Origin: Patescibacteria group bacterium
GTDB lineage: Bacteria; Patescibacteriota; Patescibacteriia; SCPX01
DNA: 43,157 nucleotides
Direction: 5' to 3'
NCBI GenBank assembly: GCA_004298615.1
Contig: SCPX01000072.1
Span: 1 to 43,157 of the forward strand
Every line of letters begins with the position of its first letter. Position 1 is the first letter of the stretch. The position numbers and the translations under genes are program-made. Below the pieces are notes generated by a model. It did no database searches and was not told where the DNA came from. It saw only the letters and a list, made by a program, of their open reading frames with translations. Below, in pieces: positions 1 to 43,157 of the stretch.

Positions 1-1216
1 CAGCTTTTATCAAGTGGGCGTTAATAAAAGTTTTGTTTTGTAAATATAAATAGCATAATAAATTATTGTCGCTATCGTATTTTGAGTTATCAAATCTAAT
101 AAAAACCCTTTGATTTTTTAGTTTGGCGTGTAAAAATTCTATCGCTTTACCAAGCATTTCTTTTTTTGTCCTAACGCCAATCAATCTAATCATTAAATCA
201 TTATTTAACAAGATTTTTTCCGGGTTTATAATTTGTTTTACAGAATATAAATCAACTCTTTCGTTGTTTACAGAATCAATTTTTGAGCCGAATTTTAATT
301 TTCTTGGGTCAATTTTTCTGCTGAATTTTATCGGATCTTTAAAAATATACGGCAGTTTTGAAATTTCGCTCTTAAAATCTGCAGTTTCTTTTTTTCGCTC
401 TATAATTTCAAAAATCGCACCCTTAAATAAATCTCCCTTGATAGCCCCTATTTTTTCTTTTATTGTTGGCAAAAACTCATTATTTATTTCAAAACCAACG
501 GAATTGCGGTCTAAATTTTTTGCCGCAAGAGTAGTTGTGCCGCTCCCCAAAAATGGGTCTAAAACTTTGTCGCCCACAAAACTAAACATTTTTATAAGCC
601 GTTTTGGCAATTCTTCCGGATACATAGCTAAATGTTTATCTTGTTTTGCGCCGCTAAAATTCCAATGTCCAGTAAAATACTGATTCCATTCTTCTTTGGA
701 CATTCTGGATTTTTCTTTTATTTCTCTCGATACTATTGGCGCTTCTCCCAATTTTTTAAAAATCAAAACAAATTCATAGTCCAGCTTAATTATTCCGTTT
801 CTCGGATAAGGAAAACTACCCATTATGGTTGCTCCGCCAGTAGTATTCATCGTGGTTGCTTTTTGCCAAATTATGGCCCCCATATAATCAAAACCTATAG
901 TTTCGCAAAATTTTATTATTTCCGTACGGATAGGAATTATTTTATATCGTCCATAATACACAGAACGAGCAAATTGATCGCCGATATTTATACAAAGACG
1001 ACAACCATCGTTTAAAACTCTAAAAGATTCTTTCCAAACCAAATTGAGATTATTGATGTAATCTTCGTAGCTATCATTGAAACCAATCTGATCGGAATTT
1101 CCGTAATCTTTTAGCTGCCAATATGGTGGTGAAGTAATAACAAGATGAACGGATTTATCTTGCAGCTCCGCCATATTGCGTGAATCGCCAATTATAATTT
1201 TATGATTAGTTTTCAT
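1..1216 (-). CDS. DNA methyltransferase, N4-cytosine/N6-adenine type (beta-like motif order), 3' end off the window
   Basis: Reverse-strand frame from ATG at 1216 is open to the window edge: MKTNHKIIIGDSRNMAELQDKSVHLVITSPPYWQLKDYG...VGDKVLDPFLGSGTTTLAAKNLDRNSVGFEIN. TSPPY catalytic motif precedes the DPFLGSGTT SAM motif. Missing from the ORF track because it is truncated. Confidence 0.9.
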   Translation of the reverse strand, partial: MKTNHKIIIGDSRNMAELQDKSVHLVITSPPYWQLKDYGNSDQIGFNDSYEDYINNLNLVWKESFRVLNDGCRLCINIGDQFARSVYYGRYKIIPIRTEIIKFCETIGFDYMGAIIWQKATTMNTTGGATIMGSFPYPRNGIIKLDYEFVLIFKKLGEAPIVSREIKEKSRMSKEEWNQYFTGHWNFSGAKQDKHLAMYPEELPKRLIKMFSFVGDKVLDPFLGSGTTTLAAKNLDRNSVGFEINNEFLPTIKEKIGAIKGDLFKGAIFEIIERKKETADFKSEISKLPYIFKDPIKFSRKIDPRKLKFGSKIDSVNNERVDLYSVKQIINPEKILLNNDLMIRLIGVRTKKEMLGKAIEFLHAKLKNQRVFIRFDNSKYDSDNNLLCYLYLQNKTFINAHLIKA

Positions 1217-1317
1217 ACGAGCTATTTATCAAGACATAATGGATTATATGGGTCGTTTTGCCTAATCTAATATTACCAGAATATTTGACAATAATAAAGG
1301 GTATTGATGATAGGGCA

Positions 1318-2133
1318 TTAACTGAAGCGCGCCTTCTGAACCTTTATATTTTCATCCAACCACATTTTGCCGAAATTGGCAAATCTTTCCGGATCGTCGG
1401 AAACGAAAAATTGCGATTGCTTGTCTTTTGATAATTTTGCGTCCAGTTGCGGATTATTTTTAATGAATTCAATAATCGCCTTAACCGTGATTTCCGCCGG
1501 ATCTATGAGGGCGGCATTTTTGCCCATCGCGCTTTGAATTTGTTTATTCAAAAGCGGGTAATGAGTGCAGGCCAAAACCAAAGTATCAATATTTTTCAAT
1601 TTCAAATCCCTCAAATAATATCTGATTATTTTTTTGGTTTCCGGCCGCTTGATAAATCCTTCCTCAATCAGCGGGACGAAAAGCGGGCAGGCCTGTTCAA
1701 AAACTTCCAGTTTTTTGAAAGAGTATTCACCTTTGCTTTTGGAAAAACATTCTTCCAGTTTATTTTTATGCGCCAAACTTTTAATGGTTGATTTTGTTCC
1801 GATGATGCCGATTCGGCCGTTTTTGGAAGTATTTAAAACCGTTTCGGCCAGCGGATTCATCACATCAAAAAAGGGAACTTTTAAATTTTCCCTTAGACTG
1901 TCCCCCGCCAAAGCCGAAACAGTATGGCAAGCAGCCACTATCACATCGGCTCCTTTACTTAATAAAAAATCAGCCGCTTCTTTTGAATATCGTTTGATCG
2001 TTTCCGGGTCTTTATTTCCGTAAGGCACCCTGGCCGTGTCGCCGAAATAAACAAACGAATAATTAGGAAGAGCGCTTTTCAGTGCCTTCACAAAAGTCAG
2101 TCCGCCGACTCCGGAATCAAAAATACCGACCAT
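1318..2133 (-). CDS. murI: Glutamate racemase
   Basis: MVGIFDSGVGGLTFVKAL, AACHTVSA and LACTHYPLL motifs. Confidence 0.95.
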   Translation of the reverse strand: MVGIFDSGVGGLTFVKALKSALPNYSFVYFGDTARVPYGNKDPETIKRYSKEAADFLLSKGADVIVAACHTVSALAGDSLRENLKVPFFDVMNPLAETVLNTSKNGRIGIIGTKSTIKSLAHKNKLEECFSKSKGEYSFKKLEVFEQACPLFVPLIEEGFIKRPETKKIIRYYLRDLKLKNIDTLVLACTHYPLLNKQIQSAMGKNAALIDPAEITVKAIIEFIKNNPQLDAKLSKDKQSQFFVSDDPERFANFGKMWLDENIKVQKARFS

Positions 2134-2172
2134 AAATCAAAATAAAAGCATAAAACAACAAGCGAAAAATTA

Positions 2173-2946
2173 TTACTTATGGGGCATTATCTGGCCGACA
2201 ACCCATAAAACGGCAATTCCTAAAAACATAAAAGAAACGCGCGTCACAATGCGCCGAGTATTTTTTTCTTCATGAATTTCCGGAATGAGGTCAACCGCCG
2301 TTATGTAGAGAAAGCTTCCGGCGGCAAAAGCGAAAAGCGGCCCCAGAGAAAAAAGCTGTCCGGCAAATAAAAAAGCGATGATCGCTCCCAAAAAGGAAGT
2401 TGATTTTGTCGCCAAATTAAAAATAATCGCGCTTTTTCTTTTCAGTCCGGAGTGGATAAGCAGTGAAATATCGCCGATTTCTTTGGGGATTTCGTGAAAA
2501 AAAATGGAAATGGCGGTAGTGACGCCCAGAGGAACGGAAACTAAAAATGTCGCTCCGATCGCCATGCCGTCCAAAAAATTATGGAGAATGTCTCCGGCCA
2601 TAATCAAATAACGGTACGCCGGGGGCCTGGCCTCGTCATCATGGGGCACGCCCTCGTGATGATGATGCCAGTGGAAAACGCGCTCAATGACAAATAACGC
2701 GAGAAATCCCAAAAGAGCATAAATAAACATTGAGTGGGGATCAATTCCCGATGTTTCGGCCTCCTCCAGCGCCTCGGGCAAAAGATCCAAAAAAGCGATG
2801 AATAAAAGCACGCCGGCGGCAAAACTGGAAAAATAAGCTGAAGCGCGTTTGAGCCACGACTCGCTGCGCAACACCAAAGCCACGCTAATCAAAGACAGGA
2901 AGCTGCCGAAAAAAGTAAACAGCAATATATAACCGAATGTGGACAT
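2173..2946 (-). CDS. ZIP family metal transporter
   Basis: Multi-TM, His-rich loop HWHHHHEG, HNFLDGMAIGA and FFHEIPKEIGD motifs. Confidence 0.9.
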   Translation of the reverse strand: MSTFGYILLFTFFGSFLSLISVALVLRSESWLKRASAYFSSFAAGVLLFIAFLDLLPEALEEAETSGIDPHSMFIYALLGFLALFVIERVFHWHHHHEGVPHDDEARPPAYRYLIMAGDILHNFLDGMAIGATFLVSVPLGVTTAISIFFHEIPKEIGDISLLIHSGLKRKSAIIFNLATKSTSFLGAIIAFLFAGQLFSLGPLFAFAAGSFLYITAVDLIPEIHEEKNTRRIVTRVSFMFLGIAVLWVVGQIMPHK

Positions 2947-2986
2947 AAATTAGATCAAAGTTAAATATTATTGATACGCTTTGACT

Positions 2987-5014
2987 TTAAACTTGCTGGT
3001 GTATCGGCAAAGCAAAAGAAAAAGTCGTGCCCTTGTTTTCCTGCGAAGAAAACCACATTCGCCCTCCGCTCGCCTCAATGATTGTCCGTCCGATATAAAG
3101 GCCGAGGCCGGATCCTTCGGTCTGCACCTTCATCACATTATCGGCTCGGAAAAATTTATTAAAAACTTTATGCTGCTGATCTTTGGGAATGCCGATGCCG
3201 TTGTCCTTGATATTGAAAACCAGCTCATTGGGATGCCGTTCGTAAAATAATTCTATTTTTCCGCGTCCGGAAGTGTATTTGATGGCATTGGAAACCAGAT
3301 TCATAATCACTTGGCGAATTTTATCGGGATCAACGAATACATCGGGCAATTTGGTGTCGGCAAATGCCGATTGAATAGTGATATTGCGAGCGCGCGTGAG
3401 GGGGGTAAGCTCGGTGATAACGCTTTGGAAAATATCTCCAAGCTGGGTCGGCTTAGGCTCAAATTTTATTTTTCCAGACTCCATGCGCGAAACATTTAAA
3501 AGATCATTGACGAGCTTGATCATCCGTTCATTGCTCTCGTAAGCGCGGTCCAAAAATTCTTTTTGATTCTCATTAATCGCGCCGGCATCGCCAGCGATAA
3601 GCATTTCCAAAAACCATTTGATGGCCGACAAAGGCGTGCGCAGCTGATGGCTGGCCACGGACACGAATTCCGATTTCATCGTGTCAATTTCTTTTTCCAA
3701 TGTCACATCGCGGAAAGCCACGATGCCGCCCGCGACTTCTCCGCGCCGCAATATCGGCGCGATGCTCATAATGACCGGAAAGCGCGTCCCGTCCTTGCGC
3801 GCCAATTCCATGCCTCTGACCATATCGGCCCGGCCTGATCGCCAAATCTCATCCACGGGTGATTGGCCGTTTTTGGCTTGCAGTTCGCCCTTTTCATTAT
3901 AAATTTTAAAAATTTCTCCGGCTAAAACTCTCAAAACATCAGTTTCTTTATGAACCAGCAAATTTTCGGCCTGGCGGTTAAAAAGCACGATTTTATTATC
4001 CGCATCAACCACATAGACGCCTTCGCCAATGCTGCGCAAAATGGTTTCCAGGCGATTTTTCTCCTGTCCGATCTCCTCTTTCGCCTCTTGAACATCTTCC
4101 AGTATATTCAAAACCGCTCTTTTAGTCTCTATCAATTCTTGATTTGATTTTTCATAATCCATCTTTTCTTTCTCCAATTCATCGGCCAAATTCTGAAGCT
4201 GGCGCGTGCGCTCTTTGACTCTCATTTCCAAGGCGTATGACGATTTGCTCACGGTTTGTTTCATATTCACGACCGAGCGGGTAAGCGCGAAAATTTCGTC
4301 TCTGATTTTCTGCCCGGCATCCGGCAAATCGCCCGCGGAAACCGCCTTGTTCAATTGACGCACCGGACGTAAAATTAAAAAACGGAGGAAATAAACGAAT
4401 ACGGCGAAAAAAATCAAAAATTCAATCAATACGGTAAGCCAAATAATCCATTGGACTTTCACCAAATAACCCTGGAGATTGCCCAGACTGTAATAGATCT
4501 CAACCACCCCGGACGGCAAGCCCTTGCCATTCATTAAAATCGGAACATACACCCGGACCGAATCGCCCGCAATGCGATACACCGATCCGACCGGCCCGTT
4601 TTTTTCATTGTTAATCGCTATTTTTCCTCCGGCCGCTTGGACCAAAAAATCATTGCTTGATAAAGTCTGTCCGACCATTTCTTCATTGTCGGAAAACACC
4701 ACTTTTCCGCTCGCGTCCAAAACTGAAATTTGCCGGATTTCATTGTCTCTCAACTGCTTGGAAAAATCATTAAATAAAGAAATGTTGTAAAATTGCCGGT
4801 TATCGGAAAAATAATCAGCCGGAAAAACTTTTTCGGCCGTTTGCTTGATCCGGCCGCCGTCCACTTCTTTGATTCTTTCAAATATCAATCCCCGCACCGC
4901 CTTGACCACTTGAGAGCCGAAGATAATCCCGAATAACGTTGAAAACAAAAAAACCGGCACGAAAAATTTCACTTGCAGGGAAACGCGCGAAGAAAATGGT
5001 ATTTTTTCAGACAT
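2987..5014 (-). CDS. Membrane sensor histidine kinase with HAMP-like linker and PAS domain
   Basis: Two TM segments, PAS-like GEGVYVVDADNKIVLFN, H-box ASHQLRTPLSAIKWFLEM, N/G boxes NLVSNAIKYT, DNGIGIPKDQ, GSGLGLYI. Confidence 0.93.
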   Translation of the reverse strand: MSEKIPFSSRVSLQVKFFVPVFLFSTLFGIIFGSQVVKAVRGLIFERIKEVDGGRIKQTAEKVFPADYFSDNRQFYNISLFNDFSKQLRDNEIRQISVLDASGKVVFSDNEEMVGQTLSSNDFLVQAAGGKIAINNEKNGPVGSVYRIAGDSVRVYVPILMNGKGLPSGVVEIYYSLGNLQGYLVKVQWIIWLTVLIEFLIFFAVFVYFLRFLILRPVRQLNKAVSAGDLPDAGQKIRDEIFALTRSVVNMKQTVSKSSYALEMRVKERTRQLQNLADELEKEKMDYEKSNQELIETKRAVLNILEDVQEAKEEIGQEKNRLETILRSIGEGVYVVDADNKIVLFNRQAENLLVHKETDVLRVLAGEIFKIYNEKGELQAKNGQSPVDEIWRSGRADMVRGMELARKDGTRFPVIMSIAPILRRGEVAGGIVAFRDVTLEKEIDTMKSEFVSVASHQLRTPLSAIKWFLEMLIAGDAGAINENQKEFLDRAYESNERMIKLVNDLLNVSRMESGKIKFEPKPTQLGDIFQSVITELTPLTRARNITIQSAFADTKLPDVFVDPDKIRQVIMNLVSNAIKYTSGRGKIELFYERHPNELVFNIKDNGIGIPKDQQHKVFNKFFRADNVMKVQTEGSGLGLYIGRTIIEASGGRMWFSSQENKGTTFSFALPIHQQV

Positions 5015-5030
5015 AACTGATTATTTTTTT

Positions 5031-5102
5031 TGGCGCATAGGGGAATCGAACCCCTGTTTTATGGATGAGAACCACATGTCCTGACCACTAGACGAATGCG
5101 CC
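5031..5102 (-). tRNA. tRNA-Glu (anticodon CTC)
   Basis: Reverse strand GGCGCATTCGTCTAGTGGTCAGGACATGTGGTTCTCATCCATAAAACAGGGGTTCGATTCCCCTATGCGCCA: 7-bp acceptor GGCGCAT/ATGCGCC, anticodon loop TTCTCAT, T-arm GGGGTTCGATTCCCC; CCA not encoded. Confidence 0.95.
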
Positions 5103-5114
5103 GTAAATTTCCGA

Positions 5115-6296
5115 TCAAGCCAATTTGAGCGCTTTTCTTTGCCGGTAAATGCTTTGCACTATTCCCAATCCGATAAAAGTGGAAAGTAAAGAGCTCCCGC
5201 CATAGCTCACCAAAGGCAAAGGAATTCCCATAATCGGAAACAATCCGACATTCATGGCGGAATTGATTATTGTTTCGCAGGCGATCAGCACGAAAAAACC
5301 GGAAATCACCAGATAACCGAAATCATCGCGGCTGGTTTTGGCCGCGATATACAGCCGGTAAAAAATCACGGAAAGCGCTGCGAAAAAAAGCGCAATACCC
5401 AGAAAACCGAATTCTTCGGCAATGGCCGCGAAAACAAAATCAGTAGACGCTTCGGGTAAAAAATGAAGCTGGCTCTGCGAGCCGGACCCCAAGCCTCGCC
5501 CAAAAATCTGTCCCGAACCCACGGCAACAATCGATTGAATGGCCTGATAGCTGGAATCGGAACGAGATAAATCCTGAAAAGGATCCAAGAAAGCGAGGAT
5601 ACGGTTTTTTTGATACGGCTCAAGCACGGTCCATCCGGCCGCACCGAAAATTGAAGCTAAAATCAATAAAATCGCCACCCAGCGCCAAGAAATACCGCGA
5701 AAAATTATGAGGCCAAACCAAACAAACATAAAAAGAATCCCTGACCCCAAATCCGGCTGCAGCATCACCAAGCCGAATAAAATCGCCGTAAAAACAAAAG
5801 ACATGATAATTGATCGCACGGCCGAAAAATCAGTCCGGCTCAAAAATTTAGCCAACACGATTATCAAAATTATTTTCACAAGCTCCACGGGCTGAAAGCC
5901 GAGCGGGCCGAAACGAAGCCAGCCGGTAGTGCCGTGAGTGGTCTGTCCGATAATCAAGACCGCCGCCAGAAAACCAAGCGCGAATAGAAACAAAAAAGAG
6001 GCTGATTTGCGAAGCTGATTGTAATCCATCATTGAGAAAACGATGAAAGCAAAAAAAGAAATGGCGATCCATCCGGCTTGCTTGAAAACCTTTGATCCAA
6101 GACCCACCATTCCTCCATCCAAGCTGTAGAGCGCGAGCAATCCGAAAACGACGAGCATTGCGATTCCGGCCGCCATAAAAAAATCAAGCTGGCGCACGGA
6201 ATTAATTACCGACGCAAAGCTGTTATTGAAATTCAAGCGATTCGCATTATTCACAAATTTATCAATTAAAAATCTGAGCGGCGTCGCCCTGATCAA
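5115..6296 (-). CDS. rodA: Rod shape-determining protein RodA (SEDS family)
   Basis: SEDS motifs: QPDLGSG, AIAEEFGFLG, GIPLPLVSYGGSSLL. Confidence 0.9.
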   Translation of the reverse strand: MIRATPLRFLIDKFVNNANRLNFNNSFASVINSVRQLDFFMAAGIAMLVVFGLLALYSLDGGMVGLGSKVFKQAGWIAISFFAFIVFSMMDYNQLRKSASFLFLFALGFLAAVLIIGQTTHGTTGWLRFGPLGFQPVELVKIILIIVLAKFLSRTDFSAVRSIIMSFVFTAILFGLVMLQPDLGSGILFMFVWFGLIIFRGISWRWVAILLILASIFGAAGWTVLEPYQKNRILAFLDPFQDLSRSDSSYQAIQSIVAVGSGQIFGRGLGSGSQSQLHFLPEASTDFVFAAIAEEFGFLGIALFFAALSVIFYRLYIAAKTSRDDFGYLVISGFFVLIACETIINSAMNVGLFPIMGIPLPLVSYGGSSLLSTFIGLGIVQSIYRQRKALKLA

Positions 6297-7146
6297 AAGG
6301 CATCAGATTGTCCGGATTATAAGGATCTGTCTCGCCCTCCAAAACCGTGCGGACAGTTCCGGGATTACTCTCCCACGCGATTGAAAAATCTTTTGCCTTC
6401 AAAGCCGGCACCTGGTCAAGCGATAAAAATTTCGCGCCGATAATCCGCTCTTTTTCTCCGGTCAATTCACTGCCGCGCCCGTACCGCATCATAAAAACGC
6501 CGACATTCCAAAATGACAAAATAGTCTTATTCGTAATTGACGCTGAAAAAATATTTCCGTCCGACGGCCGGCTTTTTAATTCAAACATCGGCATCTTCAC
6601 CGGTTCGGCGCGCAATCTCTGCCATTGTATTTTTTTAATCGCCAGCTTGGCCGTCAATTGTTTATCTTTATCCAGTCCGTTATTTTTTTTCAAATCTATA
6701 TTGGCCGGAATCAAAAAAGAAACCAAATAGCGCTCATCATTGGGTAAAATCCAAGTTTTTTCCACGGGTCCGGCCACTCCATTGACTGTGAATTGATATT
6801 CCAATTCCGTAATATGCCATTTAGGATTAGGGTTGCTGATCCTGGCGACCGCGTCCGCTTTTGTGCCCGAAGAAATCAGGGCGGTTTCCTCGGATATTAT
6901 CAAAGACTTCGGCACACTCCTGTTGTGAGCGCCCTTATAGTCAATTATTTGATCAAACATGCCGGCCATCATTCTATTGTATTTCGGCGTATCAATCAAA
7001 TACTTAAACCAGAGCAGTCCTCCTATTCCCCACATAATAGCCGTGCCGAACAAAATGACAAAAACCACCGCTTTGTAAAAAAACGGCCGGTTCATTGCTA
7101 TCCAATAGGCGGTATTAAACCATTGATCTTGTTCGCGTGGCAGCAT
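6262..7146 (-). CDS. Membrane-anchored hypothetical protein (294 aa)
   Basis: Single N-terminal TM then long soluble region; overlaps the rodA start by about 35 bp; good divergent promoter upstream. Confidence 0.75.
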   Translation of the reverse strand: MLPREQDQWFNTAYWIAMNRPFFYKAVVFVILFGTAIMWGIGGLLWFKYLIDTPKYNRMMAGMFDQIIDYKGAHNRSVPKSLIISEETALISSGTKADAVARISNPNPKWHITELEYQFTVNGVAGPVEKTWILPNDERYLVSFLIPANIDLKKNNGLDKDKQLTAKLAIKKIQWQRLRAEPVKMPMFELKSRPSDGNIFSASITNKTILSFWNVGVFMMRYGRGSELTGEKERIIGAKFLSLDQVPALKAKDFSIAWESNPGTVRTVLEGETDPYNPDNLMPFDQGDAAQIFN

Positions 7147-7160
7147 ATTTTTCCTTCATT

Positions 7161-7189
7161 ACTATACAATAATTTTCAACATCTTGCAA
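7161..7189 (-). promoter_or_regulatory. sigma70-type promoter for the 6262-7146 gene
   Basis: Reverse strand TTGCAA (7189-7184), 17-nt spacer, TATAGT (7166-7161). Confidence 0.65.
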
Positions 7190-7212
7190 ACATAAATAAA
7201 TGGGTGTATAAT
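7184..7212 (+). promoter_or_regulatory. sigma70-type promoter for the 7220 ORF
   Basis: TTGCAA (7184-7189), 17-nt spacer, TATAAT (7207-7212); ATG at 7220, so the predicted transcript is leaderless or nearly so. Confidence 0.7.
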
Positions 7213-7220
7213 TATCCACA
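7212..7220 (+). promoter_or_regulatory. Perfect DnaA-box consensus TTATCCACA
   Basis: Exact 9-mer between the -10 and the start codon of the 7220 ORF. Confidence 0.5.
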
Positions 7221-7534
7221 TGCTGGAAACTTCAAAAGACTTAGTCAATGTATCATTAAGCTTCGGGATTATGCTTTTGGCCGTTCTCCTAGCTTTTGTT
7301 TTGTATTATGTGATAAAAATCCTAAAAGATGCGTCCGAGATGATTCACGAAGTGCGCGATACGGTCGGCGAGTTCAAAAATCATTTGCGCGCCTGGGAAG
7401 AATTTCTTGATTCGCTTAAAGAAAGAATGTCCTCGGCCGGAGCTTATCTGCCCTTGGTCGTGGACGGCATCTCCAAGCTGATTGAATTTATCAGTAAGAA
7501 AAAAGAACAGAAAAAGAGCAAAAAAGAAATTTAA
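7220..7534 (+). CDS. Small membrane protein (104 aa), one TM plus charged/coiled region
   Basis: N-terminal hydrophobic segment, lysine-rich C terminus, consensus promoter. Confidence 0.75.
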   Translation: MLETSKDLVNVSLSFGIMLLAVLLAFVLYYVIKILKDASEMIHEVRDTVGEFKNHLRAWEEFLDSLKERMSSAGAYLPLVVDGISKLIEFISKKKEQKKSKKEI

Positions 7535-7558
7535 CGATTTAAATCGTATAAAATAATC

Positions 7559-7585
7559 AAACTCATCTTAGCGGATGAGTTTTTT
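7559..7585 (+). terminator. Rho-independent terminator
   Basis: AAACTCATC-ttagcg-GATGAGTTT followed by a T run. Confidence 0.75.
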
Positions 7586-7595
7586 GGATTTATGG

Positions 7596-7624
7596 TTGCC
7601 AACTGCGCCTTTTATTGTTATCAT
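7596..7624 (+). promoter_or_regulatory. sigma70-type promoter for dnaE
   Basis: TTGCCA, 17-nt spacer, TATCAT; dnaE ATG at 7649. Confidence 0.55.
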
Positions 7625-7648
7625 ACAAACAAATAAGAACTGCGAATT

Positions 7649-10600
7649 ATGGCAAATTTTGTCCATCTTCACACTCACAGCCATTACTCTCTTTTGGACG
7701 GACTTTCCAAAATTGACGACTTGGTCAATCGCGCCAAAGAACTTCAGATGCCCGCTCTCGCCCTCACCGATCACGGCGTGCTGTACGGCGCCGTTGAATT
7801 TTATAAAAAATGCAAAGCCGCCGGGATCAAACCGATTGTCGGAATGGAAGCGTATCTAGCGCGCAACAAGCGGACGGATAAACGCCCTAATATCGACGAT
7901 CGGCCGTACCATTTGACTTTGCTCGTTAAAAATTATATTGGTTATCAAAATTTGGTTCATTTGTCCACCATTGCCCAATTGGAAGGATATTATTACAAGC
8001 CGCGCATTGATTGGGAGGTTTTGGAAAAGTATCATGAGGGGCTGATCGCCTTATCCGGATGCGCCAACGGGGAAATTGCGCGCTCTCTTTTATCCGGCGA
8101 AATCGATCGAGCCCGCGAACGAATCTCCCATTACCGGGAAACATTCGGCCAAGGTAATTATTATCTGGAAATTCAAAACCGGAATTTCGCGGATCAGAAA
8201 AAAATAAACGAACTGATGAAACAAATGTCGCGCGAGACCGGAGTGCCGATCGTGGCGACCAATGATGTGCATTACACTTGCCAAGAAGATGATTTAGCGC
8301 AGGATGTTTTGATTTGTTTGCAAACAAAATCGAAACAGGACGATAAAAAAAGAATGTCATATCTTGGTGAAAATTATTCCATTCGTTCCGCCGACGAAAT
8401 ATCGGCGGCGTTTGCCGACATTCCGGAAGCGATCGCCAATACCCAAAAAATCGCCGATGCCTGCGATTTGGAAATTCCTTTGGGAAAAGTAATTTTGCCG
8501 AAATTCCAAGCGCCTGACGGCCTCTCTCCGGAAGATTATTTGAAAAAATTGGCGGAACAGGGGCTTGCCAAAAGATACGGCGATAATATTTCCGAAGAAA
8601 TAAAAAAACGGCTGGATTACGAATTGAGCGTTATCACGAAGACCGGATTCGCGCCTTACTTTTTAATCGTGCAGGATTTTGTAAATTGGGCAAAAAGCCA
8701 CGGCATCGTGGTCGGACCGGGCCGCGGGAGCGCCGCCGGCTCTATTGTTTCTTATCTCACTAATATTACAAACATTGATCCGATCAAATACGATCTGATG
8801 TTTGAAAGATTTTTAAATCCGGACCGCATTTCAATGCCCGATATTGATCTGGATTTTACGGACACGCGGCGCGACGAAGTGATTGAATACGTAAAAGAAA
8901 AATACGGCGAAAATCGCGTGGCGCAAATCATCACTTTCGGAACAATGGCGGCGCGGGCCGCTATTCGCGACACCGGCCGAGTCTTGGGATTTTCTTATTC
9001 AATGTGCGATGAATTATCCAAAATGATCCCGACCGGCGAGACTCTGGCCGGAGCGCTTGAACATGTCAAAGAATTCAAGGAGAAATACGATAATGATCCG
9101 GGCGCCAAAAAAATAATTGACATGGCCAAAAGATTGGAGGGCGTGGCGCGCCACGCTTCCACGCACGCTTGCGGCGTCGTCATCACGGCCGAAGATATGG
9201 ACACATCCGTCCCCCGCCAATTCGCCAGTGCGGACGATCAGACCATTATCAGCCAATACGAAATGCACGCGATTGAAGATTTGGGACTTTTGAAAATGGA
9301 TTTTTTGGGATTGAAAAACCTGACCATTATTGAAGAAGCGCGAAATATCATCAAACACACGCGGGGCCGGGAAATTGACATTGACAATCTCCCGCTGGAC
9401 GATAAAAAAACTTTTAAAATGCTGCGCCAGGGAGATACCACCGGCGTATTTCAATTGGAAAGCGCTGGCATGAGGCGGTATCTGGTTGAGCTGAAGCCCA
9501 CTGAACTGGAAGACATTATCGCCATGGTCTCTTTGTACCGGCCGGGCCCGATGGAGCTGATCCCCTCTTTCATCAAAAGAAAATACGGCAAGGAAAAAAT
9601 CACCTATCTTCACCCGAGTCTGGAGCCGATCCTTAAAAACACTTACGGTATCGGCGTGTATCAGGAACAAATGATGCGCATAGCGAGAGACTTGGCCGGA
9701 TTTACTCTGGCCGAAGCCGACACATTGCGCAAGGCCATTGGGAAAAAAATTAAGAAACTGCTGGACGAGCAGAAAGAGAGACTGATCAAAGGAATGATAA
9801 AAAACAGCATTCCGCCGCAAACGGCCAAAGAAATTTGGGAATTATTTCCGCCTTTCGCCCGATACGGTTTCAATCGCTCGCACGCGGCTTGCTACGCTAT
9901 GATCGCTTATCAGACCGCGTATTTGAAGGCCAATTTTCCCGAGGAATTTATAGCCGCGCTGCTCACATCCGAACAAGGCGATGTGGAGCGCGTAGGTATT
10001 ATCGTGGCCGATTGCCGCAATGCCGGTATTGAAGTGCTGGCTCCGGATGTTAATGAAAGTTATAAAAATTTCACCGTAGTTCCGCCGGCGGAAAACGGCG
10101 CTCACGAGAGAATTCGCTTCGGACTTTTGGCAATTAAAAATGTAGGCGTAAATGTGATTGAAGCGATTATTGAGGAAAGAAAAAAAAGCGGGCCGTTCCA
10201 ATCTTTGGCCGATTTTTTGGAAAGAGTCCGCCACAAAGATCTTAATAAAAAATCTTTGGAGAGTCTGGCCAAGTGCGGCGCGCTGGACAAACTGGCGGAG
10301 AGAAACGCCTTATTGGAAAACATAGACACGCTCTTGCAATTCACGCGCCAATTTTCGGCCAACAATTCCAACGGCCAATCTTCTCTTTTCGCTTCCCAGC
10401 CCAAAGCGATCGCCGCTACTCTCAAATTAAAACCGGCCGCTCCGGCGACCAATGAAGAGCGGCTTAAGTGGGAAAAAGAATTGCTCGGTCTTTATATCAG
10501 CGATCATCCTTTTCGCGCTTATGAAAATCTGGTGCGATCCAAAAATATTCCGCCTTTGGGAGAAATATTAAATAAGGATAAAAAAGGAACAGTGATCGCG

Positions 10601-10840
10601 GCCGGAATCATCGCCGGCATCCAGCGCATCAATACCAAAGCGGGCGATCCGATGCTTTTTGTTAAAATCGAAGATATGAGCAATAGTCTTGAAATACTGG
10701 TTTTCCCCACTCTATTAAAAACCACCGGTTCCGTCTGGCAAGAAGGCGCCGCTGTCGCCGTTTCCGGAAAAATCTCAACCAAAGACAATGAAATAAAAGT
10801 CTTGGCCAATGATGTCAAAATAATACCAAAGCCAGCCTGA
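7649..10840 (+). CDS. dnaE: DNA polymerase III subunit alpha
   Basis: PHP N terminus [72 protein letters not shown]-terminal OB region. Confidence 0.97.
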
Positions 10841-10844
10841 ATTT

Positions 10845-11984
10845 ATGCCATCCATTGATAATGCCCGCATTTACTCGCACTATCGCTACATTCTCTGGAT
10901 ATTTATTCTAATATCGTTAATCATTACGATCATTCTTGTATTTTACAGCTTGAGCTCCGCGAAAATCACCGTTTTCATTCCGATGCAGTCAACCGCCATT
11001 AGCAAAGAATTCACAATCTCGGCCAATCCGGAAAAAAATAACAGTTTCTCAATCGGCGGAGAAATTTTAGAGGAAGATTTGAGCGACACTTTGGCAGTCC
11101 GACCGGCCAAGACAGAATCAAAAGAACAAATTCTTTCCGGCTCAATTACCATAATAAATAATTCATCCAAAGACCAGCCATTAGTCTCCGGCACTCGCCT
11201 GCTTTCGGAAAACGGCATACTCTTTCGCACGAATAAAACGATCGCCGTTCCGGCCCGCCGATCGGTCCAAGTTGAAGCAAAAGCCGATGATGCGGCGGCA
11301 GGACCTGTTTTAGCGCCGCAAAAATTCACAATAGTAGCGCTCTGGCCCGGACTTCAGGATAAAATCTACGGCGCAATCAGCGATCTGATTATTGCCGAAA
11401 CGGAAATTGTCCGCATTACGGAGCGCGGCGATATTGACAAGGCAAAGCTTGATTTGGAAAAAATTTTATACGCCAAAGGACTGGCGGCTCTGCGCGCGAA
11501 AAATATCGGCAATCTGAAAATTACGGATAATCTGATCATAAAAGAAATGATTGATTTTTCCCACACCGGAATAGCCGATAAAGCACAGGCTGAATTCACA
11601 GCTGAAGGAAAAATGCGCCTGACGGCCATTGCCGTTGATCCTGAATCGGTGAAATCGGCTCTCTTGACCGGACAAGAAAATATGGTATTATCAAAAGAGT
11701 CAATCGAGCGAATCGCCGATCCTGTTTTAAAAATATCCTCGCTGGATTTAAAAAATGATTCGGCGAGAATTATCGCCAAAATAACCATTCCGGCCAATTC
11801 GCCGAAAACCGATCCTTTTATCGTAAAATCTTTGGCCGGAAAAACTCCGAATGAAATCGCCGAATATTTCAAACGATCCGTGTACGCGAAAGAAGTTGAA
11901 GTGAAAATGAGTCCAATCAATTTGCCTGTATTATTATCTCCGGCGGAAAATATAAAAATAGATTATGTCCCATCCCCTCTCTGA
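10845..11984 (+). CDS. Membrane-anchored hypothetical protein (379 aa)
   Basis: N-terminal TM, repeated beta-rich soluble region; starts 4 nt after dnaE. Confidence 0.75.
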   Translation: MPSIDNARIYSHYRYILWIFILISLIITIILVFYSLSSAKITVFIPMQSTAISKEFTISANPEKNNSFSIGGEILEEDLSDTLAVRPAKTESKEQILSGSITIINNSSKDQPLVSGTRLLSENGILFRTNKTIAVPARRSVQVEAKADDAAAGPVLAPQKFTIVALWPGLQDKIYGAISDLIIAETEIVRITERGDIDKAKLDLEKILYAKGLAALRAKNIGNLKITDNLIIKEMIDFSHTGIADKAQAEFTAEGKMRLTAIAVDPESVKSALLTGQENMVLSKESIERIADPVLKISSLDLKNDSARIIAKITIPANSPKTDPFIVKSLAGKTPNEIAEYFKRSVYAKEVEVKMSPINLPVLLSPAENIKIDYVPSPL

Positions 11985-13722
11985 CAAACTTGAATCAATG
12001 CGCCACTCGCTCGCCCATCTTTTAGCATCCGCGGTATTGGAAATGTTCCCAGAAGCCAAGCTCGGCATCGGCCCGGTGATTGAAGACGGTTTTTATTACG
12101 ATTTTGAACTTCCCCGCACTTTGATGCCGGAGGACTTGCCTTTGCTTGAACAAAAAATGAAAGAAATAATCCGCGCCAATGTTTCTTTTTTGCGCGAGGA
12201 AATGCCGGCCGAAGAAGCGCTCAAACTTTTTGAAAAAATCAAACAGCCGTACAAAACAGAATTAATCAATGATCTTCAAGTAGAAAATACCAAGACTGTT
12301 TCACTGTACAAGACCGGACCTTTCGTGGATCTTTGCCGCGGTCCGCATATTCAAACAACCAAAGAAATTCCTTCGGATTCTTTCAAATTAACCAAAATCG
12401 CCGGCGCCTATTGGAAAGGTTCGGAAAAGAACAAAATGCTCCAGCGCGTATACGGCGTGGCGTTCGCGCAAAAATCAGAATTAAAAGAATATCTTGAAAA
12501 ATTGGCCGAGGCCGAAAAAAGAGATCACAGGAAATTAGGCAAAGAGTTGGATCTTTTCATCACTTCCGAATTGGTCGGAGCGGGCCTCCCTCTTTGGACG
12601 CCTAAAGGCGCCCTGATCAGAAATCTGCTTGACGAATATGTCTGGAAATTGCGGGAAGCTTGCGGTTTTCAAAAAGTAAGCATCCCGCACATCACGCGCA
12701 AAGAACTTTACGAAAAAAGCGGGCATTGGCAAAAATTTTCAGACGAACTTTTCAAAATAAAATCGCGCGAAGGCCACGAATTCGCGCTCAAACCGATGAG
12801 CTGTCCGCACCATATCCAAATTTTTGACCGCAAGCTTTACAGTTTCAGGGATTTGCCCGTGCGCTATTGCGAAACCACGATGGTTTACCGCGATGAACAA
12901 TCCGGGGAGCTCGGCGGAATCTCGCGTGTGCGGGGTATGACCCAAGACGATTCCCATGTTTTCTGCTCCAAAGACCAGATAGAAAAAGAAGTTCTGATGA
13001 TCTGGGATATTATTAAAAAATTCTATTCCACTTTCAAATTTGATTTGCGCGTGCGGCTGTCTCTCCACGATCCCAAAAATTTTGAAAAATATTTAGGCAC
13101 GCCGGAAATCTGGAAAACGGCCGAAGGCAGTCTTCAAAGCATAGCCAAGCACCGCAGCGCCGAATTTGAAATCGGCATCGGCGAAGCGGCTTTATACGGC
13201 CCGAAGATTGACTTCATTGCCAAAGATTCTTTGGGCAGGGATTGGCAAGTGGCTACCATTCAGCTTGATTTTAACCAGCCGGAAAGATTTGATTTGAATT
13301 TCATAAATCAAAAAGGACAAAAAGAACGCGTCGTGATGATTCATTGCGCGATTATGGGATCGCTTGAAAGATTTATCAGCGTTTTGATAGAACACTACAC
13401 CGGAGCGTTTCCGGTATGGCTTTCCCCAATACAAGTCGCCATACTGCCGGTAACCACCAAACATAATGCCAAGGCAAAACAATTAGCCAAGATTTTTGAA
13501 CAAGAAAACATCCGCGTTTTCTTGGACGACGCCAAAGAATCGGTGGGCAAGAAAATCCGCGCCGCCAGTTTTCAAAAAATTCCTTATATGATCGTCTTTG
13601 GCGACAAAGAAGCCAAATCAAACAATCTCTTCATCAAAGAACGCGGCAAAGAAAAAGTCTCCAAAACCACCCGCAAAGCATTCATTGAAAAAATCAAGAA
13701 AGAGATTGAGAAGAAGAAATAA
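11965..13722 (+). CDS. thrS: Threonyl-tRNA synthetase (apparently without N-terminal TGS domain)
   Basis: MRHSLAHLLASAVLEMFPEAKLGIGPVIEDGFYYDF, MSCPHHIQIF, VRGMTQDDSHVF; alternative start at 11998 would avoid overlap with the upstream ORF. Confidence 0.95.
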   Translation: MSHPLSDKLESMRHSLAHLLASAVLEMFPEAKLGIGPVIEDGFYYDFELPRTLMPEDLPLLEQKMKEIIRANVSFLREEMPAEEALKLFEKIKQPYKTELINDLQVENTKTVSLYKTGPFVDLCRGPHIQTTKEIPSDSFKLTKIAGAYWKGSEKNKMLQRVYGVAFAQKSELKEYLEKLAEAEKRDHRKLGKELDLFITSELVGAGLPLWTPKGALIRNLLDEYVWKLREACGFQKVSIPHITRKELYEKSGHWQKFSDELFKIKSREGHEFALKPMSCPHHIQIFDRKLYSFRDLPVRYCETTMVYRDEQSGELGGISRVRGMTQDDSHVFCSKDQIEKEVLMIWDIIKKFYSTFKFDLRVRLSLHDPKNFEKYLGTPEIWKTAEGSLQSIAKHRSAEFEIGIGEAALYGPKIDFIAKDSLGRDWQVATIQLDFNQPERFDLNFINQKGQKERVVMIHCAIMGSLERFISVLIEHYTGAFPVWLSPIQVAILPVTTKHNAKAKQLAKIFEQENIRVFLDDAKESVGKKIRAASFQKIPYMIVFGDKEAKSNNLFIKERGKEKVSKTTRKAFIEKIKKEIEKKK

Positions 13723-13800
13723 ATTCACCTTAAAATATTTTGTTTTCAATCCAAAGCATCTAATAATTACTTTATTCTTTTTTATTTCAACTCAATTTCA

Positions 13801-13839
13801 ATTCCCACTTACTTTGCCATGGCTTAATTAAGTGGGAAT
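13801..13839 (+). repeat. 39-bp imperfect palindrome, copy A (downstream flank of PaaX-like gene 1)
   Basis: ATTCCCACTTA-CTTTGCCATGGCTTAAT-TAAGTGGGAAT: perfect 11-bp arms around a near-centred GCCATGGC. Confidence 0.95.
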
Positions 13840-14420
13840 CTGTAAAAACGAAATTCTTTTTTTAATTCTTCGTCAATTCCGATACTTTGAGCGACAATCA
13901 GTCTTAATTCCTTTTGGGAAAGGCCGAAAAAATCTCTAAGCAATTCTATCTCGGCCTGACATTCGTATGGGTGAACCCATACGCTTTTCTGTAAGGAACG
14001 AAACCCAAGATCCTTGAGTTTTCCGCGAAAAGCCTCGCGATAAATTTTCTTGATTTGCGCAATGTCAAAAATAACCAATCGCCATTTTTTATCCCATTTT
14101 TTTTGTTTGGCTATTTCTAAGTCATCAATCTGCATCCAACCCGCCTTACGCTTTCCTTTTTCAGTAAGGGAGATATAAATCTGATGATTAACGGTTTGAA
14201 ATTGAAGGCACCCCTGCTTTCTCAACCGCGAAAAAGCGTTGGATATTTTTTTATTCGGATATTTGCCGAGCTTTGAATATCTTCTCAAAAAACTTCTGAT
14301 AAAATACGGCGAACCGGCGGCGATATATATCGCCCCTCCGATCGCCAATAACTTAAGAATATCTTGAATAATCGCTGATTTTGGCTTTCTAAAATAATAT
14401 TTATATTTTCGCATCGTCAT
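13824..14420 (-). CDS. PaaX-like protein: wHTH plus Cas2-like ferredoxin-fold domain
   Basis: ISLTEKGKRKAG wHTH tail; KKWDKKWRLVIFDIAQIKKIYREAFRGKLKDLGFRSLQKSVWVHPYEC resembles the Cas2/PaaX-C core (strand-1 Asp, later G-x3-QKS). Start taken at ATG 14420; the ORF track extends to a TTG at 14435. Confidence 0.85.
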   Translation of the reverse strand: MTMRKYKYYFRKPKSAIIQDILKLLAIGGAIYIAAGSPYFIRSFLRRYSKLGKYPNKKISNAFSRLRKQGCLQFQTVNHQIYISLTEKGKRKAGWMQIDDLEIAKQKKWDKKWRLVIFDIAQIKKIYREAFRGKLKDLGFRSLQKSVWVHPYECQAEIELLRDFFGLSQKELRLIVAQSIGIDEELKKEFRFYRFPLN

Positions 14421-14466
14421 ATATTCTCTAAACAAACCCTCTCTTTTTATTTAATCCATCATTATC

Positions 14467-14505
14467 ATTCCCACTTACTTTGCCATGGCTTAATTAAGTA
14501 GGAAT
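14467..14505 (+). repeat. 39-bp imperfect palindrome, copy B (upstream flank of PaaX-like gene 1)
   Basis: ATTCCCACTTACTTTGCCATGGCTTAATTAAGTAGGAAT; 38/39 identical to 13801-13839, same orientation. Confidence 0.95.
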
Positions 14506-14534
14506 ATTACTGATTAGCTGTTATGTTTATAATT

Positions 14535-15521
14535 TCAAAATCCGATTGTCTGTATTTCTTCTTGCAATTGAATGTCAAAATGGTTTCTAATTTTTTCTTT
14601 GATCAAGCTCATCATTATGACGACATCTTCGGCTGTGGCGCTGCCGGTGTTGATCAGGAAATTCGCGTGGATTTCTGAAATTTGAATGCCGCCGATTTTT
14701 TTGCCCTTAAGTCCCAAGCGGTCAATCAAAAATCCGGCCGAAATGTAGCCATTTTTTATAATGACTTTAAAATCATTTTCTTCCATTTCCAGCTTTTTGC
14801 GCAAGTGCTCCAAAAATTTCAGATCAACCGGTAATTTAAAGTTTTTAAAAGTGCAGCCGGCCGTTTTACTTATCAAATCTTGGGTTGATCTTTTTTTGCT
14901 TAAATATTGCTTAATTCTTTCTTGTCCCTGCGCCGCATCGCCTTTTTTTAACCGAATCTTTGTTCTCCAAATAATCCAATCCGGGTGTTTTTTAAAAATA
15001 CTTTCCCGATATCCAAACTCACACTCGTTAACTTTGAGTTTTGAATTTTGCTTGCCCGCCGAAGCCTTGGCGTAGGCGGGAGTTTTTAACTTTGCATTAA
15101 TGTACTCCACCTCCTCTACAATATCCTTCATCTCTCCTCCAAAAGCGCCCGCATTGCCGTAAATCGCGCCGCCGACCGTTCCGGGCACGGCCGCGCACCA
15201 TTCGGCTCCCGAATACCCGGCCTTGGCGCTTTCTTGCGCCAAATAGCCTAGACCAACACCCGCACCGACCATAAATTTTCCATCATCTTCTTTTTTAAAT
15301 TCCGTATTTTGCATTTTGATTACCAGCCCGTCAATTCCTTTATCCGGAAATAAACTATTGCATCCGCCGCCCAGCATAAAAACCGAAAGATTTTTTTCGC
15401 ACGCGAATTCCAGCGCTTCGCTCAAATCTTGTTCGCTTTTTGCAATACAAAAAAACCGCGCCGGGCCACCGATGCGGATGCTGGTATATTGCGCCAATGG
15501 AATATTTTCCAAAATTTCCAT
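14535..15521 (-). CDS. murB: UDP-N-acetylenolpyruvoylglucosamine reductase
   Basis: TSIRIGGPARFF, GGGCNSLF, GTVGGAIYGNAGAFG, FGYRESIFK; carries in-frame insert TPAYAKASAGKQNSKLK. Confidence 0.93.
   Translation of the reverse strand: MEILENIPLAQYTSIRIGGPARFFCIAKSEQDLSEALEFACEKNLSVFMLGGGCNSLFPDKGIDGLVIKMQNTEFKKEDDGKFMVGAGVGLGYLAQESAKAGYSGAEWCAAVPGTVGGAIYGNAGAFGGEMKDIVEEVEYINAKLKTPAYAKASAGKQNSKLKVNECEFGYRESIFKKHPDWIIWRTKIRLKKGDAAQGQERIKQYLSKKRSTQDLISKTAGCTFKNFKLPVDLKFLEHLRKKLEMEENDFKVIIKNGYISAGFLIDRLGLKGKKIGGIQISEIHANFLINTGSATAEDVVIMMSLIKEKIRNHFDIQLQEEIQTIGF
15055..15080. repeat. Palindromic element inserted in-frame in murB
   Basis: CCCGCC-gaa-GCC-tt-GGC-gta-GGCGGG; encodes PAYAKASAG on the minus strand. 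Confidence 0.85.
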
Positions 15522-15524
15522 AAT

Positions 15525-15908
15525 TTATACTTCATTATTCCCCTGCAATTCTTTCATTACTTCTTCAATTTCTCCCAGCACATCCTGCGGGATCGGGATC
15601 TTCTCTCGTATCGGACTAACGCCCGGATATCTCCACGCGCTAATTATGATGATTTTCCCGCTCAATGTTTTTTCGCTTTTAGTTTTGCGTTTTGCATTTT
15701 TTTGGTACATCACCCAAATTTCCTGCGGCCGTTTTGCGGAACCGGCCGGCGTCATTCCGGCGAAAGTATCCGGCGCTACTCCTTCTTCCAAGCGTTTCGG
15801 ATAGCGTATAATCCGCTTAATGAGCGATTCTGAAATTCCATAGTAGCGCATTTTATCCGCTACATGCCTTGTCCAATAAAATTTATAGTCGTTTTTAGGC
15901 GGCTTCAT
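15525..15908 (-). CDS. Small hypothetical protein (about 127 aa), possible toxin/DUF4258-like fold
   Basis: YKFYWTRHVADKMRYYGISESLIKRII...; start placed at ATG 15908; contains repeat-like in-frame stretches. Confidence 0.65.
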   Translation of the reverse strand: MKPPKNDYKFYWTRHVADKMRYYGISESLIKRIIRYPKRLEEGVAPDTFAGMTPAGSAKRPQEIWVMYQKNAKRKTKSEKTLSGKIIIISAWRYPGVSPIREKIPIPQDVLGEIEEVMKELQGNNEV

Positions 15909-16686
15909 CGGTTGGCATTTCTTTATTTTGAATTTCAGAAACACGGGCGATTTGATCGCTGCCCTTCTCTTTTTTCACGGCATACATCGCCTCGTCAACT
16001 TGATCCAAAAATTCGGCAAAGATTTCTTTTTTCTTCTCTTCCAACTTCGCATTAATTTCATCGGGCGGCAGATCGCTGCCTTTGAGCCGAATTTCTTCCG
16101 CATACAAAGCGTCCTTTACTCCAGCGAGTTTCAAAGATCCGACCCCTAAGCTGATGGTGATCGGTATGAGGTCCTCTCCAGCTCGCACCTTAAATTCGCG
16201 AATGATACTCCATAAATTACGGGCTCGTTCGGCCGCCATCTCTTCGCTCATCCCCGGAAGCAATATGACAAACTCATCGCCTCCGGTGCGTGCGACAATG
16301 TCCGTGGCTTCTCTTTTATTTAGCGTATCCAAAGCGCGGCTGACTGATTTCAATACTTCATCGCCCGCCGCATGTCCGTAAGTATCGTTAATATGCTTAA
16401 ATTGATCCGCGTCCACGACAATAACGCCCACTTCCCTATTATCAATACCGGCGCGCCGTTCATCCAGTACGGGACTTTCATTTCCTCCGACAATCATCTT
16501 ATCCAAACTCTCATCGAAAAAACGGCGATTGTAAAGTCCTGTCAAGGAATCGCGATAGCTAAGCCTTTCCAGCTCGGCGTTCCTTTTCTCCAGATCCTTA
16601 TTTTTTTCTTCCAATACGCGTACCCGCGCTTCAAGCTCGGCAATCCGGATTTCAGGATTAAGTGATTGTTCTTGGCCTTCAATCAT
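15895..16686 (-). CDS. GGDEF-domain protein (putative diguanylate cyclase) with N-terminal coiled coil
   Basis: LSYRDSLTGLYNRRFFDE, DADQFKHINDTYGHAAGDEVL, ARTGGDEFVILLPG; likely start ATG 16686 just after the tsf stop. Confidence 0.9.
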   Translation of the reverse strand: MIEGQEQSLNPEIRIAELEARVRVLEEKNKDLEKRNAELERLSYRDSLTGLYNRRFFDESLDKMIVGGNESPVLDERRAGIDNREVGVIVVDADQFKHINDTYGHAAGDEVLKSVSRALDTLNKREATDIVARTGGDEFVILLPGMSEEMAAERARNLWSIIREFKVRAGEDLIPITISLGVGSLKLAGVKDALYAEEIRLKGSDLPPDEINAKLEEKKKEIFAEFLDQVDEAMYAVKKEKGSDQIARVSEIQNKEMPTDEAA

Positions 16687-16687
16687 A

Positions 16688-17275
16688 TTACATGTTGAAC
16701 CGGACAAACCGCTTGATTTGGACATTTTCTCCGGTCTTGGCGATCACTTCGTTTACCAAATCTTGAACTGTTTTTTTATCTTCTTTGATAAACGGTTGAT
16801 TCAAAAGACAAACGGACGAATAAAATTTATCCAATTTTCCTGAAATGATTTTTTCTTTTATCGCTTCCGGTTTTTTTTCTTCAGCCATTTCTTCGGCATA
16901 AATATTTTTTTCTTTGGCGATAATTTCAGCGGGAACATCTTTCGATTTCACAAATTCCGGAGCGGCGGCGGCAATCTGCAAAGCGATATTATGGACCAAT
17001 TCCTGAAAATCGGCCGTGCGCGCAACAAAATCAGTTTCGCAATTCACTTCCACCAATACGCCGATTTTACCGTTGGAATGGACATAAGAACCAACCAAAC
17101 CTTGGGAAGCGGATCGCTCAATCCTTTTCGCGGCTGATTTTTGCCCTTTCAAACGCAAAACATCTTTGGCTTTTTCAATATCGCCTTTCGCTTCTTCCAA
17201 TGCCTCTTTCACATCGGCCACCCCGGCGCCGGTCAGATCGCGGAGTTGTTTTATTAAATTTATGTCTATGGTCAT
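16688..17275 (-). CDS. tsf: Elongation factor Ts
   Basis: LIKQLRDLTGAGVADVKEALEEAKGDIEKA, GVLVEVNCETDFVA. Confidence 0.96.
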   Translation of the reverse strand: MTIDINLIKQLRDLTGAGVADVKEALEEAKGDIEKAKDVLRLKGQKSAAKRIERSASQGLVGSYVHSNGKIGVLVEVNCETDFVARTADFQELVHNIALQIAAAAPEFVKSKDVPAEIIAKEKNIYAEEMAEEKKPEAIKEKIISGKLDKFYSSVCLLNQPFIKEDKKTVQDLVNEVIAKTGENVQIKRFVRFNM

Positions 17276-17341
17276 ATCACTGTAATTTTCAATTTACAAT
17301 TTCTAATTTACAATTAACGCTCAATTCCTTAATTTAAGATT

Positions 17342-18100
17342 TTACGCCGCTATTTCCTCGACAGCGCCTGCGTCACTCACGGCCTCTTTCGGTTTTTCAG
17401 TATTAGCCGCTTCTTTTTCCGCTTTTCCTTTCTTTATAGCTTCGGCCAAAAATCCGACAACCAGCGCGATGGATTTTGTCGCGTCGTCGTTTGAAGGTAT
17501 GACATAAGAAATTCCTTCCGGATCGCTGTTGGAATCGGTCATGGCCACAATAGGGATTTTGAGCTTGATCGCTTCGCGCACGGCCGTTTCCTCATTTTTC
17601 ACGTCAATCACTAAAAGTGCATCCGGCAACCTATTTAAATCCCTGATGCCGCCTACATTGGTTTCCAGTTTTTTGACTTCGCGGTCAATTACCAATTTTT
17701 CTTTTTTGGTAAAAGCGTTCCATTCGTCCGTTCCTTTCTTGGTTTCAAGGATTTTTAATTTTTTAGTCAGACGGGAAATGACTCCGAAATTAGTCAGCGT
17801 GCCGCCCATCCATTTTTCCACAACAAACGGCATTCCGGTGTCTTCCGCCGCTTTTTTAACGATTTCTTTGGCTTGGTCTTTCGTGCCTACCAAAAGAATT
17901 GTTTTGCCGGCCCGAGCTTTTTCTTCCAGAAATTTAGCCGCCTCATTGAGCTTGGCCACGGTCTTTTCCAAATGAATAATATGCACCCCGTTTCTGGAGG
18001 TATAAATATATTGGCTCATCTTGGGATGCCACTTTGATGTTTTATGTCCAAAATGCACGCCCGCGTGGAGAAGTTTCTCCAACGAAATTTCGTTTGACAT
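17342..18100 (-). CDS. rpsB: 30S ribosomal protein S2
   Basis: LLHAGVHFGHKTSKWHPKM, IIHLEKT, VEKWMGGTLTNF. Confidence 0.97.
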   Translation of the reverse strand: MSNEISLEKLLHAGVHFGHKTSKWHPKMSQYIYTSRNGVHIIHLEKTVAKLNEAAKFLEEKARAGKTILLVGTKDQAKEIVKKAAEDTGMPFVVEKWMGGTLTNFGVISRLTKKLKILETKKGTDEWNAFTKKEKLVIDREVKKLETNVGGIRDLNRLPDALLVIDVKNEETAVREAIKLKIPIVAMTDSNSDPEGISYVIPSNDDATKSIALVVGFLAEAIKKGKAEKEAANTEKPKEAVSDAGAVEEIAA

Positions 18101-18199
18101 AATATTTTTTCCTTATTCCTCTATCTTCAAACCCCTAATCAGGGGAGGAAAATAATAGCGAAGATATGAGAGATAATAAATTACGAATAATTAATAATC

Positions 18200-18230
18200 A
18201 AAAAAGGCGATGAATCTTTCATCCATCGTC
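18200..18230 (-). terminator. Putative Rho-independent terminator downstream of ftsX
   Basis: Reverse strand GACGATGGATGAAAGATTCATCGCC followed by TTTTTT. Confidence 0.6.
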
Positions 18231-18272
18231 ATTATACTAACATAATGCCCTTTTTTTGGCAAGGATCAATCA

Positions 18273-19184
18273 TTACGCTTTCAAATGCTTTCTAATGGCA
18301 AAGCCGGAGCTGGCGACGCTCAAGATCACGCCTAAAAAAATCTGCAAAAGAATAATCAGCCAGGCGTTATTGAGAAATGATTGGAAAATATTTTCCGCGT
18401 ACCCTTCGAAAAACTTGTCCACAAACGGCGAAACCATGCCGAGCAGCGGGAAAAATAAAATCGCCATGGCGATCAGCGAAGCGATAAGCCCGTACAAAAT
18501 ACTTTCTACTATAAACGGTCCTTGAATGAAAATATTGGACGCTCCCACCAAGCGCATAATGGAAATTTCCTGCTGTTGGGTATAAATAGTCATTTTAATC
18601 GTGCTATGAATAACCAAAACGGCGATTATTACGAATATAATGCTTGCCCCCAGCCCGATCCTGTGAATATTGTCGGTGACGGCTTTCAATTTTGCCAAAT
18701 CATTGCGATTGTCGCTAAGGGAAGTTTGTTTGATAACGCTTTTGTAATCGCCGCCGTTTATGAGTTTTTCCAGATCGGCGATTTGATCAGGCGTTTTCGG
18801 CTTCAAGACCAAAGACTGGCCGAACGGATTTCGCCCCACTTCTTCCAGCGCTTTGATCGCGTCATCGTCTTTGTGCTTGGTTTTGAAGAGCTCCAGAGCC
18901 TGGTCTTTTGAAATATATTCAATCGATTTTACGGCTTCGCTTTTTTCCCATTCGTTTTTCGCGGCCAAGACTTTTTCTTCGGCCACTCTTTCTTCAAAAA
19001 ACACGCTCACATCGATTTTATTTTCCACCGCTCCGGTGGCCGTCCGCGCCAAAATATTCAAAAGCAAAAGAAAGCTGGTAGAAAATAAAACCAAAACCAA
19101 TATGGTGATAGTGACGATGGAAAGCGCCAAATTGCGCCAGAAATTTTTCAAAGCGAATTTTATGATTCTCAAAATTGCGGTCAT
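18273..19184 (-). CDS. ftsX: Cell division protein FtsX
   Basis: Four-TM permease topology; 4-bp overlap with ftsE; ISIMRLVGASNIFIQGPF. Confidence 0.93.
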   Translation of the reverse strand: MTAILRIIKFALKNFWRNLALSIVTITILVLVLFSTSFLLLLNILARTATGAVENKIDVSVFFEERVAEEKVLAAKNEWEKSEAVKSIEYISKDQALELFKTKHKDDDAIKALEEVGRNPFGQSLVLKPKTPDQIADLEKLINGGDYKSVIKQTSLSDNRNDLAKLKAVTDNIHRIGLGASIIFVIIAVLVIHSTIKMTIYTQQQEISIMRLVGASNIFIQGPFIVESILYGLIASLIAMAILFFPLLGMVSPFVDKFFEGYAENIFQSFLNNAWLIILLQIFLGVILSVASSGFAIRKHLKA

Positions 19185-19867
19185 AAAATATATTTTCCCG
19201 TGGCCTGGTCTGACACCAGATGCCCGTGATCAAGCGTGATCACTCTTTTTTTAATCATATTGACAATCTCGCGGTTGTGCGTCACCAAAATCACGGTCGT
19301 ACCGAATTCATTGATTTTTAAAAGCAAATCAATAATCTCGTGAGCGTTGATCGAATCCAGATTGCCGGTCGGCTCATCGGCCAAAAGAATTTTGGGACGG
19401 TGGATCAGGGCGCGGGCGATCGCCACCCTTTGCTGTTCGCCGCCGGACATTTGTTTGGGAAATCTGTCCATTTTCTTTTCCAATCCCACGATTTTAAAAA
19501 CCTGCGGCACGATGGTTTTTATGCGGCCAGACGGAACGCCGGAAACTTCCAGCGCGAAAGCCACATTTTCATAAGCGGTTTTTTTTACCAGCAATTTGAA
19601 GTCCTGAAAAATCACGCCGATCTGCCGCCGGAGCATGGGAATTTCGCTGTGATGAATTTTGGTAATATCCCAATCGCCGATCACGATTTTTCCAAACGAA
19701 GGAGATTCTTCGGCGATCAAGAGGCGGATGACTGTGGTCTTGCCGCTGCCTGATTGCCCCACAATGGAAACAAATTCGCCGGACGCGATATTGAAAGTCG
19801 CTTCCTTGAGCGCCGTAATATTCCCGGGATAAATCTTGGAAACTGATTGAAAATTTATCATAGTCAA
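19181..19867 (-). CDS. ftsE: Cell division ATP-binding protein FtsE
   Basis: Walker [36 protein letters not shown]. Confidence 0.95.
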
Positions 19868-19925
19868 ACTAAGGGCTGGAATTATTATACAGATAAGCTA
19901 TAATTTAAGCAAATCGGAAAATAAT

Positions 19926-20603
19926 ATGGAAATAGCATTTTACAAGGATTTTTTTCAATTCATAGAGGCGATGTGGAGCCGGCCGGTTTTTGATTTTTTC
20001 CAATGGGGCGATGTCATTATTTTCTTTACCATTTTCGTATCGGAACTGGGAATTCCGATATTTTTTAATCTTCCCAATGAAGCTATGCTGCTTTTCGGCG
20101 GATCTCAATTCGGGCCGTCCATCGGCTTTAATGAAATCCGTTTCGCGCTGATGGCGGTCACGGCTGATGTTTTCGGAGCCGGAATTTTCTATTTTATTTT
20201 CAGTATTTGGGGTAATAAAATTCTTGAAAAATTCGGGCCGCGTATCGGCCTCACGCATAACAAGCTTGAAAAATATCATAAATTATTCGCCCGGTCCGGA
20301 TTTTGGACCACTTTTTTGGGGCGCATCACGCCGTACATCCGCATCTACACATCGATGGCCGCTGGCATAGCTTTGCTTAAACCGGAAAAATTTTTCAGCG
20401 CTTTGGCGCTCTCATCCATAGTATGGGTGTCATTTTTCTCGTTTATCGGTTTTTTATTCCGAGAAAAATGGCGTGTGGCCATGCACGCAATTGAGCAAAA
20501 CAGCCTGACCGCCACAGTGATAATAATCTCCTTGATTATTTTGATAACCTACTTCCGCTTGAGGCAAAGCGGTAACGGCGGCAATCAACATCTGAAGCAT
20601 TGA
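19926..20603 (+). CDS. DedA/SNARE-associated family membrane protein
   Basis: Multi-TM, FVSELGIPIFFNLPNEAMLLFGG, FLGRITPYIRIYTSMAAGI. Confidence 0.8.
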   Translation: MEIAFYKDFFQFIEAMWSRPVFDFFQWGDVIIFFTIFVSELGIPIFFNLPNEAMLLFGGSQFGPSIGFNEIRFALMAVTADVFGAGIFYFIFSIWGNKILEKFGPRIGLTHNKLEKYHKLFARSGFWTTFLGRITPYIRIYTSMAAGIALLKPEKFFSALALSSIVWVSFFSFIGFLFREKWRVAMHAIEQNSLTATVIIISLIILITYFRLRQSGNGGNQHLKH

Positions 20604-20608
20604 TCGTT

Positions 20609-21607
20609 TTACCGGCCATCCATTGTTCTTTCGTAAATTCGCTTTAATTTTTCTCCCACATTTTTAAGGTCGTGCTCCTGCGCCGTCCGGCGCGCGGCCA
20701 TTCCCAGGCGCTCGCGCAATTTTTTATCCGAAATCAGCTGCTCTAAATAATCGCAAAACTCCTCGTCGGTCTTGGCTTTCAAACAATTTTTGCCGTGAAA
20801 CATCCAATCGTCAAAAACCGGAATATCGCGCAAAAGAATTGCCTTGCCATTGGCCGCCGCTTCCAAAACTACGATTCCCTGATTTTCTTCATAGGACGGG
20901 AAAAAGAAAATATCGCCGGCATTCATCGCTCCCCGGGCGTCGTCAATCCGCCCGGGAAATTTCGCGTTGACCGGCGGATCGATCGGTCTCGGCAAATGCG
21001 TCAGCCCTTTTGGCGCCATTTGGCCAAACCAAAAAAATTTTGTTTTTGGAAACTTTTTTGCCGCATCAATAAACGTATAAATTCCTTTGCGCGGGAAAAC
21101 CCATCCCAAACTTAAAACTGATACGCCGTTCATTTTAAAACTATCGCGATATTTATCTCTTATTGTTTCATCGGGCGAAAATTCTTTAAAATTAATGCCG
21201 TTTGAGACAGCGATGATTTTATCAATCGGCAAATTGTAATTCTTGGCCGCCAGCTTTCTCGTGTATTCGGTGGGAGTCAGAATCGCATCGCCTTTTTTGT
21301 AAAACGATTTCAACCATAGGCGAAAAAAAGGAGCGATCAAATTGCTCCCGACAAAAGAATTTCTGAAATCTTCGGCCGTCATATGAATGTGGGTGATTAT
21401 CGGCCGGCCTTGGCGATGATATTTTTCGGCCAAATATCGCGAACGCAAAAACGGCACATACAAATGCAAAATATCGTGCGGCTTGCTCGGATCTGTCACG
21501 ACAGAAACGCCCGCGGCCTGAAGCGCCGCCACCTGTGTTTTCCAGGCAGTCCAAATCCCGCCGGGGAGTTTTATTCCAAAATCTTCCAAATAAAGGCAGG
21601 CGATCAT
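20609..21607 (-). CDS. Glycosyltransferase family 4 protein
   Basis: VSNGINFKEFSPDE, SYEENQGIVVLEAAANGKAIL. Confidence 0.88.
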   Translation of the reverse strand: MIACLYLEDFGIKLPGGIWTAWKTQVAALQAAGVSVVTDPSKPHDILHLYVPFLRSRYLAEKYHRQGRPIITHIHMTAEDFRNSFVGSNLIAPFFRLWLKSFYKKGDAILTPTEYTRKLAAKNYNLPIDKIIAVSNGINFKEFSPDETIRDKYRDSFKMNGVSVLSLGWVFPRKGIYTFIDAAKKFPKTKFFWFGQMAPKGLTHLPRPIDPPVNAKFPGRIDDARGAMNAGDIFFFPSYEENQGIVVLEAAANGKAILLRDIPVFDDWMFHGKNCLKAKTDEEFCDYLEQLISDKKLRERLGMAARRTAQEHDLKNVGEKLKRIYERTMDGR

Positions 21608-21680
21608 AAAATAGTTAAAATTTCAATATTCAAAGTGCGAAGTTATTGTTTATTTTATAAGTCTAAATTTCATTAATTTT

Positions 21681-22844
21681 TTAACTTTTAACTAACGCGC
21701 TATATATCTTTTCAATCTCTCCGACTATTGTTTCCGCGTCGTATTTTTTCATGCATTCTTTCGCGTTTTGACCGAAACTTCCGCGCAATTCCGGATGGTC
21801 AATAAACTTCTTCATCGCTTCGGCAATCGCTCTGACATTTCCGGACTCAACGATAAATCCGTTTTTTCCGTTATCCACATACTCGGGAACGCCGCCCGCA
21901 TTTACTCCGATCACGGGCAAGCCCAGCGCCATGGCTTCTAGAAAAACCAACCCTTGAGTTTCAATCGTTGAAGCGGAAACGAAAAAATCGCCGGCGGCAA
22001 TCCGCTCCGTCAAATCATTATCGCGAAGCGTTCCGGTAAATTCCACGCTTTTGTCAATATTTAATTTTCTTCCCAATGCTTCCAATTTTCCCCTTTCCGG
22101 ACCGTCGCCGATAACAATCAATTGCGCGTCAATTCCCCAATTCAGGATTTGCGCGAACGCCCTTAAAACAAGGTCGGTGCTTTTTTCATAACTTAATCTT
22201 CCAAAATGAATTATAGCAGGCTTATTCAAGTGAAATTTCTTTCGCAAGTATTCTTTTGATTTGTTGGTGGAAAAATATTTCAAATCAACGGGATTAGAAA
22301 GCACATGCACGGGCCGCCTCAATTTATATTGCAGCAATTCTTTGACCAGCGCCTTAGACGGGCTGATTACGGCATCGCAGCGATTATAATAAAATGAAAG
22401 GTAGCGCCTGGCCAAAGGCTTCATTATCCGATAATCAAGCTTCACATGTTTTAAAAATTCCGCCAAAAAACCGTGATGGGTCCCGACCAAAGGGATTTTT
22501 AAAAAATTTGCTGACATTACCGCTTCCCAGCCGATTCCGAATGTCGTATGCGAATGGATCAGATCGGGATTGAAACGGTAAACTTCATAAAGCGACGGCA
22601 CAAAAGTGGGAATTCTTACTTGAAGTTCTTTGTAAGTAGGAAGCGCGAACGACGAAAACGGATAGACTTGGATGCGTTCATCAAGCTCCTTGGCTTTGAT
22701 TTTTTTGCTTAACTTCTCGGCGTTAACGGTAAATATCGCGATACTATGGCCGTGTTTTGCCAGGACATTGGCGGTTGTCACGATAGACCGCACCACGCCA
22801 TTGACCTGCGGCAAAAAAGTATCGGTAAAGATGGCAATACGCAT
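21681..22844 (-). CDS. Glycosyltransferase family 4 protein
   Basis: FTDTFLPQVNGVVRS, HFGRLSYEKS, ASTIETQGLVFLEAMALGLPVIGVNAGG. Confidence 0.92.
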   Translation of the reverse strand: MRIAIFTDTFLPQVNGVVRSIVTTANVLAKHGHSIAIFTVNAEKLSKKIKAKELDERIQVYPFSSFALPTYKELQVRIPTFVPSLYEVYRFNPDLIHSHTTFGIGWEAVMSANFLKIPLVGTHHGFLAEFLKHVKLDYRIMKPLARRYLSFYYNRCDAVISPSKALVKELLQYKLRRPVHVLSNPVDLKYFSTNKSKEYLRKKFHLNKPAIIHFGRLSYEKSTDLVLRAFAQILNWGIDAQLIVIGDGPERGKLEALGRKLNIDKSVEFTGTLRDNDLTERIAAGDFFVSASTIETQGLVFLEAMALGLPVIGVNAGGVPEYVDNGKNGFIVESGNVRAIAEAMKKFIDHPELRGSFGQNAKECMKKYDAETIVGEIEKIYSALVKS

Positions 22845-22911
22845 AAATCTTAAGTCTTGAAACTTATATCTTGCATCTTGAATCTTATTTTAGAACTTAA
22901 GTATATCACAC

Positions 22912-22940
22912 TTGACACTTTTTTCCAAATCCGATACAAT
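22912..22940 (+). promoter_or_regulatory. sigma70-type promoter for rpmA
   Basis: TTGACA, 17-nt spacer, TACAAT. Confidence 0.75.
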
Positions 22941-22982
22941 GGTTTAGTATTTAGAAATTAGAAATTAGGATTTTCCAATGTT

Positions 22983-23273
22983 ATGGCTCATACAAAGGCA
23001 GGCGGCTCTACAGCCTTAGGCCGCGATTCTCATGGACAAAGATTGGGAGTTAAAATCGCCGACGGCGCGTTTGCCAAACACGGCGCGATAATCGTCCGCC
23101 AGCGCGGCACGAAAATTCATCCGGGAACCAATGTGGGGCGTGGCAATGACGACACACTTTTCGCTCTCACCTCCGGCGTTGTCAAATTCTCCCAGCGCAA
23201 AAAAACCAAATACAATGGACAAAGGGACTGGATCACCATCGCGCGAGTGGACCCGGCCAAATCAGCCTCATAA
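22983..23273 (+). CDS. rpmA: 50S ribosomal protein L27
   Basis: [23 protein letters not shown]...[29 protein letters not shown]. Confidence 0.97.
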
Positions 23274-23292
23274 TTTTCAGACAATCAAAATA

Positions 23293-23320
23293 AAAACACC
23301 CCGTTTAAACGGGGTTTTTT
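23293..23320 (+). terminator. Rho-independent terminator of rpmA
   Basis: CCCCGTTTAAACGGGG followed by TTTTTT. Confidence 0.9.
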
Positions 23321-23373
23321 AATACTAAAATCAGACTTCAATAATTCAATAATGTTTTAAGAAAATAATTCTG

Positions 23374-23405
23374 GTCGCACATTGTGCGATCGCACCATCT
23401 GCGAC
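23374..23405. repeat. Solo palindrome with GCGATCGC centre
   Basis: GTCGCA-CATT-GTGCGATCGCAC-CATC-TGCGAC; outer arms and core share the exact centre 23389.5. Confidence 0.9.
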
Positions 23406-23446
23406 TAAACTATTTTTATCAAGAAACCTCGCGCTAAATAATATTC

Positions 23447-23480
23447 TGTCGTACATATGACGATCGACTGATGTACGACA
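23447..23480. repeat. Solo palindrome with CGATCG centre
   Basis: TGTCGTACAT-ATGA-CGATCG-ACTG-ATGTACGACA; 10-bp perfect arms, shared centre 23463.5. Confidence 0.9.
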
Positions 23481-23597
23481 TTGAATCAAAATAAAAATAA
23501 AAAAAATAGTTTTTTAGTTTAAGTGCGGCCGTCGTTGACTAAAAACACTTAACAAAAATTATAATCTAAGAATCACAAAGATTCAAAAACTCTAAGA

Positions 23598-25502
23598 CTA
23601 TGAGTTCTTCGGTTTGCGAAGACAGAACACAAACTTAGCGTCCGAATCCAAACCAACAGGTCCCGCCCACCTGTCACTCAGCCATAAACCGTCGTCATCG
23701 CGTCCCAATTCGAAGGCGCCTTGATAGCCTTCAGAGCTGATGGTTTTTCTTGTGCCGACATACATTAATTCACCAATTGGCTGATTAGTATATTTCAGAC
23801 GATAGGCTTGAGCGACTTCAACTGGGCACAACTCCAGTCCATATTCTTTTGCATGCTGGTAGATTTGATTGATTGTGACTTTTCTTGTTGTAAATCCTAA
23901 ATCTGCGAGAGTAAGACGGATTAAAGTCAACACTCCGGTATTTTTACATGCAATAAAATCTCGGCTTTTGAGCGTAGCCTTAGAATAATTGGATAATTTA
24001 ATGCCGGCTTGTTTCAGCTCACTTAATAATTGTTCAGATGTTTTTTTTCCAATTTCTACATATTCCCGGCGAATTTCCGTTCCAGGAAATAAGGCATAGA
24101 TATGTTCAATATTCTCCGGCAGTTTTTGGAATATACCGGGTTCAAGTTGGCCGACATAGGCCTTAGTGTTTTCGTTGATGTCATCGGATGTACGGGCGAT
24201 TTGCTCTCTAGAACATTCAAATATAGTCAGCATATCTTCTTCTGGGTTTCTTTGGGCGCGGAGCTCGGCGACGCGCGGATCTTTTTCATAGCCGAAACCC
24301 TCTATGGGCGCGTCTATTTCATAGAGAAAAATAAGGTCGTCTTTGGTAAGTTCCGGGTTAAGATAAGTTTTTTCTTCTGTTTTTTTGTCAATCTTGAAAC
24401 AGAGTTCATACAATTCGGTGACTTTTTTCATATCCGCGTCTTTTTTGGCAAACGATTCGCCGTTTTTAATCGTTGCCAACCGCTCCTTGATGATGTCCGT
24501 CTTGGCAATTTCCGGGTCAATATCTTCATTGGAATTGTATGTCCCGCGCAGTTCATAAGCGCCCGTCTCCGGTTTTATGGCAATGGCGGCTCGTGGCCAA
24601 ACCGGTTCTCCGGCGCGATTATTGGAGAAATACACCTGCACATCGCCTTGTTTAAGATACCCGCTCGCGTCGCCGATGTTGCCGAGACACAGAAACGCGC
24701 GCTTTCCGGCAAAGGCATTGACGAGTTCGCGCGGATCACTGCCCTGACTGAAAACGCGCCATTCCCCGTCGGTGATTTCAAGCGCCTTGTCTTTACTCGC
24801 TTCTTTGTCCAAATACCGCATAGCTTCGGCGTACATACTGCCGAAGTCTTTGTTTCTTTTCATCAAGTCAAGCAGTTCGGAGTGATACGAACTCTCGCGT
24901 CTCTTATGATGATGGACGGCTTCTAAAGCTCCCATAACCATAGCGAGGGCTTCGTGATCTATCTGGCGAAATGAGGCGGTGGTTGATTTTTCCCGGTCGC
25001 TGAAACGGTATGCTTTTTCATCAAATTTTCCCGTTTTCAATATCCCCTGCGCCACAAAATACTTAATATCGGCCGGATAATGACAGTCATCGTCGGCGAG
25101 GTGGTCAATCCAGGCGTCCAGACTTTTCCTTTGCGCTTCCTGCACATCGGCCACGGCCTTTTGCTTATCTTCCGGGCTGAATTCAATATCTCCTATTCCG
25201 CGCTCTTTGGCTAATTGTTTTTGATATTCAAAATAACTTTCGGGAAAATTTTCTTCTTTGACGATCACTGCCGGATATAGAAACTTTTCCTTAAAAATAT
25301 CCGTTCGCCGTTCTCTGGTCTTTGCGTCCGGATGCGTAAAAATCTCTTCCAGCCGCTCAATATAAGCCTCTATTCGTCTTGAGCGATCTTCAAAAATCCC
25401 TTCTTCGCCAGTTCGGATCTCTTTCCTTTTGGCCGCGTCCTTGGCTTCTGATTTGTCTTGAACTTTGTATTGTTCCAAAAAGTGTTTTTCAAAGTTCTCC
25501 AT
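23598..25502 (-). CDS. Hypothetical protein (634 aa), no family recognised with confidence
   Basis: Long ORF without disruption; N-terminal charged helical region; no signal peptide or TM evident. Confidence 0.85.
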   Translation of the reverse strand: MENFEKHFLEQYKVQDKSEAKDAAKRKEIRTGEEGIFEDRSRRIEAYIERLEEIFTHPDAKTRERRTDIFKEKFLYPAVIVKEENFPESYFEYQKQLAKERGIGDIEFSPEDKQKAVADVQEAQRKSLDAWIDHLADDDCHYPADIKYFVAQGILKTGKFDEKAYRFSDREKSTTASFRQIDHEALAMVMGALEAVHHHKRRESSYHSELLDLMKRNKDFGSMYAEAMRYLDKEASKDKALEITDGEWRVFSQGSDPRELVNAFAGKRAFLCLGNIGDASGYLKQGDVQVYFSNNRAGEPVWPRAAIAIKPETGAYELRGTYNSNEDIDPEIAKTDIIKERLATIKNGESFAKKDADMKKVTELYELCFKIDKKTEEKTYLNPELTKDDLIFLYEIDAPIEGFGYEKDPRVAELRAQRNPEEDMLTIFECSREQIARTSDDINENTKAYVGQLEPGIFQKLPENIEHIYALFPGTEIRREYVEIGKKTSEQLLSELKQAGIKLSNYSKATLKSRDFIACKNTGVLTLIRLTLADLGFTTRKVTINQIYQHAKEYGLELCPVEVAQAYRLKYTNQPIGELMYVGTRKTISSEGYQGAFELGRDDDGLWLSDRWAGPVGLDSDAKFVFCLRKPKNS

Positions 25503-25585
25503 ATTCGCGCTATTTAATTTATCTTTCTATTTTCAACAGAGTATGTTGGATTATTTCTTTGATTTGCCGTTTAATTTCTGTCTGA

Positions 25586-27217
25586 TTATTTTTTCAAACA
25601 AGCCTTGATGAAATCAACGAACAAAGGATGAGGGCTTAGGAAATGCGATTGGAATTCCGGATGAAATTGTACGGCGGCAAACCAGGGATGATCTTTCAGT
25701 TCAATAATTTCGGCTAAATTCTTTTTTTGGTAAATTCCGGAAATCACCAATCCGGCTTTTTCCAGTTTTTCCCGATATTCATTATTCAGTTCAAAACGAT
25801 GGCGGTGCCGCTCGGAAATTACTGGCTGGCCGTATGCCGCATAAGCGCGCGTACCTTTTTTGAGTGCGCACGGAAAACTTCCCAAGCGCATTGTTCCGCC
25901 GTATTCCCCTTTTTTCATCAAATCCACCTGCTCGGGCAAAATATCAATGACCGGATATGGCGTTTTTTTATTCACTTCGGTCGTGTGCGCGTCCGGCATT
26001 TTGGCGACATTTCTCGCAAATTCAATAGTCGCCAATTGCATCCCGTAGCACAGGCCAAAAAACGGAATTTTTTTCTCGCGCGCGTATTTGATGGCTAAGA
26101 TTTTCCCCTCCACGCCGCGCGAACCAAATCCGCCCGGCACAACAATTCCGTCAAATTTTGAAAGATTTTTTAAAGATTCCGGATCTTTTTCAAAATCCCC
26201 GCAATTGACCCAAGCCAATTCAATTTTCGATTTATTGGCATAAGCCGCGTGTTTTAAGGCTTCTATAACCGAAATATAAGAATCGGCCAAAGTGTAATCG
26301 CCAATCCCGAAATATTTTCCCACAATGCCGATTTTCACGGTTTTTTGCGACCGGCGCACTCCCTCCACTCTTTTGCGCCATTCGCGCACATCTCTTTTTT
26401 TAGCTACAAGCCCGAATTTTTTTAAAATCTTATCGGCAAACTTTTCTTTGTCAAAATTCAGAGGGACATCATACACGGAAGCCACATCGGGCGCCGCTAT
26501 GATATCCTCCGGCCGGACATTACAAAATACGGACAATTTTTCCCGCCGCACATCGTCAATGGTTCTTTCAGCCCGGCACACGATAAAATCCGGTTGGATG
26601 CCGGATGAGTTTAATGTCCTGACCGCGTACTGGGTAGGCTTAGATTTCATTTCTCCCAATTTTGAAGGTATGGGCAGATACGACACGAGAAGGTTCAGTA
26701 CATCGCCGGGATTTTTCAATTTCATCATCCGCGACGCTTCCAAAAATAAAATATTTTGGTATTCGCCTACCGTGCCGCCGACTTCAATGATCGTAATATC
26801 GGCTTTGTGTTTTTTTCGCGCCGCTTCAATTCGCCTGATCGCCTCCAAAGGAATATGCGGCACCACCTCAACGCACTTGCCGCCGTAATCCAGCGCCCGC
26901 TCTCGATCAATCACGGACCGATACACCGCCCCCGTGGTCATATAATTGTCTCTGGACAAAGTCGTATCCAAAAATCTTTCGTATGTGCCGATATCCTGAT
27001 CAGTCTCCAGTCCGTCCGCCGTCACAAAAACTTCCCCGTGCTCGGTCGGATTCATCGTGCCCGCGTCCACATTGACATACGGATCAATTTTCAGGGAAGT
27101 CACTTTATAGCCTTTAGATTGCAAAAGCATGGCAATGGACGCCGATACGGTCCCCTTGCCCACTCCGGAGATCACCCCGCCCAAGACGAAAATATATTTT
27201 GGATTTTTTACCGGCAT
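25586..27217 (-). CDS. pyrG: CTP synthase
   Basis: YIFVLGGVISGVGKGTVSASIAMLL, NVDAGTMNPTEHGEVFVTADG, glutaminase GLCYGMQLA. Confidence 0.98.
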   Translation of the reverse strand: MPVKNPKYIFVLGGVISGVGKGTVSASIAMLLQSKGYKVTSLKIDPYVNVDAGTMNPTEHGEVFVTADGLETDQDIGTYERFLDTTLSRDNYMTTGAVYRSVIDRERALDYGGKCVEVVPHIPLEAIRRIEAARKKHKADITIIEVGGTVGEYQNILFLEASRMMKLKNPGDVLNLLVSYLPIPSKLGEMKSKPTQYAVRTLNSSGIQPDFIVCRAERTIDDVRREKLSVFCNVRPEDIIAAPDVASVYDVPLNFDKEKFADKILKKFGLVAKKRDVREWRKRVEGVRRSQKTVKIGIVGKYFGIGDYTLADSYISVIEALKHAAYANKSKIELAWVNCGDFEKDPESLKNLSKFDGIVVPGGFGSRGVEGKILAIKYAREKKIPFFGLCYGMQLATIEFARNVAKMPDAHTTEVNKKTPYPVIDILPEQVDLMKKGEYGGTMRLGSFPCALKKGTRAYAAYGQPVISERHRHRFELNNEYREKLEKAGLVISGIYQKKNLAEIIELKDHPWFAAVQFHPEFQSHFLSPHPLFVDFIKACLKK

Positions 27218-27219
27218 AA

Positions 27220-27666
27220 TTAATCTTCTCTTTCCACGATCACGGTGATCGGCGCTTCCAGGCCGTGATTTAAATTCACAATCACCTCGTGATCGCCTAA
27301 TTTCTTAATCGGATTTTTAATGGAGATCTGCTTTTCATCAACATTGATATGATGCTTTTTTATGGCTTCCGAAATTTCTTTCGCGTGCACCGATCCATAA
27401 AGCGTTCCGTCTTCCTGCGCTTTGGCTTTCACGGCGATTTCCAGCATTTCCAATTTCTCGGCCAAGGCTTCGGTCTTTTCCAAATCTTTTTGCGCGTCGC
27501 TTATTTCTTTTGCTTTGCGCTCTTCCATCACCGCCGCTCTTTCCGGCGTGGATATTTCCGCCAAATTTTGCGGCAGCAAAAAATTGCGTGCGTATCCGTC
27601 CGCCACTTCTTTGGTGTCGTATTTTTCTCCCAAACCTTTTACTTTTTTAAGCAAGATTACTTTCAT
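27220..27666 (-). CDS. rplI: 50S ribosomal protein L9
   Basis: MKVILLKKVKGLGEKYDTKEVADGYARNFLLPQNLA; start set at the internal ATG (27666). Confidence 0.95.
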   Translation of the reverse strand: MKVILLKKVKGLGEKYDTKEVADGYARNFLLPQNLAEISTPERAAVMEERKAKEISDAQKDLEKTEALAEKLEMLEIAVKAKAQEDGTLYGSVHAKEISEAIKKHHINVDEKQISIKNPIKKLGDHEVIVNLNHGLEAPITVIVERED

Positions 27667-27708
27667 ATCGCTGATTTCATTATAGCAAATCAAAAATATT
27701 TTTCCAAG

Positions 27709-28947
27709 TTAGCCGCCGGCGGCCAATAATTCCAGCGCTTTGTCCATTTGCGGGTCTTTCTTTTCCTCGAAATCTTTATCCGAAAATTTCACTTCAACAT
27801 CAGGCGTTATGCCCTTTTCGGAAATAGAAACACCCTTGGGAGTAAGCCACTTGGCCACGGTCAATTTCAAAGACGACCCGTTGCCCAAAGACTCCAATTC
27901 TTGCACCGAACCTTTGCCAAAAGTCTTGGTACCAACGATTTTCGCCCGGCCGTGGTCTTGGAGAGCGCCGGCTACGATTTCCGAAGCCGAAGCCGATCCG
28001 CCATTTACCAATACAACCGTGGGTATATCTTGAAATCGCGCGATGCCATTGCCTTTCAATTCTTCTTTTTTATCTCTTTTGATCTGCTCAATAACCACGG
28101 TCTTGTCGCCCGTCCAAAAACCGGCAATATCCACGGAAACATCCAAAAATCCGCCCGGATTATTGCGCAAGTCCAAAATTATTCCGTCCGGATTTTTTTG
28201 CAATACCGGCATTACGATCTTTTCAAATTTTGCGGCCGTATCGGCATTGAAATGAGAAATTTTTATGTAAGCAAACTTTTTTCCGCCCGCTTCTTTCATT
28301 TCCCATTTAACGCTCTCAATCTGAATCTTATCTCGGATGATATTAAAATCCCTGGGTTCGCTAAATCCCTCCCGAAAAATATTCAAAGTGACATTCGTCC
28401 CTTTTGTTCCGCGAATTTTACCAACCGCCTCGTCCAAATTAATATTCACCGTATCCTGGCCGTCAATCTTTAAAATCATATCTTCGGCTTTGAGGCCGGC
28501 TCTTTCGGCCGGCGTACCGGGCAGGGGCGCGATGATTGACAAAATGTTATTTTTATTAAACCCGATTTCCGCGCCGATTCCTTCAAAACTGCCGGATAAT
28601 TCTTCATTGAATTTTTTTGTTTCATCCGGGGTGAAAAATACGGAGTACGGATCTTTGAGCGCGCCGACCACTCCCCGCACCGCTCCGTAGAATAAATCTT
28701 GATCAGTAACATTGTGATCCACGGCATCAAGCTTCACTTTTTGCCATACTTCCCAAAAAAGTTTGAAGTTCAAATCTTGCGGTACAACTGCGGAACCGCC
28801 TAAAGCAGTGCCGTCCAAACCGGAAGTGATCTGATCGGCCAAATCTTGTGCTTGTTTTTGCGTAGTGCCGACAAAAATACCTCCGCCGAAGCTCAGCACG
28901 GCGATTATAATAATGATGACGGAGGTAAGGTGTTTAGAAAAATTCAT
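27709..28947 (-). CDS. S41 family C-terminal processing peptidase with PDZ domain
   Basis: SVFFTPDETKKFNEELSGSFEGIGAEI, GGSASASEIVAGALQDH, GKGSVQEL. Confidence 0.93.
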   Translation of the reverse strand: MNFSKHLTSVIIIIIAVLSFGGGIFVGTTQKQAQDLADQITSGLDGTALGGSAVVPQDLNFKLFWEVWQKVKLDAVDHNVTDQDLFYGAVRGVVGALKDPYSVFFTPDETKKFNEELSGSFEGIGAEIGFNKNNILSIIAPLPGTPAERAGLKAEDMILKIDGQDTVNINLDEAVGKIRGTKGTNVTLNIFREGFSEPRDFNIIRDKIQIESVKWEMKEAGGKKFAYIKISHFNADTAAKFEKIVMPVLQKNPDGIILDLRNNPGGFLDVSVDIAGFWTGDKTVVIEQIKRDKKEELKGNGIARFQDIPTVVLVNGGSASASEIVAGALQDHGRAKIVGTKTFGKGSVQELESLGNGSSLKLTVAKWLTPKGVSISEKGITPDVEVKFSDKDFEEKKDPQMDKALELLAAGG

Positions 28948-28951
28948 AAAA

Positions 28952-30223
28952 TCAATCTATTTTGGCAATTGCCGCGCCCAGCGACCTTAACCTTTCGTCA
29001 AATCTTTCATATCCGCGCTCAACTATTTCCGCGTCGTGAATCACGGTTTCTCCTTCCGCCGCCAATCCTGCTAATATCAAAGTGGCTCCGGCGCGCAGAT
29101 CCAGGCTTCTGATCTCCGTGCCATACAGAGGGGTGGCGCCGGTAATCAGCACGCGGTGCGGATCGCAAACTACGGCATTGGCGCCCATTTTTACCAACTC
29201 TCCGACATAGCCCATTCGTCCTTCAAACAAAGGATCATGGATCAGGCTCGTGCCGATGGCTTGCGTGGCCAAAAGCCCGAATGGCGCCTGCAAATCAGTG
29301 GGAAATCCCGGATAAGGCATTGTTTGCAAGCGAAACGATCTAAGACTGCCGTCGGTTGAGACGCGCAATTTCCCGTCGCCAATTTCAATCTGCACCCCGA
29401 TTTGTTTCAATTTCAAAATAATCAAATCAAGATGAGCAAGATCAACCGATTCTATCTCAATGTCGCCGCGAGTAGCCGCTGCCGCGGCCGCGAATGTCCC
29501 TATCTCGATCTGATCCGGTATGATCGTATGTTTGGCGCCGTTTAATTTTTCCGCCCCATCCACCGTGATTTCATGCTGGCCGGAAAAAATTATTTTCGCG
29601 CCCAGAGAATTTAAAAATTTTATCAAATCCTGCACATGCGGCTCCACGGCGGCGCCGCGAATAATCGTTTTTCCGGAAATCAAAGAAGCGGCCATCAGCA
29701 AATTCTCCGTCGCGGTCACGCTGAATTCCGGCAGTATAATTTCTGCATTGGCCAATTTTTCCGCCCGCATTGAATAAGCGCCGCGATTGCCGTCCACTTC
29801 AATTTCAGCTCCCAAGGCCTTGAGCGCCGCAAAATGCGCGTCCAGCGGCCGATTGCCGATAATGCATCCGCCTGGCTCGGGAAAATTTTCAATGCTGCGA
29901 AATCGCGCGAGTATAGGACCAAGCAACAACACCGAAGAACGCATTTTTTTCACCGCTTTTCGATCCAATTTTTCAAGAGCAATATCCTTGCATTGAATTT
30001 CCAATTTATGCTCATCAAGCCAATTCACATCCGCACCCATTCCTTTTAGAATGTCCAATAAATTATTTACATCCCGGATTTTCGGCACATTTTCCAAAAC
30101 GCATTTTTCCCGCGTCAAAAGAGTAGCCGCGATAATGGGCGTAGCCGCGTTTTTCGATCCTGAAATTTTTACTTTTCCCCGCAAAGGATTGCCGCCTTGG
30201 ATGATGAATTTTGACATATTCAA
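28952..30223 (-). CDS. murA: UDP-N-acetylglucosamine 1-carboxyvinyltransferase
   Basis: GGNPLRGKVKISGSKNAATPIIAATLL, PGFPTDLQAPF. Confidence 0.96.
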   Translation of the reverse strand: MNMSKFIIQGGNPLRGKVKISGSKNAATPIIAATLLTREKCVLENVPKIRDVNNLLDILKGMGADVNWLDEHKLEIQCKDIALEKLDRKAVKKMRSSVLLLGPILARFRSIENFPEPGGCIIGNRPLDAHFAALKALGAEIEVDGNRGAYSMRAEKLANAEIILPEFSVTATENLLMAASLISGKTIIRGAAVEPHVQDLIKFLNSLGAKIIFSGQHEITVDGAEKLNGAKHTIIPDQIEIGTFAAAAAATRGDIEIESVDLAHLDLIILKLKQIGVQIEIGDGKLRVSTDGSLRSFRLQTMPYPGFPTDLQAPFGLLATQAIGTSLIHDPLFEGRMGYVGELVKMGANAVVCDPHRVLITGATPLYGTEIRSLDLRAGATLILAGLAAEGETVIHDAEIVERGYERFDERLRSLGAAIAKID

Positions 30224-30272
30224 TATTGAGAAATTTACCTGTTTACTGTATCATATAATGCAATAACTGTCT

Positions 30273-31307
30273 ATGCATCTAAATACCCGCCGATTAATCG
30301 CGGCCGCGTTTATCCTGGCATTTCTCATTGCGGCGCCGATCCTTGTTTTGTACACGGCCGGTTTGCGTTGGAATTTCAAAAAATGGTCTTGGCAGAGGAC
30401 CGGCAGTATTTTTATTGAGACCAAGCCTAAAGGCGCGGATGCTTTTTTAAACGATGAAAAAATTAAATCAAAGACTCCGGCCATCATCAACGCGCTTTAT
30501 CCGGATATTTATAATATCAAAATTGAAAAAGAAGGTCTTGTTTCCTGGGAGAGAAATATTGAAGTCTTGCCGGAAAAAACGAGTATTGTTGAAAATATCA
30601 TACTTTTCCCGAAAGAAATTATAAAGCGGGAAAAAGCCGTTTATTCGAAAAATGATTCTCCGATATTAAAATCGAGTGGCGGATCTTTTGTTTACGAGGA
30701 AAATATTTGGAAATTTGAAGCGGCAAAAATCAATCCGAAAAGCGATTATATTTTGACGGAAAATCAACCTGACGATTCTAAAATATTGGCATCGGCCAAA
30801 CATTTCGCAAATGTTTCCAATATCCCGAAAGAGGCGGCTGAAATTTTGGAAACCGACGGCGCGTCTTTTGCGGTTTTTAAGGACGAACAATATGGCTTGA
30901 TCGTTGGATTAATAACCGATAATATTTTCAGCAAAATTGACTACTTGAAAAAAGCAGGCGATTTTTTTTGGAACGAAAACGATCAGATGCTGACCGTTTC
31001 AGACGACCTGGAGCTTCTGCAATACGAATTCGGCGAACAGCCGATTAAAAAAAGTCTGGTTATCCGAGGCTCTTCCGGCATAGACCGAATGCTGCCGATT
31101 CAAAATTTCTCCTATACGATGATTTTGCAAAACAGGCAGATAAAAATAGCGGAACACGGCTCTTTTGGCACCCATATAACGCCCCTCATTGATTTGGAGG
31201 CGGACGAAAAATTCATATTCTGGGAAATGAACAAAAAATTCAATATTTCAATTTGGACTCAAGCCGGAGAGAATCTGCGGAATTTTGAAATCAATCTGTT
31301 GAAATAA
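30273..31307 (+). CDS. PEGA-domain-like membrane-anchored protein
   Basis: N-terminal TM then GSIFIETKPKGADAFLNDEKIKSKTPAIINALYPDIYNIKIEKEGL. Confidence 0.75.
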   Translation: MHLNTRRLIAAAFILAFLIAAPILVLYTAGLRWNFKKWSWQRTGSIFIETKPKGADAFLNDEKIKSKTPAIINALYPDIYNIKIEKEGLVSWERNIEVLPEKTSIVENIILFPKEIIKREKAVYSKNDSPILKSSGGSFVYEENIWKFEAAKINPKSDYILTENQPDDSKILASAKHFANVSNIPKEAAEILETDGASFAVFKDEQYGLIVGLITDNIFSKIDYLKKAGDFFWNENDQMLTVSDDLELLQYEFGEQPIKKSLVIRGSSGIDRMLPIQNFSYTMILQNRQIKIAEHGSFGTHITPLIDLEADEKFIFWEMNKKFNISIWTQAGENLRNFEINLLK

Positions 31308-32105
31308 TCAAACAAGTTTTTTCTTGGCTAAATTTTTCAATTCATTATTAAATTCGGCGATCGCGCTTTCAATCGCCGGATGAAAATTTTTGTGCATTCC
31401 CCGTTCTTTTACGATACTCCCCGCTTCAAGAAGCGAATCGTATGTGCCGGCATCCAGCCACGCGCCGCCGATAACCGTTGACCGCAGCTGTTTATTATTG
31501 AGGTAATGGCGGTGGAGATCCGTGATTTCCGTTTCTTTCCGCTTTGAGGGCGCCAATTTCTTGGCCGCCTCGGAAACGGTTTCGTCATAGATGTAAAAAC
31601 CGACGATCGCATGATCGCTTACATATTTTTCCGGTTTTTCAACCACTTCAATCACCCGGCCTTGATCGTCAAATGACGCAACGCCGAATCGCTCCGGATC
31701 GGAAACTTTTTTCAAAAAAATATGCGCTCCGCCTTTAAATCCTTTCATTGTTTCCGAGAAATTATCTTCAAAAATATTATCGCCCAATATCATCGCGACC
31801 GAATCGCCGTCAATAAAACTCTCGCCTATGACAAAAGCTTCCGGAAGGCCCCTGGGCACTTTTTGCACCTCAAAATATATCTGAATGCCGTGATTTTTCA
31901 AAAGAGAACCGAGTAAATTCAAAAATTGGCCGCTGTGTTCCGGCGCCACTATCATAAGAATTTCCCGCACTCCTCCTTGGACAAGAGTATTAAGCGGATA
32001 AAAAATCATCTGCCTGTCATATACCGGTAAAAGCTGTTTGGATGTGGTGGCGGTAAGAGGAAATAAACGAGTGGCGGTTCCGCCGGCTAAAATAATGCCT
32101 TTCAT
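31308..32105 (-). CDS. rfbA: Glucose-1-phosphate thymidylyltransferase
   Basis: MKGIILAGGTATRLFPLTATTSKQLLPVYDRQMIFYPL. Confidence 0.95.
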   Translation of the reverse strand: MKGIILAGGTATRLFPLTATTSKQLLPVYDRQMIFYPLNTLVQGGVREILMIVAPEHSGQFLNLLGSLLKNHGIQIYFEVQKVPRGLPEAFVIGESFIDGDSVAMILGDNIFEDNFSETMKGFKGGAHIFLKKVSDPERFGVASFDDQGRVIEVVEKPEKYVSDHAIVGFYIYDETVSEAAKKLAPSKRKETEITDLHRHYLNNKQLRSTVIGGAWLDAGTYDSLLEAGSIVKERGMHKNFHPAIESAIAEFNNELKNLAKKKLV

Positions 32106-32938
32106 ATTTTTAAATACTCTTCTAGCGCTTCCTGCCAGCTTCTGGCCGGAGAAAGCTTGGTGTTTAATAATATTGAATATTTCGGCCTTTGAGCCGGGCG
32201 AGGAAACCGGCCGGCCGGCACAGGAATCAATTTACACGAAATATTTTTTAATTTCAAGGCCTCATCGGCAAATTCATACCAAGTGCAAGATCCGCCGTTT
32301 GTGCCATGATAAATCCCGTAGGGTATTTTATTGGCAACAATTTCTTTTGTGATCTTGGCCAAATCCGGCGCGTAAGTCGGCGAGCTCAATTCTTCGTTAA
32401 CCACTTCCAACTCTTTCTTCTCTGCGGCTAAATTCAAAATCGCTTCAACAAAACTTTTTTTGGATCCATCTCCTATTCCCGGCTTCCCGAATAATCGCGA
32501 CAAGCGAATTAGATAATATTTTTCTCCGATCTCTCGCAAATATTCTTCTCCTTTGGCTTTTGACTTTGCGTAAACGCTTTGGGGATTTATTGCGTCGCCT
32601 TCTTTGTGTCCGTTTTTTTCAATTCCCTCAAAAACATAGTCAGTGCTGAAGTGAACAAATGTCGCCCCGATTTCTTTTGATACAAACGCCAAATGCTTTA
32701 CCGCTTCGGCATTTACGGCAAAGGCTGAATCTTTATCTTCTTCGGCTTTGTCCACCGCATTGTAGGCTGCGGCATTTAAAATTATATCCGGTCGCAATAC
32801 CGCAATTTTTTGAAAAACTTGAGTCTTATCGGTAATATCTAAATCTTTCCTATCCCAAGCGATTACAATGTGATTGGAAAATGTCTTTGCCAATTCCTGA
32901 CCAAGCATTCCGTGAGAGCCTAAAATCAAAACTTTCAT
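32102..32938 (-). CDS. rfbD: dTDP-4-dehydrorhamnose reductase
   Basis: MKVLILGSHGMLGQELAKTF, FVHFSTDYVFEG; start set at internal ATG 32938. Confidence 0.94.
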   Translation of the reverse strand: MKVLILGSHGMLGQELAKTFSNHIVIAWDRKDLDITDKTQVFQKIAVLRPDIILNAAAYNAVDKAEEDKDSAFAVNAEAVKHLAFVSKEIGATFVHFSTDYVFEGIEKNGHKEGDAINPQSVYAKSKAKGEEYLREIGEKYYLIRLSRLFGKPGIGDGSKKSFVEAILNLAAEKKELEVVNEELSSPTYAPDLAKITKEIVANKIPYGIYHGTNGGSCTWYEFADEALKLKNISCKLIPVPAGRFPRPAQRPKYSILLNTKLSPARSWQEALEEYLKI

Positions 32939-33930
32939 ACTTGATACTGTTTCTTGTAGTATTCCAAATATTCTCCGCTTTTGATTCTTTTCCACCATTG
33001 CTCATTTTGTTCGTACCAGTCAACAGTCTGTTTTATTCCCTGTTCGAAATTCACTTCGGGCTGCCAGCCGAGCTTGCGGAGTTTAGTTGAATCAATGGCG
33101 TATCGCCGATCGTGTCCGGGACGGTCTTTGACATGATCAATGCTTGATTCGTCTTTGCCTATTTTTTTTAACAAAATTTTTGTAATTTCAATGTTAGGAA
33201 TTTCATTTCCCGTGCCGATATTGTAGACTTCTCCGATTTCTCCTTTTTGTAAAATCGCATCAATGGCGCGGCAATGATCCTCCGTGAAAATCCATTCACG
33301 CACTTGTTGGCCATCACCGTACACCGGCACTTTTTTATTTTCCAGAAGATTGGTGATAAAGAGCGGTATTAATTTTTCCGGATATTGATACGGTCCGAAA
33401 AAATTGCAAGAGTGCGTCACGATTACCGGAATACCGTATGTTTTAAAATAAGAGCGACAAAGATGGTCTCCGCCGGCTTTGGAAGCGGCATAAGGACTAT
33501 TCGGCTCAAAAGGACTTTCCTCGGTAAATTTACCATTATTGATGCTTCCAAAAACCTCGTCCGTAGAGATTTGAATGTATTTTTTAATATTATATTTTCT
33601 GGCCGCTTCCAAAAGCGCGTAAGTGCCTAAAACATCGGTCGTAATAAACGCCTTGGGATCTAAAATAGAACGGTCCACATGAGTCTCGGCCGCGTAATTT
33701 ATAATCACATCAATATCTTTTACAACTTCATCAACCAATTTCTCATCGGCAATATCGCCTTTGATAAATTTATATCGGAAATCGTTTTCAACTTCTTTCA
33801 AATTCTCCAAATTTCCCGCATAGGTCAATTTATCCAGATTAACTATTTGAATATCGGGATAATTTTTTAAAAAATATTTTACGGCATTGGAGCCCATAAA
33901 GCCGGCACCACCGGTAATCAGTATTTTCAT
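32935..33930 (-). CDS. rfbB: dTDP-glucose 4,6-dehydratase
   Basis: MKILITGGAGFMGSNAVKYF, AAETHVDRSI, ISTDEVFGS, YAASKAGGDHL. Confidence 0.96.
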   Translation of the reverse strand: MKILITGGAGFMGSNAVKYFLKNYPDIQIVNLDKLTYAGNLENLKEVENDFRYKFIKGDIADEKLVDEVVKDIDVIINYAAETHVDRSILDPKAFITTDVLGTYALLEAARKYNIKKYIQISTDEVFGSINNGKFTEESPFEPNSPYAASKAGGDHLCRSYFKTYGIPVIVTHSCNFFGPYQYPEKLIPLFITNLLENKKVPVYGDGQQVREWIFTEDHCRAIDAILQKGEIGEVYNIGTGNEIPNIEITKILLKKIGKDESSIDHVKDRPGHDRRYAIDSTKLRKLGWQPEVNFEQGIKQTVDWYEQNEQWWKRIKSGEYLEYYKKQYQV

Positions 33931-33958
33931 ATAAAAACCGTATTAAAAATCTAATTAA

Positions 33959-34058
33959 CAATGTTTTGTGGGTGACGCATTTCGGGGGACCCCCGACAAA
34001 CGCGCAGTGTTAACGAGCATTTGGCGGGGGTGAAATGCGGCAGGACCCGCAATGTTAT
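33959..34058. repeat. About 100-bp GC-rich nested inverted-repeat element (MITE-like) between rfbB and rfbC
   Basis: GTGGGT...CGCATTTC / GAAATGCG...ACCCGC outer arms; inner CCCCCGACAAACGC / GCATTTGGCGGGGG; central GTTAAC. Confidence 0.8.
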
Positions 34059-34513
34059 CTATTTTTAGTTGCCCAATCAAAATTTATTTCCTGATCGTTC
34101 CATTCGATTCTTTCTTCGTCCGGATTTTGCGGATCATAACACTCAGTCGTGTGATACAAAAGACAGACTTTCTCATTTCCCAAGACGCGATAGCCGTGCG
34201 CCACAAAAGGCGGAATAATAATTAAAACTCTGTTTTGTTCGCCCGCGCAAATCACTTGAGTTTCTTTGTGAGTCGGCGAATCTTCGCGCATATCGTATAA
34301 AACCACCTGCGCCATTCCCTTTATTACAAACCACAAATCCCACTGAATTTTGTGCCAATGAAACGCCTTGATCACTCCCGGATAAGTTTCAGTATATGAA
34401 GTTTGTTTGATCGGAATTTTAAAATCATCAGCCGCTTCTTTAAACACTTCGGTAAAAAATCCTCGATCATCGGGAAAAATTTTTAACGGTTTAATTTTCA
34501 CTTGGTTTATCAT
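34055..34513 (-). CDS. rfbC: dTDP-4-dehydrorhamnose 3,5-epimerase family protein
   Basis: DDRGFFTEVF, KAFHWHKIQWDLWFVIKG, PPFVAHGYRVL. Confidence 0.88.
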   Translation of the reverse strand: MINQVKIKPLKIFPDDRGFFTEVFKEAADDFKIPIKQTSYTETYPGVIKAFHWHKIQWDLWFVIKGMAQVVLYDMREDSPTHKETQVICAGEQNRVLIIIPPFVAHGYRVLGNEKVCLLYHTTECYDPQNPDEERIEWNDQEINFDWATKNR

Positions 34514-34919
34514 AATCGTCCTCCATTAACAATAATATTGACATTAATAAAATTATTATGCCGGAAATTATGGAAATTGCAAGTCCTAATTTTCCTAAAT
34601 CTTTAGTTTTAAAATAAATCAACCCGCCGGCAATGACGCTTAGTATGACAATGAAAACAATATCGAGCGCTCTGATTTTATTTTTTGCTTCTTTTTTCTC
34701 GCCTTCTTGGTTTTCTTCTTTTTGGGATACAACCGTGAAAACGCCGCTCCCCACCACAATCCCCAATAATATATTCATACTGAAAAAACCCGACACGAAT
34801 CCCGGAAAAAAATCTTCAATCAAATAGAATAAAAGATACGATAAAAGAGAGATTTTAAAAACCTCGGCGATAAGTTCTCTGACGATTTTCCAAATCAATT
34901 CAAAAGTTTGCAGGGTCAT
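34491..34919 (-). CDS. Small membrane protein (142 aa)
   Basis: Several hydrophobic segments; overlaps neighbours in an operon layout. Confidence 0.75.
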   Translation of the reverse strand: MTLQTFELIWKIVRELIAEVFKISLLSYLLFYLIEDFFPGFVSGFFSMNILLGIVVGSGVFTVVSQKEENQEGEKKEAKNKIRALDIVFIVILSVIAGGLIYFKTKDLGKLGLAISIISGIIILLMSILLLMEDDYDKPSEN

Positions 34920-36505
34920 AATTTATATTTTGTTTTTACTTTTGTCCATAAATTAAAAATCGTAATCGGCTCTTTGGCGAATTCCACTTCTATCTTCCGC
35001 AATTTTAAAAACCTTTTGTTTTCCGGCAGGCCGGGAATTTGTAAAATAAAATTATATTGCCCTTTATTGTCGCGATATAATTCTTTTCCGGAAAATTCGG
35101 CTTCGACTTTTAGCCAACCGTCACCAAAATCAGTCAATTTCGGATACTGCGCGACAACATAATTGATATTTTCCGGCACATCCGCTCCCAAATTCAAGAC
35201 CGCGCCTAAATCAGGATTGAAAAACTGTCGGCTGTCGAAAATAAAAAATCCGTCGGTTGACAAATAAACATCACTCTTAGGAACAGCGATGGGCAAAAGC
35301 CCTAATTGAGTTTTACTTCTTTTCAATTCGTAATTTTTATTGACTTCTTTAATAGTCAGAGACTTTTTGTCAACTGTCATGGTCTGAAGAGCGCTTTTGT
35401 GGCTCGTGCGCGCCGAAATGATTGATCCGGAATACAAGATATCGCTCGACCTAGAAACCACACCGTCTAAAACTTTATATTCATTATCATCGGCAAAATA
35501 GAGATGATCTTTAAATACCACCAAAGATTGGCGGGTGGAAATTTTTTTTATGAAAATATCGTCGTCTTTGGCTTGAATGGATATGGCGTAAACCCCAAAA
35601 GCCGGCTTTTCCAAATAAATATCCGCTTCTTTCGGATTTTTCACGACTCCGCTTGCCTTGGAAATTCCATCGTCTTCCACTTTTTTCTCAAGAACTTTGT
35701 TGCCATTGCGCGAAACTATAATACTGAAATTATCAGCGCCTTTATGCCGATTGATGTCTTGAAAAACGAATTTAAAATCCAGCGGTTCATTTTCAATATA
35801 AGTAATGATCTCGTGCGGTCCGCGCAAAGTATTATTGATTTCCAATCGTTTGTCGCTTGGCTTATAATCTTTCAATCTGATATGATCGCTTAGGTCATAA
35901 TTGTGCGCCCTCACTTCGTCCAACGGCGGCAAATTATTGGCAAACTCATCAATGCTTGAATATTTTTTTACCGGTTTTTTATCAACTTTTTTAATATCCT
36001 CATTCTTATTGTTCGGTTCTTGATTCTTAATGCTTAATACTTGCTTCTCAATCTCTTCCGGCCGCGTGAATAAATACGAATCATTTTCCTTAATCACTTC
36101 CCAGTCTTTCTCCAATTGCTCAATTAAGCTGTTATACGAAAAAACATTTTTAAAAACATAAGCGCCATTGGCCGCCTGAAGGCCAAAATTAAAAACCGGC
36201 TGATTGTCGGGATTGGAAAATTCGGCTGTTATTTTCGCTTTGGCAAAGGGCCGAGAAGTTTTGATTGTAAAATAAATCGGATCGTGGTTGATCTGGCGGT
36301 ATCGATCGCCGTCTTTGGTAACACCTATTATTTTGTCCGTCTCTTTTGTGGCAAAGGCGGCTACGAGCTTTGAACATTTATCCGCATCGCATTTTGCAGA
36401 CAAAATCCCTCGCGGCGCAAAATTCTTGTCAAAAAGCCAAAACACAAGCAAGACGGGAATTAACCATAAAACAACCTTGATAATTTTAACAACTTTGTCA
36501 ATCAT
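34916..36505 (-). CDS. Membrane-anchored hypothetical protein (about 529 aa)
   Basis: N-terminal TM, beta-rich extracellular region; start set at ATG 36505. Confidence 0.75.
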   Translation of the reverse strand: MIDKVVKIIKVVLWLIPVLLVFWLFDKNFAPRGILSAKCDADKCSKLVAAFATKETDKIIGVTKDGDRYRQINHDPIYFTIKTSRPFAKAKITAEFSNPDNQPVFNFGLQAANGAYVFKNVFSYNSLIEQLEKDWEVIKENDSYLFTRPEEIEKQVLSIKNQEPNNKNEDIKKVDKKPVKKYSSIDEFANNLPPLDEVRAHNYDLSDHIRLKDYKPSDKRLEINNTLRGPHEIITYIENEPLDFKFVFQDINRHKGADNFSIIVSRNGNKVLEKKVEDDGISKASGVVKNPKEADIYLEKPAFGVYAISIQAKDDDIFIKKISTRQSLVVFKDHLYFADDNEYKVLDGVVSRSSDILYSGSIISARTSHKSALQTMTVDKKSLTIKEVNKNYELKRSKTQLGLLPIAVPKSDVYLSTDGFFIFDSRQFFNPDLGAVLNLGADVPENINYVVAQYPKLTDFGDGWLKVEAEFSGKELYRDNKGQYNFILQIPGLPENKRFLKLRKIEVEFAKEPITIFNLWTKVKTKYKL

Positions 36506-36633
36506 AGATTCATAAAAACGCAAAGCGCAAAACTAAAAACGCAAAATTACAATTCTAAATTCAAAACTTTTATTTTTTAGCTGTTGTTTTTCGCTTTTCG
36601 TTTAATTGTTAACTACAGAACTCGTTTATAAAA

Positions 36634-38376
36634 TCAATAGCTAATTCTATACAGCGCCACATCCGTACTAACCTTCATCTCCTTCCCGATTTTAAATCCA
36701 AAACTTTCCAGCTTGTTCAATTTTTCCGACTGGCCGGAAAAATCCAAAATACTTATGTAGACCGGCGCTTTTTGCAAAATCTTTTTCAATTGCTTGGCTT
36801 TTTTGTTAGTGTTAATTTCGGACGCGATTACCTTAAATTCGGGAAAAAATATCTTATCGGCTTTTCCCGAAACAATTACCGCGTTTGACTCAATCGTTCT
36901 TTTGGCTTTTAGCGCAACTTCCTTGTATTCTAATGTATTTTGCCTCACTTTGGCAAGCCCCACATTGCGCTCCAACACTGCGGACGAGACAGAAAAAATA
37001 AACAGAATGATAACGAATAAACACATCAAAACACTCTGCGTTGATCTGCATATCCATCTGCGTTGATCTGCGTAACGGTAAGAAATTATAGAAAGTCCTT
37101 TTTGAAGAAGGGTCAGTATCGCTAAGGAAGCAAACGGCAGCCCGAATATGTAAATCGGCAGCCAATACCGCGCGTATGCCTGCTCTAAGCTCACCAAATT
37201 TGATCCTAAAATATTATCGTTAATTTTCCATGAGCCGTAATAAATTAAAAGATAGATACTCAAAAACAAATAACCGATAAAGTAAATCAATATTACTCTT
37301 TTATCTGACGATCGTCGAACAGAAGAGTAAATGAAGTTAATTATTCCATTTCTGAAAAATAAAACACAACCGAATAAAGTAAGAAGCGCGAATGGCCAAA
37401 CAAGAACAACGCCATAATTCCAAACATTGGCGAAAATATTATCCCAATGTATGCCAAACGGAAAAATCGCTTTTTCAAAAAGACCGGAAATGTCGTTAAA
37501 TATTTTTGCAAAAACATTAGCGCTGCCGGCGGCTTTGGCGGCCGCTTGTCCCGCTACCTCCGCCCTTTCCGCCCCGACCGTATAAGAAAAAGTCAAAGCA
37601 TTGCCGTACAATTTATTATTTTGATAAAGAATCGGGATCATTGAAATGATCATTCCAATCAAAGCGATCCAGATGCCTATCCGCCAATCAATCTTTTGTC
37701 TATGAAAAATTATCAGCGCAAGCAAAATTATTCCCACCCAAATAATTTCTGAAGTTCGCACCGCGATAGCTCCCCCTATAAACAAACCGGCCAACGCATA
37801 ATTCGCATAATTCTTAATACTTGATCCTTGATACTTAACATTATTTGTATTATGGGTAATTAGGGTTCTCGTCAGAAAGTAGAACCCGAAAATTAATAGA
37901 TCTAAAAATAAATCATTGTGAAACATCCCACGCGCCGTGTAATACCAAAAAGCCGGGTGGATGGCCATAAGACCGGCGGAGATGATAGCCGTGCGGCGAT
38001 CAAAAATCAAAATGATTAATTTATAAAAAACAAAAACCGCGATTGCGGAAAACAGAGGCGTCAAAAACAAAATTATCCATTTGCCTAAAAACCATCCGAT
38101 CGCGCCATACAAAAGCGGCATCCCAAAAAAGCTCCCGGGCAAAAGCGCGTCTTTCTGAACCATTATGCTCCGAGGTACTACAATCGGCGCCGCGCCATTG
38201 AGAGGCTCCGCCACCTTGAAAAACAAATTACCGGCAAATTGCCTGATAAAATAAAAATTAGCCGTCTCGTCCGGCGAAGTGAATTTACCCGGACTTTTAA
38301 AAGCCAAGAAAGAATAGAACAAAAACAACAAGACAAAAAACGACAGGAAAATAGCGTTTGACTGAATTTTAGCCAT
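36634..38376 (-). CDS. GT39/ArnT-like multi-TM glycosyltransferase
   Basis: SPDETANFYFIRQFAG, GLMAIHPAFWYYTARGMFHNDLFLDLLIFG, multiple TMs. Confidence 0.85.
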   Translation of the reverse strand: MAKIQSNAIFLSFFVLLFLFYSFLAFKSPGKFTSPDETANFYFIRQFAGNLFFKVAEPLNGAAPIVVPRSIMVQKDALLPGSFFGMPLLYGAIGWFLGKWIILFLTPLFSAIAVFVFYKLIILIFDRRTAIISAGLMAIHPAFWYYTARGMFHNDLFLDLLIFGFYFLTRTLITHNTNNVKYQGSSIKNYANYALAGLFIGGAIAVRTSEIIWVGIILLALIIFHRQKIDWRIGIWIALIGMIISMIPILYQNNKLYGNALTFSYTVGAERAEVAGQAAAKAAGSANVFAKIFNDISGLFEKAIFPFGIHWDNIFANVWNYGVVLVWPFALLTLFGCVLFFRNGIINFIYSSVRRSSDKRVILIYFIGYLFLSIYLLIYYGSWKINDNILGSNLVSLEQAYARYWLPIYIFGLPFASLAILTLLQKGLSIISYRYADQRRWICRSTQSVLMCLFVIILFIFSVSSAVLERNVGLAKVRQNTLEYKEVALKAKRTIESNAVIVSGKADKIFFPEFKVIASEINTNKKAKQLKKILQKAPVYISILDFSGQSEKLNKLESFGFKIGKEMKVSTDVALYRISY

Positions 38377-38558
38377 AATAACAGTTTACTGATTACGCGG
38401 TTATTGTCAACGGCCGCAATTCTATGCTTATCCGCTCTTTGCCGCGCAATAAATCCCACACCACAGCTTTACGTTCGGCACTAATATATTCCTTCGGGTT
38501 GCGTTGGTATTCATTCCTGCGTTTAAACGCAGAATTTTCTATAGTTGCGCGATAAACA

Positions 38559-38600
38559 AATTCACATGTTAACTTGCGATCGCATGTTAATATGTGAATT
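38559..38600. repeat. 42-bp near-perfect solo palindrome, same family as the flanks of PaaX-like gene 2
   Basis: AATTCACAT-GTTAACT-TGCGATCGCA-TGTTAAT-ATGTGAATT; all arms share centre 38579.5. Confidence 0.95.
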
Positions 38601-38605
38601 CAAAG

Positions 38606-38614
38606 TTATCCACA
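38606..38614 (+). promoter_or_regulatory. Perfect DnaA-box consensus TTATCCACA
   Basis: Exact 9-mer just downstream of the 42-bp palindrome in a divergent intergenic region. Confidence 0.4.
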
Positions 38615-38694
38615 GACAGCTCCGTTGACAAAATCAACTAAGTCTGTAAGATGATGAAATAATATCGGAGGGTGCATGGAAAGGGGGTGAAGAT

Positions 38695-38877
38695 ATGGAA
38701 TTAGTAAAAACAAAAAACACATCAGAAGACGCGGTGGCTGTATTTTTCGTCGTCGGTATACTTTTCATCCTTATTTTATCATTGGGAATTACTTGGTATT
38801 GTCTTTATAAGGGATATACTAATGTTGAATGGGGGTCAGTGTATAATTCATACGCCGTTGTTAAATGCGTAAAGTAA
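38695..38877 (+). CDS. 60-aa single-TM small protein, possible peptide substrate
   Basis: Strong SD-like AAAGGGGGTGA upstream of ATG; hydrophobic core VFFVVGILFILILSLGITWYCLY. Confidence 0.65.
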   Translation: MELVKTKNTSEDAVAVFFVVGILFILILSLGITWYCLYKGYTNVEWGSVYNSYAVVKCVK

Positions 38878-38891
38878 AAATCGTTAAAGTC

Positions 38892-38927
38892 ATCCCGCGT
38901 CACGGGCGCAAGCCCATGGCGCGGGAT
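38892..38927 (+). repeat. 36-nt hairpin immediately upstream of the ABC ATPase start
   Basis: ATCCCGCG-tcac-GGGC-gcaa-GCCC-atgg-CGCGGGAT, common centre 38909.5. Confidence 0.85.
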
Positions 38928-38935
38928 AGAGAAAT

Positions 38936-39718
38936 ATGTCTCTGAAAATTTTAAACATTCAAAAATCTTTCGGCAAGACTGAAGCGGTTAAAAATATTTC
39001 ATTTGAAGCCAAGGGTGGAAAAATCACCGGCTTGATAGGTCCGAACGGCTCCGGCAAAACAACCACGCTAAATATCATCACTTCCGTTGTCATCCCTGAC
39101 AAAGGAGATGTTTCTTTGTTCGGCGTCAAGCAGGCCGAGAATATTGAACAGTTAAAAGCAAAGATCGGATATGTCCCGGACGAAATAGCGATTGCTTACA
39201 AATTGACGGGCCGGGAATTCATTAAATTCACCCTGCGGCTTTTTGACGCGTTTGACGAAAACCATAGAAAGTTCGCGTTTGAACTTTGCGAGCTTTTTCA
39301 GCTCTCCAATCGCCTTGACGATTTTGTTGAAGAATACAGCCATGGAATGCTTAAAAAACTTCTTTTGATTTCAGCGGTCGCGCACACGCCGCCGCTTTTG
39401 GTGCTTGACGAGCCGTCCAACGGACTTGATCCGGAAATGGCCATACTTCTAAAATCATTAATCAAAGAATACGCCATGCTTGGCAATATCGTGCTTTTAT
39501 CCACCCATCACCTTGAATTTTCCGAACAGCTTTGCGATGAGGTTATTTTAATTCAAAAAGGGCAAATAATCGCCGCGGGTTCGCCTCAAGAACTGAAAAT
39601 TAAAACCAATCAGCCGTCTTTTGAAAAAGCGGCGTTTAACATTTTTAATTTCAATGACAAACTGGAACATCTTAAAAAAATCTTTTCTCGTCTCCCGGCT
39701 TCAAATCGCGTCGCTTAA
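38936..39718 (+). CDS. ABC transporter ATP-binding protein
   Basis: Walker A GPNGSGKTT, signature YSHGMLKK, Walker B LLVLDEPSNGLDPE. Confidence 0.93.
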   Translation: MSLKILNIQKSFGKTEAVKNISFEAKGGKITGLIGPNGSGKTTTLNIITSVVIPDKGDVSLFGVKQAENIEQLKAKIGYVPDEIAIAYKLTGREFIKFTLRLFDAFDENHRKFAFELCELFQLSNRLDDFVEEYSHGMLKKLLLISAVAHTPPLLVLDEPSNGLDPEMAILLKSLIKEYAMLGNIVLLSTHHLEFSEQLCDEVILIQKGQIIAAGSPQELKIKTNQPSFEKAAFNIFNFNDKLEHLKKIFSRLPASNRVA

Positions 39719-41132
39719 AAACAGCGCCGCGGCTATTTTAAAATCGCAGCCGATTATTTTAATTTTGCCGATTATCGGAACAGCGGTTTATCTTTATTTT
39801 ATCGCAAAAATCCCCGACTGGTCGTTTGACATTATTAATTTCGCGGCGGTATTATGGCAAAATAACGCGCGCGAACCTTTGCTGCAATTAAATTTTATTC
39901 TGTCAATTTTTTTGCTGATTTTTTCGTTTTTTTTCTTTACTTTGTTTGTTCCGGAAAAAAAGGCGCCGCTCTGGCTGCACGGCCTGCCCTTGAAAAACAG
40001 CCGGCTCACCCTGGGAAATACGCTTGTTTCTTTCGGTTTTTTTCTTTTATTGACGCTCCCGCCTATTTTCATAATCGCCGGCATATTAAATATTTCCGCT
40101 TCATCCGGCGGCAGTTTTGTTTATTCGCGCGGCTTATTGGGGACTGCTTCTTTTATTCCTTGGATTATCGCGGGGTTGTATTTATCGCGTATTTTGCGCT
40201 TCGGCATCCCCAAAACAAATCGCGGTAAAATTATTTTTATTAGTTTTATGGCATTGGCCGCCGCTTATTTTTTAATCGGAATTCTGAATTTCCAAAATTT
40301 TTTGCATCTCTCGCCCAGCGCTATTTTTCCTATTCTGGTTTTCGCGCCGTCGTTTGATATTTTTCTTCTCGCTCTTGCGTTATGGTTTGCTTGGATAATG
40401 TTCGGCGCTGTCTTATTTTCATCCGCCGCTTCAGTCGGACGATTTCATTCTCCTTACTCCAAAAAACCGTCTATTTTTAAAAATTTCTTAAAAAATTCGG
40501 ATGACGATTTTTATACGCTGGCTTTTAAAAGGCTGCTTCGCCACAAAGAAATATTGCTTACGCTCATACTCTCAATTTTCGTTATGTCGGCAAGCATTTT
40601 CATGGTGAATAAAGCCGCGATACAGGGCATTTCGGCCGGCAATGATATTTTTACAATGATTGTTATTTTAGGCATCAGTTCCGCCATTCTCATACCGACC
40701 ATTGACAATAGTCTGGGCTGGCTGTGGGCTTCGTCGCCTCAAGGACGCAAAAAACAATTCAAATCCTATCTTTTGGCGTCGCTCGGCTTATTTATTTTTT
40801 TCTCTTTCTTAATGACCTGGCCGATGATCTTTAATCTCGTTTCCGGACTTTCTTTTCTTCATTCAATTATTTTATTTATTTTTTGCCTAAGCATTGGAAT
40901 AATGATCGCGATTTTCGGCAATGTGAAATTAAGCGGTTCGTTTTCCATGCTCGCGCTTTCCATTATTTACGCGCTGATTATCGGCGGCGCAGTGTGGTCT
41001 TTTTCTTTTATCGGCGGAAAATTCGGCCAAACTGCATCTGATATAATAGCGGTCTTACTCGCCATTATTCTCTTTTATCTTGCTTGGAAAAAATTGGAAA
41101 AAAAACAATGGGAAGATTCGTATGACTTTTAA
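39654..41132 (+). CDS. ABC-2-like multi-TM permease
   Basis: Many hydrophobic segments; overlaps the ATPase end; start uncertain (ORF track starts at 39621, internal ATG at 39654). Confidence 0.8.
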   Translation: MTNWNILKKSFLVSRLQIASLKNSAAAILKSQPIILILPIIGTAVYLYFIAKIPDWSFDIINFAAVLWQNNAREPLLQLNFILSIFLLIFSFFFFTLFVPEKKAPLWLHGLPLKNSRLTLGNTLVSFGFFLLLTLPPIFIIAGILNISASSGGSFVYSRGLLGTASFIPWIIAGLYLSRILRFGIPKTNRGKIIFISFMALAAAYFLIGILNFQNFLHLSPSAIFPILVFAPSFDIFLLALALWFAWIMFGAVLFSSAASVGRFHSPYSKKPSIFKNFLKNSDDDFYTLAFKRLLRHKEILLTLILSIFVMSASIFMVNKAAIQGISAGNDIFTMIVILGISSAILIPTIDNSLGWLWASSPQGRKKQFKSYLLASLGLFIFFSFLMTWPMIFNLVSGLSFLHSIILFIFCLSIGIMIAIFGNVKLSGSFSMLALSIIYALIIGGAVWSFSFIGGKFGQTASDIIAVLLAIILFYLAWKKLEKKQWEDSYDF

Positions 41133-41580
41133 TGAATTAGCAAAAAAACTCGTCTTCGCCACAATAACCGCCTATTGGCCATTGTGGGTTTTTGGCATTA
41201 TAATAATTTTAATTGACTTTTTTATTCTCAAATCAAAGACTCAAACATTCATCATCGCCATTTTGACATTTACCGCCGCGGCCGCGATCTTTCACGAAAT
41301 GGGACATATTATCGGAATAAAAATAATCGCCAAGCTCCCCTTCGGCTCAATTCAAATAACATCCCGATTGTTTCAAATTACGCTCAATCACCCGCCGGTT
41401 GAAAAAAATTTTTGGATGATCGTCGTTTCCGGATCTTTGATGAATATTTTGATGGGCGCTGTCGGTTGGTTTATCATGCCGGACGCTTCTTATGGTTTTA
41501 TGTGGGCGATATTTCAGATCTCTTTCGGAATTATCAATCTTATGCCGTTTTCTCCTGATGGAGAAAAATTATTAGCTTAA
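41122..41580 (+). CDS. Membrane metalloprotease, M50/site-2-protease-like
   Basis: HExxH in a TM (AAAIFHEMGHIIGI), SGSLMNILMGA, NLMPFSPDGEKLL; start at ATG 41122 overlapping the permease stop. Confidence 0.8.
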   Translation: MTFNELAKKLVFATITAYWPLWVFGIIIILIDFFILKSKTQTFIIAILTFTAAAAIFHEMGHIIGIKIIAKLPFGSIQITSRLFQITLNHPPVEKNFWMIVVSGSLMNILMGAVGWFIMPDASYGFMWAIFQISFGIINLMPFSPDGEKLLA

Positions 41581-41601
41581 TATCAAAATAAAAAAACAAG
41601 T

Positions 41602-41940
41602 ATGAATATTGGATCTCAAAAATTATCAAAAATTTCCGCCGCCAAATTGATTTTCGCGTTTTTTATCGGCGCTTTTATCGCGCTTATTATTGCCGGCATC
41701 TCTTTTTTCGCGGTTATCGTCATCGGAGACAGCGCCATCGGCCATTCCTTCAAGATCGGAGGAAACAATTGGTGGACGATGATATTATCGTTTACAAAAA
41801 GCGATGACGGATTTTCCGCCGGTTTTGGCGGCGGAGCGATTTTAATAATTATCGCCGCAGGATTATTCAATGGCGCCGCGTCCGCATTCCTGCAAGCGCG
41901 CAAAAATAAAAAAAACGCGGACCAATCGCGCATAATTTAA
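41602..41940 (+). CDS. Small membrane protein (112 aa)
   Basis: Two to three hydrophobic segments, co-directional with the ABC/M50 cluster. Confidence 0.7.
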   Translation: MNIGSQKLSKISAAKLIFAFFIGAFIALIIAGISFFAVIVIGDSAIGHSFKIGGNNWWTMILSFTKSDDGFSAGFGGGAILIIIAAGLFNGAASAFLQARKNKKNADQSRII

Positions 41941-41957
41941 TAATTATTTAAAAAATC

Positions 41958-41996
41958 TTGCGCCGTATTTATGCCATGGCTTAAATCCTGCGACAA
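41958..41996. repeat. Imperfect palindrome with GCCATGGC centre
   Basis: CGC.G.ATTTA-t-GCCATGGC-t-TAAAT.C.GCG about centre 41976.5. Confidence 0.75.
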
Positions 41997-42002
41997 AAAA
42001 TA

Positions 42003-42043
42003 TTACATCTTTTCAAACGATCGCAAGTTAACATGTAAATTTG
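42003..42043 (-). repeat. Palindromic flank, downstream of PaaX-like gene 2
   Basis: TTACATCTTTTCAAACGATCGCAAGTTAACATGTAAATTTG (plus strand); 36/41 identical to 42697-42737. Confidence 0.92.
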
Positions 42044-42047
42044 ATTT

Positions 42048-42641
42048 TTACTTTAAATCAAATTTATGCCGCAGATCAAGACCATTGTCTATGTCTTTCG
42101 CTATTAAAAATCGCACATATTGGCGCAGGTTAAACAACTCAACGATAAAATCAATTTCGTTCTTGCATTCATACGGAAAAATAAAAACGCTCCGCTGGAG
42201 CGGATAAAAATCCAATCGGCGGAGCATCCCGGCCAGAGCCATCCGCTCGCGCTTCAAACATTCGGGAATATCAAAAATAACCAGCCGCCACAAACCGTCC
42301 CATTTTACCGGCTTCTTTATCTTCATTTTGTTCGGATGATATTGCAACACCCTTTTCTTTCCTTCGTCCGTCAATTCAAGCATTAATGTTCCGTCGGAAT
42401 TTTCAATACAGTGAACGACTCTTGATTGATACAGCCTTTTGATAGAATCACGCAACGCCCGGTGATTTATATTTTTCCATTCCTTTGAAGCACTCTTAAT
42501 AATGCGAAAGTGGGCGCCCGGTCTCCTTGTAAGCGATAAAGCGGCTCCGGCCGTCAAAAGAAGAATGACTTTTTGCATCACCGGTCCCATTTTTATCGCG
42601 CTGTCCTTGTTTTTATTTTTTATAACTGAATCGTCCGGCAT
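42048..42641 (-). CDS. PaaX-like protein: wHTH plus Cas2-like ferredoxin-fold domain
   Basis: LELTDEGKKR wHTH tail; VKWDGLWRLVIFDIPECLKRERMALAGMLRRLDFYPLQRSVFIFPYECKNEIDFIVELFNL. Confidence 0.87.
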   Translation of the reverse strand: MPDDSVIKNKNKDSAIKMGPVMQKVILLLTAGAALSLTRRPGAHFRIIKSASKEWKNINHRALRDSIKRLYQSRVVHCIENSDGTLMLELTDEGKKRVLQYHPNKMKIKKPVKWDGLWRLVIFDIPECLKRERMALAGMLRRLDFYPLQRSVFIFPYECKNEIDFIVELFNLRQYVRFLIAKDIDNGLDLRHKFDLK

Positions 42642-42696
42642 ATTATTAAATTCTCATTTCTAATTCATTGTTTAATTATACCATTATAACACAAAC

Positions 42697-42737
42697 TTAC
42701 ATCTTTTCAAGCGATCGCAAGTTAGTGTGTGAATTTG
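42697..42737 (-). repeat. Palindromic flank, upstream of PaaX-like gene 2
   Basis: TTACATCTTTTCAAGCGATCGCAAGTTAGTGTGTGAATTTG (plus strand), same orientation as 42003-42043. Confidence 0.92.
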
Positions 42738-42769
42738 GAAAAGATTGAAGATTAAAGAAATATGTTTTT

Positions 42770-42810
42770 AAAAAATAAGGGCTCGGAGTTGTAAAAAACT
42801 CACGAGCCCT
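42770..42810 (-). terminator. Rho-independent terminator for the small gene at 42845-43009
   Basis: GGGCTCG GAGTT gtaaaa AACTC a CGAGCCC; reverse strand continues TTATTTTTT. Confidence 0.8.
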
Positions 42811-42844
42811 GAATGTACTAGTCGTACCAAAAAGAACAAAATAA

Positions 42845-43009
42845 TTAGCGATTTTCTGAATCGGCTGGAACGGCCACGTATTCGGGGCCGTATTTTTTTA
42901 CAACCGAATCATTGGCCGCAAGAAAGTCCTTCGCTTCAACGAGATCATTGATCTCTTTAGCGTAAGGATTTTCCAATCCCCCGCGGCGGATTACCATGAA
43001 CTTTTCCAT
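42845..43009 (-). CDS. 54-aa hypothetical protein
   Basis: MEKFMVIRRGGLENPYAKEINDLVEAKDFLAANDSVVKKYGPEYVAVPADSENR; strong SD GGGAGGTC upstream, terminator downstream; below the ORF-track length cut-off. Confidence 0.75.
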   Translation of the reverse strand: MEKFMVIRRGGLENPYAKEINDLVEAKDFLAANDSVVKKYGPEYVAVPADSENR

Positions 43010-43023
43010 AATGACCTCCCTTC

Positions 43024-43157
43024 TTATGGATTAACCAGATATCTTCCGTCTGTGACGCCCCATCCCTGCATCCACATTTCCGGAGTGGCGCGAACAAACG
43101 AAGATCCGGTGGAAAGAGCGACGACAAAATCGCTCGTTGTGGGGTCATACAGACCGA
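43024..43157 (-). CDS. C-terminal end of a CDS running off the window
   Basis: Reverse frame ...GLYDPTTSDFVVALSTGSSFVRATPEMWMQGWGVTDGRYLVNP*. Confidence 0.65.
   Translation of the reverse strand, partial: GLYDPTTSDFVVALSTGSSFVRATPEMWMQGWGVTDGRYLVNP

Follow-up and report, generated by a model that had tools for sequence, protein, structure and literature searches.

A PaaX/Cas2-like gene family of Patescibacteria bracketed by its own palindromes, a candidate REP-like system

Genes coding for a small protein that joins a winged-helix-like region to a Cas2-type domain were found, in a Patescibacteria group bacterium and in other genomes, to be bracketed by two copies of a palindrome, and further copies bearing the arms of one or another of these genes were found dispersed over the genome. 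Judged from the sequence, the partnership between protein and palindrome is very probably real. Our preferred reading, which we consider probable, is a REP-like system in which the winged-helix and Cas2-type protein spreads its palindrome. More tentatively, a Cas2-type nuclease working without Cas1 might cut the palindrome centre and thereby duplicate both the palindrome and its own gene. The window analysed was the whole stretch of 43,157 nucleotides of contig SCPX01000072.1, and the features of the cassette at 42003-42737 and of the sequence around it are as follows.

42003..42043, no strand: imperfect palindrome on the 3' side of the gene, CGATCG centre, TTACAT...ATGTAA arms, TTACATCTTTTCAAACGATCGCAAGTTAACATGTAAATTTG
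42697..42737, no strand: palindrome on the 5' side of the same cassette, TTACATCTTTTCAAGCGATCGCAAGTTAGTGTGTGAATTTG
42048..42641, minus strand: PaaX_M/Cas2-like ORF of 197 aa (Pfam)
42675..42688, minus strand: two -10 hexamers resembling TATAAT, located between the ORF and its 5' palindrome, read from the sequence
38562..38602, no strand: solo palindrome of the arm family of the 42-kb cassette, in the gap between divergent genes
41957..41996, no strand: CCATGG-centred palindrome adjoining the 3' palindrome, with the centre type of the 13.8-kb locus

The two bracketing copies, TTACATCTTTTCAAACGATCGCAAGTTAACATGTAAATTTG and TTACATCTTTTCAAGCGATCGCAAGTTAGTGTGTGAATTTG, lie in direct orientation and are identical at 36 of 41 positions, all five differences being transitions, just as the first-pass annotation had described them. 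The copy at 42003 is an imperfect palindrome in which 9 of 15 outer pairs are matched. The ORF between them matched Pfam PaaX_M (E=7e-18) and, weakly, CRISPR_Cas2. Because of the TATAAT-like hexamers, the 5' palindrome probably overlaps the promoter of this gene. No Rfam match was obtained within 41800-43157 and none with PHROGs, while PADLOC reported a weak Cas2 only. A reading of the palindromes as terminators was rejected, the T-run being absent at those of the 42-kb locus and the CGATCG centre being specifically enriched.

A search of the 1.15-Mb genome returned seven PaaX/Cas2-like genes on six contigs. The first-pass annotation had called the present cassette the second of its kind, next to a 13.8-kb locus of matching layout and unrelated palindrome sequence. 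That comparison stands (CCATGG centre there, CGATCG centre here) and the cassette is real, but "second" was an under-count; five other genes, the dispersed cognate copies and the Cas2 active-site pattern described below had all been missed. The additional features in the window are given here.

13824..14435, minus strand: first PaaX/Cas2-like gene of the window (P0002)
13801..13839, no strand: 3' palindrome of the 13.8-kb cassette, CCATGG centre, overlapping the last codons of the ORF
14467..14505, no strand: 5' palindrome of the 13.8-kb cassette
23370..23409, no strand: dispersed palindrome with GGTCGCA arms, one half of a doublet; cognate gene L006 (contig C49)
23444..23483, no strand: dispersed palindrome with GTCGTA arms, other half of the doublet; cognate gene L005 (contig C65)

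By reading, all seven genes are bracketed by palindromes of about 36-40 bp, six with a CGATCG and one with a CCATGG centre, and with arms that vary from gene to gene. The automatic paired-palindrome test recovered five of the seven. By our reading, imperfect copies explain why the 42-kb locus (L001) was missed, and a shift of one arm by one base is the probable reason in L003.

Palindromes were then counted in 1.005 Mb of the 1.15-Mb genome, about 13% of which lies outside this census. There were 33 CGATCG-centred palindromes that stood out, most of them between ORFs; they made up 9.6% of the 342 sites with this centre, and no other six-base centre represented by 10 or more sites exceeded 2.7%. 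Twenty of the 33 lie away from PaaX/Cas2-like genes, and 17 of these solo copies agree in 6-7 of 7 arm positions with one of six genes, a score reached at 16 of 283 other CGATCG sites. Since strict palindromes other than those at the genes reach only modest numbers (15 per Mb in this genome, and 5 in 395 kb of genomes lacking the gene, some of them terminator-like), the case for dispersal rests on this arm matching.

Several palindromes form doublets, 72-96 bp apart, in which the palindromes are conserved and the spacers have diverged. Five of them, at 23370-23483 of the window and at L016 1508/1590 and 3708/3792, L066 5245/5317 and L019 18249/18324, consist of a GGTCGCA-arm and a GTCGTA-arm palindrome in constant order at distances of about 72-84 bp; their spacers are unrelated. 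Copying of the doublet as a unit that includes the spacer was ruled out, as the spacers are not conserved.

To examine the association across genomes, 305 relatives were collected in a scan of one genome per species, and 80, mostly from Patescibacteria, were kept. The test looked for a palindromic 36-mer near the start of the gene together with a matching 36-mer after its stop or, alternatively, for two palindromes with C/G at +/-3; ORF starts were automatic, and all genomes were drafts or metagenome bins. Paired palindromes were found at 70 of the 80 homologous loci elsewhere and at 18 of 28 more distant loci of the same class, compared with 3 of 123 other genes on the same contigs, indicating that the bracketing is not due to chance. 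The enrichment over control genes agrees with the first-pass annotation, which had considered chance unlikely from two occurrences. At the same threshold none of 13 canonical PaaX-family genes from plasmids passed. In a first test run, two of the three best control scores (L125 and L157) came from further palindrome-bracketed genes, the one in L125 being a second PaaX-like gene. The family is patchy, being present in 31 of 144 genomes of the class with up to 10 copies each. No relative was found on viral contigs, and plasmids searched with query P0001 yielded canonical Rhodococcus PaaX genes only.

Four loci (L115, L151, L157 and L162) come from bins labelled Omnitrophota, Thermodesulfobacteriota, Micavibrio and Syntrophaceae. 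The proteins of the first three nest among those of Patescibacteria in the tree, by transfer or by binning error; the few members outside Patescibacteria may be binning errors.

The protein consists of an N-terminal winged-helix-like region and a C-terminal Cas2-like ferredoxin domain with D124, R133, Q149 and S151. Its AlphaFold model had a mean pLDDT of 75, the N-terminal part being of lower confidence, and Foldseek placed E. coli PaaX (8a39) first, followed by Rv0674 and then by Cas2 nucleases. The stretch carrying the four residues aligns with Sulfolobus Cas2 3exc. As in Cas2/VapD nucleases, the Asp that is catalytic in those enzymes follows beta-1 of a ferredoxin fold and is accompanied by an Arg and by Gln-x-Ser at beta-2/3, the Gln and Ser having counterparts in Sso Cas2 (PMC10491678); unlike in those nucleases, the domain is fused to a winged-helix-like region, and no Cas1 was found in the genome. 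Conservation among homologues was 91/91 for D124 and for R133, 90/91 for Q149 and 89/91 for S151. With PaaX repressors the protein shares the winged helix and the PaaX_M (Cas2-like) domain, but it has no PaaX C-terminal domain and is 197 aa long, compared with about 277-335 aa in the repressors examined. Asp and Gln, kept here, are absent from 13 of 13 canonical PaaX-family proteins, and Ser is absent from 12 of 13. As the canonical proteins without these residues are also without flanking palindromes, the bracket goes together with a retained Cas2-type nuclease signature. Scores remained below the cut-offs of the full-length PaaX equivalog TIGR02277 (22 bits, cut-off 264.55), of CRISPR_Cas2 (17.3 bits, cut-off 23.8) and of TIGR01573 (16.2 bits, cut-off 24.5); a copy in genome G066 reached a Cas2 score of 27.2 in Pfam. 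The whole genome gave no match to the Y1 (HUH) transposase family PF01797, for which control genomes were positive, and none to Cas1 (PF01867).

The main rival to a REP-like system is a purely regulatory role, in which the members of a family of PaaX-type transcription factors would each have a palindromic operator of their own to bind, the upstream copy serving autoregulation and the other copies a local regulon, without any mobility. The winged-helix-like N-terminus and the closest fold, PaaX, agree with such a role, and a repressor would explain why, in several copies, TATAAT-like sequences adjoin the upstream palindrome. We nevertheless consider it rather unlikely to be the whole account, since it leaves unexplained why most loci have a matching copy beyond the stop codon, and since the Cas2 signature kept here has been lost in canonical PaaX regulators. 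The positions of the solo copies also bear on it. Eleven solo palindromes are placed in gaps, 5 of them tandem, 5 convergent and 1 divergent, while tandem, convergent and divergent gaps hold 63%, 13% and 23% of intergenic bases. There is thus no promoter bias but an excess in convergent gaps, which is opposite to what is expected of operators, although the numbers are small (n=11).

The anatomy of the palindrome was determined from 90 pairs. Pairing was about 0.9 at +/-1-4, about 0.6 at +/-5-8 and about 0.85 at +/-11-17, and G was present at +/-3 in 178 of 180 cases in either half. Read outwards, each half-site consists of Y-M-G-Y, four free bases, an A/T-rich stretch at 9-11 and a locus-specific arm, and both the pairing and the similarity between copies fade at about +/-21. 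Conservation and pairing are both highest in the centre, which has no loop. Mismatches of the G.T type (147 on the sense strand) were not enriched over A.C mismatches (127). The paired, loop-free centre and the lack of a G.T excess speak for a dimer that recognises double-stranded DNA symmetrically; a role as RNA or as an interrupted hairpin was disfavoured on the same grounds. The dip in pairing at +/-5-8 agrees with double-stranded DNA being contacted in two zones, a point in favour of the regulatory rival.

Core type was clustered on the protein tree, with 38 changes compared with 49.6 after shuffling (none of 200 shuffles was as low), so that palindrome type follows protein clade, a point the first-pass annotation had raised. 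Core similarity was correlated with identity in the Cas2-like domain (r=0.275) and less so with N-terminal identity (r=0.19), and the correlation of arm similarity with Cas2-like domain identity was weak (r=0.107); none of 300 permutations equalled any of the three values. The arms diverge fast and approach background below 60% protein identity. The two copies at one locus match far better than copies of related proteins do, for which arm identity was about 0.3 even at 50-60% protein identity. Such fast divergence fits a rapid change of specificity, as has been described for RAYTs and their REPs (PMC2817692).

It also fits a second rival, in which the palindrome is a target site that is duplicated as a whole when the gene inserts (compare the CRISPR repeat on spacer acquisition), the bracket being a target-site duplication of unusual length and the solo copies being empty targets, or in which the palindromes are joints between integron-style cassettes. 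The close match of the bracketing copies is as this rival predicts, and so is the preference for direct over inverted orientation among asymmetric pairs (34:12), but inverted brackets occur too. There is no integrase in evidence, no Cas1 having been found in the organism's own genome. In view of these points and of the syntenic sites described below, we regard the target-site account as quite improbable.

Signs of movement of the palindrome come from genome G066, where one 24-bp palindrome core occurs in 11 exact copies and one compensated variant, AAATTCTC...GAGAATTT. The flanks of these copies are mostly unrelated and the reversed pattern has no copies. Exact copies at 11 scattered sites are not explained by a regulator. 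Five of the exact palindromes lie around one PaaX/Cas2-like gene (L206) and bound successive small-ORF segments beside it, which agrees with the target-site account.

Gain or loss of whole units is seen at syntenic loci, in which the names aldolase-like and dehydrogenase-like are our reading of the translations. A unit precedes the aldolase-like gene in L112, L136 and L158 and is absent from this place in L147; the unit of L147 lies between the aldolase-like and dehydrogenase-like genes, where L136 has none. No left-over palindrome was present at these empty sites, before the aldolase-like gene in L147 or after it in L136, contrary to what empty targets would predict. In L129 the unit separates two neighbours whose homologues in the present genome converge across a short gap that contains no gene of this family. 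All these comparisons are between species, which are too diverged for junctions to be placed. A search of the genus, family and order for relatives returned the organism's own genome only, and a clean empty site at strain level was found for none of the solo palindromes.

A third rival does without any acting protein: the palindromes would be a side effect of replication, in which template switching from one hairpin arm to the other keeps them perfect. Inverted repeats become homogenised through template switching (PMC8604942, PMC8794818). Double changes between copies led from paired to paired states in 49 cases and from paired to unpaired in 10, as such correction would produce. In G066, one palindrome family has copies in L225 whose outer arms have changed and yet pair (AGGACG/CGTCCT), and copies in L234 with a longer, locus-specific paired extension, GTGTCGTGTCCC/GGGACACGACAC; both agree with this rival, and both suggest either template-switch correction or a hairpin intermediate. 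It gives no reason why the palindromes go with one gene family, share a centre and have cognate arms, and as a full account we consider it very improbable. Template switching may act on top of the REP-like system that we prefer.

In that REP-like system, the protein would act as a symmetric dimer on its own palindrome of about 36-42 bp. The Cas2-like dimer would recognise the conserved centre (right half Y-M-G-Y outwards) and probably nick or cut it, and recognition of the gene-specific arms at +/-12-18 would fall to the winged-helix parts. The gene is bounded by two palindromes, and the same-arm copies, dispersed and mostly intergenic, would behave as cognate REP sequences. The protein would most likely drive the spread or duplication of the palindrome, and at times that of the entire palindrome-gene-palindrome unit; it would probably also repress its own promoter, which the upstream palindrome abuts. 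The sequences themselves show the bracket, the correspondence of one arm family to one gene, the dispersal, the gain or loss of units in syntenic places and the kept Cas2 signature; we infer dimer binding, DNA cleavage and movement of the palindrome by this protein rather than by another enzyme. To our knowledge, no Cas2 fold acts as a transposase, and we know of no catalysis of integration by CRISPR Cas2 itself, which counts against a spreading role.

Among known systems, RAYTs and their REP sequences (also REPINs and BIMEs) are similar in that a small single gene is bracketed by two palindromes, the palindrome type is dispersed mainly between genes with one family per gene, doublets occur, the system is chromosomal, and compensatory changes keep the palindromes intact (PMC2817692, PMC3116915). 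Unlike a RAYT, the present protein has no Y1/HUH match and has winged-helix and Cas2-like parts instead. REP palindromes are interrupted mid-way and carry a GT(A/G)G head, whereas here the centre is continuous and is the most conserved part; copy numbers here are low (tens at most), and the brackets are more often direct than inverted. Elements of the IS200/IS605 type are likewise small single-gene units bounded by palindromes, but the units described here have no Y1 transposase, and their ends are a matching palindrome pair with a conserved centre, a site of double-stranded type. CRISPR repeats differ in being arrayed, while the present palindromes are dispersed. As it is neither a RAYT, nor a canonical PaaX, nor a CRISPR adaptation module, the family appears to represent a new kind of palindrome-associated system, to which binding, cutting and mobility would be contributed by its protein. 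No open PMC paper was found that contains both PaaX and Parcubacteria, and nothing relevant was found there on PaaX/Cas2 with REP/RAYT or mobility.

The only type of partner protein known to us for REP sequences is the HUH tyrosine transposase. If the proposal is correct, a second, unrelated REP-type partner with a Cas2-type active site exists, and palindrome dispersal arose more than once. Nuclease-type Cas2-fold proteins would have a role in cells outside CRISPR, and a widespread resident element of Patescibacteria genomes would have been identified. If a Cas2-type protein does the spreading, Patescibacteria would harbour a selfish element of REP-like kind that parallels the duplication of CRISPR repeats and has no relation to HUH transposases. 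The many matched pairs of protein and site, with their fast-changing specificity, form a test set for DNA reading by winged-helix and Cas2 dimers. Automatic annotation hides the system under the labels "PaaX-like regulator" or "Cas2".

Some loci showed further details of arrangement. In L206 (positions 4058-5869 of contig C6 in G066), the small ORFs at 4240-4896 and 5208-5768 lie between exact palindromes and have no Pfam match; both are preceded by a palindrome and by a shared stretch of about 90 bp with a TTGACA-like box, and they are possible cargo cassettes of the palindrome system. At about 4510-4640 of L112, the aldolase-dehydrogenase junction contains two GATCGC-containing sequences with inverted end arms, ATCCCGTTAGAAG and CTTCTAACGGGAT, and differs from that of L147. 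In L125 (2944-4750), two PaaX/Cas2-like units are separated by a small zinc-ribbon-like ORF, and the second of them is closer to the unit of L142 (2896-3540) than the first, though it is the first that holds the matching place.
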